This document shows, in pieces, positions 1-64,000 of a DNA stretch of 64,000 nt. How positions within the stretch are numbered: the first letter of the stretch is position 1; every line of letters begins with the position of its first letter. Source of the DNA: Aureimonas jatrophae (GTDB lineage Bacteria; Pseudomonadota; Alphaproteobacteria; Rhizobiales; Rhizobiaceae); contig NZ_FNIT01000001.1 of NCBI RefSeq assembly GCF_900104035.1, forward strand, positions 454,179-518,178. The letters are read 5' to 3'. The position numbers were made by a program, and so were the translations under genes. Below the pieces are notes generated by a model. That model was not told the DNA's origin. It saw only the letters and a program-made list of their open reading frames with translations, and searched no databases.

Positions 1-581
1 GTGAGGCCCGGCCGGGCGCGCTTGTAGGTCGAGAAGCGGTGGGCGTAGCGGTGCGCTTCCTCGTCGACGATGGGCCGCGGGCCGACCAGGCTCATCTCGC
101 CGCGCAGGACGTTGAAGAGCTGGGGCAGCTCGTCGAGGCTGGTTTCGCGCAGGAAACGTCCAAGGCGCGTGACGCGCGGGTCGTTGCGCAGCTTGTGGTT
201 GGCCTCCCACTCGGCTCTGGCGGCGGGGTCGCGCTGGAGGAGTTCCTGCAGGAGCTCGGCCGAGTTGGTGGCCATGGAGCGGAACTTGTAGCACAGGAAG
301 TAGCGCCCGCCGAAGCCGATACGCCGGTGGCCGAACAGGACCGGGCCGGGGTCCGAGAGCTTCATGAGCGCCACGATCACCACCAGAAGCGGCGCCAGCG
401 CCAGAAGCGCACCCCCCGCCAGAACGACGTCGAGAACGCGCTTCGATACGCCCCCAACCGGGACGTCGTCGCGCGGCGCGATGTTCGCGGACTCGGTGGC
501 GTGATCCAAGGCGGGCAACTCGCCGACCCGAAGCTCGGCCACGCCAGAAGCGTTGCGCGACAGCGGCCTTGTCTCCGTCAT
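1..581 (-). CDS. Exopolysaccharide sugar transferase, ExoY-like (partial)
   Basis: Membrane-bound bacterial sugar transferase that would move a sugar-1-phosphate from a nucleotide sugar onto undecaprenyl phosphate, the first step of building an exopolysaccharide repeat unit. The visible ~193 residues hold a low-complexity N-terminus (1-45), one hydrophobic membrane helix (about 50-73), the KFRSM motif near residue 99 and the conserved block [21 protein letters not shown] near 150-170 that marks the family. The C-terminus lies beyond the left edge. I chose the ATG at 581 because its frame carries all the motifs; an ATG a few codons upstream is in another frame. A lone priming domain of this kind with a short tail matches ExoY or PssA-type enzymes rather than the long WbaP or CpsE type. 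The sugar cannot be told. Confidence 0.88.
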
Positions 582-1226
582 GCGCTGCATCCTGCATAGG
601 TTAACTGATAGTTGAATCAGTCCTTACAACAGGACCCAACAAACCTCAATCGGCCTGCAGCGTGGCCGACTTTGGCGTTCTCATGCGATACAGAAGTAAA
701 AGCAAATAAAAATTTGAAAATCGATTTGGTCAGATATGATACCGATGACGGACCGCTTCCGGTGTTTGAGGGCAAGACAGAATGAATGTGGTTAACGTCG
801 TAATCTTCGTCCGAAAGACGACGTATAAATCGTTTCAATCCACCGATATCGGAAATAAGAGGACTACTGCCGCTAATAAAGAGAAGTGTAACGCGCTCCT
901 TCTGAGCACGACCATATAGGCTCGGTTGAAACGGTGCGTCGTGCGACGTGTCTCGGGTACCGAACTGCGGTCCTTTGCAGACGCGTCAAAGGCCGAGAGC
1001 GGCCTGAGCTTTGTGCACTGCAATACAACACGGCGCGGCGCGGTGCCTGAGCTGAGTGTGTACAGGTCGGCACAACAAACCGAAAGCATCGGTCGCCGCT
1101 GCGTCCCATTTGTGCGACGTCAGATGTGACGAGTGACATATTTCGTGATCGGTGACCGCACCCTCGCGATCCCGCGCACGGGCGCGCCGGCTGGAACCTG
1201 CGTGGCCCCCACCGATGGGCCGAACG
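582..1226. other. Intergenic region, no convincing gene
   Basis: About 645 bases between the sugar transferase start and the end of the left chemotaxis operon. Part of it (roughly 600-900) is clearly richer in A and T than the surroundings. Open frames on the minus strand at 617-838 and 835-1089 show no recognisable domain, no hydrophobic pattern and no good ribosome binding site, so I do not call them. The region should contain the promoter of the sugar transferase gene. Confidence 0.6.
601..615. promoter_or_regulatory. Possible CtrA half-consensus site upstream of the sugar transferase
   Basis: The sequence reads TTAA, seven bases, TTGA, one mismatch from the alphaproteobacterial CtrA consensus TTAA-N7-TTAA, and sits about 20 bases upstream of the sugar transferase start. 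CtrA is a known regulator of cell-cycle, motility and envelope genes in this class. One near-match could be chance. Confidence 0.25.
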
Positions 1227-1556
1227 TCAGAAGAAATCCACCGAACCGCTTTCCGCCGCCGTCGCCTCGCGGCCGCCCTTGAGACGGATCAACAGATCCG
1301 ACAGGCGGACCGCCTCGATCACGCCGGGCATCACGGCGTCCTCGGGGGCCAGCGGTGCCAGCCGATCCAGCAGTCGCGACAGCTCGTCCAGATGTTGGGC
1401 CAAAGCGTCGATCGACTGCGCGCGCGCCTGCATGGGTTCGTTGAGCTCGGGCAGGAGCGGCACGAGCTCGCCGATCGCCTCGGCGACCTGCGCCTGCGCG
1501 GCCAGTTCGGTGCCGATCCGTTGGAGAAGCACGCGAAGGTCGGGCGTATCGCTCAT
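1227..1556 (-). CDS. cheT: CheT-like small chemotaxis protein
   Basis: Small (109 residues), helical protein at the end of the left chemotaxis operon, in the position of cheT (formerly orf10) of the rhizobial che operon. It has a D-x-x-x-Q sequence, DALAQ at residues 50-54, which is the catalytic pattern of CheZ-type CheY phosphatases, where the Asp and Gln position water on the phospho-aspartate. It ends in GSVDFF, nearly the same tail as the neighbouring CheD (GAIEFF). From rhizobial work CheT is thought to act in signal termination and adaptation, with CheY1 and CheR as partners. Assignment rests on position, size and the D-x-x-x-Q motif, because sequence similarity could not be measured here. 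Confidence 0.7.
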   Translation of the reverse strand: MSDTPDLRVLLQRIGTELAAQAQVAEAIGELVPLLPELNEPMQARAQSIDALAQHLDELSRLLDRLAPLAPEDAVMPGVIEAVRLSDLLIRLKGGREATAAESGSVDFF

Positions 1557-1565
1557 GGAAAGCCT

Positions 1566-2087
1566 TCAGAAGAACTCGATGGCGCCGACATCGGGTGCGG
1601 GCGCGGTTGGGGGCGGGGGGGCGACCGGCGCGTCGAGGTAAAGCTGGCGAGCGCGACCGCCGACCGGCCAGAACTCGACCCGCCGTCCCACCGTGCCGCC
1701 GAGGCTCGTCGCCATCAGGGGGATGCGCTCGGTTTGAAGGAAGTGCTGGGCGAACGCGCCGTTGCGCCGACCGGTCTCGCCCCGGCCGCCCAGCGTCGCT
1801 GCGCCGCCGAAGAGCTTGGCGCGCAGGCGATCGCGCCGCGCGCCGCGCTCCAGGAGGCCGTTGATCAGCACTTCCATCAGGTAGGCGCCGTAACGCTCGG
1901 CCGCGCCCGCCTGCCGCGTCCCCTCGCCGCCGGGCAGCAGGAAGTGGCACATGCCGCCCGCGCCCGCCGCCGGGTCGAAGAAGCAGGCGGCCACGCACGA
2001 GCCGAGGACGGTCGTCAGGCAGAGATCCGGGTCATCCGAGACCCGCGTCTCGCCCTCGGCCACATGGAGGCGAACGATGCCCGGCAC
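1566..2087 (-). CDS. cheD: Chemoreceptor glutamine deamidase CheD
   Basis: Deamidates specific glutamines on methyl-accepting chemotaxis proteins, creating methylation sites, and takes part in adaptation. The family triad is visible: Cys31 in LGSCVAACF, His48 in GGMCHFLLP and Thr25 or 26 just before the cysteine. Length (173) is slightly above the usual ~160 because of a Pro/Ala-rich tail that ends in DVGAIEFF. The start is a GTG at 2087, since no ATG lies upstream in frame before the end of cheY2. It follows cheY2 by 11 bases. The aromatic C-terminus is unusual and resembles the tail of the next gene product. Confidence 0.92.
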   Translation of the reverse strand: MPGIVRLHVAEGETRVSDDPDLCLTTVLGSCVAACFFDPAAGAGGMCHFLLPGGEGTRQAGAAERYGAYLMEVLINGLLERGARRDRLRAKLFGGAATLGGRGETGRRNGAFAQHFLQTERIPLMATSLGGTVGRRVEFWPVGGRARQLYLDAPVAPPPPTAPAPDVGAIEFF

Positions 2088-2098
2088 GGCGGCTCGCG

Positions 2099-2491
2099 TC
2101 AGGGCAGGTTGCCGGTCACCGCCTGGATCGCCTTTTGAAGGGCGGCCGGCTGAACGGGCTTGGGCAGGTAGTTGTTGACGCCGAGCTTGACGGCCTGCTG
2201 CAGGACGGTGCGGTCGCCCGAGCCGGTCAGGAGGATGAAGGGCGTGATGCGGGTCGCGGGATAGGTGCGGATCGCCTGGAGAAGCTGCAGCCCGTTGAGC
2301 TTGGGCATGTTGTAGTCCGAGATGACGATATGGGCGGGGCTCGTCATCATCATCTTGAGCGCCTCCTCGCCGTCCTTGGCGAAGGGGATGTTCGCGAACC
2401 CGATCTGCTGCAGCGCCTCGCGCATCAGGAGGCGGCTCGTGGTCTGGTCATCCACGATCAGGATCTTGATGGTCTGCTTGGTCAAAGACAC
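2099..2491 (-). CDS. cheY2: Chemotaxis response regulator CheY2
   Basis: Single-domain response regulator of 130 residues. It carries the acidic pair in LIVDDQ, the phosphorylated Asp59 in ISDYNMP, the Thr of LLTGSG and the conserved Lys of LPKP. In rhizobial che operons CheY2, coded after cheB, is the main motor-binding regulator, and CheY1 acts as a phosphate sink. The open frame extends to 2641, but the N-terminal 50 residues are a poor-quality shadow of cheB. GTG at 2491 (or TTG at 2485) starts the protein right before its first strand and overlaps the cheB stop by ten bases, which suggests translational coupling. Confidence 0.93.
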   Translation of the reverse strand: MSLTKQTIKILIVDDQTTSRLLMREALQQIGFANIPFAKDGEEALKMMMTSPAHIVISDYNMPKLNGLQLLQAIRTYPATRITPFILLTGSGDRTVLQQAVKLGVNNYLPKPVQPAALQKAIQAVTGNLP

Positions 2492-3567
2492 GATGCGGGC
2501 TCCCGGGGGCTGGCATGGGTGCCGAACACGGCCTCGGCCATGAGGTCCAGCGGCATTTGATGGTCGACCGCTCCGATCTGGAAGGCGGCCTTGGGCATTC
2601 CGTAGACGAGGGACGAGGCTTCGTCCTGGCCTATTATCCACCCGCCGGCCTTACGAATCTCCAAAGCGCCGCGCGCGCCGTCGCTGCCCATGCCGGTGAG
2701 GATCAGGCCGAGCGCGCGCGCACCGAAGGCGCGGGCGGCGGAATGGAAAAGGACGTCGACCGAGGGGCGATGGCCGGACACGGGGTCGGCCGCGACAAGC
2801 GAGCAGGCGGGCTTGGCGCCTCCTTGCGCCAGAAGATGGCGCGCTCCGCCCGGCGCGATCAGGATCTCGCCCGGTCGCAGCGGCATCCCGTCCTCGGCCT
2901 CCGCCACGCGCACTGCGCAACTCTTGGCCAGACGCTGCGCGAAGCCGCGGCTGAAGCCGGCGGGCAGGTGCTGGACGACAAGGGTCGGGGGCGCATCCTC
3001 CGGCCACCCGCGCAGGAGCGCGGTCAAGGCCTCGATGCCGCCCGTCGAGGCGCCAATCGTGATGAGGTCGGGCCGCGCGCGAAGCGGAGCCTTGCGCGTG
3101 GGCGCGGGGGCCGGGCGCGGCTTGCCGAAGCGCCGGTTGGCGAGCGCCACGAGGACGTCGCGCGCCCGGGCGGCGAGGCGCACCGTTTCGGCCAGGCGCG
3201 CAAAGGCTTCGTCGCCTGCATGCCGCGGCTTCACCACGCAGTCGAACGCGCCGATCTCCAGCGCCTGGATCGCGGCGGTCGTGCCGGGTCCGGTTTGGTT
3301 CGACACCATCACGACCGGCGTCGGGCGCAGGCGCATCACCTTTTCCAGGAACTCGATGCCCTGCATGCCGGGCATCTCGACGTCGAGGGTCACGACATCC
3401 GGGTCGAGGCGCTTCATCGCCTCGCGCGCGTCGGCGGCGTTTTCCGCCTCGCCCACGACCTCGATCCCGCCGCCCTCGCGCAGCGAGCGCGCGATCAGAA
3501 GGCGCATGGTGGGACTGTCGTCCACCACCAGAACGCGCACGGGGGAGGGGGCATCAGGGGTGCTCAC
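2482..3567 (-). CDS. cheB: Chemotaxis methylesterase/response regulator CheB
   Basis: Removes methyl groups from, and can deamidate, chemoreceptors when phosphorylated by CheA. The N-terminal receiver (about 10-130) carries phospho-acceptor Asp62 in TLDVEMPG. A Pro/Arg linker leads to the methylesterase domain with its triad: Ser in GASTGG, His in QHLPAGF and Asp in GMGSDGA. 361 residues, full length. GTG start at 3567 overlaps the cheR stop (GTGA). Second cheB in the window: the other belongs to the divergent operon. Confidence 0.96.
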   Translation of the reverse strand: MSTPDAPSPVRVLVVDDSPTMRLLIARSLREGGGIEVVGEAENAADAREAMKRLDPDVVTLDVEMPGMQGIEFLEKVMRLRPTPVVMVSNQTGPGTTAAIQALEIGAFDCVVKPRHAGDEAFARLAETVRLAARARDVLVALANRRFGKPRPAPAPTRKAPLRARPDLITIGASTGGIEALTALLRGWPEDAPPTLVVQHLPAGFSRGFAQRLAKSCAVRVAEAEDGMPLRPGEILIAPGGARHLLAQGGAKPACSLVAADPVSGHRPSVDVLFHSAARAFGARALGLILTGMGSDGARGALEIRKAGGWIIGQDEASSLVYGMPKAAFQIGAVDHQMPLDLMAEAVFGTHASPREPASCL

Positions 3568-4430
3568 GCGAGCCTCCGGTAGGTGGTGGTGGCGAGGTGG
3601 GCGAGCCGCTCGGCGGCGGCACCCGTGACGCGCTCGGAATGGCCGGCATAAAGCCAGCCGTCGGGATGGATCTGGTCGGCCATGCGCAGCCAGACGGCCT
3701 CGCGCACGCCTTGGTCGAAGTAGATCGCGACATTGCGGAAGAACACGACGTCGAACAGGCCGCGCATCGGCCAGGGAGCCAGAAGGTTGAGCTCGCGAAA
3801 CCGGATCAGAGCGCGCAGCTCCGGGCGCGCTTCGAGGAGGCCTTCGGGCGCGGGCTGGAAGAAGCGCGCGCGGTCGCAGGCCGCGACATCGGCGAACGCC
3901 GTCTCGTCGTAGCGGCCGTGCGAGGCGGCGCGCAGAACGTTGCGATCGATGTCGGTCGCCAGGATGCGGATATCGAGCGCGGACGCGTCGGGAACGGTGC
4001 GCAGGAGCGACATCGCCGCGGAATAGGTTTCCTGGCCCGTCGAGCAGCCTGCGCTCCAGATCCGCACCCGCCCGCCCGCCCGTGCGCGTTGCGCCAGCTC
4101 CGGTAGAACCTCCGTCTCGAAATGCCGGAAATGATGCGGCTCGCGGAAGAAGAACGTGTAGTTCGTGGTGAGCGCCTCGACCATGCGGCGCAACTCCTCG
4201 GCGCCGGCAGGCGACGACACGAGGTCGCCGTAGCGCTCGAAGCTGCCCGCACCCGTCTCCGCCACGCGTCGCACGAGGCGCGAGAACACCAGCGACAGCT
4301 TCGTGTCCGGCAGATGGATGCCCGCTTCGCGCCGCACGATTCCCGCGATCCGCCGAAAGGCGTCCACCGAAAGCGCGGGGTCCTCGGCGAGGACCCCCGT
4401 TCTGCGCGAAGGGGCCGCCGCCGCGTTCAT
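3564..4430 (-). CDS. cheR: Chemoreceptor methyltransferase CheR
   Basis: S-adenosylmethionine-dependent glutamate methyltransferase of chemoreceptors. The N-terminal helical domain is followed by the Rossmann domain with the SAM loop SAGCSTGQE and the motif [11 protein letters not shown], in which the usual Cys before RN is Phe. 288 residues, standard length. The beta-subdomain of this family binds the C-terminal xWxxF peptide of receptors, and the receptor of this operon ends in GWEEF. ATG start overlaps the cheW stop (ATGA). Confidence 0.95.
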
Positions 4431-4891
4431 GCCGTGCGCAGGCGCTCGGGCAGCATGCGCTCGGGCATGATGCGCGCGATCATGCGGTCCTCGATCGCCA
4501 CCACGCTCGACACGAAGGCCTTGGCGGAGTCCTGGGCGAGGTCCGGAGCGCTCTGGAGAAGGTCGGGGGTCACCGACAGGATGTCGGACACCGAGTCCAC
4601 CAGGAGACCGAAGACCTGGTCCTCGGCCGCCACCACCACGATCACGTGACGCGGCGTCGGCGGCTCGACCGGCAGGCCGAGGCGCGCGGCGAGATTGACC
4701 ACCGGCAGGACGGTGCCGCGCAGGTTGATCACGCCGAGGATGTAGTGCGGGGCGTGGGGCAGGGTGGTCGCGGGCGACCAGCCGCGGATCTCGCGCACCG
4801 CCCGGATATCGACGCAGAATTCCTGCGGGCCCACCCGGAAGGCGACCATCTCGGTGCCGCCGCTGACCGACTTGCGAAGCGTCTGGGACAT
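4427..4891 (-). CDS. cheW: Chemotaxis coupling protein CheW
   Basis: Adaptor that links receptors to CheA. 154 residues form a single CheW (SH3-like) domain with the typical strand [11 protein letters not shown] and the block [23 protein letters not shown]. The open frame begins at 4969, but the extra 26 residues are a shadow of the cheA end; ATG at 4891 begins the recognisable protein, four bases after the cheA stop. Confidence 0.95.
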
Positions 4892-4895
4892 GGGG

Positions 4896-7118
4896 TTACT
4901 CCGCCGCCACCTGGTCGAGGCCGAAGATGAAACTGTCGAGGGACTTGTCGCCGGCGAGCGCGTCGACATCGAGGATCAGGGCGACGCGGCCCTCGCCCGA
5001 GATCGTGGCCGCCGAGATGCCGGTGACCGGCCGGTAGTTCCGCTCTAGGCTCTTGATAACGACCTGCCGCTGGCCGCGGATCTCGTCGACCTGAAGCGCG
5101 ACGCGCCGGTTGTTGTCGCATTCCACGAGGATCGCGACGCCCTGCAGCGGGTCGGCGGGCGTTTCGCGGTAGCCGAGGCGCGTGCCGACGTCGATGAGCG
5201 GCACGATCGAGCCGCGCACGTTCACGGTGCGCCCCTGGCCGAGCGTCTGGAGGTCGGCGCCTTGCGGCCGGAACGTGAAGACGATGGCGCCGAGCGGCAC
5301 CACCAGCGTCTCGTTCTCGACGCGTACGATCATGCCCTCGAGCACCGCCAGCGTGAGGGGCAGGCTCATGGTGAAGGTCGAGCCGAGGCCGGGGCGCGAG
5401 GTAATCACCAGCCGCCCGCCGAGCGCCTCGATCGACTGCTTGACGACGTCCATGCCGACGCCCCGGCCCGAAATGGCCGAGACGGTGGAGGCCGTCGAGA
5501 AGCCCGGCAGCATGACGAGCTGATCGATCTCCTCGTCCGACAGCATCGCGTCGGCCGAGATCAGGCCCTTGTCGACCGCGATCTGGCGCACCTTCGGCCG
5601 GTTGATGCCGGCGCCGTCGTCGGCGATCTCGATGATGATGCGACCCGAGCGATGGGCGGCCGAGAGCGTGACGGTCCCTTCCGCCGGCTTGCCCTTGGCG
5701 AGGCGGTCCTCGGGCTTTTCCAGCCCGTGGTCGATCGCGTTGCGGATCATGTGGGTGAGGGGATCCGACAGGCGCTCCACCACGGTCTTATCGACCTCGG
5801 TGTTCTCGCCCTGCGTGACGAAGTTCACCCGCTTGCCCGTGGCCGACGCCGTTTCGCGCACGAGGCGCGGCATACGCTGGAACACCGACTTCACGGGCTG
5901 GGCGCGCACTGCCATGACCGAGTCCTGCAGCGTGCGCGTCAGGCGGTCGAGCTCCTCGATCGAGCCGGCGATCTCGGAGCCGGTGGGAAGCTCGGCCTCC
6001 TCGATGCGCTGGGCGAGCATGGTCTGGGTGGTGACGAGCTCGCCTACGAGGTCGATCAGCTTGTCGACGCGCGTGAGCTCGACGCGGATCACCACGCCCG
6101 GCGCCTCGCCCCCGCCCTTGGGCTCGCCGCTCTCGTCCTTGGCGGGTTTGGCGGCGGCAGCGGGCTTGGGCTCGGCGGCGACCACGGGCTCGGGCCGCGT
6201 TTCAGCCGTTGCCGGCGCGTCCGGCTCGGACGCGATCTCGCTCTGGAGCCGCGCCAGGAGATCGGCAACCGCGAGACCCCCGACGTCCGGCTCGGCGGCA
6301 TCGGCGCGTGGCGTGATCTCCAGCTCGCAGTCCCATTCCGCGAACTCGAAGACCTCGCGCACGGCGCTTTCGGCGATCCCCTCGCCGTCGAGCGAGATCG
6401 CGAAGGAGAGGTAGCTGTCCTCGGGGTCGATCGCGTCGAGCGTGGGCACGCGGCTCGTGTCGCAGGCAACGCTCATCTCGCCCAGCGCACCGAGCTGGCG
6501 CAGGATCACCGCCGCCTCGTTGGCCTTGGCGTAGAGTTCGCGGCGGGGCGTGAACGCGATCTGGAACAGCGGGCCGTCGGTGGGCAGGGCGGCGGGTTCG
6601 CCGAACGCCGGCATCGCGCCGTCGCCGCCCAGCATCGCGCCCCAGTCCACCGCGACCGGCGTGAACTCGAAGTCGGCGAGACTGGCCCCGCCGTCCTCGT
6701 CGTCGCCTTCCGCCGCCCCGTGCGCCTCGCGCGGGCCGCCGATGAGCGTTTCCAGCTCGTTGATCAACTCGGCCGAGCGCGCCTCGTCGGCGGCCTCTCC
6801 GTCGCGGCCGGCGGCCACGAGGTCGCGCAGGTGATCGGCCGAGCGCAGCATCACGGCCATCACCGCGTCGCCGGCCTCGAGCCGGTGCGAGCGCACCTCG
6901 TCCAGCACCGTCTCGAAGACGTGGGCGAAGCGCACGAGGTGATGAAGGTCGAAGGCGCCGGCGCCGCCCTTGATGGAGTGCACCGCGCGGAAGACGCGGT
7001 TCACCGTGTCGTCGTCGGTCTCGCCGCCGCTCATGGCGTTGAGGCCGTCCTCCAGCTCCTGCAGCTGGTCGTCGCATTCCTGGAAGAAGACGACCCGGAT
7101 CTCGTCGAGAGCGCTCAT
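4896..7118 (-). CDS. cheA: Chemotaxis sensor histidine kinase CheA
   Basis: Central kinase of the left pathway: autophosphorylates on histidine and passes phosphate to CheY1, CheY2 and CheB. 740 residues. The P1 Hpt domain has phospho-acceptor His47 in [11 protein letters not shown]2-like response-regulator-binding region lies near 165-265, then an Ala/Pro/Glu-rich linker, the P3 dimerisation helices, P4 ATPase (N-box [11 protein letters not shown]1 IADDGAGI, G2 GRGVGMDVV) and a C-terminal CheW-like P5. ATG at 7118 begins directly with P1; the upstream open frame to 7640 is an artefact of overlapping genes. It follows cheY1 by eight bases. Confidence 0.96.
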
Positions 7119-7126
7119 GACGAACC

Positions 7127-7492
7127 TCAGGCCGCGACGCGGTTGATCGCCGAGACGAGGCGCTCGGGATCGAAGGGCTTCACGATCCAGCCGGTGGCGC
7201 CGGCGCGGCGCGCGCGGTCCTTCTTGGCCGGATCGGACTCGGTGGTGAGCACGATGATCGGGATGGCGCGGCGCGCCCCGTCGGCGCGCACCGCCTCGAT
7301 GAACTCGAGCCCGTTCATGCGCGGCATGTTGATGTCGGTGATGATGACGTCGGGCTCGGAGGCGCCCAGCACCTCGAGGCCGTGCACGCCATCCTCGGCC
7401 TGGATCACCGTGAAGCCCGCCTTGTCGAGCGCCGAGCGGAGCAGTTCGCGCATGGTGCGCGAGTCGTCGATGGTGAGAATCGTCTTCGTCAT
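7127..7492 (-). CDS. cheY1: Chemotaxis response regulator CheY1
   Basis: Single-domain receiver of 121 residues with the acidic pair at 9-10, phospho-acceptor Asp53 (ITDINMP), the TTES threonine and the KPF lysine all present. In rhizobial che operons this position, just before cheA, holds CheY1, which drains phosphate back from CheA and so shortens the signal. ATG start overlaps the stop of the STAS gene (ATGA), so the two are probably translationally coupled, in line with the proposed CheS-CheA-CheY1 partnership. Confidence 0.93.
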   Translation of the reverse strand: MTKTILTIDDSRTMRELLRSALDKAGFTVIQAEDGVHGLEVLGASEPDVIITDINMPRMNGLEFIEAVRADGARRAIPIIVLTTESDPAKKDRARRAGATGWIVKPFDPERLVSAINRVAA

Positions 7493-7950
7493 CACGCGGC
7501 GTCCACGAGGAAGGGGTCGGCGATCCCGAACAGGGCGAGGTCGCGGCGGAAGGCGTCGGAGGCTCCCTGGAGCCGGATCGGCACGCGGTCGGCGCTGAAC
7601 GTCCGGCCTGCCGACAGGAGAAGCTGCAGGCACTGGCCACCCAGGCGCTTCACCTCGCCCGCCTCGACCCGAAGCGGCCTGCCGCGGTGGGCAAGAAGCG
7701 CGGCATGGAGGGGGGCGGTCGCGGTGATGTCGAGGACCGGCGCGAGGACCAGGACCGTCTCGTTCTCGCCGGGCGCTTCGTCATCCGCCGCCTCGGGCAG
7801 CGTGGCGAGGAGGGGAGGGGTCTCGACCACGTGCTCCTCTTGCGCCTCCTCCTCGTTCGAGGCGGCCGCCTCGAACGAGGCCATCATCGCGAGGATCTCG
7901 GGCGGAAGCGTTAGCTCGGGCAGATCGTCGGTGCGGGTCGTGTCGGACAT
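7492..7950 (-). CDS. cheS: STAS-domain chemotaxis protein, CheS-like
   Basis: 152-residue protein with an acidic, Glu-rich N-terminus (about 15-60) and a C-terminal STAS (MlaB/anti-anti-sigma-like) domain, seen in VLVLAPVLDITATAPLHAA and the later DAFRRDLALFGI. It sits between the receptor gene and cheY1, the position of cheS (cheX, orf2) in rhizobial che operons. CheS of that family binds CheA and speeds CheY1 dephosphorylation. ATG at 7950 overlaps the receptor stop; the long upstream extension in the same frame is a shadow of the receptor gene. Identity as CheS is by position and domain. Confidence 0.8.
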   Translation of the reverse strand: MSDTTRTDDLPELTLPPEILAMMASFEAAASNEEEAQEEHVVETPPLLATLPEAADDEAPGENETVLVLAPVLDITATAPLHAALLAHRGRPLRVEAGEVKRLGGQCLQLLLSAGRTFSADRVPIRLQGASDAFRRDLALFGIADPFLVDAA

Positions 7951-9764
7951 CAGAACTCCTCCCATCCGAGATCGTCGGCGGCGGCGGCGGGGGCGGGGGC
8001 CGCCATCGCCGCGGCCGAGCCGCCGGCGGCCGCGACGACAACCGGCACCGGCACGGCCGGCGCCCGGGGCGCGGGCGCGGCGGGCAGGCGCGCGACCGGC
8101 GGCGCGGCATGCATGGCGGCCGAGACCTGGCGCAGGTTCGCCACCGAGCGATCGGTGTCGCTCACCTGGAAGCTGGCCAGAAGCCGGCAAAGCTCCTCGG
8201 TCTCGGTGCGCAGCGAGAGCGTGGCGGCCGTGGTTTCCTCCACCATCGCCGCGTTCTGCTGCGTGACGCGGTCCATCTTGTTGACGGCCTCGTTGACCTC
8301 GGCGATGCCGGTGGACTGCTCGCGCGCCGAGCCGGCGATCTCCTGCACCAGGGCGTCGACCTGCGTGACCTGAGCGGCGATGCGCGTCAGCACCTCGCCC
8401 GAGCGGCTGACGAGATCCACGCCGTCGCCCACATGGGCCGACGAGGCGCCGATCAGCGACTTGATCTCCTTGGCGGCCTCGGACGAGCGCTGGGCGAGCG
8501 CGCGCACCTCGAGCGCCACCACGGCGAAGCCGCGGCCGGCGTCGCCCGCGCGCGCCGCCTCGACGCCTGCGTTGAGGGCGAGAAGGTTGGTCTGGAAGGC
8601 GATCTCGTCGATCACGCCGATGATGCGGGCGATCTGCTGCGACGACTTCTGGATGGCGTTCATGGCGGCCACCGCCTCGCGCATCACCTCGCCGGAGCGC
8701 TCGGTGTCGAGGCGGGCGGCGGCGACCGAGGAGGCGACCGAGGCGGCGTTCTCGGCGGAATGCTTGACGGTCGCGGTGATCTCGTCGAGCGCGGTCGCGG
8801 TCTTGTCGAGCGAGGCGGCCTGCTGCTCGGTGCGGCGCGACAGGTCGTCGGCGGCCTGGCCGATCTCGTTGGTGCCGTTGGTGATCGAGGCGACCGAGGC
8901 GGTGACGTGGGCGACCGTGTCGTGGAGGTGGGCGGCGGCCGCGTTGAAGGCTGCCGGAATGGCGGCGAAGCGCTCGGGCAGGGCGGTCTCGATGCGGCAG
9001 GTCAGGTCGCCGGCCGCCAGGCGCCGAAGGGCGCCCTCCAGCGTTTCGGCCACGAGCGCTGCGTCGTCCGCACGCGCCCGGGCGTCGCTTTCGGCCTCGC
9101 GCGAGGCCTCGGCCCGGGCGTCGCCCTGGCGGATGGCGTCGGCCTCCACGGCCGCGATGCGGGTCTTGAGCTGGCTCAGCGCTTCGCCGGTCTGCGTCAG
9201 GATGGCGACCTCGCCCTGGGTGCCCGCGACGCCGGCGGCGTCGGCCAGCTGGCGCGCGGCGCGCCGAACTGGGGCGATCGCGGCGCGCTGAACCAGGAAG
9301 GCCAGAAGCATCAGGCCGGCCAGCGGGACGAGGATCGCGGCCAGGAGCATGGTTCCAGCCGACGACAGGCTTTCGGCACGCTGCTCGCGCACCGTGCTCA
9401 GGGCGGTCTGGGTGTCGCCCGCGATCGACTGGAGAAGCGGGGCCGCCGCCTCGAGCCGCTCCGCGTCCACGGACGACGGGTTCGACAGGATGGTCTCGAG
9501 CCGGTTGACGCGCGCCAGGTCGGTCGTGTCGAGGCTACCGAGGCGCAGCGCCTCGACATCGCTCCCGACCGGACCGCCTTCCCACAGGCGCAGCGAGAGG
9601 CTGCGCGCCGTATCCAGCCGCGTGGCGAGCGCGGCCTCGCGCTCGGCCGCCTCGGCCGCCCGGCCCGCCTGGTTGTAGGCCAGAAGACCCGTCAGGATGC
9701 TGGCGCCGCCGGCCAGCGCTACCGCCAGCAGAAGCTGGCGCGACATGGTCATGGACTTCAGCAT
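7950..9764 (-). CDS. Methyl-accepting chemotaxis protein
   Basis: Membrane chemoreceptor of 604 residues that heads the left operon. It has a first transmembrane helix near 10-30, a short periplasmic helical domain (about 31-135), a second helix near 136-158, a HAMP-like segment, and a long cytoplasmic coiled coil with the receptor tip IDEIAFQTNLLALNAG and the FAVVALEVRALA block. After an Ala/Pro-rich linker it ends in GWEEF, which fits the xWxxF tether that binds CheR. In Rhizobium and Sinorhizobium this position holds IcpA, a soluble receptor; here the receptor clearly has two membrane helices. ATG at 9764 begins just before the first helix; the open frame upstream lacks protein character. 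Confidence 0.93.
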   Translation of the reverse strand: MLKSMTMSRQLLLAVALAGGASILTGLLAYNQAGRAAEAAEREAALATRLDTARSLSLRLWEGGPVGSDVEALRLGSLDTTDLARVNRLETILSNPSSVDAERLEAAAPLLQSIAGDTQTALSTVREQRAESLSSAGTMLLAAILVPLAGLMLLAFLVQRAAIAPVRRAARQLADAAGVAGTQGEVAILTQTGEALSQLKTRIAAVEADAIRQGDARAEASREAESDARARADDAALVAETLEGALRRLAAGDLTCRIETALPERFAAIPAAFNAAAAHLHDTVAHVTASVASITNGTNEIGQAADDLSRRTEQQAASLDKTATALDEITATVKHSAENAASVASSVAAARLDTERSGEVMREAVAAMNAIQKSSQQIARIIGVIDEIAFQTNLLALNAGVEAARAGDAGRGFAVVALEVRALAQRSSEAAKEIKSLIGASSAHVGDGVDLVSRSGEVLTRIAAQVTQVDALVQEIAGSAREQSTGIAEVNEAVNKMDRVTQQNAAMVEETTAATLSLRTETEELCRLLASFQVSDTDRSVANLRQVSAAMHAAPPVARLPAAPAPRAPAVPVPVVVAAAGGSAAAMAAPAPAAAADDLGWEEF

Positions 9765-10166
9765 GCGGGCTCCGATCGGAAGGCGGCGGATGGGTGGCGC
9801 GCCGGTTGCCGGGTGGCCCGGCGGATCGCGTCGATCGTCAGGGTTGATCCCGAACCGATAAAATTCGGTTGAGATTGTAACGGTTGTTCTGAGTAGTCTT
9901 CCGGAGGCCGTTGTTAGCGTCCGATTCAGCATAGAAGCAACGAGACTCCAGCCGTTCGCGTCTGCTCTTGGGCCTCGGGCGCCGCGTCTTCGTACGCGTG
10001 GGAGTCCTTGGGTTGGGACCGGGTCCGGTAGCGGCCGCCGAAAGTCTTCGCGGTCGCCGTTTCTCCATCGAACACGCGCCACAACTTTTGCGGCTGCTTA
10101 ACTCACGGGCAATTACTTCACCCCATAGTTGGCCATCCCGCTCCCCTCATCACCCGGAACGAGCCG
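9765..10166. promoter_or_regulatory. Divergent promoter region of the two chemotaxis operons
   Basis: About 400 bases between the starts of the receptor gene (leftward) and the STAS gene (rightward). The only open frames are short overlapping shadows with no domain. The centre (about 9850-9940) is richer in A and T. Both operons must be started here or nearby, so the region is expected to carry two opposed promoters; I cannot name convincing -35/-10 boxes. Confidence 0.6.
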
Positions 10167-10433
10167 ATGTCCTCTCCCAGCGTGCTGACGCTCCATGGTG
10201 CCCACGACCTGTCGACGTCGGTGGCCACCCATGCCGCGATGCTGGAGGCCTCGGCTGCCGGCTCGCTGCGTCTCGACCTGTCGGGCGTCGAGAGTGCCGA
10301 TGTCAGCTTCGTTCAGCTGGTGCTGGCCCTGCGGGCGGGCCTCGAGGCGCGCGGCGACACGCTGGAATGCCTCACCTCGCCGGCGGTCGTGGAAGCCTTC
10401 TCGCGCTGCGGCGCCGATCTTCCCGCGAACTGA
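10167..10433 (+). CDS. STAS-domain protein heading second chemotaxis operon
   Basis: 88-residue stand-alone STAS domain, with the typical strand LRLDLSGVESADVSFVQLVLAL and a C-terminal helix pair. Stand-alone STAS proteins act as anti-anti-sigma-like switches or docking modules. It is the first gene of the right operon, 40 bases before cheY, and mirrors the STAS gene of the left operon; a role in modulating this CheA or CheY is likely. The usual phosphorylated Ser/Thr of SpoIIAA-type domains falls in the region VESADVS and could be Ser, but this is not certain. Confidence 0.85.
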   Translation: MSSPSVLTLHGAHDLSTSVATHAAMLEASAAGSLRLDLSGVESADVSFVQLVLALRAGLEARGDTLECLTSPAVVEAFSRCGADLPAN

Positions 10434-10473
10434 TCCCTCCCTCCCTTTCCTTGTTTCCTGAAGGCCGATCCCC

Positions 10474-10842
10474 GTGACGAAGTCCGTTCTTTGCGTCGAT
10501 GACTCCGCCAGCGTGCGGCAGATGGTGTCGTTCACCCTGGAGAGTGCCGGCTACGCGCCCGACACCGCCGTGGACGGCGCCGACGCCATCACCAAGCTGG
10601 AGCAGAACAAGTACCAGCTCATCATCACCGACCTGAACATGCCCAACCTCGACGGCATCGGCATGATCCGGAAGGTCCGGCAGATGCCGCAGCATGCGGG
10701 CCTGCCGATCGTGATGCTGACCACCGAGTCCGACGAGGCCAAGAAGATGGAAGGCAAGGCGGCCGGCGCGACCGGCTGGATCGTCAAGCCCTTCGACCAG
10801 ACCAAGCTGGTGGCGGTCGTCAACAAGCTGATCGGAGCCTGA
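10474..10842 (+). CDS. cheY: CheY-type response regulator
   Basis: 122-residue receiver with the acidic pair CVDDSA, phospho-acceptor Asp53 (ITDLNMP), the TTES threonine and the VKPF lysine. GTG start at 10474; no in-frame ATG is nearby. It lies five bases before cheA in the right operon and is expected to be phosphorylated by that CheA. It is closer in pattern to CheY1 of the left operon (TTES, ATGWIVKPFD) than to CheY2. Confidence 0.93.
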   Translation: MTKSVLCVDDSASVRQMVSFTLESAGYAPDTAVDGADAITKLEQNKYQLIITDLNMPNLDGIGMIRKVRQMPQHAGLPIVMLTTESDEAKKMEGKAAGATGWIVKPFDQTKLVAVVNKLIGA

Positions 10843-10847
10843 TACCG

Positions 10848-12845
10848 ATGGGCGGCGGCGACATGCTCGAGGTCTTCCTCAACGAGGCGCGGGACCTTCT
10901 GGAACAGCTCGAGGCGGCGCTGCTCGACCTCGAGACGCGGCCGACCGACCGCGAGCTGATCAACACGACCTTCCGCGCTCTTCACACGCTGAAGGGCTCG
11001 GGCGGCATGTTCGGCCCGCCCGCCATGGCCGCCTTCGCGCACGAGCTGGAGAACGCCTTCGAGAAGGTGCGCCAGGACAAGGTCGCGGTGACCCCGCGCC
11101 TCGTCTCCCTCCTTCTCCAGTCGGCGGACCAGATCCGCAAGCTCCTGTTCGAGCCGGGCGACCATTCCGAGGCGAGCCATCGCCTCGCCGCCGCCCTGAA
11201 CGAGGAGGTCGGAACAGGCGCGCCCGCCGCCGCCGTGCCGGCGGCGGCCCCCGTCGCGGTCGCGGCCGCCGCTCCCGCCTCCGACATGAAGCGCTGGCGC
11301 ATCCGCCTGCGCCTGGAGGCGAACGCCCTTCAGTTCGGCACCAACCCGGTCTCGCTCTTCGACGAGCTGCGCGACCTCGGGACGCTCACGGTCACCGCCG
11401 ACGCCTCGCGCCTGCCTGCGCTGGCCGAGCTCAACCCGACCGAGCTCTACCTCGGCTGGGAGATGGTGCTGGAGACGGCCGCCGCGCGTTCGCAGATCGA
11501 GGACGTCTTTATCTTCGTGGACGGTCCCGACGCCGTCCTGATCGAGGCGCTGGACGCCGCCGCTCCCGTCGTGGCTCCCGCCGAGATGGCGCCGCCGGCT
11601 GCTGCAGCGGCGCCTGCGCCCGCCGCCGCGCCCAAGGCCGCCGCCGCCCCGAAGGCCGAGGAAGCGCGCGGCGAAGCGCGCACCGAGGCCCATGTGCGGG
11701 TGTCGGCGAGCCGCCTCGATCTTCTGCTCGACCAGGTCGGCGAGCTCGTGATCGCCCAGGCTCGCCTCACGGCGCTCGCCCGCAATCGCCGCGACCCCGT
11801 CCTGTCCACGGTCTCGGAAGAGATCGAGCGCCTGTCGGCGGACCTGCGCGACTCGGCCATGGGCATGCGCATGGTGCCGATCGAGACGCTGTTCGGCCGC
11901 TACCGGCGCGTCGTGCGCGACATCTCCTCGGATCTCGGCAAGGAGATCGATCTGGTCTTCACGGGCGAGGAGACCGAGCTCGACAAGACCGTGCTCGACC
12001 GCCTCGGCGATCCGATGGTCCACATCATCCGCAACTCGCTCGACCATGGCATCGAGTCGGCCGAGCGGCGGCTCGCCGCCGGCAAGCCGGCGCGCGGCCA
12101 CCTGCGCCTCGGCGCCCGCCAGGCCGGCACCGAGGTCGTGATCACGATCGAGGACGACGGCGCCGGGCTCAACCGCGCCCGCATCCTGGAAAAGGCGCAG
12201 GCCGCCGGCGTCGTGCTGGAAGGCGTCACCCCGCCGGACCGCGAGATCGACGAGCTGATCTTCCATCCCGGCCTGTCCACGGCCGCCACCGTCTCGAACC
12301 TGTCGGGACGGGGCGTCGGCATGGACGTCGTGCGCCGCACGATCAACGAACTGCACGGCTCGATCGAGATCGACACGCGGCCGGGCGAGGGAACGCGCTT
12401 CCTTCTGCGCCTGCCCCTTACGCTGGCCATCGTCGACGGGCTGCAGGTCTCGGTCGGCGAGACGCAGTGCATCCTGCCGCTCACCAGCGTCGAGGAGTGC
12501 GTCGAGCTCTCGGCGGTGGAGTCGCGCGCTTCCAACGGGCGCAACTTCGTGGACATCCGCGGCACGCTGGTGCCCCTCCTGTGGATGCACGAGGTGTTCA
12601 ACGAGGGGACACGCGGCGGCGTGGTGGTCGTGGTCGAGAGCGACACCGGCAAGCTCGGCGTCGTGGTGAACCAGGTGGTCGGCCAGCACCAGACCGTGAT
12701 CAAGCCGGTTTCGCCGCTGCATGCGGGGACGCCGGGCCTGGGCGGCGCGACGATCCTGGGCGACGGCACGGTGGCCCTGATCCTCGACGTCAACCCGCTC
12801 GCCCGTCATGCCGTGCGCCCGCGCGTCGACACCGTCGCGGCCTGA
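10848..12845 (+). CDS. cheA: Chemotaxis sensor histidine kinase CheA (second copy)
   Basis: 665-residue histidine kinase of the right operon. P1 has phospho-acceptor His46 in RALHTLKGS; an Ala/Pro-rich linker follows, then a P2-like region (about 145-240), a second Ala/Pro linker, P3, the P4 ATPase ([27 protein letters not shown]) and a C-terminal CheW-like P5. The domain order equals that of the left CheA, but linkers and length differ (665 against 740), so this is a separate paralogous system and not a recent duplication. Confidence 0.96.
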   Translation: MGGGDMLEVFLNEARDLLEQLEAALLDLETRPTDRELINTTFRALHTLKGSGGMFGPPAMAAFAHELENAFEKVRQDKVAVTPRLVSLLLQSADQIRKLLFEPGDHSEASHRLAAALNEEVGTGAPAAAVPAAAPVAVAAAAPASDMKRWRIRLRLEANALQFGTNPVSLFDELRDLGTLTVTADASRLPALAELNPTELYLGWEMVLETAAARSQIEDVFIFVDGPDAVLIEALDAAAPVVAPAEMAPPAAAAAPAPAAAPKAAAAPKAEEARGEARTEAHVRVSASRLDLLLDQVGELVIAQARLTALARNRRDPVLSTVSEEIERLSADLRDSAMGMRMVPIETLFGRYRRVVRDISSDLGKEIDLVFTGEETELDKTVLDRLGDPMVHIIRNSLDHGIESAERRLAAGKPARGHLRLGARQAGTEVVITIEDDGAGLNRARILEKAQAAGVVLEGVTPPDREIDELIFHPGLSTAATVSNLSGRGVGMDVVRRTINELHGSIEIDTRPGEGTRFLLRLPLTLAIVDGLQVSVGETQCILPLTSVEECVELSAVESRASNGRNFVDIRGTLVPLLWMHEVFNEGTRGGVVVVVESDTGKLGVVVNQVVGQHQTVIKPVSPLHAGTPGLGGATILGDGTVALILDVNPLARHAVRPRVDTVAA

Positions 12846-12859
12846 AGAGGAAGAAACCG

Positions 12860-13348
12860 ATGTCCGCAGCCGCCGCCCTTCCCGCAGCGACCCCCGCGCA
12901 GCCGCAGTCCGTTGCGCGCGACTTCCTGACCATCGCGCTCGGCGAGGACCTCTTCGCGATCCCCGTGTCGCTGGTCCACGAGGTGCTCGACCCCGCGCCC
13001 GTGACGCGCGTTCCCAACGCGCCGGTCTTCGCGCCGGGCCTCGTCAACGTGCGCGGCAACGTCCTGCCGATGCTCGACCTTCGCGCCCGCTTCGGCCTGG
13101 AGCCCGCGCCCGATACCGCCTCGACGCGCCTGATCGTGTCGGAGGTGGCGATCGAGGGCGGCGACCCGTTCGAGGTCGCCATCAAGACCGACGCCGTGTT
13201 CGCCGTGGTTCCGGTGCGCGACGAGGAGATCGCGAGCGTGCCCGAATACGGCTCGCGCTGGCCGAGCCGGTTCCTTGCGGGCGTCGTGCGCGACGAGGGA
13301 CGCTTCGTCCTGCTGCTCGACGTCCCCCGCCTCGTCGAAACCCACTGA
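12860..13348 (+). CDS. cheW: Chemotaxis coupling protein CheW (second system, copy 1)
   Basis: 162 residues, one CheW domain with the block APGLVNVRGNVLPMLDLRARF. ATG at 12860, preceded by AGAGGAAG as ribosome binding site; the frame is open further upstream only because it runs antisense-like through the cheA end. It lies 14 bases after cheA. It is the first of two cheW genes in a row in this operon. Confidence 0.93.
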   Translation: MSAAAALPAATPAQPQSVARDFLTIALGEDLFAIPVSLVHEVLDPAPVTRVPNAPVFAPGLVNVRGNVLPMLDLRARFGLEPAPDTASTRLIVSEVAIEGGDPFEVAIKTDAVFAVVPVRDEEIASVPEYGSRWPSRFLAGVVRDEGRFVLLLDVPRLVETH

Positions 13349-13386
13349 ACGCCCGTCCGCCCCTTTCTCTTCCGGGACTTTGATCC

Positions 13387-13905
13387 ATGAGCCAGCCCTT
13401 CCGGTCCGCCTTCGGCGAAAGCGAGACTGAGAGCGAGAGCGCCGAGATGCTCACCTTCCAGCTGGGCTCGGGCGCCTTCGCGGTGAACGTGCGCCAGGTC
13501 CGCGAGGTGCTCGACCACAAGCCGATCCAGCCGCTCGCCAACGCGCCGGCCAGCCTTCTGGGCATGATCGACGTGCGCGGCGCCGGCGTGCCGGTGGTGG
13601 ATCTCAAGCGCAAGCTGCGCATGCCGGACAGCGAGATGCGGCCCGTCACCGGCGACACGCGCATCGTGGTTCTCGAGTTCGAGGCCGCGGGCGAGACGCA
13701 GACCATCGCCGTGATCGCCGACGCCGTGCACGAGGTCGTGGACCTTGCCGACCAGGTGGTCGAGATGCCGCCGCACGTGGGCGAGGCCTGGGACACGACC
13801 TTCATGCAGGGACTGGGCCGGCGCAACGAGAGCTTCCTGACGCTGCTGCGCGCCGACCACCTCTTCTCCGCGGGCGAGGGCGTTGTCCTCGGCCGGGCCG
13901 CGTGA
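13387..13905 (+). CDS. cheW: Chemotaxis coupling protein CheW (second system, copy 2)
   Basis: 172 residues with a single CheW domain (FQLGSGAFAVNVRQVREV, then LLGMIDVRGAGVPVVDLKRKL). An acidic, Ser/Glu-rich N-terminal tail of about 20 residues precedes the domain. Two adjacent CheW paralogues in one operon suggest that they couple different receptors or have different places in the array. Confidence 0.94.
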   Translation: MSQPFRSAFGESETESESAEMLTFQLGSGAFAVNVRQVREVLDHKPIQPLANAPASLLGMIDVRGAGVPVVDLKRKLRMPDSEMRPVTGDTRIVVLEFEAAGETQTIAVIADAVHEVVDLADQVVEMPPHVGEAWDTTFMQGLGRRNESFLTLLRADHLFSAGEGVVLGRAA

Positions 13906-13912
13906 GGACGCC

Positions 13913-14803
13913 ATGGCCGCGCTGCGCAAGCCCAACCCCGAGGGCACCGAGGTCATTCCGGCCTGGACGCGCGTCCAGCTAGCCGACGCCGCCTTCGCCA
14001 CGCTCGTGCGCCTGGTGCGCGAGAGCTGCGGCGTCGCCATGTCGGACTTCAAGAAGACCATGCTGGAGACGCGGCTGCGCCGCCGTCTCCAGGCGACGGG
14101 CCTCGAAAGCTTCGAGGCCTACGTCGCGCTCCTCCAGAAGCCCGAAGGCTGGCGCGAGGAGGGGCAGAACTTCGTGGACGCCGTGGTCACCAACGAGACC
14201 TCGTTCTTTCGCGAACGCGCCCACTTCGACCACTTCACCCCGGCCGAGGTCGAGCGCCTGCTCAAGAACGGCGACGGGCGGGGCCTTCACGTCTGGAGCG
14301 CGGCCGCCTCGTCGGGGCAGGAGGCCTACACGATGGCCATGGTGCTCGACAGCCTGTCGGAGGGCGCCACGCGCTTCGACTGGTCGGTGCTGGCCACCGA
14401 CATCTCGGTGAAGGTCCTGCGCATGGCGCGCGAGGCGGTCTACCGCTCGGAAGACGTGGCGCCGGTCCCGCCCGCGCTGCTCGACCGCTACGTCCTGCGC
14501 TCGCGCGACGAGGCGAGCGGCACGGTGCGCATCGCGCCGGAGCTGCGCCAGCGCGTCCACTTCGGCCAGCTCAACCTGATGCATGCCGAGTACAAGCCGA
14601 AGCGGACGATGGACGTCATCTTCTGCCGCAACGTCCTGATCTACTTCGAGCCCGCCGTCCAGGAACAGGTCGTCTCCAAGCTGGCGCGCCACGTGCGCCC
14701 CGGCGGTCTCCTGATCCTCGGCCATTCCGACTCGCTGCGCACCAAGACCCTGCCGCTGCGCCTCGTCGGCAACAACATCTACGAACGCCTGGGAGACAGA
14801 TGA
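13913..14803 (+). CDS. cheR: Chemoreceptor methyltransferase CheR (second copy)
   Basis: 296-residue SAM-dependent methyltransferase with an N-terminal helical domain and a Rossmann domain. The SAM loop reads [12 protein letters not shown] (family SAACSTGEEPYS), and the [11 protein letters not shown] motif is intact. ATG at 13913 has GAGGACGCC ahead of it; the frame is open up to 13883 but would overlap cheW more. Its end overlaps the following cheB (ATGATGA). Confidence 0.94.
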
Positions 14804-15912
14804 TGAGCGCGATCCGCGTCCTGATCGTGGACGACTCGGCCAGTGTGCGGCAGGTGCTCACCGAGATCGTCTCGGCCGAGCCCGGCATGGAGGTGATGGG
14901 CACCGCGTCCAACCCCTACTTCGCCGCCGAACGGCTGCGCGAGGAGGTGCCCGACGTCATCATCTGCGACATCGAGATGCCGCGCATGGACGGCATCACC
15001 TTCGTCCAGAAGCTGATGAGCCAGCGCCCGATCCCGGTGGTGATCTGCTCCTCGCTCGCCGAGGCCGGCTCCGCCATGGCGCTTCAGGCGCTGGAAGCGG
15101 GCGCGGTGGAGATCATCGCCAAGCCCAAGATGGGCACGCCGCAGTTCCTTCTGGAGTCGCGCACCCGCATCACGGACGCCGTGCGTGCGGCAGCCCAGGC
15201 CAAGCCGCGCCAGCGCCGCGCGCCTGCCAGCACCGGTGTCCAGCCCAAGCTCACCGCCGATGCCGTCCTGCCGCCCGCCACCGGCCGCCCGATCGACCGC
15301 ACCACCGACAAGGTGGTGGTGGTCGGCGCCTCCACCGGCGGAACCGAGGCGCTGCGCCACCTTCTGGAGCCGCTGCCCGTCGACTGCCCCGGCATCGCCG
15401 TTGTGCAGCACATGCCGGCCGGCTTCACCTCCGCGTTCGCCAAGCGGCTCGACTCGCTCTGCCGCATCGAGGTGCGCGAGGCCGTCACCGGCGACCGTCT
15501 GATGCCGGGTCTGGCCCTGATCGCGCCGGGCAACCACCACCTCCTCCTGCAGCGCTCGGGCGCGCAGTACCACGTCGAGGTGCGGGAGGGGCCGCTCGTG
15601 TCGCGCCACCGCCCCTCGGTGGACGTCCTGTTCCGCTCCGCCGCCCGCTCGGCCGGCGCCAACGCGCTCGGCATCATCATGACGGGCATGGGCGACGACG
15701 GCGCCAAGGGCATGCTGGAACTGCGCCAGACCGGCGCGCGCACGGTCGGCCAGGACGAGGCGTCCTGCATCGTCTACGGCATGCCCAAGGAGGCCATGAA
15801 GGCGGGAGCGGTGGAGGAGGAGATGCCGCTCGGCAAGCTCTCCGCCGAGATCGTCCGCTTCAGCCACGACCATTCCCCGCGCGTCCAGGCGCGCGCCTCG
15901 CAGAGCCGGTAA
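14800..15912 (+). CDS. cheB: Chemotaxis methylesterase/response regulator CheB (second copy)
   Basis: 370 residues: receiver domain (phospho-acceptor Asp57 in ICDIEMPR), linker, and methylesterase domain with Ser in GASTGG, His in QHMPAGF and Asp in GMGDDGA. Two adjacent ATG codons (14800 and 14803) could start it. With CheR of the same operon it forms a complete adaptation module, although this operon codes no transmembrane receptor. Confidence 0.95.
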
Positions 15913-15919
15913 CCGCGCC

Positions 15920-17689
15920 ATGACCACCGACACGCTTCTGTCCCCCGAGACCCTCCAGCCGCTGTCGCGCGCGCTGGAGCGCATCCACCAGTGGAACGTC
16001 TCTTCGGAGACGGTCTATCTCGGCGCGGGCGAGGATCTCCAAACGCTTCACCGGCGCATCGGCACGGTGCGCGACGGCATCCGCCGCACCACCGAGACCG
16101 TGTCCTCGGCCGACGGCGACCGGGTGGAAGCACTGCTCGCGGGTGCCGCCGAGGCAGCCTCCGACCTCGAGGGCGCCTCGCGCGAGCGCACGCGCCTCCT
16201 GCGCACGCTCTCCGACGGCGTGACGCTCAGCGCCGGCGGCTCGGCGGCCGTCGCGCTCGTGTTCCGCCTTCTGGACTATGTCGTGCTCGTCGCGCGCACC
16301 CATGTCGAGGGCATGAGCGAGGGGCGCGAGGTGCTCGTGCCCTTCACCGAGCACGTCCATGAACTCGTAAGCTCCGGTCAGGGCGTCGCCAGCAGCCTCG
16401 ACGAGCGCGTGCGCGTCCTGCGCGGCCACATCGAGGAAAGCCGCGCCATCGACAACCGCGTCGGCGCGCGGGCCGCGGTCGGCGAGCCGAGCCTCGCCTT
16501 CCAGTTCAAGGGACTGATCCGACGCCTGGCCATGGAGCGCGACACCCTGGCCGATACGCGTCAGGAAGCGCACCGCTCCTTCTCCACGATCCGCGACGCG
16601 GTGGGCGGCCTCGTGATGGGCCTCCAGTTCCATGACATCGCCCGCCAGCGCCTCGAGCACACGCTCGGCAACCTCGAGCGCTTCCTTCTGCTTGCCGCGG
16701 AGGGCAAGCTGGCGCACGACGCGCCGGCGCTCGCGCCCAAGGCGCGCAACCTTGCGGTGCGTCGCATCGCCGAGCTCGAGATCGCTCAGCTCCAGAGCCT
16801 CGCTTCGCTCTACGAGACCCGCATGGGCGAGCTGCACGGCAACCTCACCGTGATCGAGGACGAGCTTCTCGCCTCGGACCGCCTTCTCGCCTCGCTGTTC
16901 CGCGAGGGCACGAGCGGCGAAGGACGGTCCGCCATGGCCGTTCTGGAAAGCGAGACGAGCCGCCTGCGCCAGCGCTTCCAGCGCGGCGAGAGCGACCGCC
17001 GCCAGCTCGACGAGAGCCTGCGCGAATGCGTCGAGGCCGCCGACCCGCTGATCGCCATGACCGACGAGCTCGGCGCACTGGAGCACACGCTGCGCCTCGC
17101 CGGCTTCAACGCCGCGGTGCGCGCCGCCCATGTCGACTCGGGCGACGAGACGATCGGCTACATCGCCCGCGAGATCCGCGAGCAGGCCACCGCCGCCAAG
17201 GTCCAGGCCGACACGGTGCGCGAGGGCATCGAGGCCTCGGTCAGCGCCACGCGCGAGCTGGAGGCGAGCGTCCTGCCGGCGATTCGTCGCGCCGAGGATG
17301 CGATCAGCCGCCAGTTCGAGGAGGCGACCGCGCTTCTCGCCCGTATCGAGAGCGACTGCCAGAACGAGATGCGCGCGGCCTCCAGCCAGGCCGAGGGCCT
17401 GAGCGGCCGCGTACGCACCATCTCGACGCTGATGACGCCCCATGTCGAGGGCTGCGCCCTGATGCGCGAGGCGGTGGCGCTTCTGGAAGCCATGCTGCGC
17501 GGCCTGCCCGACGAGACCGCGAGCCTCGAGGACGCGCGCGACCTCCACGGGCTGCTCGCCGGTCAGTACACGATGGCCGAGGAGCGCCAGATCTTTGAGG
17601 CCTCGTTCCGCGGCCAGCTGGGTGCGGCACCTGCCGCGCCGGCAGCGGCGGCTGCGGCGGCCGACGACATCGACGACCTCCTGTTCTAG
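15920..17689 (+). CDS. Soluble CheZ/MCP-like chemotaxis protein of unknown type
   Basis: 589 residues, almost wholly alpha-helical coiled coil, no membrane segment or signal peptide. Three features stand out. LQFHDIARQRLEH near 235-247 has the D-x-x-x-Q pattern (Asp239, Gln243) in the same setting as the CheZ phosphatase motif FQDLTGQ. Residues ~388-430 (LAGFNAAVRAAH, then YIAREIREQA) resemble the signalling tip of methyl-accepting proteins. The last residues, ADDIDDLLF, follow an Ala-rich linker and look like the CheY-binding peptides of FliM and of the CheZ C-terminus. It ends the right operon, eight bases after cheB. I infer a cytosolic protein that binds CheA/CheW arrays and CheY and may dephosphorylate CheY. 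A degenerate cytosolic receptor is the alternative. Confidence 0.75.
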   Translation: MTTDTLLSPETLQPLSRALERIHQWNVSSETVYLGAGEDLQTLHRRIGTVRDGIRRTTETVSSADGDRVEALLAGAAEAASDLEGASRERTRLLRTLSDGVTLSAGGSAAVALVFRLLDYVVLVARTHVEGMSEGREVLVPFTEHVHELVSSGQGVASSLDERVRVLRGHIEESRAIDNRVGARAAVGEPSLAFQFKGLIRRLAMERDTLADTRQEAHRSFSTIRDAVGGLVMGLQFHDIARQRLEHTLGNLERFLLLAAEGKLAHDAPALAPKARNLAVRRIAELEIAQLQSLASLYETRMGELHGNLTVIEDELLASDRLLASLFREGTSGEGRSAMAVLESETSRLRQRFQRGESDRRQLDESLRECVEAADPLIAMTDELGALEHTLRLAGFNAAVRAAHVDSGDETIGYIAREIREQATAAKVQADTVREGIEASVSATRELEASVLPAIRRAEDAISRQFEEATALLARIESDCQNEMRAASSQAEGLSGRVRTISTLMTPHVEGCALMREAVALLEAMLRGLPDETASLEDARDLHGLLAGQYTMAEERQIFEASFRGQLGAAPAAPAAAAAAADDIDDLLF

Positions 17690-17716
17690 GCTGTTCCCCA
17701 CGACGAGTGCTTTCGG

Positions 17717-17740
17717 CGGGCCGCCCTCGGGCGGCCCGTT
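17717..17740 (+). terminator. Terminator of right chemotaxis operon
   Basis: A perfect 10-base inverted repeat (CGGGCCGCCC, loop TC, GGGCGGCCCG), followed by a T-containing stretch, lies 28 bases after the last stop of the operon and just before the convergent LysR gene. It may serve both directions. Confidence 0.7.
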
Positions 17741-17755
17741 CGCGTTTTCGAAGCG

Positions 17756-18637
17756 TCAGCCGAAGATCGCGCGCTCGCGCTCCACCAGTTCGGCGATGAA
17801 GTCCGCCACCGCCCGCACGCGCGCGACGCCGCGCGCGTCCTCGTGCGTCACCAGCCAGTAGGAGCGTCGCACCTCGTGCGCTGGCAGAACCGGCACGAGC
17901 TCGGGGCGCTCGGCCGCCATGAAACGGTGCAGGATGCCGATGCCCCAGCCCGCCGCCACCGCCTCGCGCTGGCCGAGCGCCGAGGAGATCTCGAAGCGGC
18001 TCGGCCAAGGATCGGCCAACTCCCGCCCGTAATGGAGGCGCGGGCTATAGAGAAGATCGTCGACATGCCCGATCAGCGGATGGGCCGAGAGATCCGCAAG
18101 GCTCGCGGGCGCGGCGACGCGCGCCAGATAGGTCCGCGCGGCGTAGAGGCCGAGCGCGTAGTCGGTAAGCTTGCGCGCGACGAGCCGCCCCTCCTCGGGA
18201 CGCTCCACGGTCACGGCGATGTCGGCCTCGCGGCGCGAGATCGAAAAGGCGCGCGGCACTGGCACGAGCTGCAGCGTGATCCCCGGATGCCGCTCGGCGA
18301 ACGCACCGAGGCGCGCGGCCAGAAAGCTCGTGCCGAACCCGTCCGGCGCGCCGATCCGCACCGTGCCCGACAGGGCGATGTCCGTGTCCCCCATCAGCGC
18401 GCCGGCCTCCAGCACCTCGCGCTCCATGCGCTCGGCGATCGCCAGTAGCCGCGTTCCTTCCGCGGTCGGCTCGCAGCCCGCCGGCCGGCGCGTGAAGAGG
18501 CGCGTGCCGAGCGCGGTCTCCAGCGCGTCGAGCCGCCGGCCGACGGTGGCGTGGTTCAGCCCGAGGCGCCGCGCCGCGCCGAGGATCTGACCCGCGCGCG
18601 CCACGGCCAGAAAGATCCGCAGGTCGTCCCAGTTCAT
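17756..18637 (-). CDS. LysR-family transcriptional regulator
   Basis: 293 residues: N-terminal winged helix-turn-helix (WDDLRIFLAVARAG ... LNHATVGRRLDALE, residues 1-60) and a periplasmic-binding-protein-like effector domain. It is transcribed away from the methylmalonate-semialdehyde dehydrogenase gene with 111 bases between starts, the classic arrangement of a LysR regulator and its target; control of that gene is therefore likely. Start is the ATG at 18637; the very long open frame that continues to 20278 is an antisense shadow of the dehydrogenase. Confidence 0.92.
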   Translation of the reverse strand: MNWDDLRIFLAVARAGQILGAARRLGLNHATVGRRLDALETALGTRLFTRRPAGCEPTAEGTRLLAIAERMEREVLEAGALMGDTDIALSGTVRIGAPDGFGTSFLAARLGAFAERHPGITLQLVPVPRAFSISRREADIAVTVERPEEGRLVARKLTDYALGLYAARTYLARVAAPASLADLSAHPLIGHVDDLLYSPRLHYGRELADPWPSRFEISSALGQREAVAAGWGIGILHRFMAAERPELVPVLPAHEVRRSYWLVTHEDARGVARVRAVADFIAELVERERAIFG

Positions 18638-18748
18638 CGTGACACGTCTCCCCGACACGCATTTGCGCACAACGGATGCGCGGGGATGCCGCTTGATTTC
18701 AAGTGCGCAGCCGGGCCAAGTCGCCGGAAACAACGGGAGGCATCCGCC

Positions 18749-20245
18749 ATGAACGAGATAGGCCACTTCATCGACGGCGCGCGCGTCGCCGGCACATCGG
18801 GCCGCACGGCCGACGTCTTCAACCCCGCCACCGGCCAGGTGACGGCGCGCCTGGCGCTGGCCAGCGCGGCCGAGCTCGATCGCGCGGTCGCCGGTGCCCA
18901 GGCCGCGCAGGCCGGCTGGGCCGCCACCAACCCGCAGCGCCGTGCCCGCGTCTTCATGCGCTTCGTGCAGCTCCTCAACGAGAACATGCAGGAGCTCGCC
19001 GAGCTTCTGTCGTCGGAGCATGGCAAGACGGTCGAGGACTCCAAGGGCGACATCGTGCGCGGGCTCGAGGTCTGCGAGTTCGTGATCGGCATCCCGCACC
19101 TCGCCAAGGGCGAGTTCACGGAAGGAGCGGGTCCGGGCATCGACATGTACTCGCTGCGCCAGCCGGTGGGCGTGGGCGCCGGCATCACGCCGTTCAACTT
19201 CCCCGCCATGATCCCGATGTGGATGTTCGCGCCAGCCATCGCCTGCGGCAACAGCTTCATCCTGAAGCCGTCCGAGCGCGACCCCTCCGTTCCCATGCGC
19301 CTGGCCGAGCTGATGATCGAGGCGGGGCTGCCCAAGGGCGTGCTTCAGGTCGTCAACGGCGACAAGGACGCGGTCGACGGCATCTTGGCGCACCCCGGCA
19401 TCTCGGCCGTGTCCTTCGTCGGCTCGACGCCGATCGCCGCGCACGTCTATGCGCAGGCCACCGCGAACGGCAAGCGCGCCCAGTGCTTCGGCGGCGCCAA
19501 GAACCACATGATCATCATGCCCGACGCCGACCTCGACCAGGCGGCGGACGCGCTGATCGGCGCGGGCTACGGCTCGGCCGGCGAGCGCTGCATGGCGATC
19601 TCGGTGGCCGTGCCCGTCGGCGATGCGACCGCCGACAGGCTGATGGAGAAGCTCGTTCCCAAGGTCGAGGCGCTGCGCATCGGCCCCTACACCGACAAGG
19701 ACGCCGACTACGGCCCGGTGGTCACCAAGGCGAGCCAGGAGAAGATCCTGGCGCTTGTGGAGAAGGGCGTGGCCGAGGGCGCCGAGCTCAAGGTCGACGG
19801 TCGCGGCTTCCGCATGCAGGGCTACGAGGACGGCTTCTTCGTCGGCTCGTGCCTGTTCGACCGCGTGACGCCGGACATGGACATCTACAAGCAGGAAATC
19901 TTCGGCCCGGTCCTCTCGGTGGTGCGCGCCAAGGACTACGAGGAGGCGCTCTCGCTGCCGATGCGGCATGAGTACGGCAACGGCGTCGCGATCTACACGC
20001 GCGACGGCGATGCGGCGCGCGACTTCACGAGCCGCGTGAACGTGGGCATGGTCGGCGTCAACGTGCCGATCCCGACCCCGCTCGCCTACCACTCCTTCGG
20101 CGGCTGGAAGCGCTCCTCCTTCGGCGATCTCAACCAGCACGGCCCGGACTCGATCCGGTTCTGGACGCGGACGAAGACCGTCACCAGCCGTTGGCCGAGC
20201 GGCATCAAGTCGGGCGCCGAGTTCTCGATGCCCGTGATGCGCTGA
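18749..20245 (+). CDS. mmsA: CoA-acylating methylmalonate-semialdehyde dehydrogenase
   Basis: 498-residue aldehyde dehydrogenase-superfamily enzyme that oxidises methylmalonate semialdehyde to propionyl-CoA or malonate semialdehyde to acetyl-CoA with NAD and CoA, in valine and myo-inositol or beta-alanine breakdown. Seen: ITPFNFPAMIPMWMF in the cofactor domain, the GSTPIA Rossmann loop, FGGAKNH, which marks this CoA-dependent subfamily (others have GGK), and the catalytic Cys in SAGERCMAIS. ATG at 18749 has GGGAGG upstream. Divergent from the LysR gene. A strong terminator follows. Confidence 0.95.
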   Translation: MNEIGHFIDGARVAGTSGRTADVFNPATGQVTARLALASAAELDRAVAGAQAAQAGWAATNPQRRARVFMRFVQLLNENMQELAELLSSEHGKTVEDSKGDIVRGLEVCEFVIGIPHLAKGEFTEGAGPGIDMYSLRQPVGVGAGITPFNFPAMIPMWMFAPAIACGNSFILKPSERDPSVPMRLAELMIEAGLPKGVLQVVNGDKDAVDGILAHPGISAVSFVGSTPIAAHVYAQATANGKRAQCFGGAKNHMIIMPDADLDQAADALIGAGYGSAGERCMAISVAVPVGDATADRLMEKLVPKVEALRIGPYTDKDADYGPVVTKASQEKILALVEKGVAEGAELKVDGRGFRMQGYEDGFFVGSCLFDRVTPDMDIYKQEIFGPVLSVVRAKDYEEALSLPMRHEYGNGVAIYTRDGDAARDFTSRVNVGMVGVNVPIPTPLAYHSFGGWKRSSFGDLNQHGPDSIRFWTRTKTVTSRWPSGIKSGAEFSMPVMR

Positions 20246-20264
20246 GAGCTCCTGCCTCGAATAC

Positions 20265-20292
20265 GAAGGGCCGCCCATGGGCGGCCCTTCTT
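20265..20292 (+). terminator. Rho-independent terminator after mmsA
   Basis: Perfect 12-base inverted repeat GAAGGGCCGCCC / GGGCGGCCCTTC with a two-base loop, followed by TTCGTC, 20 bases after the mmsA stop. Confidence 0.85.
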
Positions 20293-20362
20293 CGTCGGGT
20301 CTTTCCTTTCCGTGCCGTCCGGCTCAAGGACAGGGCACCCCGCACCCCCGACCGGCCCGCCC

Positions 20363-21292
20363 ATGCTGTCACTTCTCGCCTTTGCGCTCGCGCCCGTCTT
20401 CGCGGTGATCGCGCTCGGCTTTGCGGCGGGCCGCCTCGGCTGGGTCGACAACACCCATAGTGCCATCCTCGGCGCGTTCGTCGCGCAGTTCGCGCTGCCC
20501 GTGTCGCTGTTTCTCGCGGTCGTCTCGGTGCCCCGCGACCAGCTCGCAAGCGAGCTCGTGCCGGCCGTCGTCTATGCCGTGGCGCTGATCGGCGGCTTTG
20601 CGGCGGCGCTTCTCCTGGCCCGCTGGCTGCGTCTTTCCCCGGTGGTGCGCGCGTTGTTCGTGCTCACCGTCGCGATGCCCAATCTCGGCGGCATCGGACT
20701 GGGTCTCATCCAGTCGCTGCAGGGGGGCTCGGCCGCGGTCTCGATCGCGGTCGCCAACCTGGTCGGAACGCTCACCGTCATGGTCTGGTGCTTCGCGCAG
20801 CTGGAGATGGCGGCGGGCTCGGGCCAACCGGTGCGGGCTCTGCGCGCCGCGCTTCTGAAACCCATGACGGTGCTTCCCACGATCGGTTTCGTTCTGGCCT
20901 TTCTGGGCGTTCCGTTTCCGGCCCTGGCCGAGGCGGCGCTGCGACCGCTGGCGCAGGCGACCGGCGGGGCCGGCCTGTTTCTGACCGGCGTCATCCTGTC
21001 GACGCAGACCCTCAGCCCGACGCGAGCCACGCTCGCCGGGGCGCTGGTCTCGGTCGCGCTGCAGCCGGCGCTGGCGTTCGCGGCCTGCCTCGCGCTCGGC
21101 CTCGAGGGATCGGTCGCCCTTCGCGCGGTGGTCGCCATGGCGATCCCGTCGGGCTTCGTCGGCACGATCCTGTCGTCGGTCTACCGGACGGGGACGCCGG
21201 AGAGCGGCGGCACGCTGGTCGCCGCCTCGCTTCTGTCGGCAGCGACGCTGCCCGTCTGGATCGCGCTGGCGACGCTGGTCTTCCTGCCCTAG
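20363..21292 (+). CDS. AEC-family permease (auxin efflux carrier type)
   Basis: 309-residue inner-membrane protein with about ten hydrophobic helices in two inverted halves, as in the AEC (BASS-like) family. Bacterial members move malonate, malate or other organic acids. It lacks any soluble domain. ATG at 20363 begins with the first helix (LSLLAFALAPVFAVIALGF). It follows mmsA by 117 bases, separated by a terminator, so it is probably its own unit. Its stop overlaps that of the convergent kinase gene by two bases within CTAG. Substrate unknown. Confidence 0.85.
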   Translation: MLSLLAFALAPVFAVIALGFAAGRLGWVDNTHSAILGAFVAQFALPVSLFLAVVSVPRDQLASELVPAVVYAVALIGGFAAALLLARWLRLSPVVRALFVLTVAMPNLGGIGLGLIQSLQGGSAAVSIAVANLVGTLTVMVWCFAQLEMAAGSGQPVRALRAALLKPMTVLPTIGFVLAFLGVPFPALAEAALRPLAQATGGAGLFLTGVILSTQTLSPTRATLAGALVSVALQPALAFAACLALGLEGSVALRAVVAMAIPSGFVGTILSSVYRTGTPESGGTLVAASLLSAATLPVWIALATLVFLP

Positions 21293-21936
21293 GCACCGCC
21301 GTCGTCGGTGCGGATCGTGAGGTCGGCCGGGCGCGAGCGCTGGAGCACGAGGCGCATGTTGGGCAGGTCGTTGCCCTCCATCTTCTCGATCAGCATCTCG
21401 GGCGTGTAGTCGTAGGCGAGCCAGCGGCGCGTCAGCCGTTCCACCAGCACCGCCTCGCGCGCCTCGGCCATGACGGTGAGGTCGAAGAGCGGGGCCAGAT
21501 CCCGCCAGCCCGGCTCGTCGAGGAGCAGGTAGTTGCCCTCGGTGAGGATGATGCGCGCCTCGGGCTCGATGATCCGCGCGCCCGCGCGCGCGATCTCGAT
21601 GTCGCGGTCGAAGACCGGCACCGCCACCGCCTGCCCCTCATCACGGCGCAGCCGCTCCAGCATTGCGCGGTAGCCGTCGAGGTCGAACGTGTGGGGGGCG
21701 CCCTTGCGCGGACGGTCGCCGCGCGGCACCAGCACGCGGTCGTCGAAGTGGTAGCCATCCATCGGCAGGACGGCCGAGATGCCGGGGCGGCGCGCTTCCA
21801 GCCGGGCGTGGAGGCTTTCCGTCAGCGTCGACTTGCCGGAGCCCGGCGAGCCGGCGATGGCGATCACGCGCCGTCCCGCGGTCCCCTCCGACAGGAGGGC
21901 GTCGGCGAGCCCCGCCAGCGTGACGTGCTCGCCCAT
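21289..21936 (-). CDS. P-loop nucleoside/sugar kinase-like protein
   Basis: 215-residue P-loop protein of the uridine kinase/pantothenate kinase fold: Walker A GSPGSGKST at about 28-36, then LPMDGYHFDD, which matches the substrate-binding DGFH motif of these kinases, and the LTEGNYLLLD strand. Similar proteins (FrcK type) sit with fructose or ribose ABC transporters in rhizobia, but no sugar transporter is next to it here. Phosphoryl acceptor not predictable. It follows the GlcG-like gene by two bases, so the two are one operon. Confidence 0.8.
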   Translation of the reverse strand: MGEHVTLAGLADALLSEGTAGRRVIAIAGSPGSGKSTLTESLHARLEARRPGISAVLPMDGYHFDDRVLVPRGDRPRKGAPHTFDLDGYRAMLERLRRDEGQAVAVPVFDRDIEIARAGARIIEPEARIILTEGNYLLLDEPGWRDLAPLFDLTVMAEAREAVLVERLTRRWLAYDYTPEMLIEKMEGNDLPNMRLVLQRSRPADLTIRTDDGGA

Positions 21937-21938
21937 CC

Positions 21939-22364
21939 TCAGCCCCGGTCGGCCTGAAGCGAGACCGCCTCGATCCCGGCGGCGGCCGCCGCCTCGTCGT
22001 TGTCGGACGTATCGCCCGTCACGCCCACCGCGCCGACGACGCGGCCGCCCTCGCGAATGAGGACGCCGCCCGGCACCGGCACGAGCGAGCCCTCGCACAG
22101 CGCGTTCATCGCCTGGATGAAGTGGGGCTGCTCCTGCGCCCGCTTGTCGAGCGCGCGCGAGCCCATGCCGAGCTGCACCGCGCCGAAGGCCTTGCCGATC
22201 GCGATGCGCGGACGCAGCGGCGAGGCACCGTCCTCGCGCTCCAGCGCCAGAAGGTCGCCCGCCGCGTCGAGAACGGCGACGGTGAGCGGCTTCAAGCCCA
22301 TCTCGCGGCCCTTGGCCCGCGCGGCGGCGACGATCTGGCGGGCGGTGTCGAGCGAGAGGGTCAT
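21939..22364 (-). CDS. GlcG/HbpS-family protein
   Basis: 141 residues, a single GlcG/HbpS (DUF336) domain, with the typical ending IREGGRVVGAVGVTGDTSDNDEAAA. The family includes heme-binding sensor HbpS and GlcG of the glycolate operon; many members are found with small-molecule catabolic genes and their function is not known. Good start at ATG 22364 with AGGAG upstream (AAGGAGCCGCCC before the ATG). Confidence 0.88.
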   Translation of the reverse strand: MTLSLDTARQIVAAARAKGREMGLKPLTVAVLDAAGDLLALEREDGASPLRPRIAIGKAFGAVQLGMGSRALDKRAQEQPHFIQAMNALCEGSLVPVPGGVLIREGGRVVGAVGVTGDTSDNDEAAAAAGIEAVSLQADRG

Positions 22365-22423
22365 GGGCGGCTCCTTGCGATGGATGTGGCCCGCCGCTTA
22401 GCGCGCCGGCCGCCCGGTCGTCA

Positions 22424-23683
22424 TCAGGAAAAGCGACGGGCGGCGTCGAGCCCGAGCCCGAGCCCGACCGAGCCGAAGGCATCGGAGCGGGCGATCCGCG
22501 CTTCGGGGAAGGGACGGGCGGCAGCGGCCGCCACCGCCGGCACCTGCGCACCGCCGCCGGTCAGGATCACCGTATCGATCGCATCCGCGGACAGTCCCGC
22601 CGTCTCCAGGGCGTCGGCGATGGCGCGGTCGATGCGCTCGACGAGCTCGCGCGTCACCTGCTCGAAGCCGTCGCGGCTGGCCTGCGTCGCGATCTCGAGG
22701 CCGGGCTCGCTGACGACGATGGGCGCGCTGTCGCTATCGGTCAGCGCGATCTTGGCGCGCTCGGCCGCGCCCGCCAGGCGGTGGCCCGAGCGGTGCGCGA
22801 GGACGTGCTCCAGCCGGCGCAGCTTGTCCGGCTCGGCTGCCTCCTTCACGAGGCCGCGCACGTCGGCCAGGTTCTTGGGGGTGTAGAGCGTGTTGACGCG
22901 GTGCCAGGTGGCCAGATCGTTGAAGTACCAGACCGGCATCAGGCGCTTGCCGTCGGCCGTGAACGTATTGAGCCCGAGCAGCGGCTGGATCCGCGCGATG
23001 TTCAGCAGGCGGTCGAAGTCCGTGCCGCCCACATGAACGCCGCCGGTCGCCAGGATGTCGTCGGCCCGGTCCAGCCGGCGGGCGCGCTCGGGGCCAAGGC
23101 GCAGGATCGACACGTCCGACGTGCCGCCGCCGACATCCACCACCAGCGCGAGGCTTTCGTGGTTGAGGCCGCGTTCGAAGAATAGCGCGGCGGCGACCGG
23201 CTCGAACTGGAACTCGACGTGGCGGAACCCTTGCGCGCGGGCGGCGGCCTCGAGCTGCCCCTGCGCCGCGCGGTCGGCCTCGTCGTCCTCGTCCACGAAG
23301 CGCACGGGGCGGCCGAGCACGACGTGGTCGGCCTCGGCACCGCTCTCCTCGAGCTTGCCGCGCAGGTGCGCCAGGAAGCGGCCGATCACGGTCTCGAAGC
23401 TCAGGCGCTCGCGGCCGACCTGCGTCGTCTCGCGCATCAGCGACGTGCCGAGGATGCTCTTGACCGCCCGCATGAACCGCCCCTCGGCTCCGTCCACGTA
23501 TTCATGGATCGCCTTGCGGCCGAAGTAGGTCTCGCCATCCTCGAGGCTGAAGAAGAGCGCGGTCGGAATGGTGCGGTTGTCTCCCTCCAACCGCAGGAGG
23601 CGCGGCTCGCCGCCGTCGTGGCTCGCCAGGGCCAGCGTCGAGTTGGTGGTGCCGAAGTCGAGGCCGGCGAACTGGGTGGTCAT
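22424..23683 (-). CDS. Hsp70-family ATPase, YegD-like
   Basis: 419-residue actin-like ATPase of the Hsp70 superfamily. Phosphate-1 motif LDFGTTNSTLAL at the N-terminus, phosphate-2 VDVGGGTSDVSI near the middle, adenosine motif LTGGGAQVPAV near the C-terminus. The substrate-binding beta domain and lid of DnaK are absent, which agrees with the YegD type. ATG at 23683 is used since the FGTTNS motif begins seven residues later; an upstream ATG at 23722 would add an unusual basic tail. Client unknown. Confidence 0.88.
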   Translation of the reverse strand: MTTQFAGLDFGTTNSTLALASHDGGEPRLLRLEGDNRTIPTALFFSLEDGETYFGRKAIHEYVDGAEGRFMRAVKSILGTSLMRETTQVGRERLSFETVIGRFLAHLRGKLEESGAEADHVVLGRPVRFVDEDDEADRAAQGQLEAAARAQGFRHVEFQFEPVAAALFFERGLNHESLALVVDVGGGTSDVSILRLGPERARRLDRADDILATGGVHVGGTDFDRLLNIARIQPLLGLNTFTADGKRLMPVWYFNDLATWHRVNTLYTPKNLADVRGLVKEAAEPDKLRRLEHVLAHRSGHRLAGAAERAKIALTDSDSAPIVVSEPGLEIATQASRDGFEQVTRELVERIDRAIADALETAGLSADAIDTVILTGGGAQVPAVAAAAARPFPEARIARSDAFGSVGLGLGLDAARRFS

Positions 23684-23852
23684 GCGGGCACCTTCGCGAA
23701 AAAGCGGTCGGCGGCCCGCCACGCCGATGCGTGGCTGGAGGGGAGACGGGACCAGCCGGAGGGGCGGTTCCTATAACGGCCGCCTCCCGCCCGGGCAAGC
23801 GCGGGCGCAGGAAAGCAGCGCGCCCTTCCGGCTGGCGCGGTCGGGAACCGCG

Positions 23853-24557
23853 CTAAAGGAAAACGGCGGTATCGACCGTCGGCGCAAGCGCGACGTCGCG
23901 CGGCCCGTTCCCGAACGGTCGCCTGCTGGACCTCTGACGCGCCAACGGGAGCGACCGCACGATCGTGCCCGGCGACCTGTCGCGCGGCGCCGGATCGGAC
24001 CAGGTGACCTGGTGGTGTCCAGCCCAATCCTGGATCGTCCGCGCGACGGCATCGAAGAGGTGACGCTGGGGGGCAGGGTGGATCAAAGGCCGGGGGATCG
24101 GAACGCAGTCGGCCGCGGGGCGGACCGCCTCGCCGCTGTCGCGATGGCGACGGGCGTCCCGCAGGAAGTCGCGGGTCATCCGTGCCGGCAGAGGCGTCGT
24201 AAAGGCCAGCCATAGCTCGTCCGGAATGCGGCGACGCGGCACGGGCGGTGGAGCCAGGCCGTCGGTCCGGACGAACGGAGCGCCGGGCTGACCGGCGGAC
24301 ACAACGATCTCGTAGCCAAGATCGTCTTGCACGATGTCGACCAGACGTCGTCCGTTCAAACGTTCCAGCTCGCGCAGCTGCGGTCCCAGCGCGTTGCCGA
24401 TCTGAGCCAGGCGGTAGGTCGGCAGGCCGTGCGCCCGCCGTTCGCCCATGATGCGCACGACCTCGGCACCGATCTCTGCCGACAGGCGTGTTGCGGCGCA
24501 CGTCTGCTTGTTTCGCAGGATCGTAAGGTCGTCGAAGTTATCGCTGCGGCAGGACAT
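23853..24557 (-). CDS. Uncharacterised protein with possible LOTUS/OST-HTH domain
   Basis: About 234 residues from the ATG at 24557 (the frame stays open to 24734). Residues ~28-90 carry LPTYRLAQIGNALGPQL, then RLVDIVQDDLGYEIVV, a pattern like the LOTUS (OST-HTH) winged helix: leucine-rich start, 'qlG..L', 'L.dll', then a strand. Such domains bind RNA in bacteria and eukaryotes and often sit with NYN nucleases. The remainder (100-234) is Arg/Pro-rich with a less regular segment LFDAVARTIQDWAGHH. Divergent from the porin. The start is uncertain because no good ribosome site is visible. Domain assignment is by eye. Confidence 0.5.
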   Translation of the reverse strand: MSCRSDNFDDLTILRNKQTCAATRLSAEIGAEVVRIMGERRAHGLPTYRLAQIGNALGPQLRELERLNGRRLVDIVQDDLGYEIVVSAGQPGAPFVRTDGLAPPPVPRRRIPDELWLAFTTPLPARMTRDFLRDARRHRDSGEAVRPAADCVPIPRPLIHPAPQRHLFDAVARTIQDWAGHHQVTWSDPAPRDRSPGTIVRSLPLARQRSSRRPFGNGPRDVALAPTVDTAVFL

Positions 24558-24757
24558 CGTAACGAAGCCATAGTAACTGTGCTCTTGAAGCAACAAAACT
24601 ATGACACCGTTGCCACATGCTCTCAAGACACATTGTCTGTGAAGATTAAACAGGTGATGTTCGGCCCGGGAGCGACGGGGGACACCGGTGCTTTCAGCGG
24701 GCGGGCGATCAAAAGCCGACCAATGCCCGGCCATTGAATAGGACTGGAGAAAAGTTC
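24558..24757. promoter_or_regulatory. Upstream region of the porin gene
   Basis: Two hundred bases, AT-richer at 24560-24660, between the divergent uncharacterised gene and the porin start. The porin is likely highly expressed and its promoter should lie here. The ribosome binding site GGAGAA stands nine bases before the porin ATG. Confidence 0.5.
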
Positions 24758-26029
24758 ATGAACATCAAGAGCCTTCTTCTTGGCTCCGCCGCGGCGCTGG
24801 TCGCGGTTTCCGGCGCTCGCGCGGCTGACGCGGTCGTCATGGCCGAGCCCGAGCCGGTCGACTACGTCCGCGTTTGCGACGTGTACGGCAAGGGCTTCTA
24901 CTACATCCCCGGCACCGAGACCTGCCTGCGCGTCAGCGGTTACGCCCGCTTCCAGGTGAACGTCGCCGGCGACCCGGCCTTCAACCTCGAGGGTGACGAC
25001 TACCAGGTCAACACCCGCGTCCGCGCCCGCATCAACTTCGACGCCCGCGAGGAGACCGAGCTCGGCACGCTGCGCGCCTTCGTTCGCCTGCAGGCCACCA
25101 ACACCTCGGGCTCCAACAACGCCGTTCAGATCGACCAGGCCTACCTGCAGCTCGGCGGCCTGCTCATGGGTTACCGCGACACGCTGTGGTCGTCGGGCAT
25201 CGGCGGTCTCGAGGACGGCCTTCTGACGGACTCGGATCTGGTCGTCGGTGACTTCAACACCAACCAGGTCAACTACACCTTCGCCTTCGGCGGCCTGTCG
25301 GCCACGATCGGCCTCGAGGACGACTCGACGGGCGACGTTGTTCCGGACGTCCACGCCAAGCTCGTGTACTCGGGCGCCTGGGGCGGTGCCTACCTGTCGG
25401 CCGTCTACGACGAGACCTTCAACCTCGAAGACGTCGACAACGCGTTCGGCACCAACAACTTCCTGGTTGGCAACACCTTCTTCGTGCCGGGCCTTGGTCT
25501 CCAGCCGACGCTCCTGCAGGACGGCAACAACGACGCCTTCGCTCTGAAGGGCGGCGTGTCGCTGAAGGACCTGCTGGTCGCCGACTCCGAGCTGAAGATC
25601 GAGGGTCACTACGCCTTCGACCCGACCGTCTACGCTGTCATCGACGGCATCACGTCGACGGCTTCGTTCGCGGCCAACAACCCGAACATCAACAACCCGA
25701 CCCCGGGTTCGCTGCCGATCTTCCTCGAGTGGGCCGCCGGTGCGGGCTACGCGCAGGGCTTCGGCAAGCTCGGTATCGCGGTCGCCGGTCAGTACGGCCA
25801 GACCTTCGACACGACCTTCGCCACGCTCGTCCGTGCGCCGAACGGTCAGCTCGTGACTGGTTCGTTGACCTCGGAAGGCGACTACTACGCTCTGGTCGGC
25901 AACGTCGGCTACGCGATCACCCCGAACTTCAAGTCGCTGGCGGAAGTCTCCTACCGCAACGTCGACTTCGACGGCCTCGGCGAGACGGACCAGGTTTCGG
26001 GCTTCCTGCGCTTCCAGCGCGAGTTCTGA
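24758..26029 (+). CDS. Outer-membrane porin, Rhizobiales type
   Basis: 423-residue porin (Porin_2 family). A signal peptide (residues 1-22, ending SGARA before ADAVV) precedes the diagnostic N-terminal block with CDVYGKGFYYIPGTETCL and GYARFQV, in which two cysteines are conserved in Rhizobiales porins. The remainder is alternating beta-strand pattern and the protein ends in Phe (FLRFQREF), the outer-membrane insertion signal. Codon use is strongly biased, as expected for an abundant protein. ATG at 24758 rather than 24734 starts the signal peptide. Confidence 0.96.
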   Translation: MNIKSLLLGSAAALVAVSGARAADAVVMAEPEPVDYVRVCDVYGKGFYYIPGTETCLRVSGYARFQVNVAGDPAFNLEGDDYQVNTRVRARINFDAREETELGTLRAFVRLQATNTSGSNNAVQIDQAYLQLGGLLMGYRDTLWSSGIGGLEDGLLTDSDLVVGDFNTNQVNYTFAFGGLSATIGLEDDSTGDVVPDVHAKLVYSGAWGGAYLSAVYDETFNLEDVDNAFGTNNFLVGNTFFVPGLGLQPTLLQDGNNDAFALKGGVSLKDLLVADSELKIEGHYAFDPTVYAVIDGITSTASFAANNPNINNPTPGSLPIFLEWAAGAGYAQGFGKLGIAVAGQYGQTFDTTFATLVRAPNGQLVTGSLTSEGDYYALVGNVGYAITPNFKSLAEVSYRNVDFDGLGETDQVSGFLRFQREF

Positions 26030-26068
26030 TCGCACCACGCGATCGGATCTTCGATCCCGCAATCCTAG

Positions 26069-26100
26069 AAGGGGCCCGGCGCAAGCCGGGCCCTTTTCGT
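26069..26100 (+). terminator. Porin terminator
   Basis: Twelve-base hairpin (AAGGGGCCCGGC, loop GCAA, GCCGGGCCCTTT with one G-U pair) followed by TTCGTTTG, 39 bases after the porin stop. Textbook intrinsic terminator. Confidence 0.92.
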
Positions 26101-27244
26101 TTGCACGGGACGCAATGATGGACGGGGGAGAGCGCTCCGTCATGGCCCGTCCGGACGGTGCCCATCTGCAGCGTCGTCTTTGAAACTCAGGTCGAGATCC
26201 GCACGCAAGGCAGCCCGTGGACTGTCAGGCCACAGTTCTGAGTTCTGCCAATTCTGTGCAACCTTGCCTTCTCGCGACCGGCCAGCGCCGGGGAGGCGGG
26301 ACAAGCGATTGAATGCGAAACCCGAGAAAACGCCTCAGCGTCGCTCTGACGGAAAGCAAAAGGCAGGCAGCGTTCTTCCTGCGCTTGCCGGAATGCGGTC
26401 CTTCATGAATGTCGTGCTGACGACGGGCCACACCGGAAGCACCGAACGCGCTTATCTCGAAAAGAGCATGGTCAGCCGTCACGTCGCGCGTTCAGAGCGT
26501 CCCGTCGGCGCCTTTGTTCATACGCTGCGCGGACTTATGCCGTCGGCCGCTAATGCGGTTCGGCTGAGGGACGTCTGACAGAGGGGCTGGATGAACTGGT
26601 TGAAGGCTTCGCTCGAGCGAGTGCGAATTCGGCAGCGCCGCGACTGCACGTGAAGGTTGTATCCCGAGGGTTGGCTTCCGGAAAGCGACTGTGCCGTCCC
26701 GCCCTTCGCGCCCTCTATTCTTACATCCAGCTCGACGGCAGCGGTGGCGCTTACGCGGCGTCCTCACGACGATGAAGCCGACATCCTGGTGCGGCTCGCC
26801 CGTCCGGGTCCGGAGGAGGACAGCGTTGTCGTGACATTTTACGAGGTCGCGCTTTGCTCGATCGGGCTTGCAGCACGGCTGATGGGACGTGAGGCCTTCG
26901 CCACTGCTCTTTCCGACGCAGATCGGTTGTTCCGCAGCGCGGCTAGACTGAAACCGTTGCCCGATCGACTGTTGCGAGAACCGAGGAGAGCTCCTGCAAA
27001 CCGGACGCCGCATGACACGTCGTCACCGTCGCGGAGTATCGCGCAGCAGGCCGTTGGGGCGATGGTTTCGCGCTGCTAGGCATCCCGTCGCCGCCAACGA
27101 GATCGAGGTACAACGTCTTGCCGTTGCAGTTCACGAGCGGTGAGCGGCCAGGCTTCCGCCGATCGCCATTCACCGCATCGGTCCGCCAGTACGGCGACCG
27201 GGCTGCGCGTCCTGGCAGCTTCCTCGTCGCTGGCGCGACAGGCG
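26101..27244. other. Gene-poor region
   Basis: About 1.1 kb between the porin terminator and the end of the lytic transglycosylase gene without a confident gene. Open frames occur on both strands (26180-26578 +, 26492-27013 -, 26657-27079 +) but overlap each other and lack known motifs; composition is less GC-rich than the flanks. It could hold a decayed gene or a small RNA. I find no tRNA-like or IS-like structure. Confidence 0.5.
26657..27079 (+). CDS. Doubtful small open frame in the gene-poor region
   Basis: 140 codons. The central part (about residues 30-97) reads like a protein, with an acidic start HDDEADILVRL and an amphipathic stretch EVALCSIGLAARLMGREAF, while the first 30 and last 40 residues look like random translation. 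The real gene, if any, may start at an internal GTG or be a fragment of a former gene. No family recognised, no good ribosome binding site seen. Confidence 0.2.
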   Translation: MYPEGWLPESDCAVPPFAPSILTSSSTAAVALTRRPHDDEADILVRLARPGPEEDSVVVTFYEVALCSIGLAARLMGREAFATALSDADRLFRSAARLKPLPDRLLREPRRAPANRTPHDTSSPSRSIAQQAVGAMVSRC

Positions 27245-29485
27245 TTAGCTGCGGCGACCCTGCGTCAGGTCCTGCTCAATCGAGAAACCCGCGCCGAGGC
27301 GCATACGGTAGACCTGATAGTTCTCCATGACGCGCTGAACGTAGTTGCGCGTTTCGGTGAAGGGGATCAGCTCGATCCAGTCCACTACATCGTCGATGGA
27401 CTTGCCGCGCGGATCGCCGAAGCGCTCGATCCATTCGCGTGCGCGGCGCGGACCCGCGTTGTAGGCCGCGAAGGTCAGGACGTAGGAACCGTTGAACGAG
27501 TCGATCTGCTGACCGAGGTACTGCGAGCCGAGCAGCGCGTTGTAGGACGTATCGTTCAAAAGCTTTGCGTCGGAGTAGGGGAGGCCCGCGGCCTTCGCGA
27601 GTCCTCGCCCGGTGGCCGGCATGACCTGCAGAAGCCCGAGCGCCCCGACCGGCGACTTGGCGCGCGGGTTGAAGGCGCTTTCCTGGCGCGCGATGGCGTA
27701 GGCCAGCGCCTTGCCGGACGCCGAGATGTTGGCGCTCGCCGGAATGACGCCGGTCGGAAAGGCAAGAGCCGGCGCGTCGACGCCGCGTGCGTAGGCCGCC
27801 TTGCCGACCGTGAGCGCCAACGCATGATCGCCGCGCCGCTCCGCCATGGCAGACAGGAGCGCGAGCTCGCCCGGGCTGTCGAGCTGTTCGGCGAGAGCCT
27901 TGTAGAGAAGGTCGGCGCGCCAGGTCGAGTCGATCGACTCGAGCCGCTTGATCGCGCGCACCGCCTCGCGTCCCTCGAAGCGCTGGCGCTCGGCGTTGGA
28001 GGGTTTCGGATAGCTGATCTCGCCGGGCGCCCGGCCGAGCTTGGCGCTCGCCAGCTGGCCGTAGAAGGTCGCGCCGTAGCGGGCGGCCTGCGCGTAGAGC
28101 TGGTTGGCGCTGCCGGGACCGCCCGCCTGCGCCGCACGACCCATCCAGTAATAGGCGCGGCTCTGCGTGAGAGGCCGCGAGGAGATCTCGCGAATGCGCG
28201 CGAAGTGCTTCGCGGCCGTTGCCGGGTCGTTCAGGTAGCGCAGTGCGTACCACCCCGAATGAAACTCCGCCTCGACGGCTTCCGTCGTTCCCTCGGCGGA
28301 ATGGTTGGCGACGAGGCGGTAGGCGGCGCGCCGGTCGCCCTTCTCCAGGAGCATGCGCGAGATGATGCGGCGCTCGTTCCACCATGCGTCGGCGTCCACC
28401 AGCGCGGACCGGTCGCGCGGCGCCTTCTCGATCAGCGCCGCCGCCTCTTCGATGCGATCCTTCTTGCGCAGATTCTCAGCCGCCGTGAACAGGTAGGACG
28501 GATCGGAACGCTGGTTGGCGGGCACCGCCGCCAGAAGCTTGTCCGCGTTCGCCTCGCCCCGGATCGAGGCGGCCCGTGCCCGGTAGATCGTCTCCGCCCC
28601 GGCGAGCTTGGCCATGCGCTGCGCGTCGCCGGCCCGGTCCGCATACAGCAGCATGTCCATGCGGGCCTTATGGTCCGCGCGGGTCAGAAGCGTGCCGAAG
28701 TTCTCCAGCATGCGCGCCTCGACGCTCTTGTCGAAGCGCTGCGTGCGCCAGCTGCCAACGATCAGCGACTTCGCCTTGCCGGCCTGGCCGGACGCGAGGA
28801 AAGCGCGTGCCAGCGCCATCGCGCCCTCCGGCGTCTGCGGACGGTCGGAGGCAAAGGCGCCGATCACGCTCGCGGGGTCGGGCCGCTCTCGATCGAGGGC
28901 GCGCTCCAGGTTGGCGCGTACCTGATCCATGCCCGGCCAGTCGCGCAGCTCGATCGCCGTGTGCGCGATCTCCGCCGCCGGCACGTCGCTCGTGCCGCGA
29001 AGCGCGATCGCCCAGGACAGGATGTGCCGATCGAGCGAGCCTGGCACCATGCCTTCGCGGATCGACAGGGCGCGGGGAACATCGCGATAGGTGGCCTCGA
29101 GACCGGTCTTGAGGTCTCCTCGCATCGGGGCCACGCCGGACAAGCGCCCGCCCATGGCGGCGATCGACGAGGTGAAGGCGGCCGCGTCCGCCGGCGGGCT
29201 CGCCGCCGCGCGTCCTGCGACGGATGGTTGGGTCAGGGGATTGCGCGACGGGGTCGGCGCGCCGAAGCGGGCGGTGTCCGGTTCGGCGGAACGCGCTTCC
29301 ACTGGGGGCGCCTCGCGCCGACCGAACCCGAAGGACGGCATCTTGACCTGCGGAAGCGACAGGTTCGGCATCGGCAGCCGTTCCAGGAGCGACTGCGCCT
29401 GCGCACCGTCCAGGATCGATCCCGCCAGCATCACGCCGGCCAGCGCGGAAAGGGCGAACGTCTTCGCGCGGGTCGGGCGGGTCAT
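27245..29485 (-). CDS. slt: Soluble lytic murein transglycosylase
   Basis: 746-residue periplasmic lytic transglycosylase that cleaves peptidoglycan glycan strands to 1,6-anhydro-muramic ends. Signal peptide (1-30, ending GAQAQ), a Pro-rich linker, a long alpha-helical superhelix (about 120-560) and the C-terminal GH23 domain with catalytic Glu in IARQESAFNP, then GALGLLQVMPATG and FAAYNAGPRR. ATG at 29485 has AGGAG nine bases before; the frame is open to 30082 but that part is antisense to dapA. Monocistronic. Confidence 0.95.
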   Translation of the reverse strand: MTRPTRAKTFALSALAGVMLAGSILDGAQAQSLLERLPMPNLSLPQVKMPSFGFGRREAPPVEARSAEPDTARFGAPTPSRNPLTQPSVAGRAAASPPADAAAFTSSIAAMGGRLSGVAPMRGDLKTGLEATYRDVPRALSIREGMVPGSLDRHILSWAIALRGTSDVPAAEIAHTAIELRDWPGMDQVRANLERALDRERPDPASVIGAFASDRPQTPEGAMALARAFLASGQAGKAKSLIVGSWRTQRFDKSVEARMLENFGTLLTRADHKARMDMLLYADRAGDAQRMAKLAGAETIYRARAASIRGEANADKLLAAVPANQRSDPSYLFTAAENLRKKDRIEEAAALIEKAPRDRSALVDADAWWNERRIISRMLLEKGDRRAAYRLVANHSAEGTTEAVEAEFHSGWYALRYLNDPATAAKHFARIREISSRPLTQSRAYYWMGRAAQAGGPGSANQLYAQAARYGATFYGQLASAKLGRAPGEISYPKPSNAERQRFEGREAVRAIKRLESIDSTWRADLLYKALAEQLDSPGELALLSAMAERRGDHALALTVGKAAYARGVDAPALAFPTGVIPASANISASGKALAYAIARQESAFNPRAKSPVGALGLLQVMPATGRGLAKAAGLPYSDAKLLNDTSYNALLGSQYLGQQIDSFNGSYVLTFAAYNAGPRRAREWIERFGDPRGKSIDDVVDWIELIPFTETRNYVQRVMENYQVYRMRLGAGFSIEQDLTQGRRS

Positions 29486-29834
29486 GGCAAGCTCCTGCGG
29501 CGGTACGGTCGCATGCGGCGTAGCGGGCGCCTTATGCTTGCCGGAGTGTCGGCGAACACGATGAACAACGGGTAAAGCACCCCTTTCCGGACCCGAAGCG
29601 ACGAGCCGGTCACCATGGTGACCGAACCCGTCCGTGGTTCGCTTGTCTGGTTCCCGTGGCTTCATTATGGTGCCGCGAGTTTCCCGGTGCCAAGCGGCTT
29701 CGCGTCGCGTGCGAGGCACCCGGGATACGCCGCCCTTCCGCGCCTCCACCGTCGGCTCGTCTCGCGGTCTCACGCGCGGCTGGCGACAACGTGACGATGC
29801 AGCGGCCGCAACCGGCCGACGGGAGTGGCAAGGC
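29486..29834. other. Intergenic region between slt and dapA
   Basis: Some 350 bases separate the divergent slt and dapA starts. The open frame that leads into dapA from 29634 gives an Arg-rich, unstructured sequence and is not part of the enzyme. Promoters for both genes should lie here; I see no clear boxes, hairpin or RNA gene. Confidence 0.5.
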
Positions 29835-30719
29835 ATGACGTTCAAGGGCTCGCTCACCGCGCTGGTGACCCCCTTCGCCGAGGACGGCTCGCTCGACGAG
29901 GCGGGGTTCCGCCAGTTCGTGGAGTGGCAGATCGCGGAAGGCTCGCACGGCCTCGTGCCGGTCGGCACCACCGGCGAGAGCCCGACCTTGACCCATGCCG
30001 AGCACAAGCGCGTCGTGGAAATCTGCATCGAGACGGCGGCGGGTCGCGTGCCGGTGATCGCGGGGGCGGGCTCCAACAACACCGTCGAGGCGATCGATCT
30101 GGCGCGGTCCGCACAGGAGGCGGGTGCCGACGGCGTTCTCGTGGTGACGCCCTACTACAACAAGCCGACCCAGCGCGGGCTCTACGAGCATTTCGCCGCG
30201 ATCGCCCACGCCGTGACGCTGCCGATCATCATCTACAATATCCCGCCGCGCTCGGTGATCGACATGAGCCCCGAGACCATGGGGCGGCTCGCGCACGACT
30301 TCCATAACATCGCCGGCGTCAAGGACGCGACCGCCAAGCTCGACCGGGTGCCCGAACAACGCATCACATGCGGGCCGGACTTCATCCAGCTGTCCGGCGA
30401 GGACGCGACCGCGCTGGGTCACGTCGCCCACGGCGGGCGGGGTTGCATCTCGGTGACCGCGAACGTCGCTCCCCGCCTGTGCTCGGAGTTCCAGACGGCC
30501 TGTCTTGCGGGCGACTTCGGCAAGGCGCTGCAATACCAGGACCGCCTCATGCCCCTTCACAAGGCGCTGTTTCTGGAGCCCGGCGTGTGCGGCACGAAGT
30601 ACGCGCTGTCGCGCCTCGGCAAGGGTCGCGACGTCATGCGGCTGCCGCTCGTGCCGATCGAGGCGGCGACGCGCTCGGCGATCGATGCCGCGCTGGTCCA
30701 TGCCGGCCTCCTGAATTGA
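29835..30719 (+). CDS. dapA: 4-hydroxy-tetrahydrodipicolinate synthase
   Basis: Condenses pyruvate and aspartate semialdehyde in the lysine/diaminopimelate pathway. 294-residue TIM barrel with GTTGESPTL, the tyrosines in [10 protein letters not shown], the Arg near [10 protein letters not shown] and the Schiff-base lysine in [10 protein letters not shown] at 29835 is preceded by AGTGGCAAGG. It stands before smpB, a common order in this class. A GC hairpin without a T-run lies in between. Confidence 0.96.
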
Positions 30720-30762
30720 CGGCCGACGCCGCGCTCTCCACCTAAGGAGCCTGTCTTCTCGT

Positions 30763-30781
30763 CCCCGCCCGCCGGGCGGGG
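30763..30781 (+). terminator. Possible weak hairpin between dapA and smpB
   Basis: Inverted repeat CCCCGCCC, loop GCC, GGGCGGGG, 44 bases after dapA and 27 before smpB. No run of T follows, so it may be an attenuating structure or chance in GC-rich DNA. Confidence 0.3.
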
Positions 30782-30807
30782 CCCGCTTCCGGAACCGCAT
30801 CCCGACC

Positions 30808-31287
30808 ATGGCCCCTCAGACCCCCAAGCAGTCCATCGCGGCCGAGAACCGCAAGGCCCGCTTCCACTACGAGATCATCGACACGCTGGAGGCCGGCATC
30901 GTCCTGACCGGCACGGAGGTGAAGTCGCTGCGCGGGGGCAAGGCCACGATCGCCGAATCCTATGCCACGGAGGAGGGCGGGGAGATGTGGCTGATCAACT
31001 CCTTCGTGCCGGAATATCTCCAGGCCAACCGCTTCAACCACGAACCCAAGCGCCGGCGGAAGCTGCTCGTCCACAAGACGCAGCTGAACCGTCTGGCGGG
31101 CGCCGTGCAGCGGGACGGCATGACGCTCGTGCCGCTCAAGCTCTACTTCAACGAGCAGGGCCGGGCGAAGCTGGAGCTCGCCGTCGCGCGCGGCAAGAAC
31201 GCGCCCGACAAGCGCGAGACCATGAAGGAGCGCGACTGGAATCGCCAGAAGCAGCGCGTCATGAAGGAAGGCAGTCGCGGCGACTGA
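30808..31287 (+). CDS. smpB: SsrA-binding protein SmpB
   Basis: tmRNA partner in trans-translation, which frees stalled ribosomes. 159 residues: beta-barrel core with [38 protein letters not shown], and the Lys/Arg-rich C-terminal tail beginning [11 protein letters not shown] that becomes helical in the mRNA channel. Full length. The tmRNA gene itself is not in the window. Confidence 0.97.
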
Positions 31288-31354
31288 GCCTTGCGTCGCG
31301 GCGCGCCTTGGGAAACCATGCGGTCCCGAGGACGCGTTGGGAGGCGCATTCGCG

Positions 31355-31930
31355 ATGACGAACCTCGAACATCTGCCTGAAGGCCTGACCCCGCCGGTGG
31401 ACGACGGGGCGGCGCATCATCTCGTGGGGCTTCGGCTGCCCCGTATCGTCCTGCCGGCAACGAAGGGCCCGGCTCCCGATCTGGCTGGCTTGAGCGGCTG
31501 GAGCGTTCTCTACTGCTACCCGATGACGGGGCGCCCCGGCGCGCCGCTGCCGGGCGGCTGGAACGACATACCGGGCGCACGCGGCTGCACGCCCCAGGCG
31601 TGCTCCTTCCGCGATCACTTCGCGGAGCTCCGCGCCCTCGGCGTGCGCTCGGTATTCGGCATCTCCACCCAGACCACCGCCTACCAGCGCGAAGCGGCCG
31701 AGCGGCTGCACCTGCCGTTTGCGCTCCTGTCGGACGCGGCGGGCGAACTGGCCGATCTGCTCGACCTGCCGACCTTCGAGGTCGACGGCGAGCGGCTTCT
31801 CAAGCGGCTGACCATGATCGCACACGACGGCATGATCGAGGGCGTGCTGTATCCAGTTTTTCCGCCCGATCGCAGCGCCGACGACGTCGTGCAATGGTTC
31901 GCGGCACGCCGGCTGCGTGGGCTCGACTAG
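31355..31930 (+). CDS. Peroxiredoxin, AhpC/PrxQ-like
   Basis: 191-residue thioredoxin-fold peroxidase. The redox region is ARGCTPQACSFRDHF, with a Cys pair four residues apart (C-x4-C), preceded by the strand WSVLYCYPMTGRPG. This matches the thiol-specific peroxiredoxin subfamily in which the second residue of the pair may be resolving or peroxidatic. ATG at 31355 chosen over 31337, which adds six residues. It stands between smpB and the convergent udg gene. Confidence 0.85.
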   Translation: MTNLEHLPEGLTPPVDDGAAHHLVGLRLPRIVLPATKGPAPDLAGLSGWSVLYCYPMTGRPGAPLPGGWNDIPGARGCTPQACSFRDHFAELRALGVRSVFGISTQTTAYQREAAERLHLPFALLSDAAGELADLLDLPTFEVDGERLLKRLTMIAHDGMIEGVLYPVFPPDRSADDVVQWFAARRLRGLD

Positions 31931-31934
31931 CGGT

Positions 31935-32591
31935 TCAGGCCGCGTCCACGAGCGCACGAGCCTTGGCGAACACATCGTGGAACATCGCCTCCGTGAGGCG
32001 TCCCGTGTTCGTGTTGTAGCGCGAGCAATGGTAGGACGAGACGACCGCGAAGCCCCCGACCGTCGCCACCGCGCCGTGAGCGAAGGGAGCGGCCGAGAGC
32101 TTGGCGCCCAGCGCGCGGATGGCGGACTCGTGGGCGATGCGGCCGAGCGTCACGAGAACGCGCAAGGACGGCAGATCCGCCGGCAACGGCTGGAGGAACT
32201 GTCGGCACGTGTTGATCTCGGCGCCGACCGGCTTGTTCTCCGGCGGCACGCAGCGCACCGAGTTGACGATGGCCGCCTGCGTCAGTTCCAGGGTGTCGTC
32301 GGGCCGGGCTTCGAACTCGCCGCGCGCGAAGCCGAAGAGCTTCAGCGTCGCGTAGAGAAGGTCGCCGGCGTAGTCGCCGGTGAACGCGCGGCCGGTTCGG
32401 TTCGCGCCGCGGACGCCGGGCGCCAGACCCACGACGAGCAGCTTGGCAGCGCCGAGCCCCGCACGCGGCGCAAAGACCGGCACGGGGGCGTTGAACCAGT
32501 CGGGCTCGCGTGCGCGCCACTCCTCGCGAAAGGCGACGAGGCGTGGGCAAAGCGGGCAGTCGCGTGGCGGCTCCGGAGCGTTGATGCTCAC
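31935..32591 (-). CDS. Uracil-DNA glycosylase, family 5 (UDGb)
   Basis: 218-residue iron-sulfur uracil/hypoxanthine DNA glycosylase of base-excision repair. The N-terminal CPLCPRL cysteines would bind the cluster with later ones (SVRCVPP, NTCRQF). Motif 1 reads [21 protein letters not shown], where Ala replaces the catalytic acid of other families, a mark of family 5. GTG start at 32591 overlaps the stop of the NYN gene (GTGA), so the two form an operon. The long upstream extension of the frame is a shadow. Confidence 0.9.
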
Positions 32592-33190
32592 TCGCCGGTG
32601 TCCTCGCCCATCGCCTCGGCACGGCGCGCCAGACGCGCCTCCCGCTCGGCGGCGGAGCGGCCGATCTCGCCCTGGAGGGATTTGAGGTCGATGAAGTTGT
32701 CGGCCTGCCGGCGCAGGTCGTCGCTGATCATCGGCGGCTGCGTGGCGAGTGTCGAGACCACGGAAACCTTGCGTCCCTTGCGCTGCAGGGCCTCCACCAG
32801 GGAGCGGAAGTCGCCGTCGCCCGAGAACAGGACGAAGTGGTCCACGGTATCGGCGAGCTCCATCGCGTCGATCGCCAGCTCGATGTCCATGTTGCCCTTG
32901 ATCCGGCGCCGGCCCTGCGCGTCCGTGAATTCCTTGGCCGGCTTGGTGACCAGCGTATAGCCGTTGTAGTCCAGCCAATCGATCAGGGGACGGATCGGCG
33001 AGTATTCCTGATCTTCCAGAAGTGCTGTGTAGTAGTAGGCGCGCAGGAGGTAGCCGCGCGACGCGAAGGCGGCGAGCAGCTTCTTGTAGTCGATGTCGAA
33101 GCCGAGCGAGCGCGAGGCCGAGTACAGGTTGGCACCATCAATGAACAGGGCGATCTTCTCGCGGGAGTCGAACATAGGCTGGTCTCGCAT
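32588..33190 (-). CDS. NYN-domain (LabA-like) putative ribonuclease
   Basis: 200-residue protein with a NYN domain (PIN-like fold): first acidic site in [10 protein letters not shown], then [14 protein letters not shown] and [20 protein letters not shown], which together supply four Asp for metal binding. The C-terminal 40 residues are charged, helical and probably flexible. Such proteins are predicted RNA nucleases. It is in the usual Hyphomicrobiales position upstream of rpoZ, divergent from it. ATG at 33190 or at 33175 could start it. Confidence 0.9.
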
Positions 33191-33340
33191 CGGGCAGCGG
33201 CGGGATGGAAACAGGGTTTAGACCGGACCGACGGCTCGATCCAGAGCATCGGTTCGGCGCGAGACTTGTATCCGGCTTGTCAAGAGGTTACAGGGAGCGC
33301 CAGCCCATCCGAAAACTCGGGACCCTTGAGGAGACAGGCC

Positions 33341-33751
33341 ATGGCCCGCGTCACCGTAGAAGATTGCGTCGATAAGGTCGAGAATCGCTTCGAGCTGGTT
33401 CTCCTGGCCAGTCATCGCGCCCGCCAGATCAGCCAGGGTCAGCAGATCACCGTCGATCGCGACAACGACAAAAACCCGGTCGTCGCGCTGCGCGAGATCG
33501 CGGACGAGACGCTGTCGCCCGACGACCTCAAGGAAGACCTGATCCACTCGCTGCAGAAGCATGTCGAGGTGGACGAGCCCGAGCCGCAGGCGCCGACCAC
33601 CGCGACCGCAATCGGCGAGACGCCGGCGCAGCAGACCCCGATCGCGGCGGCGGACGACGACGACAACGTCGCCTTCGACCGCATGTCCGAGGACGACCTG
33701 CTCGCGGGCATCGAAGGTCTGATCCCGCCCGAGAAGAACGACGACTTCTAA
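33341..33751 (+). CDS. rpoZ: RNA polymerase omega subunit
   Basis: 136 residues: conserved MARVTVEDC start, [12 protein letters not shown] and [10 protein letters not shown], the omega core (1-70), followed by an acidic Ala/Pro/Asp-rich tail of about 65 residues typical of alphaproteobacteria. The subunit helps assemble beta prime and is the site where ppGpp acts, fitting its place directly before the (p)ppGpp synthetase gene. ATG 33341 is preceded by GAGGAGAC. Confidence 0.97.
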
Positions 33752-33797
33752 AAGGCGTTCAAAGGGCTTTCGGCCCGGCCGCCTCGCAAACTATATG

Positions 33798-33828
33798 AAA
33801 GGGGTGCCGCTTGCGGCGCCCCTTTTTC
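33798..33828 (+). terminator. rpoZ terminator
   Basis: Thirteen-base hairpin AAAGGGGTGCCGC / GCGGCGCCCCTTT with a TT loop, one wobble pair, and five T, 46 bases after rpoZ and just before rsh; may attenuate read-through into rsh. Confidence 0.88.
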
Positions 33829-33853
33829 GTCGATCGAGAGACAGCACCCCGTC

Positions 33854-36058
33854 ATGATGCGACAGTACGAACTCGTCGAGAGCGTCGCGTCCTACAAGCC
33901 CGATCTCGACGAGGGGCTTCTGAACCGCGCCTACGTCTACGCCATGCGAAAGCACGGCGAGCAGAAGCGCGTGAACGGGGATCCGTACTTCTCGCACCCG
34001 CTCGAGGTGGCGGCGATCCTGACGCGCCTTCATCTCGACGAGGCGACGATCGCCGTGGCGCTGCTGCACGACACGATCGAGGACACCGACGCCACCCGCA
34101 AGGAGATCGACCAGATCTTCGGGCAGAAGATCGGCTCGCTGGTGGAGGGGCTGACCAAGCTCAAGCGCCTCGACCTCGTGTCCAAGAAGACCGAGCAGGC
34201 CGAGAACCTGCGCAAGCTCCTGCTCGCGGTCGCCGACGACATCCGCGTGCTTCTCGTCAAGCTCGCCGACCGTCTCCACAACATGCGCACGCTTCAGCAC
34301 ATGAAGCCCGAGAAGCGCGTGCGGATCGCGCAGGAGACGATGGACATCTATGCCCCGCTCGCCGGGCGCATGGGCATGCAGGACATGCGCGAGGAGCTGG
34401 AGAACCTCGCCTTCCGCCATATCAACCCGGAAGCCTACGAGACCGTGACGGCGCGGCTGGCCGAGCTTCGCGAGCGCCATGCCGGAACCATCGCGCAGAT
34501 CGAGACCACACTGACCGAGCGCCTCGCCGAGAACGGCATCGAGGCGACCGTCTCGGGACGGCAGAAGAAGCCCTACTCGGTCTTCAACAAGATGCAGCGC
34601 AAGGCGCTGTCGCTGGAGCAGCTTTCCGACATCTTCGGCTTTCGCGTGATCGTCGCGACCGAGGAGGACTGCTACCGCACGCTCGGCATCGTCCACCGCA
34701 CCTGGCCGCTCGTGCCGGGCCGGTTCAAGGACTACATCTCGATCCCGAAGAACAACGACTACCGATCGATCCACACCACGATCGTCGGCCCCTCGCGCCA
34801 GCGCGTCGAACTTCAGATCCGCACGCGCGAGATGCACCACATCGCCGAATACGGCATCGCGGCGCACGAGCTCTACAAGGATAATGTCGACGGCACGATC
34901 TCGAAGAACTCCAACGCCTATGCCTGGCTGCGGCAGACGATCGAGACGCTCGCCGTCGGCGGTACGCCCGAGGAGTTTCTCGAGAACACCAAGCTGGAGC
35001 TGTTCCAGGACCAGGTCTTCTGCTTCACGCCGAAGGGCCGGCTGATCGCGTTGCCGCGCGGGGCGACGCCGATCGACTTCGCCTATGCCGTGCACACCGA
35101 CGTCGGCGACACCTGCGTCGGCTGCAAGATCGACGGACGCGTCATGCCGGTCGCGACGGAGCTGACCAACGGCGACGAGGTCGAGATCATCCGCTCCAAG
35201 GCCGCGACCCCGCCGGCGAGCTGGGAAAGCGTGGCGGCGACCGGCAAGGCGCGCTCCGCCATCCGGCGCGCGACCCGCCTTGCCATCCGGCGCCAGTATT
35301 GCGGCCTCGGGCAGCAGATCCTGGAGCGAAACTTCCAGCGCTCCGGCAAGGCCTTCTCGCGCGACACGCTGAAACCCTATCTCCAGAAGCTCGGCCAACG
35401 GGACGTCGACGATCTTCTGGCCGCGGTGGGGCGCGGGGAGATCGCCTCAGCCGAGGTGTTCCGGACGGTCTATCCCGACTTCCAGGATACGCGCGCGGCC
35501 CGCCCGGCGGTGCGTCCCGAACAGGACGGATGGTTCGCGCTCACGAGCGGCACGGGCCTCGTCTTCAAGCTGCCCGAGCCCGCGCAGGCGACCGGCGCGG
35601 CCAACGGGGCCTCGGTCGGTGCGCGTCCCGTCAACCTCGACCTGCCCGTCACCTTCGGGCCCGACGGCGCGGTGCCCGGCGACCGAATCGTCGGCATCCT
35701 CGATCCGGGCAAGGGGATCACGGTCTTCCCGATCCAGTCTCCCGCGCTCCAGGCCTTCGATGAGGAGCCGGAGCGCTGGATCGACGTGCGCTGGGAGCTC
35801 GACGCGCAGATGACGACGCGCTTTCCCGCCCGCATTCGCGTCTCGGCGGTCAACGAGCCCGGCTCGCTCGCCGAGATTGCCGAGACGATCGCGCTCAACG
35901 ACGCCAACATCCATGCGTTGACGATGGGCGCGACGGCCCGCGACGTGTCGACCATGAACATCGAGCTGGAGGTCTGGGACCTTCAGCATCTGACCCGCAC
36001 GCTCGCACAGCTGCGCGGAAAGGCTTGCGTGACCGATGTCGTTCGTGTGAACGGCTGA
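33854..36058 (+). CDS. rsh: Bifunctional (p)ppGpp synthetase/hydrolase
   Basis: 734-residue stringent-response enzyme. HD hydrolase domain with HPLEVAAIL and LLHDTIEDT intact, synthetase domain with [13 protein letters not shown] and [19 protein letters not shown]. The RFKD sequence fits the R-x-K-D type of bifunctional or SpoT-like enzymes, not the E-x-D-D of RelA. TGS domain ([21 protein letters not shown]) and a C-terminal ACT domain follow. As the single Rsh of most alphaproteobacteria it would both make and destroy (p)ppGpp. Start at ATG 33854 or 33857. Confidence 0.97.
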
Positions 36059-36081
36059 GCGTCTGCGTGGGGAATGGCGGC

Positions 36082-36660
36082 ATGGATACGAACGAGGTCA
36101 TCGGCATCTTCCGGGAGGCGGGCGCCTATCTCGAAGGGCACTTCATCCTGACCTCGGGATTGCGCTCGCCGATCTTCCTGCAAAAGGCGCGCGTGTTCAT
36201 GCACCCGCACCTGACCGAGCGTCTGTGCCGCGCGCTGTCGCGGAAGCTGCGCGACGCCCTGCCCGATGGAGCGGACTACATCGTGGGGCCGGCGGTCGGT
36301 GGTCTCATTCCGGCCTACGAGACCTCCCGCCACTTCGGCGCGCCCGCCATCTACGTGGAACGCGAGAACGGCGAGTTTCGCCTGCGCCGGTTCGCCATCG
36401 AACCCGGCGCGCGCGTCGTCATCGTCGAGGATATCGTCACCACCGGCCTTTCGATTCGCGAGACGGTCGAATGCCTGCGGGCGTTGGGCGCCGAGGTGCT
36501 GATGGCGGGCTGCATCGTCGACCGGTCGGCGGGCAAGGCCGATGTCGGCGTGCCGCTCGTCTCGCTCGCGCAATACGAGGTGCCGGCCTATTCGCCGGAT
36601 GCGCTCCCGCCCGAACTCGCCGCAATTGCGCCTACCAAGCCCGGTAGCCGCTCCCTGTGA
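36082..36660 (+). CDS. pyrE: Orotate phosphoribosyltransferase
   Basis: 192 residues; makes OMP from orotate and PRPP in pyrimidine synthesis. PRPP-binding motif [14 protein letters not shown] and the flexible-loop/dimer region [21 protein letters not shown] are intact. ATG at 36082 with GGGGAATGGCGG upstream, 23 bases after rsh; the frame is open from 36025 but overlaps rsh. The window also carries a dihydroorotase-type gene (43233). Confidence 0.96.
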
Positions 36661-36687
36661 CACGCCTCTGAAAGTCCGTCCCGCATC

Positions 36688-37284
36688 ATGCTGTTCCGGC
36701 GACGTCAGCCAGAAACCTTCGGCCAGAAGCTGCGCGGGGCGCTTTGGCCGCGTCGCTCGTGGCGACGCTCGGCCCGCTACATGCAGCGGCGCGTCCTGCG
36801 CCTGCGCGCGACGCCCCATGCGATCGCGGCCGGCATCGCGACCGGCGTCTTCTCGACCTTCACGCCGTTTATCGGCTTCCACTTCATCATCGCCTTCGCG
36901 CTGGCCTGGCTGATCCGGGGGAGCCTGGCGGGTGCCGCGCTCGGCTGCCTACTCGGCAATCCCGTCACGTTTCCGCTGATCTGGGCGTCGACCTACGAGC
37001 TTGGACGCTACGTGCTCGCGGCCGAGACGCCCGACGGACACGCTCCGGCCTCGCTCGGTCCCGCGCTCATGCGGGGCGACCTTTCGGCGGTCTGGACACC
37101 CTACCTCAAGCCCATGCTTGTCGGCTCGGTCCCGCTCGGCCTCGGCTTCGCGCTGCTGACCTACTTCGTCGTGCTCACCATGGCTCGCTCGTTCCAGGAA
37201 ACGCGTCTGCGCCGCACCGCTGCCGAACGCGCGCTGGCGGCCGCGCGCGCCGCGCAACCGACGCTCAACGGGCCGCTGCCATGA
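36688..37284 (+). CDS. DUF2062 membrane protein
   Basis: 198 residues. Arg-rich start, then the conserved DUF2062 core with hydrophobic helices ([40 protein letters not shown]) and a further helix near residue 150. Function unknown; in this order it always accompanies pyrE and acpS. Its stop overlaps the acpS start (ATGA). Confidence 0.9.
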
Positions 37285-37688
37285 TCGTGGGAATCGGAAG
37301 CGACCTGATCGACATCCGGCGCATCGAGCGGACGCTGGAGCGCCACGGCCGGCGCTTCACGGATCGGGTGTTCACCGAGGTGGAGCGCGCGAAGTCCGAT
37401 CGCCGCGCGCAGCGTGCCGCCTCCTACGCCAAGCGCTTCGCCGCCAAGGAGGCCTGCGCGAAGGCTCTCGGAACCGGGCTCGCGCAAGGCGTCTTCTGGC
37501 GCGACATGGGCGTCGTGAACCTGCCCGGCGGCAAGCCGACGATGCGGCTGACCGGCGGAGCGGCCGAGCGGCTGGCGCGCATTCTGCCACCGGGTCATCG
37601 CGCGGCGATCCATCTCACGATCACGGACGACCATCCGCTCGCCCAGGCCTTCGTGATCATCGAGGCGCTGCCGGCCGACGAGGCGTAA
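37281..37688 (+). CDS. acpS: Holo-[acyl-carrier-protein] synthase
   Basis: Transfers 4'-phosphopantetheine from CoA to acyl carrier protein. 135 residues with the two family motifs: [13 protein letters not shown] (metal-binding Asp) and [16 protein letters not shown] (metal-binding Glu). ATG 37281 overlaps the stop of the DUF2062 gene. Confidence 0.96.
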
Positions 37689-37788
37689 ACCGTTCCGTAA
37701 CGATTGCCCCGGCGCGCGCCAGCCGATACTAGGAGCGTTCGAAGCGACGGCCATGAGTCCCGTTCGCGGGCAAGAAAGACGACGGATC

Positions 37789-38523
37789 ATGGCGGATCGG
37801 GCCATTGCGAAGGAGAAGGGCGGTTTCGGCGAGACCGTCAAGGTCATCGTGCAGGCGCTGCTCCTGGCGCTGGTGATCCGGACCGTCCTATTTCAACCCT
37901 TCTCGATCCCGTCGGGCTCGATGATGCCGACGCTTCTGATCGGCGATTACCTGTTCGTGTCGAAGTGGAGCTACGGGTTCTCGAAATACTCGATCCCGTT
38001 CTCGCCGGATCTCTTCGAGGGCCGCATCCTGGCCTCGGCGCCCGAGCGCGGCGACGTCGTCGTCTTCCGCAAGCCGAACGAGACCGACACCGACTACATC
38101 AAGCGCCTCGTGGGTCTGCCGGGCGACCGCATCCAGATGCGCGACGGCGTTCTGTTCATCAACGGGCAGGCCGTTCCGAAGGAGCCGGCGGGCACGTTCA
38201 CGACCGAGACCGGCGTGCCCGTTCCCCAGTTCCGCGAGACGCTGCCGAACGGCGTCACCTACATCACCCTCGATGCAGAGACGAACTCGGTCGGCGACAA
38301 CACGCGCGAGTTCGTGGTGCCCGAGGGGCATTACTTCATGATGGGCGACAATCGCGACAACTCGCTCGATTCGCGCTTCGACGTCGGCTACGTGCCGTTC
38401 GAGAACTTCGTCGGCAAGGCGCAGGTGATCTTCTTCTCGATGGAGAACGATGCCTCGCCGCTCGAGATCTGGCGTTGGCCGACCGACTTGCGACCCAGCC
38501 GCATCCTGACATGGCTCGGGTGA
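37789..38523 (+). CDS. lepB: Signal peptidase I
   Basis: Cleaves signal peptides of exported proteins at the outer face of the inner membrane. About 244 residues: a membrane anchor (VKVIVQALLLALVIRTVLF), catalytic Ser in PSGSMMPTL, catalytic Lys in YIKRLVGLPGD, and the MMGDNRDNSLDSR box. An ATG at 37753 would add 12 residues; I prefer 37789, which matches the usual short basic N-terminus. Its end overlaps rnc by 13 bases. Confidence 0.95.
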   Translation: MADRAIAKEKGGFGETVKVIVQALLLALVIRTVLFQPFSIPSGSMMPTLLIGDYLFVSKWSYGFSKYSIPFSPDLFEGRILASAPERGDVVVFRKPNETDTDYIKRLVGLPGDRIQMRDGVLFINGQAVPKEPAGTFTTETGVPVPQFRETLPNGVTYITLDAETNSVGDNTREFVVPEGHYFMMGDNRDNSLDSRFDVGYVPFENFVGKAQVIFFSMENDASPLEIWRWPTDLRPSRILTWLG

Positions 38524-39221
38524 GGGCGCCCTCGCTCGACGAGCTGGAAGAGCGCCTGGAAATCCGGTTCAAGGACCGCGCTCGCCTCGAGCGTGCGCTG
38601 ACCCATTCCAGCCTTGCCAAGGCGTCTGGAAGCCAAGCGTCGAGCTACGAGCGTCTCGAGTTCCTCGGTGATCGCGTGCTCGGTCTGTCGGTCGCCGAGA
38701 AGCTGTTCCAGCTCTACCCGAAGGCCGACGAGGGCGACCTGTCGCTGCGCCTGAACTCCTTGGTGAGCGCCGAGGCCTGTGCCGAGATCGCCGACGAGCT
38801 GGGTCTGCCGGCCTTTATCCGCCACGGCGCGGACCTGAAGCGCGCTGCCGCCAGCCGCAACCGCAACATCCGGGCCGACGTAGTGGAGGCGCTGATCGCC
38901 GCCATCTACCTCGACCACGGCCTGGAGACCGCGCGCGGCTTCGTGCTGCGGGTCTGGGGCGAGCGTCTCAACCAGGCGGCCAGCGCGCGACGCGATCCGA
39001 AGACGGCGCTGCAGGAATGGGCGCACAAGCGCGGCGGCGCGACCCCGCGCTACGAGCTGGTGGATCGCTCCGGTCCCGATCATGAGCCGGTGTTCCGCGT
39101 TCGCGCCATGATTCCCGAGGTCGACCCGGAAGAGGGGCGCGGCCGGTCCAAGCGTATCGCCGAGCAGGAGGCCGCCGAGGCGATCCTGCGGCGCGAGGGC
39201 GTCTGGGACGAAGCGTCCTGA
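38511..39221 (+). CDS. rnc: Ribonuclease III
   Basis: Double-strand RNA endonuclease for rRNA and mRNA processing. 236 residues: signature ERLEFLGDRVLGL, catalytic acids in DVVEALIAAIYLD, and a C-terminal dsRNA-binding domain (about 162-232: DPKTALQEWAHKRG to KRIAEQEAAEAIL). ATG at 38511 lies inside the lepB end, so the pair is probably translationally coupled. Confidence 0.97.
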   Translation: MARVRAPSLDELEERLEIRFKDRARLERALTHSSLAKASGSQASSYERLEFLGDRVLGLSVAEKLFQLYPKADEGDLSLRLNSLVSAEACAEIADELGLPAFIRHGADLKRAAASRNRNIRADVVEALIAAIYLDHGLETARGFVLRVWGERLNQAASARRDPKTALQEWAHKRGGATPRYELVDRSGPDHEPVFRVRAMIPEVDPEEGRGRSKRIAEQEAAEAILRREGVWDEAS

Positions 39222-39306
39222 CGCCACGAGACGCTTGCCCGGCGGGCAGGGCGGCCCCATTCTCCATTCTGACATCCGTGCCGCAAGGCCGCATTCGAGA
39301 ACCGAT

Positions 39307-40248
39307 TTGACCCAAGACACCGACGAAGCCATCGTTCCCGCCACCGCAGAGGCCGCGCCGACCCGCTCGGGCTTCGTTGCGCTGATCGGCGCGCCGAACG
39401 CCGGCAAATCGACCTTGGTCAACCAGCTCGTCGGCACCAAGGTCTCGATCGTGACACACAAGGTGCAGACGACGCGTGCGCTGGTGCGCGGCATCGCGAT
39501 CCGCGACCGCACGCAGATTGTCTTCGTGGATACGCCGGGTGTCTTCGCACCCAAGCGCCGGCTTGACCGCGCGATGGTGAAGACCGCCTGGGGCGGCGCG
39601 AAGGACGCCGACATCGTGCTGCCGATCGTGGACGCCGACCGCGGCATCTCGGATGAGGTGGAGGCGATCCTCGAGCGGCTGCGCGAGGTCAGGCTGCCGA
39701 AGGTCCTGCTTCTCAACAAGGTCGACCGCATGCGGCGCGACCGCCTGCTCGGTCTGACGCAGGAGATCTCGGCCAAGGGCGAGTTCGAGCGGGTGTTCAT
39801 GATCTCTGCGCTCGACGGTTCGGGCTGCGACGATCTGATGGACTTTCTGGCGGCACGCCTGCCGGAAGGGCCCTGGTACTATCCGGAAGATCAGATCACC
39901 GATCTGCCGCTGCGCCAGCTGGCCGCCGAGATCACGCGCGAGAAGCTGTTCCTGCGCCTTCACCAGGAGCTGCCCTACGCCTCCACGGTCGAGACCGAAC
40001 TCTGGCAGGCGCGCCCCGACGGTTCGGTGCGCGTGGAACAAACGATCTACGTCGAGCGCGACTCGCAAAAGGCGATCGTTCTCGGTCACAAGGGCGAGAC
40101 GGTGAAGGCGATCGGGCAGGCGGCTCGACGCGAGATCTCGGAGGCGGCCGAGACCAAGGTTCACCTCTTCCTGTTCGTGAAGGTGCGCGAGAACTGGGGC
40201 GACGATCCCGAGCGCTACCGCGAGATGGGCCTCGACTACACACCCTGA
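39307..40248 (+). CDS. era: GTPase Era
   Basis: Essential 16S rRNA-binding GTPase of 30S maturation. About 313 residues: G1 GAPNAGKST, G3 DTPG, G4 NKVD, and the C-terminal KH domain with VLGHKGETVKAIG. No ATG is available near the start; TTG at 39307 is my choice, another TTG at 39235 would add 24 residues of poor quality. It follows rnc by 85 bases, as is common for rnc-era-recO. Confidence 0.95.
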   Translation: MTQDTDEAIVPATAEAAPTRSGFVALIGAPNAGKSTLVNQLVGTKVSIVTHKVQTTRALVRGIAIRDRTQIVFVDTPGVFAPKRRLDRAMVKTAWGGAKDADIVLPIVDADRGISDEVEAILERLREVRLPKVLLLNKVDRMRRDRLLGLTQEISAKGEFERVFMISALDGSGCDDLMDFLAARLPEGPWYYPEDQITDLPLRQLAAEITREKLFLRLHQELPYASTVETELWQARPDGSVRVEQTIYVERDSQKAIVLGHKGETVKAIGQAARREISEAAETKVHLFLFVKVRENWGDDPERYREMGLDYTP

Positions 40249-40394
40249 CGCGGACGTACCGGCGTGGTCGAGGCTTCGCCGTGGGTTTGTTGAAACGCGG
40301 TCCCATCAGCCTTATCTCTCTGTTTCCAAGGGAGAAACGCTCGTTCATGCGCGCCTGCGACCACGCCAAACCGATGAAGCGGCTGTAGCGGTCG

Positions 40395-41132
40395 ATGGAA
40401 TGGCGCGACCGCGGCATCGTGCTTGGCGTCCGCAAGCAGGGCGAGACCAGCGTCGTCCTGGAGTTGATGACGGCGACGCACGGCCGTCATCTCGGCCTCG
40501 TGCGTGGGGGACGCTCCCGACGCCTGCGCGCCGTGCTCCAGCCGGGCAATCTGGTGGAGGTCAACTGGCGGGCGCGGCTCGACGAGCATCTCGGCTTCAT
40601 GACGGTGGAGCCGTTGGCGCTGCGCGCCGCGCTTCTTATGGAAAGCGCCATGGCGCTACAGGCGGTGCAACTTCTGGCCGCCCACGCCCGGCTTCTGCCG
40701 GAGCGGGACAACAACCCGCGCCTTTTCGCGCTGCTCGACGAGACGATCTCGCACCTCGATGAGCCGGCGCTCGGAGCGATCGGCCTGTTTCGCTTCGAGG
40801 TGGCCATGCTGGAAGAGCTCGGCTTCGGGCTCGATCTCGACAGCTGCGCGGCCGGAGGGCGCGACGACGACCTCGCCTTTGTGTCTCCGCGCACCGGTCG
40901 GGCGGTCAGCCGCGAGAAGGGCGAGCCCTATGCCGATAAGCTCCTGCCGTATCCCGCACTGCTGCGAGCCGGCCGCAACGCTCTGCCCGATGCCGACGAC
41001 CTGGCCGAGGCGTTCCGCACGACCGGCTACTTCTTCGCCCGGCACGTCTGGGAGCCACGCAACCTGGTGGAGCCCGATGCGCGGCCCGCGGTCGTCGCCG
41101 CCTTTCGCCGCCGGCAGCCGGCGTTGGTCTAG
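40395..41132 (+). CDS. recO: DNA repair protein RecO
   Basis: 245 residues. N-terminal OB fold (MEWRDRGIVLGVRKQGETSVV) and the helical C-terminal domain. It helps load RecA on single-stranded DNA together with RecR. The Cys-rich zinc site of some homologues is absent. Convergent with the tyrosine phosphatase-like gene; stops overlap by four bases. Confidence 0.94.
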   Translation: MEWRDRGIVLGVRKQGETSVVLELMTATHGRHLGLVRGGRSRRLRAVLQPGNLVEVNWRARLDEHLGFMTVEPLALRAALLMESAMALQAVQLLAAHARLLPERDNNPRLFALLDETISHLDEPALGAIGLFRFEVAMLEELGFGLDLDSCAAGGRDDDLAFVSPRTGRAVSREKGEPYADKLLPYPALLRAGRNALPDADDLAEAFRTTGYFFARHVWEPRNLVEPDARPAVVAAFRRRQPALV

Positions 41133-41644
41133 AGCTCCAGCGGCAGCACGAAGGGCGTTCCGCTGAACGCGTCCTCGCCCCGGCCGATCGACCGGATAGC
41201 TTCGATCATCCGGCCCTCGCGCCCGAGGCGGCGGTCCGCCATCTCCACGAGCAGCGGGTTGGGCGTCGCGGACGGCGCGCGGCGGCGAAGCTCCTGCGCA
41301 AGCTTGCCCTCGTCGAGATCGGGATTGATCGCGCAGGCCAGGATATAGGCGGCCGCCGTCGAACGGCTGATGCCGGCCCAGCAGTGGATCGCGAGCGGCT
41401 TCGTCCGGTCCCAGGCCATGCCGAAGCGCAGGAGATCCTCAAGATGGTTCTCGCCGGGGTGGGTCAGGCCTTCGGCGGGCGCCGCGATGTCGTTCATCCC
41501 GAGGAACAGATGGCGCTCCGGCGCGATGCCGCTTGGTCGCTCCACCACCGTATCGGCATTGATCAGCGTCACGACGTCGAGCGCGCCGTGCGCGGCGACG
41601 GTGGCCGGCAGTTCCGCCAGCGAGGACACCACGAGATAGGTCAT
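41129..41644 (-). CDS. Tyrosine/dual-specificity phosphatase-like protein
   Basis: 171 residues with the phosphatase loop IHCWAGISRSTAAAY (H-C-x5-R-S/T), so catalytic Cys and Arg are kept. A matching acid may be Asp of WDRTKP. Family members in alphaproteobacteria are annotated as protein tyrosine phosphatases but substrates are unknown. Start ATG 41644 overlaps the stop of the HD hydrolase gene (ATGA). Confidence 0.85.
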   Translation of the reverse strand: MTYLVVSSLAELPATVAAHGALDVVTLINADTVVERPSGIAPERHLFLGMNDIAAPAEGLTHPGENHLEDLLRFGMAWDRTKPLAIHCWAGISRSTAAAYILACAINPDLDEGKLAQELRRRAPSATPNPLLVEMADRRLGREGRMIEAIRSIGRGEDAFSGTPFVLPLEL

Positions 41645-42270
41645 CGGGACCCGTTCCTTTGCGTTGCGAGGCTTTCCGCCTCGATCTGATGGAAACGCTC
41701 GACGAAGGCGCGTTCGACGAGGTGGGCAGGCCGGGGCGCGAACAGCGCCTCGTCCAGCGCGGCACGACGCGTCGAGCCGAACAGCGCTCGTGCCTCGAGC
41801 GCCGTGAACCCGGCGAGCAGCTTCGCCTCGTAGTGGGCGGACAGCCGATCGGCATCCTTGATGCGCTTGGCGACCGAGGCGGGAACGGCGGCGGGCAGAC
41901 CGAAGCGCCGGTGTATCGCGCCCTGCAGACGAGCCTCGATCACGCGGTAGTCAGGCCCGAGAACGCTCTTGAACGGCGAGATCATGTCGCCGATCACGTA
42001 TTCCGGTCCGTCGTGCAGGAGCGCCGCGAGCCGCCAACGCGGGTCCGGGTCGCCCCTCGCGACGATCTCCTCGACGACCAGCGAGTGCTGCGCGACCGAA
42101 AACGCATGATCGCCCTTGGTCTGGCCGTTCCAGCGTGCGACGCGGGCCAAACCGTGCGCGATGTCGGCGATCTCGATGTCCAGCGGGGACGGATCGAGAA
42201 GGTCGAGCCGCCGTCCCGACAGCATGCGCTGCCAGACGCGCGGCGGCTTGCGTGGCCTTGGCGCGGGCAT
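41641..42270 (-). CDS. HD-domain phosphohydrolase, YfbR-like
   Basis: 209 residues with the HD signature in order: HSLVVEEI (His), LLHDGPEYVIGD (HD) and IKDADRLSAHYEA (Asp). It resembles the 5'-nucleotidase YfbR group, which dephosphorylates deoxynucleoside monophosphates. Upstream, ygfZ ends only eight bases ahead on the same strand, so the three genes ygfZ, HD and phosphatase probably form one unit. Confidence 0.87.
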   Translation of the reverse strand: MPAPRPRKPPRVWQRMLSGRRLDLLDPSPLDIEIADIAHGLARVARWNGQTKGDHAFSVAQHSLVVEEIVARGDPDPRWRLAALLHDGPEYVIGDMISPFKSVLGPDYRVIEARLQGAIHRRFGLPAAVPASVAKRIKDADRLSAHYEAKLLAGFTALEARALFGSTRRAALDEALFAPRPAHLVERAFVERFHQIEAESLATQRNGSR

Positions 42271-42277
42271 GCGAGCC

Positions 42278-43120
42278 TCAGCCTTCCGGCGGGCTGTCGG
42301 CCTCGGGCAGCGTGTAGCCCGCCCAGGCCGGTACCTCGGCCTCGACCGGTACGCCGTCCGCCGACAGCTCCTGCCCGGCGGTAAGCGCGCTGGCGAGTCG
42401 ATCGAGCCTGACGAGCGCGATGCCGATCTCGCCGGACGCCGAGATGACGTCGCCCAGCGGTGGCGTTCCCTCGCCCGCGAGGAGAACCGAGCCGGGCGTC
42501 AGATGCCGCTCCGCCCGCAGCACCATCAGGCGACGGCGCGCCGTGCCACGGTGCTGCATGCGCGACACGACCTCCTGACCGACATAGCAGCCCTTGCGGA
42601 AGGAAACCCCGCCGTTCTGGTCGAGAAGGACGTCGTGCGGAAACACGTCGCTTGCAGGAAAGTCGCGCTCCGCCTCGGCCACCCCGGCCGAAAGCCGCAG
42701 GCGCGCGAAGTCGCCGGCGTCGTCCGGCAGCGCTTCAGCCTGGGTACCGTACAGCCGCGCGACCCCGTCCGGGAAGCGACGGTCGGCGAGCGAGCCCTGA
42801 GGCAAGGCCTCGTCGAACACGGCGCCCACCGCCTCGTCGCTCTCGGTCAGTCCGACCTTCGAGCGGAGGCGATAGAGTTGCAGCCGCTTCAGAAGGGCTG
42901 CGCGTGCCGAGGCGGCCACGTCCAGTCGGTATCCGCCCTCGATCCGGCTAGCCAGGAAATCGAACAGGATCTTGCCCTGCGGCGTCAGCAGCGCACCGGG
43001 TCGGGCCTCGTCCGATCCGATATGCTCGACGTCGTCGGTGACGAGATTCTGCAGAAAGCCCTCGGCCTCGTCACCGGTGACGAGAAGCGTGGCGCGGTCG
43101 GGCAGGCGGACGGCGGTCAT
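42278..43120 (-). CDS. ygfZ: Folate-binding protein YgfZ
   Basis: 280 residues, GcvT/CAF17-like fold. The signature KGCYVGQE is intact, and the Cys is needed for function in E. coli YgfZ, which supports folate-dependent assembly or repair of Fe-S clusters. ATG at 43120; the longer open frame upstream overlaps the divergent amidohydrolase. Fe-S link fits the nearby UDGb, an Fe-S enzyme, only loosely. Confidence 0.93.
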   Translation of the reverse strand: MTAVRLPDRATLLVTGDEAEGFLQNLVTDDVEHIGSDEARPGALLTPQGKILFDFLASRIEGGYRLDVAASARAALLKRLQLYRLRSKVGLTESDEAVGAVFDEALPQGSLADRRFPDGVARLYGTQAEALPDDAGDFARLRLSAGVAEAERDFPASDVFPHDVLLDQNGGVSFRKGCYVGQEVVSRMQHRGTARRRLMVLRAERHLTPGSVLLAGEGTPPLGDVISASGEIGIALVRLDRLASALTAGQELSADGVPVEAEVPAWAGYTLPEADSPPEG

Positions 43121-43232
43121 GGGCAGGTTCCGGCAGTCAAGGGCACGGATCGCGAAGGGCTCGCGATGGACGCGCCGGTCAGAGCCGGATATCTGCCGGA
43201 TCGCGAACAGGAAGCAAGCATCGGGAGCCGAT

Positions 43233-44549
43233 ATGGCGCAATCCTTCGAACGCGTGCTGCGCGGCGGCACGGTGGTGAACCAGGACGGCGTCGGCATCCG
43301 CGACATCGGCATCCGAGACGGACGCATCGCCGCGATCGGGTCGATCCCCGATGGTGCGGCCGGCGAGACCGTCGACTGCACCGGCTTGCACGTCCTGCCG
43401 GGCGTGATCGACAGCCAGGTCCATTTTCGCGAGCCTGGCCCGACCCACAAGGAGGACCTGGAGACCGGTTCGCTCGCCGCCGTGATGGGCGGCGTGACCT
43501 GCGTCTTCGAGATGCCCAACACCGATCCGCTGACCACCGACGAGGCGCGGCTTGCCGACAAGATCGCGCGGGGCCGTCACCGGATGCACTGCGATTTTGC
43601 CTTCTGGGTCGGAGGCACGCGCGAGAACGCGGCCGATGTCGCCGAACTGGAGCGCCTGCCGGGCGCGGCCGGCATCAAGGTCTTCATGGGATCGAGCACC
43701 GGCTCGCTTCTGGTCGAGGACGACGAGGGGGTGCGGTCCATCCTGCGCAACACGCACCGTCGCGCCGCCTTCCATTCCGAGGACGAGTTCCGCTTGCGCG
43801 AGCGGCTCGGCGAGCGGATTGAGGGCGACCCGGCCTCGCACCCCGTCTGGCGCGACGTGGAAGCAGCGCTCAACTGCACGCGTCGCCTTGTCGGCATCGC
43901 CCGCGAGACCGGTGCGCGCATCCACGTCCTCCATATCTCGACCGCGGAGGAGATCGACTTTCTGGCCGGCCACAAGGAGGTCGCCAGCTGCGAGGCGACA
44001 CCGCACCACCTGACGCTGACGGCCGACGACTACGCGCGGCTCGGAACGAAGCTGCAGATGAACCCGCCGGTGCGCGAGGCCCGTCACCGGGACGGCGTGT
44101 GGCGCGGCGTCGAGCAGGGGATCGTCGACGTGCTCGGCTCCGACCACGCGCCCCATACGCTGGACGAGAAGGCGAAGCCCTATCCGGCCTCGCCGTCGGG
44201 CATGACCGGCGTGCAGACGCTGGTGCCGGTGATGCTCGACCACGTGGCCAAGGGGCGGCTGTCGATCGAGCGCTTCGTGGACCTCACCTCGGCCGGGCCG
44301 CAGCGCCTCTTCGGTCTTCGCGCGAAGGGGCGGCTCGCGGTCGGCTACGACGCCGACCTGACGGTCGTGGACCTGAAGCGGCGCGAGACGATCCGGGATG
44401 CGTGGATCGCGTCGCGCTCGCAATGGACGCCCCATGACGGGCGCGAGGTGACCGGCTGGCCTGTCGGCACGATCGTGCGGGGGCGCCGGGTCGTGTGGGA
44501 GGGAGCGCTCGACGAGCGGGCGCAGGGAGAGCCGGCGCGGTTCGATTGA
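43233..44549 (+). CDS. pyrC: Dihydroorotase-type amidohydrolase
   Basis: 438-residue cyclic amidohydrolase expected to interconvert carbamoyl-aspartate and dihydroorotate. Conserved sites: PGVIDSQVHFREPG, carbamylated Lys in IKVFMGSSTG, His in FHSEDEF and HVLHIS, Asp in GSDHAPH. The first zinc ligand of the usual H-x-H is Gln (QVH). This Q-V-H form occurs in the dihydroorotase group common in alphaproteobacteria, so it may still work, but a different cyclic amide as substrate cannot be excluded. ATG 43233 has GGGAGC upstream; divergent from ygfZ. Confidence 0.85.
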   Translation: MAQSFERVLRGGTVVNQDGVGIRDIGIRDGRIAAIGSIPDGAAGETVDCTGLHVLPGVIDSQVHFREPGPTHKEDLETGSLAAVMGGVTCVFEMPNTDPLTTDEARLADKIARGRHRMHCDFAFWVGGTRENAADVAELERLPGAAGIKVFMGSSTGSLLVEDDEGVRSILRNTHRRAAFHSEDEFRLRERLGERIEGDPASHPVWRDVEAALNCTRRLVGIARETGARIHVLHISTAEEIDFLAGHKEVASCEATPHHLTLTADDYARLGTKLQMNPPVREARHRDGVWRGVEQGIVDVLGSDHAPHTLDEKAKPYPASPSGMTGVQTLVPVMLDHVAKGRLSIERFVDLTSAGPQRLFGLRAKGRLAVGYDADLTVVDLKRRETIRDAWIASRSQWTPHDGREVTGWPVGTIVRGRRVVWEGALDERAQGEPARFD

Positions 44550-44573
44550 TCGCCAGGGCGGGGCGGGCGGCGC

Positions 44574-45365
44574 TCAGTCGCCCGCGACAAAGAACTCGAA
44601 GCGCCCCTCGGGCGAGATGCCGAGTCGGTAGAAGTCGTAGGAGCCGTTGGCGAGCATGCGCTGATAGTCGCCCGCGGTCACCAGCTCGAACAGCTCGACG
44701 AGTTGCGGGTTGGTGAGCTTCGAGAGGTCGACCTGCGTGAAGTAGGGCCAGACGAAGATCTCGTCGGCGCCGTCGCCCTCCACATGGACGTGGCCGGCCT
44801 CCAGCGTTTCCAGGAGGATCGCCAGGAGCTCGACACCGTTTCCATCGCCCGAGGCGTCCTTCAGGATCTGGATCGGATCGGTCCCGTCGTCGACCAGCGA
44901 CAGGGTCGTCGGATCGGCACCCGTCTGGATATAGGGACGCAGCTTCTCGACGTCGCCGCTCTTGGCGATCTCGATCAGCTTGCGGCGCAGGTCGCGCACC
45001 GGCACGGGCAGCTCGTCCTCGTTGTAGAGGATGCGCGCCGGCGGCACGTCCACCGGAGCCTGGGGCGCGGCGTCGTCCGCATCGGGATCGGGCTCGACGC
45101 TGGGTGCCGCGTTCTCGGGCGCTGCGTCGCCCGGCGCCGCGGCCGGAGGCACCGTCTCCGCCCCGGCGGGGGCCGCCGGTGCCGGAGGGGTGGCCGAGGG
45201 CGTTCCGCCGGGAACCGGGGGCAGGGGAACCGTGACGATGCCCTCGCGCGCGGGCGCGGGGTTCGCATCGTCGGGGATCTGCGAGAAGGCCGAGGCTGGG
45301 CTGGATGCGCCAAGGCACACAAGGGCGAAGGCGAGCGGCGGCCCCAGCCGGGAGATCAGCGTCAC
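44574..45365 (-). CDS. Uncharacterised exported protein
   Basis: 263 residues from a GTG at 45365. N-terminal signal peptide (LISRLGPPLAFALVCLGASSPASAF), a long Ala/Pro/Glu-rich low-complexity stretch (about 30-110), then a folded domain with RDLRRKLIEIAKSGDVEKLRPYI and a repeated-looking helical pattern up to the end EGRFEFFVAGD. Probably periplasmic. No family recognised beyond its likely conservation in this order. Follows the 86-residue gene by seven bases. Confidence 0.72.
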   Translation of the reverse strand: MTLISRLGPPLAFALVCLGASSPASAFSQIPDDANPAPAREGIVTVPLPPVPGGTPSATPPAPAAPAGAETVPPAAAPGDAAPENAAPSVEPDPDADDAAPQAPVDVPPARILYNEDELPVPVRDLRRKLIEIAKSGDVEKLRPYIQTGADPTTLSLVDDGTDPIQILKDASGDGNGVELLAILLETLEAGHVHVEGDGADEIFVWPYFTQVDLSKLTNPQLVELFELVTAGDYQRMLANGSYDFYRLGISPEGRFEFFVAGD

Positions 45366-45372
45366 GATCCGT

Positions 45373-45633
45373 CTACTGAAGGGCGCGGTCGGCGCGGAAC
45401 TCACCGTACTCGACCCGGCGACGTAGCGCCTCGAGAAGTTCGAGGACCTCCGACTCGCCATGCCGGCGCACCAGTTCCGTCACCGCGGTGGTGATCGCGG
45501 TCTCGGCGAGGATTTCGGTCTCGATGCCGTCGGAGATGCCGTCGGCCCACGCCTCGGCATGATACTCGGTCGCGACCTGCTTCTTCTCGGCCGCGATCAT
45601 CTCGTCCAGCTCGGAACCCTGCAGATCGATCAT
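45373..45633 (-). CDS. Small conserved hypothetical protein
   Basis: 86 residues, acidic, all helical, no signal or membrane segment (e.g. LAETAITTAVTELVRRHGESE). A CtrA-type box lies 62-76 bases upstream. It heads a two-gene unit with the exported protein gene. Function unknown. Confidence 0.68.
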   Translation of the reverse strand: MIDLQGSELDEMIAAEKKQVATEYHAEAWADGISDGIETEILAETAITTAVTELVRRHGESEVLELLEALRRRVEYGEFRADRALQ

Positions 45634-45694
45634 GCCGAACCTATCCTCTTGCCGTTCGCCCGAAGCCGCGCGCGCAACGCCCGCTTTGGGAGCC

Positions 45695-45709
45695 TTAACG
45701 AAGTTTTAA
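45695..45709. promoter_or_regulatory. CtrA-type box TTAA-N7-TTAA
   Basis: Exact match to the alphaproteobacterial CtrA consensus, TTAA at 45695-45698 and 45706-45709 with seven bases between. It sits 62-76 bases upstream of the 86-residue gene, and its right half overlaps the stop codon of the TIGR02301-like gene. Placement fits control of the leftward gene pair. Confidence 0.5.
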
Positions 45710-46149
45710 TTCCCGTACCTTGCGCTGATCTCGCGTGAAAGGTTGGCGCCCTCGCGTCGATACCTTTCCACGGCGACCGTCGCCGAAGGGGTACACTTGC
45801 GGTAGGTCGCCGCGAACGAGCGGTAACCCTGGTTGAAGCTCGCGACGAGGATACGCCGGTCGGCCTCGTTGGGCGCCTGCGCGTCCAGAAGGTCTGTCAT
45901 GCGCTGCCGCCAGACCGCGGCATCCGCGTCTCCGCAGATCGTGCGCAGGAAGTGCATGGAGCCGAGAATCGTCGCGAGGCGACTCATCGGCTGCATGTAG
46001 GCGGCATTCGACGGTTGCACCGTCGGCGCGGCAGCCTCCGGCGCGGGCTTCTCCGCGGGCTGCGCAACCGCCTGCACCGGCATGCCGGTCGCGATTAACG
46101 CCGCCGCGACGATGGCTCGCCTTTGATGAAACTTGACGCGAAATCCCAT
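45706..46149 (-). CDS. TIGR02301-like exported protein
   Basis: 147 residues. Signal peptide (about 1-29, ending AVAQPAEKP), then a conserved helical domain with MSRLATILGSMHFLRTICG, WRQRMTDLLDAQ and FNQGYRSFAATYRKCTPSA. Two cysteines (ICG and KCT) may form a disulfide. This pattern matches a small periplasmic family found only in alphaproteobacteria; function unknown. ATG 46149 chosen because it directly begins the signal peptide. Confidence 0.78.
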   Translation of the reverse strand: MGFRVKFHQRRAIVAAALIATGMPVQAVAQPAEKPAPEAAAPTVQPSNAAYMQPMSRLATILGSMHFLRTICGDADAAVWRQRMTDLLDAQAPNEADRRILVASFNQGYRSFAATYRKCTPSATVAVERYRREGANLSREISARYGN

Positions 46150-46275
46150 AAGTGACGATTGCGATTCGAATAAGGAGAATGCAAGACGGCAACCGGACCG
46201 TCCCAGCCGATCGCCGCCGTTAAGGTTGACAGGCAAAGTGGCGCGATCGAGCGCTGGTCGGCCGGGTTTCAGCCC

Positions 46276-46689
46276 TTATCGCTCCGCAGCGCGTCGGATC
46301 ACGCCGGCCAGACCCTCGGTGGTTTGGCCCGCCCGATCCATGGCCTCGATCTCGGCGCGTGCGAAGAAGCGCGCGTCCGCCGCATCGTCGCTCGCTTGCG
46401 GCCTTGCCGATACCGGGTCGCCCGTTCGGAACACCGTGATCACCGCATGCGCCGTCCCGTCGATCGCCTCGTGGACCTGCGACAGCTCGACCGCCGGGAC
46501 GTGGATGCCGGTTTCTTCCGCGAGCTCGCGTCGCGCCGCCGCTTCCAGCCGCTCGCCCCATTCGACGCGTCCCCCCGGCAGGCTCCACAAGCCCTGGAAC
46601 GGCGGGCGCGACCGCAGCACGAGAAGCGCTGCGCCGCTCGGGTCGAACACGCAAACCGAGACGCCGACGATGGGGCGTGGTGCGGACAT
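46276..46689 (-). CDS. Nudix hydrolase
   Basis: 137 residues with a complete Nudix box (GGRVEWGERLEAAARRELAEET plus GI). Such enzymes cleave nucleoside diphosphates linked to other groups; the short size and LWSLPGG lead are like MutT or ADP-ribose pyrophosphatase types. Divergent from the SRAP gene with 51 bases between starts. Confidence 0.92.
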   Translation of the reverse strand: MSAPRPIVGVSVCVFDPSGAALLVLRSRPPFQGLWSLPGGRVEWGERLEAAARRELAEETGIHVPAVELSQVHEAIDGTAHAVITVFRTGDPVSARPQASDDAADARFFARAEIEAMDRAGQTTEGLAGVIRRAAER

Positions 46690-46740
46690 GAATGGCGTTT
46701 CCTTCTTGCGGCGGGAGCGAACGCCGCGCCAAGAAGGGGG

Positions 46741-47436
46741 ATGTGCCCCCGCTTCACCCTGACGTCCAGTCCCGGCGCGGTTGCGCGCGCCTTCGGTCTC
46801 GACGCGATTGAGCCCTTTCCGCCGCGCTACAACATCGCGCCGACCCAGCCGATCCTGATCGTTCACGAGGCGATGCCCGCGCCTCGCGGCCCGAAGCGTC
46901 GCGCCCAGCTCGCCCGATGGGGACTGATACCGGGCTGGGTCCGCGATCCCAGCCAACTGCCGCTCCTGTACTCCGCGCAGGCCGAGACGGCGGCCGCGCG
47001 CAACAGCTTTCGCGGAGCCCTGCGCTACCGGCGCTGCCTCGTTCCCGCGAGCGGCTTCTACGACTGGCAGCGCAGGCCGGACGGCGGACGCCAGCCTTGG
47101 TTCCTGCGCGGGGCCGGCCCGGAGCCGCTCGCCTTTGCCGGGCTTCTCGAGACTTATCTCGCCAGCGACGGCAGCGAGATCGATACCGCGGCGATCCTCA
47201 CGGTTCCCGCCGCCGAGGATCTCGCGGCGATCCTGGTCCGCACGCCCGCGGTGGTCGCCGCGGCCGATACGGACCGGTGGCTTGCCTGCGCCGACTACGA
47301 GCCGGATGCGGTGGCCGACATTCTCGAGCCCGTCCCGGTCGGCACGTTCGACGCGGTGGCCGTTTCGGACCGGATCAATTCGGTTGCCAACATGGGGCCC
47401 GCGGTGCAGGAGGAAGTGCTTCCGCGCGATCCTTGA
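46741..47436 (+). CDS. SRAP-family protein with degenerate active site
   Basis: 231 residues of the SOS-response-associated peptidase family (YedK/HMCES), whose Cys2 forms a stable crosslink with abasic sites in single-stranded DNA. Cys2 is present after the initiator Met, but Gly3 is Pro, the Asn of the usual NARAET is Ser78, the Glu of GFYEW is Asp108, and the HDR triad of the usual IHDRMP is replaced (ILVRTP, with Leu165 and Val166). The fold markers YNIAPTQ and RRCLVPASGFYDW remain. It may bind DNA with altered chemistry. ATG 46741; 12 bases before the M42 gene. Confidence 0.85.
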   Translation: MCPRFTLTSSPGAVARAFGLDAIEPFPPRYNIAPTQPILIVHEAMPAPRGPKRRAQLARWGLIPGWVRDPSQLPLLYSAQAETAAARNSFRGALRYRRCLVPASGFYDWQRRPDGGRQPWFLRGAGPEPLAFAGLLETYLASDGSEIDTAAILTVPAAEDLAAILVRTPAVVAAADTDRWLACADYEPDAVADILEPVPVGTFDAVAVSDRINSVANMGPAVQEEVLPRDP

Positions 47437-47448
47437 ACGAGCCCGTCC

Positions 47449-48486
47449 ATGAACATCGATCTTCTGCGCCGCCTGTGCGAGACCCCGGGCGTTCCCGGCC
47501 ACGAGCACCGGGTGCGAGCCTTGATCGAACAGGAAGCGCAGGGTCTGTTCGACGAGATCGAGACCGATGCGATGGGCTCGCTGATCTGCACGCGAAAGGG
47601 CGAGGGGGCGGATCCCGAGCGCATCCTTCTCGCCTGCCACATGGACGAGATCGGCTTCCTGGTGAGCCACGTGAGCGAGAAGGGATTCATCCACGTCTCG
47701 CCGGTCGGCGGCTTCGACCCACGCAACCTCTTCTCGCGTCGCGTTCTCGTCTGCACGGATCGGGGCGACCACGAGGGCGTCATGATGGCGGAGGGCAAGC
47801 CGGTCCACATCCAGGCGCCAGAAGACCGCAAGAAGGTCCCCGAGCCCACCGACTTCTTTATCGACATCGGCATGGGCGCCGCGACGCGCGAGCACGTGCG
47901 GGTCGGCGACTTCGTGGTCATGGACGAGCCGCTCGTCGAGATGGGCGAGCGTATCGTCTCCAAGGCCCTCGACAACCGTATCGCCTGCTGGCTCGGCCTC
48001 GAGGTGGCCCGTCGCCTGCGGGACGAGAAGCGGGGCCATCGGTGCCAACTGACCGTCGCCTTCACTTCGCAGGAGGAGGTGGGCCTGCGTGGTGCTAAGA
48101 CCGTCGCCTACCGCATGCGACCCCATGTCGGCATCGGCGTCGATGTCACGCTCGCCTGCGACACGCCGGGCGTTCCCGACCGCGATCGCACGACCGAGCT
48201 CGGCAAGGGCGCCGGCTTGCACCTCAAGGACGGCTCCTTCATCGCCGATCGCGAGCTGACCCTGGAGTTCGAGCGAATCGCCCAGGAGGAATCCATACCG
48301 GTGCAGCGCACGATCCTCGGCGGTGGCGGCATGGACGGCGCCTCGCTTCAGCAGGCCGCGACCGGTGCGCGCGCGATCGGCATCGTCGTCGGCACGCGCT
48401 ACATCCACACGGTGGCCGAGATGATCGACCGGACCGACGTGCAGGCTGCGCTCGATCTTCTGACGGCCTACGTCGCACGCCACTAG
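47449..48486 (+). CDS. M42-family metallopeptidase
   Basis: 345 residues of the M42 aminopeptidase (glutamyl aminopeptidase/deblocking, PepA-like; once called endoglucanase CelM) family. Metal and catalytic residues visible: ACHMDEIGFL, SKALDNRI (Asp), FTSQEEVGLRG (Glu-Glu), and the final His in VVGTRYIHTVAEM. Cytosolic, usually a large tetrahedral complex. Expected role: trimming of peptides. Confidence 0.92.
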   Translation: MNIDLLRRLCETPGVPGHEHRVRALIEQEAQGLFDEIETDAMGSLICTRKGEGADPERILLACHMDEIGFLVSHVSEKGFIHVSPVGGFDPRNLFSRRVLVCTDRGDHEGVMMAEGKPVHIQAPEDRKKVPEPTDFFIDIGMGAATREHVRVGDFVVMDEPLVEMGERIVSKALDNRIACWLGLEVARRLRDEKRGHRCQLTVAFTSQEEVGLRGAKTVAYRMRPHVGIGVDVTLACDTPGVPDRDRTTELGKGAGLHLKDGSFIADRELTLEFERIAQEESIPVQRTILGGGGMDGASLQQAATGARAIGIVVGTRYIHTVAEMIDRTDVQAALDLLTAYVARH

Positions 48487-48494
48487 ACGCGTCG

Positions 48495-49109
48495 ATGCTC
48501 GACCCTCTGCTGCGCGGATTTCTGTCCGGTGGTGCGCTGATCGTGGCGATCGGCGCGCAGAATGCCTTCGTCTTGGAGCGAGGGCTCGCGCGATCGCATG
48601 TGCTGGCGGTCTGTCTGATCTGCGCCCTGTCGGACGCCGTGCTGATCGCGGCCGGCGTCGGCGGCTTAGGCTCGCTGATCGTCAGCCGGCCGGCACTGAT
48701 CGCATGGGTGACGATCGGCGGCGCGCTGTTTCTCTTCAGCTATGCGGCGTTGGCCTCCAAGCGAGCCTTGCGCCCGGCCGCGCTGCTCCTGCGGGGTGGC
48801 CGCGACATGGCGCTGGGAAGCGTGGTCACGACCTGCCTCGCGCTGACCTTCCTCAACCCGCACGTTTATCTCGATACGGTGGTGCTCTTGGGAAGCTTGT
48901 CGGCCCGATACGGCGCCACCGACGGTCGCCTCCTGTTCGCGCTCGGCGCGATGGCGGCCTCGTTCACGTGGTTCTTCGCCCTGGGCTACGGCGCGCGCCT
49001 GCTCGCGCCGCTTTTCGCGAAACCGGCCGCATGGCGGGTTCTCGACGCGGTAATCGCCGTCGTCATGGCGGCGCTTGGGCTTAGTCTGCTCCTGAGCCTT
49101 CGAAGCTGA
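48495..49109 (+). CDS. LysE/ArgO-family amino acid exporter
   Basis: 204 residues with six hydrophobic helices; the conserved start GALIVAIGAQNAFVLERGL and the later FLNPHVYLDTVVLLG are hallmarks of the LysE/ArgO group that exports lysine or arginine. It follows the M42 peptidase by eight bases, so peptide breakdown and export of basic amino acids may be linked. Confidence 0.92.
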   Translation: MLDPLLRGFLSGGALIVAIGAQNAFVLERGLARSHVLAVCLICALSDAVLIAAGVGGLGSLIVSRPALIAWVTIGGALFLFSYAALASKRALRPAALLLRGGRDMALGSVVTTCLALTFLNPHVYLDTVVLLGSLSARYGATDGRLLFALGAMAASFTWFFALGYGARLLAPLFAKPAAWRVLDAVIAVVMAALGLSLLLSLRS

Positions 49110-49112
49110 TCG

Positions 49113-49316
49113 CTAGTTGCGGCCGTTGCCGTTGGCTGCCGCGTTGCGCGTGGCGAGCGCGGGCGTCTTGCGCTTGGCCGGCAGCGACAGGTTGGCGGCG
49201 GCGGCTGCAATCGCCGCGATGCCGATCTTCCGGTAGTTGCCGAGAAGGTTGGCTTCGCGCTCGCGCTCTTGTTTCGAGCGGAAGGTGACGTTCGATTTGG
49301 TGACGTGAGGGGTCAT
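49113..49316 (-). CDS. Small basic hypothetical protein
   Basis: 67 residues, Arg/Lys-rich start (MTPHVTKSNVTFRSKQERERE) with one short hydrophobic Ala-rich stretch (IGIAAIAAAAANL) and an Asn/Gly end. The ribosome binding site ACAGGAGAA before ATG 49316 is strong, which argues that it is real. Convergent with the exporter. Function unknown. Confidence 0.6.
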   Translation of the reverse strand: MTPHVTKSNVTFRSKQEREREANLLGNYRKIGIAAIAAAAANLSLPAKRKTPALATRNAAANGNGRN

Positions 49317-49571
49317 GCGGGTTCTCCTGTAGGGGGGGAATGGCCGTCACATTGCGTCGGATTGGGGGCAGAAATGCTTCCAATCTTGGGATCTATACTT
49401 AACAAAAGGTTGCTGTCCCGACATGTTGCGTGACTGCTACATGTTGCAGCGCGATATAGTCTTGGTCGCGATGCAAATTCTTATCGCGACAGCGAACGCG
49501 TCCGGTTTGTGGGACGGCGGGTTTGCCTGTAGCACGGACACCGGACACAGCGGCATGCGGGAACGGACTAC
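49317..49571. promoter_or_regulatory. Upstream region of cysS with direct repeat
   Basis: 255 bases between the small protein gene and cysS, AT-rich at 49370-49500. It holds ACATGTTGC twice, at 49421-49429 and 49439-49447, 18 bases apart, and TTAA-N7-TTGC at 49399. I do not recognise the factor. Confidence 0.35.
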
Positions 49572-50990
49572 GTGGACGACGGCGATCGGGGCCTGAAGCT
49601 CTTCAACACCATGACGCGGCGCAAGGCGGCGTTGCGCCCGCTGGACTGGCGAAACGGCGCGAGCGATCCGAAGCTGCGCATGTATGTCTGCGGTCCCACC
49701 GTCTACGACGAGGCCCATATCGGCAACGCGCGTCCGGTGATCGTCTTCGACGTCCTGTTTCGCCTGCTGCGCCACCTCTACGGACCGGCGCACGTCACCT
49801 ACGTCCGCAACATCACGGACGTCGACGACAAGATCAACGCGCGCGCGGCGCGCGACTTTCCCGGGCTCGAACTCAACGACGCGATCCGTCGCGTCACCGA
49901 GCGCACCGCCGACCAGTTCCACCGGGACGTTGCTGCGCTAGGCTGTCTTGCGCCCAGCTTCGAGCCGCGAGCGACCGAGTTCGTGGTGCCGCGCGGCGAT
50001 GGAGGGCCCGACATGGTCTCGATGATCGGGTCGCTGATCGAGCGCGGCCATGCCTACGAGGCGGCGGGCGAGGTCCTGTTCTCGGTTCGCTCCATGCCGG
50101 ACTACGGTGCCCTCTCGCGTCGCAACCTCGACGACCAGCAGGCGGGCGCGCGCGTCGCCGTGGAGGCGCACAAGCGCGATCCGGCCGACTTCGTGCTCTG
50201 GAAGCTGTCGGACGAGAACGAGCCGGGTTGGCCGAGCCCGTGGGGGCGAGGGCGTCCTGGCTGGCACATCGAGTGCTCGGTGATGAGCGAAGCCTATCTC
50301 GGCCAGACCTTCGACATCCATGGCGGCGGGCTCGACCTCATCTTCCCACACCACGAGAACGAGATCGCCCAGTCGCGTTGCGCCCACGGCACGCACGCCA
50401 TGGCCGAGATCTGGATGCACAACGGCTTCCTGCAGGTCGAGGGCCGCAAGATGTCGAAGTCGCTCGGCAACTTCCATACGATCCGCGAGGTCCTGGAGAC
50501 CGACAAGGTCGGCGGTCGCAGCTGGCCCGGCGAGGCGGTGCGGCTGGCGATGCTGAAGACGCACTACCGCGAGCCGATCGACTTCACCGCCGCGCGGCTG
50601 GAGGAGGCCGTGCGCGAGCTGGACCGATGGGAGCGGATGGCCGAGGGCGCGACAAGCGACGCGGTGATCGACGACCAGTTCCTCGACTGCCTGCGCGACG
50701 ATCTCTCGGTGAGCGGCGCGATCGCGCGCACCCACGAACTGTTCGACGCGGGGCAGGCCGCCAGCGCGCTCACCGGCCTGCGGCTGATCGGCATCGATCC
50801 CGTTCGACAAGCGGCGATCGGCGCGGACGTCGAGCGTCGGATCGCCGCTCGGCTCGACCTCCTGCGCGCGCGGGACTTCGCGGCCGCCGACCAGATCCGC
50901 GATGAACTCGCCGCCGAGGGCGTGCTCCTGAAGGACGGCAAGGATCCCGCGACAGGAGAGCGCGTCACGACCTGGGAGCTGCGGAGGTGA
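49572..50990 (+). CDS. cysS: Cysteinyl-tRNA synthetase
   Basis: Class I aminoacyl-tRNA synthetase, 472 residues. HIGH-like motif [28 protein letters not shown], zinc ligands from [14 protein letters not shown] and [13 protein letters not shown], and KMSKS ([10 protein letters not shown]). GTG start at 49572; 15 residues before the first strand. Its stop overlaps the start of the next gene (GTGA). Confidence 0.96.
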
Positions 50991-51967
50991 GTGCCGCGCT
51001 GCGCACGCTCTACCCGCCCATCCAGCCGTTCCGCACGGAACGGCTGCCGGTGGGCGAGGGGCACGAGTTGTATGTCGAGTGCTGCGGCAACCCGGCCGGC
51101 CAGCCGATCCTGTTTCTGCACGGCGGGCCGGGGAGCGGCAGCAGCCCGAACCATCGCCGCTTGTTCGATCCCGCGCACTACCGGATCATCCTGTTCGACC
51201 AGCGGGGTTGCGGGCGCTCCTCGCCGCTCGGCTCGCTGCACGCTAACACGACAACCGATCTCGTCGCCGACATCGAGCGGTTGCGGCTTCATTTCCGGAT
51301 CGAGCGCTGGATGGTGTTCGGCGGATCGTGGGGCTCGACGCTGGCGCTCGCCTATGGCGAGGCCTACCCCGATCGCGTCGAGGCGATGGTGCTGCGCGGC
51401 ATCTTCACGGGGCGGCGCGCGGAGCTCGACTGGTATTATCGCGAGGGCGCGAGCCGCTTGTTTCCCGACGAGTGGGAACGCTTCCTCGCCCCGCTCGCCC
51501 CCGCCGCCCGCCATGATCCGATCCGGGGGTATCATCCGTTGCTGACGAGTCCCGATCCGCAGGTTCGGGCTCGCGCCGCACGCGCCTGGACCGACTGGGA
51601 AGCGCGCACCGTTTCGACGCGCCCGCCCGGCCTGCCGCTTCCGCCCGGCGTCGCCGCCAGCGATGCGGCGGTGGCCTTCGCCCGGATCGAGAACCATTTC
51701 TTCGTCAACGATCTGTGGCTGCGAGAGGGACAGTTGGTCGAGGAGGCCGGTCGGTTGGCCGGGATCCCCGGCATCATCGTCCAAGGGCGCTACGACGTCG
51801 TGACGCCGCCCGTCACCGCCTTTGACCTGCATCGTGCGTGGCCGGGCTCGGAACTCCAGATCGTCGAGGACGCGGGACACGCCTTCTCCGAGCCGGGGAC
51901 GCTGGATCGGCTCATCCGCGCGACCGACCGCCTGCGCCAGTTCCGACCCGTGGAGCCCGCCTCATGA
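50987..51967 (+). CDS. pip: Proline iminopeptidase
   Basis: 326-residue alpha/beta hydrolase of family S33 releasing N-terminal proline. Seen: oxyanion [18 protein letters not shown], nucleophile [14 protein letters not shown], Asp in GRYDVVTP and His in [10 protein letters not shown]. Starts with GTG at 50987, overlapping the cysS stop. Followed directly by the GFA-family gene with a four-base overlap. Confidence 0.95.
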
Positions 51968-52443
51968 CGCTCGACAACAAGCCCGTCCGCTCCGGCGGAT
52001 GCCAATGCGGCGCCGTCCGCTTCCGCCTGGAAGGCGCGCCCGCCCACTCCTCGGTCTGCCACTGCCGCATGTGTCAGAAGGCGTTCGGCGCGCTCTACGC
52101 ACCGCTTCTCAACGTCGGGGAGGCGACGCTGACCTGGACTCGGGGCGAGCCGGCGCGCTTCCGGTCGTCGAGCCATGTACGTCGCGGCTTCTGCTCGGCC
52201 TGCGGCACGCCTCTCACCTACGAGGCGCCGAACGGCATCGCGCTGGCCATCGGCGCCTTCGACGATCCGAGCGATCTGGCGCCCTCGATCCAGTTCGGTG
52301 TCGAGGGAAAGTTGCCCTACGTCGATCGTGTGCCGCAGCTCCCGGTCTCGACGACCGACGAGGACGCAGCCTCGACGCAGGACAGCTGGATGAAGGAGAT
52401 CCGCTCGTTCCAGCATCCGGACCACGATACGCCCGAGCCCTAG
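51964..52443 (+). CDS. GFA-family zinc protein
   Basis: 159 residues of the glutathione-dependent formaldehyde-activating (GFA/CENP-V) fold. Zinc ligands: GGCQCGAVRF, VCHCRMCQKAFG and GFCSACGTPL. Despite the name most members have no proven formaldehyde role. ATG 51964 overlaps the pip stop. No formaldehyde dehydrogenase gene is near. Confidence 0.92.
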   Translation: MTLDNKPVRSGGCQCGAVRFRLEGAPAHSSVCHCRMCQKAFGALYAPLLNVGEATLTWTRGEPARFRSSSHVRRGFCSACGTPLTYEAPNGIALAIGAFDDPSDLAPSIQFGVEGKLPYVDRVPQLPVSTTDEDAASTQDSWMKEIRSFQHPDHDTPEP

Positions 52444-52526
52444 GTGTGCGGGAATCCGGGTGTCGCCGCCCCGCGCGATAGGCTAGGTCCAGCGCAGCGC
52501 CGGACCTTTGACGAGCGAGACTTCGC

Positions 52527-53453
52527 ATGATCCCCGAACCCGATGCCAGCCAGACGCGGCGTGGCCTTGCCTACGCCTTGGGGGCGTTCCTGATCTGGGG
52601 TCTCGTCCTGCCGATCTACCTGAAGGGGCTGGCCCACGTCTCGCCGCTGGAGGTGCTCGCGCATCGCGTTCTGTGGTCGATTCCGCTTGCGGTCGCGATC
52701 CTGGCGGTGGCGGGGACCCTCGATCGTTTCCCCCGCCTCCTGCGACCGCGCATCGTGCTCATGGCGGCGCTGACCGCCTCGCTGATCTCGGTGAACTGGG
52801 GGGTGTATATCTGGGCGATCGCCAACGGGCACGGCATCGAGGCGGCGCTCGGCTATTACGTCAACCCATTGATCAACGTGCTCCTCGGCATGGCCTTTCT
52901 CGGAGAGCGACCGAGCCGTCTGCAGGGCGCGGCGATCTTGTTGGCCACTTTCGGCGTCGGCATCCTCACGTTCGAGAGCGGCGGCCTGCCGTGGGTGTCG
53001 CTGGCGCTCGCGCTCAGCTTCGGTTTCTATGGCCTGCTTCGCAAGACGTTGCCGTTCGAGGCGACGGAGGGCTTCCTGCTGGAAGTCGTGATCCTCTTCG
53101 TACCGGCGCTGGCGGTCCTGTTCCATGTCTCGGGGCGGGGGGAAACGCGCTTCGGCGCCGACACCGTCGATACGGTTCTGCTGGTCGGCACCGGCGTCGT
53201 GACCGCCGTGCCGCTGATCCTCTATGCCGCGGGCGCCCGGCTTTTGCCCTATACGACGATCGGCCTTCTTCAGTACCTGTCGCCGACGCTCATCTTCCTG
53301 ACCGCTGTGTTCATCTTCGGTGAGCCGTTCGGCTTCTGGCAGGGCGTCAGCTTCGCCTTTATCTGGGCCGGGCTGGCGCTCTACACCGCCGCGATGTTGC
53401 GCGGGCGACGCGGCGCGCCCGCCGCGTCCATCCCGGTGGAAGAGAGAGCCTAG
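52527..53453 (+). CDS. rarD: RarD-type EamA permease
   Basis: 308 residues with about ten hydrophobic helices and the RarD-specific N-terminal blocks AYALGAFLIWGLVLPIYLKGL and LAHRVLWS, NWGVYIWA and GYYVNPLINVLLG. Member of the drug/metabolite transporter superfamily; chloramphenicol sensitivity was the original phenotype, real substrate unknown. Its stop overlaps the convergent LOG-type gene by four bases. Confidence 0.93.
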   Translation: MIPEPDASQTRRGLAYALGAFLIWGLVLPIYLKGLAHVSPLEVLAHRVLWSIPLAVAILAVAGTLDRFPRLLRPRIVLMAALTASLISVNWGVYIWAIANGHGIEAALGYYVNPLINVLLGMAFLGERPSRLQGAAILLATFGVGILTFESGGLPWVSLALALSFGFYGLLRKTLPFEATEGFLLEVVILFVPALAVLFHVSGRGETRFGADTVDTVLLVGTGVVTAVPLILYAAGARLLPYTTIGLLQYLSPTLIFLTAVFIFGEPFGFWQGVSFAFIWAGLALYTAAMLRGRRGAPAASIPVEERA

Positions 53454-54055
53454 AGGCGTTCGATCACCGCCGGCGCGGCTTCGGCGGCGCTGGCGGGTGC
53501 GGCGGCTTCGATCAGGGGCAGAAGATCCTCCACGCGGTCCGCCACGATCGGGCGCACCATATGGCCGGTGTGAATGAAGCCGGCCTCGCGCATGTGGTCG
53601 AGAAGGCTCGCGAACGGATCCCAGAAGCCGCCGACATTGGCGATCGCGATCGGCTTGCGGTGCCGCCCGAGCTGGCTCCACGTCATGATCTCGACCAGCT
53701 CCTCGAGCGTGCCGATGCCGCCCGGCAGCGCCACGAAGGCGTCGGAGCGCTCGAACATCTTGTGCTTGCGCTCGTGCATGTCCTCGGTAACGACGAGTTC
53801 GTCGAGCCGCTTCAGCTCGCTGGCCGTCGCTTCCATGTCGATCAGGAAGCGCGGAATGATGCCCGTCACCTGACCGCCGGCGCGGATCACCGCTTCCGAA
53901 ACGGCACCCATGATGCCACGCGTGCCGCCGCCGTAGATCAGGCGGATGCCGGCCTGGCCCATCAGCGTGCCGAGCGTTTCCGCCGCTTGGATATAGGAGG
54001 GATCGCGGCCCGGAGAGGAGCCGCAGTAGACGCAAAGGGAACGAATCGATGTCAT
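53450..54055 (-). CDS. LOG-family protein (TIGR00730)
   Basis: 201 residues with the LOG motifs: CVYCGSSPG, YGGGTRGIMG, ERKHKMFERSDAF and PGGIGTLEELVE. Family members hydrolyse nucleotide monophosphates, such as 5'-monophosphate cytokinins or AMP, to the base. ATG 54055; the open frame further upstream has no domain. Confidence 0.93.
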   Translation of the reverse strand: MTSIRSLCVYCGSSPGRDPSYIQAAETLGTLMGQAGIRLIYGGGTRGIMGAVSEAVIRAGGQVTGIIPRFLIDMEATASELKRLDELVVTEDMHERKHKMFERSDAFVALPGGIGTLEELVEIMTWSQLGRHRKPIAIANVGGFWDPFASLLDHMREAGFIHTGHMVRPIVADRVEDLLPLIEAAAPASAAEAAPAVIERL

Positions 54056-54120
54056 GAGGGCAAGGTCGGTCGCCGGGGCGTTCCGGTCAAGGACGTCGCG
54101 GTGAATTCGACAGTCCGCGC

Positions 54121-54711
54121 TCAGCTGCGCGCATCGATCGCCTCGGCGATCTCGTCGGCCATCTTGAACAGGCGCACGACGAGCGGGACCGCAAGGGCGA
54201 TAGCCGAGCGGTCGAGACCTCGAGCCGCCTGCGCCTCGCGGATCTCGCTCGCGAGCGACGCGAGCACCGGCACGAAGCGGATCGCCAGTGAGACGGCCAG
54301 GCCGACCCGTGCCGGGTCGATGCCGAACGGGCGCAGGCAGGGCGCGACCAGACGCTCGACCGCATCGGCGATATCGGACGGCCGCGTCGTGGCAGCGGCC
54401 AGCGCGGCCATGAGCAGCAACGCGGCCAGTCGCGAGCCGAAGAGCAGCGCGGCCATGGGCCCTGCGAACCAGAGCTGGAAACCCGCGACGAGAACGACGA
54501 TCGGCAGGCTGGCTCGAAGGGTCCGCCCCGCCGAGCGCCGGCCCAGTGTCATGGCGGTGGCTGCTACCGACAGAACCAGCGCTCCCAGCGACAGCCATAC
54601 GGACGGAATCAGGAAGAGAAGCGTGCCGGCGAGCGCGAGGCCGGCCAGCTTGGCACCGGCGGGCAAGCGGTGCGCCAGCGTCGATCCGGGTCGGTAGACG
54701 TCGGCGATCAT
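54121..54711 (-). CDS. bioN: Biotin ECF transporter transmembrane protein BioN
   Basis: 196-residue T-component (EcfT family): four to five membrane helices followed by a C-terminal helix pair with EIREAQAARGLD, the Ala-Arg-Gly coupling motif that docks on the ATPase. Last gene of bioY-bioM-bioN; ATG 54711 overlaps the bioM stop (ATGA). Confidence 0.93.
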   Translation of the reverse strand: MIADVYRPGSTLAHRLPAGAKLAGLALAGTLLFLIPSVWLSLGALVLSVAATAMTLGRRSAGRTLRASLPIVVLVAGFQLWFAGPMAALLFGSRLAALLLMAALAAATTRPSDIADAVERLVAPCLRPFGIDPARVGLAVSLAIRFVPVLASLASEIREAQAARGLDRSAIALAVPLVVRLFKMADEIAEAIDARS

Positions 54712-55385
54712 GCGTCGGCCAGCCGGCGATAAGCGGCAAGGGCTTCGGCTGGGCCGGCGTCGCAGGCCAGACGTCCCCCGTCGAAGACGAGCACCCTGTC
54801 GAAGCCGTCCAGAAGCGCGAGGTCGTGCGTCGCGAGCACGATCGGTCGCCCCGCCGCTTCCACCGCCGCCATCACGCGGCGCGTATTGCGCCGGTCGAGC
54901 AGCGTCGTCGGCTCGTCGAGAACCAGAAGGCGGGGCTCCAGAACCAGGATGCCCGCCAGCGCCACGAGTTGCCGTTCGCCCCCCGACAACTCGTGCGTCA
55001 GGCGGTCTTCGAAGCCCGACAGTCCGAAGCGATCGAGCATTGCGGCAACCCTGGCGGCGATTTCCGGCTTCGGAACCCCCCGGTTTCGCAGGCCGAACGC
55101 CAGATCTTCGGCGACGCTGGGATAAACGATCTGATGGTCGGGGTTCTGGAACAGGAAGCCGACGCTCCGGCGCACCGCCTTCGTATCGGCGATGGTGTCG
55201 AGCCCGAAGACGCGCACCCGGCCCGCGCTCGGCAGCAGCAGCCCGTTCAGAAGGCGCGCGAAGCTGGACTTGCCGGAGCCGTTGGCGCCCACGATGCCGA
55301 TGCGCGGCTCGACCAGATGCAGGTCGAGACCGCGCAGCACCTGTCGGCCGCCGCGCTCCACCGCGACACCGCTGAGTTCGATCAT
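54708..55385 (-). CDS. bioM: Biotin ECF transporter ATPase BioM
   Basis: 225-residue ABC ATPase: Walker A GANGSGKSS, Q-loop FLFQNPDHQIV, signature LSGGERQLVALA, Walker B LLVLDEPT, H-loop ATHDLALL. Energises the uptake complex with BioN and BioY. ATG at 55385 overlaps the stop of bioY. Confidence 0.95.
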   Translation of the reverse strand: MIELSGVAVERGGRQVLRGLDLHLVEPRIGIVGANGSGKSSFARLLNGLLLPSAGRVRVFGLDTIADTKAVRRSVGFLFQNPDHQIVYPSVAEDLAFGLRNRGVPKPEIAARVAAMLDRFGLSGFEDRLTHELSGGERQLVALAGILVLEPRLLVLDEPTTLLDRRNTRRVMAAVEAAGRPIVLATHDLALLDGFDRVLVFDGGRLACDAGPAEALAAYRRLADA

Positions 55386-55945
55386 CCGATCCGGCGCGCC
55401 GACCGGCGACCGATCAACGGGTAGCTGTTCGATACGGCGACCATCACGGCGGCGGCGAGGGCGGCCTTGATCAGGTCTCCCGGCAGGAAGGCCACCGACC
55501 CCCAAGCGGCGGTCGCAAGGGGAGCGCCGGTGACCACGGAGATGCCGGGGATGCCGCAGGCGTAGAGAACCAGGATGCCGCCGGTCGCCGCCGCCAGAAA
55601 GGCGGACACGAAATGAAGCCGCGGCAGGAAGCGCTCGGTGACAAGTCCGGTCACGAAGGCCGCTGGCAGCCAGCCGAGGAAGAAGCCGACCGTCGGGCCG
55701 GCCAAGACCGCGATGCCGCCCCGTCCGCCCGACAGAAGCGGCAGGCCCGCGAGCACGATCACCATGAACAGAAGGATCGCCAGCGTACCGCGCCGTGCTC
55801 CGAGCAGCCCGCCCGCCAGCATCACGCCCATGGACTGGGCGGTGATGGGCACGTTGATGACCGGCACATTCAGAGCCGGAAAGACCCCGAGTACGGCCAT
55901 CAGTGCGGCGAACAGGGCGATATGCACGATGTCGCGAGTGGTCAC
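55382..55945 (-). CDS. bioY: Biotin ECF transporter substrate-binding protein BioY
   Basis: 187-residue S-component with six hydrophobic segments and the BioY pattern ITAQSMGVMLAGGLLGARRG. It binds biotin in the membrane. First gene of the bioYMN unit. I looked for a BioR palindrome (TTATCTATAA-like) upstream and saw none. Confidence 0.94.
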   Translation of the reverse strand: MTTRDIVHIALFAALMAVLGVFPALNVPVINVPITAQSMGVMLAGGLLGARRGTLAILLFMVIVLAGLPLLSGGRGGIAVLAGPTVGFFLGWLPAAFVTGLVTERFLPRLHFVSAFLAAATGGILVLYACGIPGISVVTGAPLATAAWGSVAFLPGDLIKAALAAAVMVAVSNSYPLIGRRSARRIG

Positions 55946-56015
55946 GCGGGACTCCCGAATGCGTTGAGGCGCGATCAGGGCTCTAGCTCGTGTCGCAAGC
56001 GGCGTCGAGCGTCGG

Positions 56016-56873
56016 TCAGATCGCGGTGCGCATCGCCTCGTCGAGATACACGCGGCGCAGACGACGAGCGAGGTCGCCCGGCCGCCCGTCGCCGACCCGC
56101 ACGCCGTCGATCTCGACCACAGCGGTCACGAAGGCGCCCGCCGAGGTGATGAACGCTTCGCGCGCGCCCTGCGCCTCCTCCACCGTGAAGGGCCGCTCCT
56201 CGATCGCCAGACCGGCTTCCGCCGCGCCGTGCAGCACGGCGCTGCGGGTGATGCCGGGCAGGATCGAGCGCGACAGCGAAGGCGTCACGATCGTCCCGTC
56301 CTGTGTGAGGATATACGCGTTGTTCGAGGAGCCCTCCGTCACGAATCCGTTCTCGGTCATCCAGACATCGTCGAAACCATCGCGGCGAGCCTGCGACTTC
56401 GCCATCGACGCGTAGAGGAGCTGCGTGGTCTTGATGTCACGGCGGCCCCAGCGAAGATCGGGCGCGACCGCGACGCGCAGGCCACGCTCGGCCTCGGGCG
56501 ATTCGAGCGAGGCACGGGTCTGCGTGAAGAGCACGAGGCCCGGACCCGTCTCCGCCGGTGGCCAGATGAAGTCGCGGTCCGCCGCTCCGCGCGACACCTG
56601 CAGGTAGACGCTGCCGAGATCGATGCCGTTGCGACGGACGAGCTCACGGTGCAGCGCGAGCAACTCGTCGTCGCCGGCGGGCGACGCCATGTCGAGTTCG
56701 GCAAGCGACCGGCGCAGCCGGGCCTGGTGCGCCGCATAGTCCACGAGCTTGCCGCCGATCACGGCGGTCACCTCGTAGACCGCGTCGGCAAACAGGAAGC
56801 CCCGGTCGAAGACCGAAATCCGGGCGTCCGCTTCCGGAACGAACTCGCCGTTGACGAAGACGGTGCGCGACAT
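56016..56873 (-). CDS. dat: D-amino-acid (D-alanine) aminotransferase
   Basis: 285-residue class IV PLP-dependent aminotransferase. Start FVNGEFVPEADARISVFDRGFLFAD, the PLP lysine in RDIKTTQLL, and VTEGSSNNAYI are typical for D-alanine transaminase, which makes D-glutamate and D-alanine for peptidoglycan. ATG 56873 with AAGGAGAAG upstream; the 18 extra residues of the longer frame are not needed. Confidence 0.92.
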   Translation of the reverse strand: MSRTVFVNGEFVPEADARISVFDRGFLFADAVYEVTAVIGGKLVDYAAHQARLRRSLAELDMASPAGDDELLALHRELVRRNGIDLGSVYLQVSRGAADRDFIWPPAETGPGLVLFTQTRASLESPEAERGLRVAVAPDLRWGRRDIKTTQLLYASMAKSQARRDGFDDVWMTENGFVTEGSSNNAYILTQDGTIVTPSLSRSILPGITRSAVLHGAAEAGLAIEERPFTVEEAQGAREAFITSAGAFVTAVVEIDGVRVGDGRPGDLARRLRRVYLDEAMRTAI

Positions 56874-57063
56874 GACTTCTCCTTCAGGCCGACAGGACCT
56901 GCGGGAGCTTCTAGCGGTCCGGCCCAAAGACCGGAAGCAGCGAAAACCGGCGCCTCGACCCCGCTTGCTGGTTGCGAGGGCGTGGGGCGGCGGCTAGGCC
57001 AGGGGTGGGAGGGCCGGCGCGCATGCCGGGCCGCTTCGTTCTTGAAGGAGCTCCGGCGCTCGT

Positions 57064-58524
57064 ATGGGCCATTACCTCGGACTTGATCTCGGCACCTCGT
57101 CGCTGAAGGCGCTGGTGATCGACCAGAACCAGAATCCTCTCGCGACAGCCAGCGTCCCGCTCACGGTCGAGCGCCCGCATTTCGGCTGGTCGGAGCAGTC
57201 GCCCGACAGCTGGCTCAAGGCCTGCGAGGACGTGATCGCCATCCTGCGCCGCGAGGCGCCGGACGCGCTGGCAGGCGTCGAGGGCATCGGCCTGTCGGGC
57301 CACATGCACGGGGCGACGCTGCTCGGCGACGACGACCAGGTGCTGCGCCCCTGCATCCTGTGGAACGACACGCGCTCCCATGCCGAGGCGGCCGAACTCG
57401 ACGACGACGAGGCGCGCCGCATCACCGGGAACATCGTGTTCCCCGGTTTCACCGCGCCCAAGCTTCTCTGGGTGGCCCGCAACGAGCCCGAGATCTTCAG
57501 CAAGGTCCGGCGCGTTCTGCTGCCGAAGGACTACCTGCGTCTCTGGCTGACCGGCGAGGCGGTCTCGGAAATGTCGGACGCGGCCGGAACGAGCTGGCTC
57601 GATACCGGTCAGCGTCGCTGGTCGAACCGGATGCTGGAGCGCACCGGACTGCCGCTTTCCGCCATGCCGAGGCTGGTGGAAGGCACCGAAACCAGCGGGA
57701 CGCTGCGCGGCGAACTCGCCTCGCGATGGGGTCTCAAGGCCGGCATCGCAGTGGCGGGCGGCGGCGGCGACAACGCGGCCTCGGCCTGCGGTGTCGGCGT
57801 CACGCGCCCCGGCACGGGCTTCCTGTCGCTCGGCACGTCGGGCGTCCTCTTCACGGCCAGCGCCGGCTACGATCCGGCGCCCGAAACAGCGCTCCATACG
57901 TTCTGCCATGCCATTCCCGGCCTTTGGCACCAGATGGGCGTGACGCTCTCGGCCGCAGGGTCGCTGGAATGGCTCTCGCAGCTCCTGCAGGAGAAGCCGG
58001 GCGACCTCGTCGCACAGGCCGGCGACAGGCTCGACGAGCCGGGACGGCTTCTGTTCCTTCCCTATCTCTCGGGCGAGCGCACGCCGCACAACGACGCGGC
58101 CGTGCGTGGCGCCTTCGTCGGGCTCTCGGCCGACACGAGCCGGGCCGACATGGTGCGGGCCGTGATGGAGGGCGTTGCGTTTTCGATGCGCGACTGCCTC
58201 GACGCCGCCCCGCATACGGGTTGGGTTCGCCAGCTCGTGGCGGTCGGCGCCGGCTCTCGCTCCAGCCTCTGGCTCCGCATCATGGCAAGCGTTCTGGAGA
58301 CGCCGGTCGCGCTGCCGGCCGCGGGTGACTTTGGCGCCGCGTTCGGCGCGGCGCGGCTCGGCTTGTGCGCGGCGACGGGCGCCGACCCCGACGCGGTGAT
58401 GACCGAGCCACCGATCGCCGCTCGCTACGAGCCGGACGCGAAGCTGACGGAAGCCTATGCAAGGGCGCATCAGCGCTATCAGGCGCTCTATCCCGCGCTG
58501 AAGGCCGCGGCGATCCGCGACTGA
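57064..58524 (+). CDS. xylB: Xylulokinase
   Basis: 486-residue FGGY-family sugar kinase that phosphorylates D-xylulose. N-terminal phosphate loop YLGLDLGTSSLKAL, the xylulokinase signature HFGWSEQSPDSW, LWNDTRS, and the C-terminal adenosine-binding GAGSRSSLWLRIMASV. Start ATG 57064 follows AAGGAGC. No xylA, xylose regulator or sugar transporter is next to it. Ends before a strong bidirectional terminator. Confidence 0.95.
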   Translation: MGHYLGLDLGTSSLKALVIDQNQNPLATASVPLTVERPHFGWSEQSPDSWLKACEDVIAILRREAPDALAGVEGIGLSGHMHGATLLGDDDQVLRPCILWNDTRSHAEAAELDDDEARRITGNIVFPGFTAPKLLWVARNEPEIFSKVRRVLLPKDYLRLWLTGEAVSEMSDAAGTSWLDTGQRRWSNRMLERTGLPLSAMPRLVEGTETSGTLRGELASRWGLKAGIAVAGGGGDNAASACGVGVTRPGTGFLSLGTSGVLFTASAGYDPAPETALHTFCHAIPGLWHQMGVTLSAAGSLEWLSQLLQEKPGDLVAQAGDRLDEPGRLLFLPYLSGERTPHNDAAVRGAFVGLSADTSRADMVRAVMEGVAFSMRDCLDAAPHTGWVRQLVAVGAGSRSSLWLRIMASVLETPVALPAAGDFGAAFGAARLGLCAATGADPDAVMTEPPIAARYEPDAKLTEAYARAHQRYQALYPALKAAAIRD

Positions 58525-58543
58525 GCGAACCGACCAGCCAGTA

Positions 58544-58580
58544 AAAAGGCCCGGCCGAGAGATCGGCCGGGCCTTTTCGT
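58544..58580. terminator. Bidirectional terminator between xylB and livK
   Basis: A perfect 15-base inverted repeat AAAAGGCCCGGCCGA / TCGGCCGGGCCTTTT with GAGA loop; A-run on the left and T-run on the right make it usable by the convergent xylB and leucine-transporter transcripts. Confidence 0.92.
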
Positions 58581-58625
58581 TGCGGTGACCGACGGAAGAG
58601 GGACGCCCTTCCGCCGGACCGATGC

Positions 58626-59738
58626 TTACTTCGACGCGTCGGCGGTCAGGTAGTCGTACTTGCCGGCCTTCCACTCGTAGATGACGTAGCCCGGCAGCGT
58701 GACGTCGCCCTTGCCGTCGAACTTCAGGTCGCCCACGACGGTCGGCAGAGCCTCGGAGTCCAGAACCTTGGTGACGGCCTCGAACTCGGTCGACTGCGCC
58801 TTCTTGGCCGCCTCGGCCCAGGCCTGGATCGCGGCGTAGGTGTAGAGAACGTAGCCCTCGGCGGTCTTGCCGGACTTCTCGATCTCCGCGACGATCGGAG
58901 CCGCCTGCGGGTTCTTGCGAGGATCGGGCGAGAACGTCATGAGCGTGCCCTCGCCGGCGTCGCCGGTGATCGCCCAGTATTCGTCGGTGACAATGGCGTC
59001 GCCCGACATGACCTTGGCGTTCAGGCCCTGCTCCTTGGCCTGACGGGCGATGAGGCCCGCCTCGGTCTGGTAGCCGCCGATGTAGATCAGCTTCACGTCG
59101 GCCTGCTTCATGCGGGTGATGAGCGAGGAGAAGTCCTTCTCGCCGACCGTGTAGGACTCGGTCACAGCCGGCTTCACGCCGCCCGCTTCCATGAACTTCA
59201 TGGTCTGGTCGGCAAGGCCCTTGCCGTAAGCCGACTTGTCGTCGAGCACGGCAACCGCCTGACCCTTGAACTTGTCGGCGATGTAGCCGCCCGCGACCTC
59301 GCCCTGCTGGTCGTCGCGACCGCAAACGCGGTAGATGCCGGGACCGGGGCGCTTGTCGGTGTAGTCCGGGTTGGTGGAGGCCGGCGAAATCTCGATGATG
59401 CCTTCCTCGGCATAGACCTGGCTGGCCGGGATCGAGGAGCCCGAGCAGAAGTGGCCGGCGACAAATGACACGCCCTGCGAGGCGAACTGGTTGGCGACCG
59501 CGACGGCCTGCTTCGGATCGCATGCGTCGTCGCCGATCGAGAGCTTCAGCATCTCGCCGTTGACGCCGCCGGCCTTGTTGATGTCGGCAATGGCCTGCTC
59601 GGCGCCGATGCGGAGCTGCTCGCCGAAGGCGGCGTTCTGGCCCGTCATCGGACCGGCGACGCCGATCGTGATGTCGGCGAGCGCGGCCCCGGACAGCATC
59701 ATGTTGAGGGCCACACCGGCCAGAAGCAGTTTCTTCAT
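58626..59738 (-). CDS. livK: Branched-chain amino acid ABC transporter substrate-binding protein
   Basis: 370 residues. Signal peptide (MKKLLLAGVALNMMLSGAALA), then a type I periplasmic binding fold beginning ITIGVAGPMTGQNAAFGEQL. Cys pairs (DDACDP with HFCSGS) suggest a disulfide as in LivJ/LivK. Probably binds leucine, isoleucine, valine or a related amino acid. Last gene of the cluster that runs leftward, 150 bases after the DUF6867 gene, possibly with its own promoter as abundant binding proteins often have. Confidence 0.94.
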   Translation of the reverse strand: MKKLLLAGVALNMMLSGAALADITIGVAGPMTGQNAAFGEQLRIGAEQAIADINKAGGVNGEMLKLSIGDDACDPKQAVAVANQFASQGVSFVAGHFCSGSSIPASQVYAEEGIIEISPASTNPDYTDKRPGPGIYRVCGRDDQQGEVAGGYIADKFKGQAVAVLDDKSAYGKGLADQTMKFMEAGGVKPAVTESYTVGEKDFSSLITRMKQADVKLIYIGGYQTEAGLIARQAKEQGLNAKVMSGDAIVTDEYWAITGDAGEGTLMTFSPDPRKNPQAAPIVAEIEKSGKTAEGYVLYTYAAIQAWAEAAKKAQSTEFEAVTKVLDSEALPTVVGDLKFDGKGDVTLPGYVIYEWKAGKYDYLTADASK

Positions 59739-59888
59739 CGAACGTTTCCCCTGTTGTCCGGCCGCTTCGGCCGTGCATGGCGGCAACCGGTTCAGGCCGG
59801 CGCTCGAAACCGAGTAAAGACGGATTCGCGCAATCCCGCCATAGGCTTCGTCGCTATCCCGGCAAGTTTCTGCACGCCTTCGCGCCGT
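59739..59888. other. Intergenic region upstream of livK
   Basis: 150 bases with no gene; a likely place for a separate livK promoter. No hairpin with T-run seen. Confidence 0.4.
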
Positions 59889-60250
59889 TCAGGCAGAATG
59901 CCCACTGCTTGTGCTAAGGAACCGGTACTGCCCCCGCATCTGCGCGCTTCGCGTCGTCTGCCGACCCACGGCCGCCAGGGCCAATAGCGCGACGAAGTCG
60001 ACGAGACCGTAGTGCAGCGCGGTGCCGACGGTGGAAAACGGCAGAAAGAACGTCCCGTTGAACAAGGAGAAGTGAAGGAAGCGAATCGCGGCCGTCAGGA
60101 GCAGGATGTAGAAGACCATAAGCCCCCAGCCGTCCCATCCGCGCGCCGTCGCCCGGCCGACCGCGAAGGCGAGCAGGCCACCGATCACGAGGGTCACGAC
60201 CACGAACTCGACCGCTGAAACCTCCCACAGGAGGGCCATCTCGCGTTCCA

Positions 60251-60251
<1 letters not shown>
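59889..60251 (-). CDS. DUF6867-like small membrane protein
   Basis: 120 residues, three to four hydrophobic helices (VSAVEFVVVTLVIGGLLAFAV, GLMVFYILLLTAAIRFLHF, GLVDFVALLALAAVG) and a charged tail. It sits in the liv operon between livF and the binding-protein gene, as in many Hyphomicrobiales. Possibly a helper of the transporter. Start 60251 overlaps the livF stop (ATGA). Confidence 0.78.
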
Positions 60252-61005
<754 letters not shown>

Positions 61006-61009
<4 letters not shown>

Positions 61010-62001
61010 CGGGCATCTCCTTCCGCGACATGGGCCTCGGCGATCGCGCCATCGACGTCCCCGCGCTCCAGCTTCTCCTCGACCGCTTCGACCTCCTCAT
61101 CGTCGACGCCGAGATAGGCCGCGATCACGCGTGGGTCGTTGCGAACCTCGTGGGCGGTGCCGTCCGAGATCTTCTTGCCGTAGTCGAGCACGACGATGTG
61201 GTCCGAGATCTCCATGACGACGCCCATGTCGTGCTCGATCAACAGGATCGAGGTGTCGAACTCGTCGCGGATCGAGCGCAGGAGCGCATTCAACTCGGCC
61301 GACTCCCGCGGGTTCAGGCCGGCGGCGGGCTCGTCGAGGCACAGAAGCACCGGATCGGTGCACATGGCGCGCGCGATCTCGAGGCGGCGCTGGTCGCCGT
61401 AGGACAGGTCGGCGGCCGGATCGTCGGCACGGTCCAGAAGCGCCGTGCGCCGAAGCCAGTCCACCGCGCGGTCCTGCGCGGCCTCCTTGGCGCGGCGATA
61501 GCCCGGAAGCCCGAGCAGGCCGGCGATCGTGAAGCCCGATGCCGCCATCAGCTTGTTGTGCTGGGCGACGAGGAGGTTCTCGAACACGGTCATGCCGCCG
61601 AAGAGGCGGATGTTCTGGAAGGTGCGCGCGACGCCCGCGACCTCGGTGATCTTGAAGTCCGGCATGCGCTCGAGAAGGAAGATTTCGCCTTCGCCGGTCT
61701 TCAGGCTCTTGGCGCCGCCGCGCGTCAGCTCGGCCAGCGCATCGTTGCCGATGCCCCGGCCACGCCGCAGGGCGATACGCCCCTCGGTCGGCTTGTAGAA
61801 GCCGGTGACGCAGTTGAAGACGGTGGTCTTGCCGGCGCCGTTCGGGCCGATCAGGGCGGTGATGTCGCCGCGTCCGACCGAGAAGCTCAGATCGTTGATG
61901 GCGACGAGGCCGCCGAAGCGCATCGTCAGATGCTCGACGGTGAGCACCGGGTCGCTGGTCCAGCGACCGGCGGCAAGGGGGGCGGAGGTCTGGATCGTCA
62001 T
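61006..62001 (-). CDS. livG: Branched-chain amino acid ABC transporter ATPase LivG
   Basis: 331 residues: Walker A GPNGAGKTT, VARTFQNIRLFGGMTVFEN, signature DLSYGDQRRLEIARAM, Walker B LLCLDEPAAGLNP. Longer than E. coli LivG (about 255) because of an insert near 70-120 that holds a charged segment, and a C-terminal acidic extension (EEVEAVEEKLERGDVDG). ATG at 62001. Confidence 0.94.
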
Positions 62002-62005
62002 GGGT

Positions 62006-63466
62006 TCAGTGGCCCTCGCCCTGTGCGACCATGTCGGCGCCGATGCTCTTGCGTTCCTTGTAGACGGCGGATGGCTGGCGCGAGGACACGAGGCCGCGCG
62101 GCTTCCACACCATGATCGCGACCATGGCGACGCCGAACAGCACCATGCGGTAGCGCGAGGGGTCGAAGTCCGATCCGAGGATGTCTTGGATGAAGGTCAG
62201 GTTTCGCATCAGCTCGATGCCGCCGATCATCACCAGCGACGCGAAGACGACACCGATCTGCGAGCCGAGACCGCCGAGCACGACGATGGCGAGAATGATC
62301 GCCGACTCGAGGAAGGTGAAGCTTTCCGGCGAGATGAAGCCCTGACGGGTGGCGAAGAACGAGCCGGCGAAGCCGCCGAACATGGCGCCCGTGGCAAACG
62401 CGGTGAGCTTCACGTTGGTGGTGTTGATGCCCAGCGCGCGGCAGGCGATCTCGTCCTCGCGCAGGGCTTCCCAGGCGCGCCCGACCGGCAGGCGGCGCAG
62501 GCGAAGCGTTACGAAGTTGGTCAGAAGGGCGAGTGCCAAGATGATGTAGTAGAGGAAGATGAAGCGATGGATGGCGTCGTAGGGGATGCCGAAGAAGTCG
62601 GAGAACGACCCTTCGCCGCGACCGAACTCCAAACCGAAGAGCGTCGGACGCGGAATGCCGAGAAGGCCGTTCGGACCGCCGGTGAACTCACCCCAGTTGA
62701 GCAGAACGACGCGGATGATTTCGCCGAAGGCGAGCGTCACGATCGCGAGGTAGTCGCCTCGCAAGCGCAGCACCGGGAAGCCGAGAACGATACCCCAGAG
62801 CGCCGCGAAGAGGCCCGCCATCGGCAGGCACACCCAGAAGCCGAGCTCGAAGTTGTTGGCGAGCAACGCGAAGGAGTAGGCGCCCACCGCGTAGAAGGCG
62901 ACGTAGCCGAGGTCGAGAAGGCCCGCGAGGCCGACCACGATGTTCAGGCCCCACCCGAGCATGACGTAGGTCAGGATCAGGATCGCGAGATCGATCAGGT
63001 AGCGGTCGGACGCCGGGAAGAGCGCTTGGATGATGAAGGGCAGAAACAGCGCGACGCCGAGGAACAGGATGCCGAGCACCCGGCCGACCGTGATCTTGCG
63101 GCCCGGCGCGGCGACTTTCTTAGTCGTCGTGGCGGAGCGCAGCGACACCTTGCGCTGGAACAGGGCGAGGCTGAGTACGAAGCGAACAACGAAGGCGATG
63201 GCGACGAAGGTCAGCCACAGGTCCCAGCGCTGGTAGAGCAGCAGGCCGCCGGGCGCGATGTCGGAGCGGATCGCGACGAAGAAGAGCGTGAGGAGGCCCA
63301 CGATCGCCGCCGTGATGGTCGCCTCTCGAAGCGCCTTCGGAACGCTGATGACGGTCGCAGGCTCCGGCGTGAACGGCGGCTCACCGCCGACAGCGGCTCG
63401 GCGCTCGTCCTGAAGCGCCTGCGCGCCCTCTGGGGTCTGAGTGGAGGTCGGCTGGATGGTCGACAT
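62006..63466 (-). CDS. livM: Branched-chain amino acid ABC transporter permease LivM
   Basis: 486 residues. A charged N-terminal tail (about 1-45), additional N-terminal helices, then the LivM core with [34 protein letters not shown] (cytoplasmic loop that docks on the ATPase) and [18 protein letters not shown]. Longer than E. coli LivM (425). Stop lies four bases before livG. Confidence 0.94.
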
Positions 63467-63474
63467 GGATCGTC

Positions 63475-64000
63475 TCAGACCTTCTCGACTTCGGGACGGC
63501 CGAGCAGACCGGAGGGAAGGAAGATCAGCGTGATGGCGAGGATCGAGAAGGCGGCGACGTCCTTGTACTCGACCGAAAAGTAGCCGGCCCAGAAGGTCTC
63601 GATCAGGCCGATGGCGAGGCCGCCGAGCATGGCGCCGGGCAACGAGCCGATGCCGCCGAGAACCGCCGCCGTAAAGGCTTTAACGCCGGCAAGGAACCCG
63701 ATGTAGAAGTCGATCACGCCGTAGTAGAGGAGATACATCGTGCCGGCGACCGCGGCGAGCGAGGCGCCCATGACAAAGGTCAGCGAGATCGTCCGGTCGA
63801 CGTTGACGCCGAGCAGCGATGCCATCTTGGCGTCCTGCTCGCAGGCCCGCTGCTGGCGACCGAGCGGCGTGCGCGTGATCAGGAGCGAGAAGGCGACCAT
63901 CAGCACGAGCGTCGTCGCGATGATCAGGATCTGCATGTACGAGATCTGCACGCCGTTCGTGATCATCACCGTTCCGGTGACCTGCGGCGGCAGCGGCTTC
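63475..64000 (-). CDS. livH: Branched-chain amino acid ABC transporter permease LivH (partial)
   Basis: C-terminal ~175 residues; the gene begins beyond the right edge. Helical permease with [23 protein letters not shown] (the ATPase-docking loop) and [30 protein letters not shown], both LivH hallmarks. The apparent ATG at 63969 is internal. First known gene of the liv operon in the window. Confidence 0.94.

Follow-up and report, generated by a model that had tools for sequence, protein, structure and literature searches.

In the textbook chemotaxis pathway the receptor, the kinase and the phosphatase are separate proteins. The roles proposed below for an Asp and a Gln residue are founded on the catalytic mechanism of the phosphatase CheZ. 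To our knowledge, the soluble chemoreceptor of Thermotoga (3g67/3g6b) has neither a D-x-x-x-Q motif nor a CheY-binding tail, unlike the protein described here, which we call X.

Three further described systems can be compared with X. The McpA-like receptors adjoin F7 clusters and, as far as the available part of Ortega et al. (2020; PMC7184735) goes, are not required for the F7 array, are devoid of the CheR pentapeptide and cannot be assigned to a heptad class. The same part describes their C-terminus as strikingly conserved, with an 'important yet unclear biological role', and gives two gene orders, the McpA-like gene following cheB in stage 1 and being shifted to the front in stage 2; cheZ is included in the F6 systems only, and not in F7, in both stages. 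One such receptor, VCA1088, is placed among the 24H receptors in the available part of PMC7534058, where an experimental report on VCA1088 is stated to be unavailable. X differs from the McpA-like receptors in being double-copy, in its divergent tip, in having no evident membrane helix and in residing mostly in operons of the STAS/cheY-cheA-cheW-cheW-cheR-cheB type. Two receptor signalling regions within one cytosolic polypeptide are shared by X and DosM (F9), a likeness drawn from description; a phosphatase motif in DosM is not mentioned in the available part of PMC7534058. The third system is CheT of Sinorhizobium meliloti, an alphaproteobacterial protein which, like X, is not CheZ and carries a DXXXQ motif, and which speeds up the dephosphorylation of one CheY out of two. 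No receptor part of CheT is described in the available part of the review (PMC12654446), on which this comparison, by description only, is based. No description of a receptor with a CheZ-type site was found in the open-licence literature, to the extent that its text was available.

X closes a che operon

The window, that is, the whole stretch of 64,000 nucleotides analysed here, contains two che systems back to back. The forward operon has the order STAS-cheY-cheA-cheW-cheW-cheR-cheB-X. Its first gene codes for a STAS-domain protein (10167..10433, +; PF13466, E 7.5e-13) and is followed by cheY, the proposed substrate of X (10474..10842, +; PF00072), cheA (10848..12845, +), two cheW genes (12860..13348, + and 13387..13905, +; both PF01584), cheR (13883..14803, +; the ORF as listed, the real start of which is possibly further in) and cheB (14800..15912, +). 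The gene for X (15920..17689, +) is the last one, as a sequence-only reading of this DNA had it, and starts 8 bases past the end of cheB. The 589-residue product combines an MCP-like hairpin, duplicated in tandem, with a CheZ-type D-x-x-x-Q motif and an acidic C-terminal tail. The divergent operon (1566-9764, −) comprises genes for an ordinary MCP with the C-terminus GWEEF (7950..9764, −; PF00015, E 3.5e-49) and a STAS protein, followed by cheY, cheA, cheW, cheR, cheB, a second cheY and cheD; its cheA, cheW, cheR and cheB were named by sequence alone.

X had no Pfam match at E≤1, and its five NCBIfam matches (E 0.039 to 0.98) were each far under the respective cut-off. A membrane helix was not evident by reading of the sequence. 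The closest named genome found was that of Aureimonas sp. AU4, with 97% identity over X. Searches with the Pfam models revealed neither CheZ (PF04344) nor CheX in the genome carrying X, CheC and CheT being outside the scope of that search.

We propose that X is probably a receptor-shaped, CheZ-like phosphatase of CheY-P that is itself built as a chemoreceptor rod. By analogy with CheZ, the tail of X would capture the CheY-P of its own operon, Asp239 and Gln243 would insert into the active site of CheY, and the phosphoryl group would be removed by a water molecule positioned by Gln243. More speculatively, the receptor-like hairpins might keep the enzyme in or close to the array, the state of which could then gate X. 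With a phosphatase of such shape, the ending of the signal would be tied directly to the array.

Conservation of the D-x-x-x-Q motif

The stretch LQFHDIARQRLEH (residues 235-247; 16622..16660, +) includes D239 and Q243, for which a setting like that of the CheZ catalytic motif had been claimed. Both residues are invariant (30/30) in a 30-row alignment of relatives 15-97% identical to X, and they share the CheZ register, which agrees with that claim. Altogether, the alignment contains 11 invariant columns, including the start Met. Seven of these fall within LQxxDxxRQRxEH (Q236, D239, R242, Q243, R244, E246 and H247), and the chance that both named columns would be found among 11 of 589 is about 3e-4. 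RQRxEH is conserved beyond the need of catalysis alone, a point against the phosphatase reading.

The pattern LQ..D...Q was also present in 36/36 relatives read from fetched gene neighbourhoods (L143-L173 and L003-L007, the protein of the window itself being excluded; L172 is a shortened ORF of 385 aa), albeit this frequency is inflated because the profiles used to gather the relatives contain the motif. D and Q are likewise kept in all five named plasmid relatives, from Methylosinus, Agrobacterium leguminum, Azospirillum sp. B510, Novosphingobium and Shinella; in the Azospirillum sp. B510 protein R242 and E246 are changed, with D and Q retained.

Single-sequence searches produced matches in at least 9/61 genomes of the family and at least 12/297 of the order, own genome counted in both, and most of these matches were near full length with 19-29% identity. 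A profile search of the order matched nearly the whole first half of the protein or more in at least 28/297 genomes (own included; E at most 2.8e-27). When plasmids were searched with X itself as a query no match was obtained; a distant member of the X family retrieved proteins annotated as 'hypothetical protein', 'chemotaxis protein' or 'type VII secretion target'. The last label is attached to matches on Shinella plasmids (residues 225-592 and 225-569 of the distant member), where a coiled coil has likely been misannotated.

Tandem duplication of a receptor hairpin

Two copies of a hairpin unit can be recognised in X. Copy 1 extends over about residues 25-261 (15992..16702, +), with a degenerate tip at residues of about 115-150 (16262..16369, +) that aligns to canonical tips. 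Copy 2, delineated with hhalign, covers about residues 340-528 (16937..17503, +); its receptor tip is situated at residues of about 384-430 (17069..17209, +) and contains the conserved N397, whereas its D-x-x-x-Q slot is degenerate. An alignment of copy 1 to nine single-copy relatives (probability 98.4, E 1e-14) brought the tips together and placed LQFHDIARQ on MQFQDLAKQ. Copy 2 aligned to single-copy relatives with a probability of 97.3 (E 2.4e-11), the two copies aligned to each other (93.7, E 1.9e-7), and full-length X aligned in register with a 12-row single-copy alignment over 248 columns running through copy 1 (98.6, E 7e-16). Coiled-coil composition may inflate such scores; nevertheless, tip and motif are jointly in register, and the most plausible account of X is that one hairpin unit was duplicated in tandem. 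The AlphaFold model of X (pLDDT 85.4, pTM 0.66) consists almost entirely of helix, interrupted at 131-135 and 405-409, the expected sites of the tips of copies 1 and 2; the helix bearing D-x-x-x-Q spans residues 192-261.

A resemblance of residues ~388-430 to a receptor signalling tip had been pointed out before, and the comparison to known receptors lends it weight. With the X family profile, solved MCPs were matched over 341-543 (2ch7 scoring best, at E 8.5e-18), ordinary MCPs were also detected, over roughly positions 285-540 of the profile, and the N397 column holds N in 29/30 rows, with a gap in the last. Thus, of the two profile searches that had been suggested, the one with MCP families revealed homology at the level of the X family, although X itself had no PF00015 match; the search with the curated CheZ model (PF04344) gave no match for X and 0/30 members at E≤0.01. 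PF00015 was matched at E≤0.01 by 18/30 members; when two other members were scanned singly, one scored above the cut-off of 34.6 bits (35.4) and one below (22.0).

The canonical MCP tip LNAxIEAARAG, with its contact residues, was not encountered in the X family, where the E column is occupied by R or K in 27/30 rows and the R column by H, R, Q or K. Membership of X in the array is uncertain because the tip of copy 2 departs in this way from the canonical one. As the sequence-only reading had it, a single polypeptide brings together receptor-like, CheZ-like and CheY-binding-like parts; the receptor-type hairpin, the CheZ-type D-x-x-x-Q helix and the tail resembling CheY-binding peptides are each conserved at the sequence level, but the receptor tip (copy 2) and the catalytic motif (copy 1) turn out to belong to separate copies of the duplicated unit.

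The duplication bears on an alternative in which the tail and the helix site bind CheY-P with no catalysis, X being a sink, a localiser or an array scaffold. Receptor-tip features have been kept in both copies, and arrays are scaffolded by receptors with two signalling domains, DosM for example, according to the available part of PMC7534058. However, the residues conserved in copy 1 are precisely D and Q, spaced as in CheZ, while the corresponding slot of copy 2 has decayed, and we regard a non-catalytic X as unlikely.

Single-copy relatives and gene neighbourhoods

The phosphatase reading may also apply to single-copy relatives of X, which resemble McpA-like receptors. These proteins (L174-L182, L183 of Aeromonas, L184 of Vibrio, L189 of Methylobacterium and others) possess a canonical MCP tip, and 7/7 of those scanned pass PF00015 with 68 to 89 bits. 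In the 12-row alignment, which brings together alpha- and gammaproteobacterial members, invariance beyond the tip region is confined to the motif residues Q, F, D and Q and to the last F, and in every row the Q preceding F lies 115 or 116 residues from the tip.

A search of the phylum yielded 31 single-copy ORFs, read from best-match loci only; two of them (L191 and L194) derive from genomes already represented among the alphaproteobacterial nine, and the overall tally of 213/328 genomes takes in ordinary MCPs and should not be read as the size of the single-copy family. Q-F-x-D-x-x-x-Q occurs in 30/31 of these ORFs; in the exception, the second ORF of L219, D is replaced by E. D is located at +118 or +119 from the tip in 23/23 ORFs with a recognised tip pattern, the remaining eight, seven of which carry the motif, being left out of this count. 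Among 68 control MCPs, D-x-x-x-Q was seen at +117 to +120 in a single protein, plainly a family member itself, and elsewhere within +105 to +135 in two others. At L219 two single-copy genes are neighbours; one of them (ORF 4-991) has ExxxQ for DxxxQ, is without the usual tail and is possibly an inactive partner.

Genes of che systems were present in 9/9 alphaproteobacterial and 16/18 further single-copy loci. In the latter 18 the single-copy gene lies directly before cheY six times and directly after cheB seven times, and a separate CheZ ORF was not found there with the CheZ HMM. The two placements agree with the two McpA-like gene orders given in the available part of PMC7184735. The same source, as far as available, ascribes to the McpA-like F7 receptors PA0180/CttP and VCA1088 the features seen in single-copy relatives: an MCP gene by cheB or at the cluster front, no pentapeptide and a conserved C-terminus. 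From this description we infer that the single-copy relatives may be McpA-like receptors.

Taken one step further, single-copy McpA-like proteins and cytosolic tandem X proteins could together form a widespread proteobacterial class of receptor-phosphatases, with a CheZ-type site whose distance from the tip is fixed and a tail that captures CheY; we put this class forward tentatively, as a possibility that falls somewhat short of probable. If it exists, the chemoreceptor array has a signal-terminating enzyme of its own, which could be gated by the state of array or ligand, and che clusters without cheZ are supplied with the missing phosphatase.

As for X proper, che genes were found in 32/36 loci (the other four had none in the stretch fetched), and X is within 600 bases of cheB in 22/36. 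At L030 / L169 the X gene is located on the strand opposite to a fliF-like ORF, recognised by sequence, and closes a che cluster that includes cheD. The suggestion that X stands in for a receptor fails because 29/36 loci of relatives code for an ordinary MCP; in the window, too, an MCP is encoded divergently upstream.

The neighbourhoods are also relevant to the choice of substrate. The site of X might serve a different receiver, either the receiver domain of CheB or the CheYs of the neighbouring operon, instead of the product of cheY at 10474. Even though cheB adjoins X and two further single-domain receivers are encoded in the divergent operon, the single-copy gene immediately precedes cheY in a third of the 18 loci (6/18), and we find such a substrate distinctly unlikely.

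Most alphaproteobacteria had been said to lack CheZ. This is not what we observe in the order: PF04344 was matched in 177/297 genomes, 172 of them above the curated cut-off, and often several times per genome, the own genome having none; some of the 177 are possibly false because the CheZ model matches a Bacillus subtilis control below the cut-off. CheZ is present in 13/28 genomes with X vs 164/269 others (p=0.16; with at least 28 X genomes, the X counts are lower bounds). In the absence of significant avoidance across genomes, X is therefore not simply a replacement of CheZ.

The C-terminal region

X ends in AADDIDDLLF (17657..17686, +), a putative CheY-binding peptide comparable to the tails of CheZ proteins, for example SQDDIDALFD. 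Of the 36 neighbourhood relatives, 28 end in F, 5 in L and 3 in another residue. The lack of conservation that the sequence-only reading had named as grounds for refutation was not observed, D and Q being kept in 36/36. CheZ tails of the order mostly run one residue beyond F and none of 30 ends in F, which sets them apart from the tails of X. A second conserved element, YTMAEERQIF (residues 550-559; 17567..17596, +; consensus YTMxxERx[IV]H), has T, M, E and R in 29/30 rows and a gap in the last. The block is echoed in single-copy relatives by SYATDEQRNIH (Aeromonas) and TDEQRRLHHG (others).

The tail of X had also been likened to the N-terminal peptide of FliM. The two are not comparable in this genome because its FliM (L221:1462-2397, the only FliM match) shows no evident N-terminal peptide of the EIDALL type. 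The C-terminus of this FliM, EEFIDDILAD, resembles DDIDDLLF of X, and CheY docking in this genome may have shifted to the C-terminal end of FliM.

The tail could alternatively be a tether for CheR or CheB like the MCP pentapeptide, the helix motif then being merely structural. The terminal F and the closeness of cheR and cheB would suit such a function, and terminal F is found in 13/48 control MCPs as well. However, the pentapeptide x-[HFYW]-x-x-[HFYW] occurs in 0/36 X tails and 0/40 single-copy tails (0/9 and 0/31) vs 16/48 control MCPs, and McpA, being without the pentapeptide, interacts with none of four CheR proteins according to the available part of Ortega et al. 2020 (PMC7184735). The pentapeptide tether is unsupported by the pattern and very improbable.

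Comparison with CheZ

CheZ proteins of the order carry ACNFQDLTGQRITKV, and their tails are mostly like SQDDIDALFD. The CheZ profile aligned with copy 1 of X in the exact D-x-x-x-Q register over 44 columns (score 32.6, P 0.0012), with an hhalign probability of only 19, and with the single-copy family in the same exact register (score 37.1), with a probability of only 32. Heptad-block shuffles reached the observed score in 0/200 cases for X copy 1 (best 30.0) and in 0/200 for the single-copy family (best 33.1). Masking of the 13 motif columns lowered the score of copy 1 to 21.4. With the full-length X profile, the best CheZ match was at another, non-catalytic stretch.

D239 and Q243 are predicted from helix (heptad) periodicity to point off the hydrophobic face, as they do in CheZ. 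The angles of D and Q from that face are 113/165 degrees in X, 120/171 in the single-copy family and 104/156 in CheZ when a period of 3.5 is used, and 111/151, 150/170 and 113/153 degrees, respectively, with a period of 3.6.

HMM searches were less discriminating. At a threshold of 0.01 the CheZ HMM matched 8/36 X proteins in the forward direction, three of the eight on the motif, and 1/36 reversed; at E≤10 the numbers were 34 forward vs 27 reversed. For the 31 single-copy ORFs they were 23 forward vs 24 reversed at E≤10 and one each at 0.01, and 5/48 control MCPs were matched. Foldseek and VIA searches with the X model returned mostly generic helical bundles; CheZ was absent among the best 50 matches listed of each, which is not counter-evidence.

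The least probable of the alternatives, that the CheZ match is a chance resemblance in a generic coiled-coil protein, could draw on the low hhalign probabilities, the weak HMM scores with reversed sequences similar in number and the unrelated helical bundles filling the structural matches listed, yet it has very little left in its favour once the failure of shuffles in each of two families, the shared CheZ register and helix face and the near-total conservation of D and Q are considered.

Chance does not readily explain why X and CheZ are alike at the active site. X shares with CheZ (PF04344) the D-[IL]-T-x-Q-R-[IL] helix, the predicted helix face and the acidic DDIDxLF-like tail, and differs from it in being built on an MCP-type hairpin. 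Across 45 loci (36 with X and nine single-copy ones), the sole protein matched by the CheZ HMM was an X (L157, E 1e-5).
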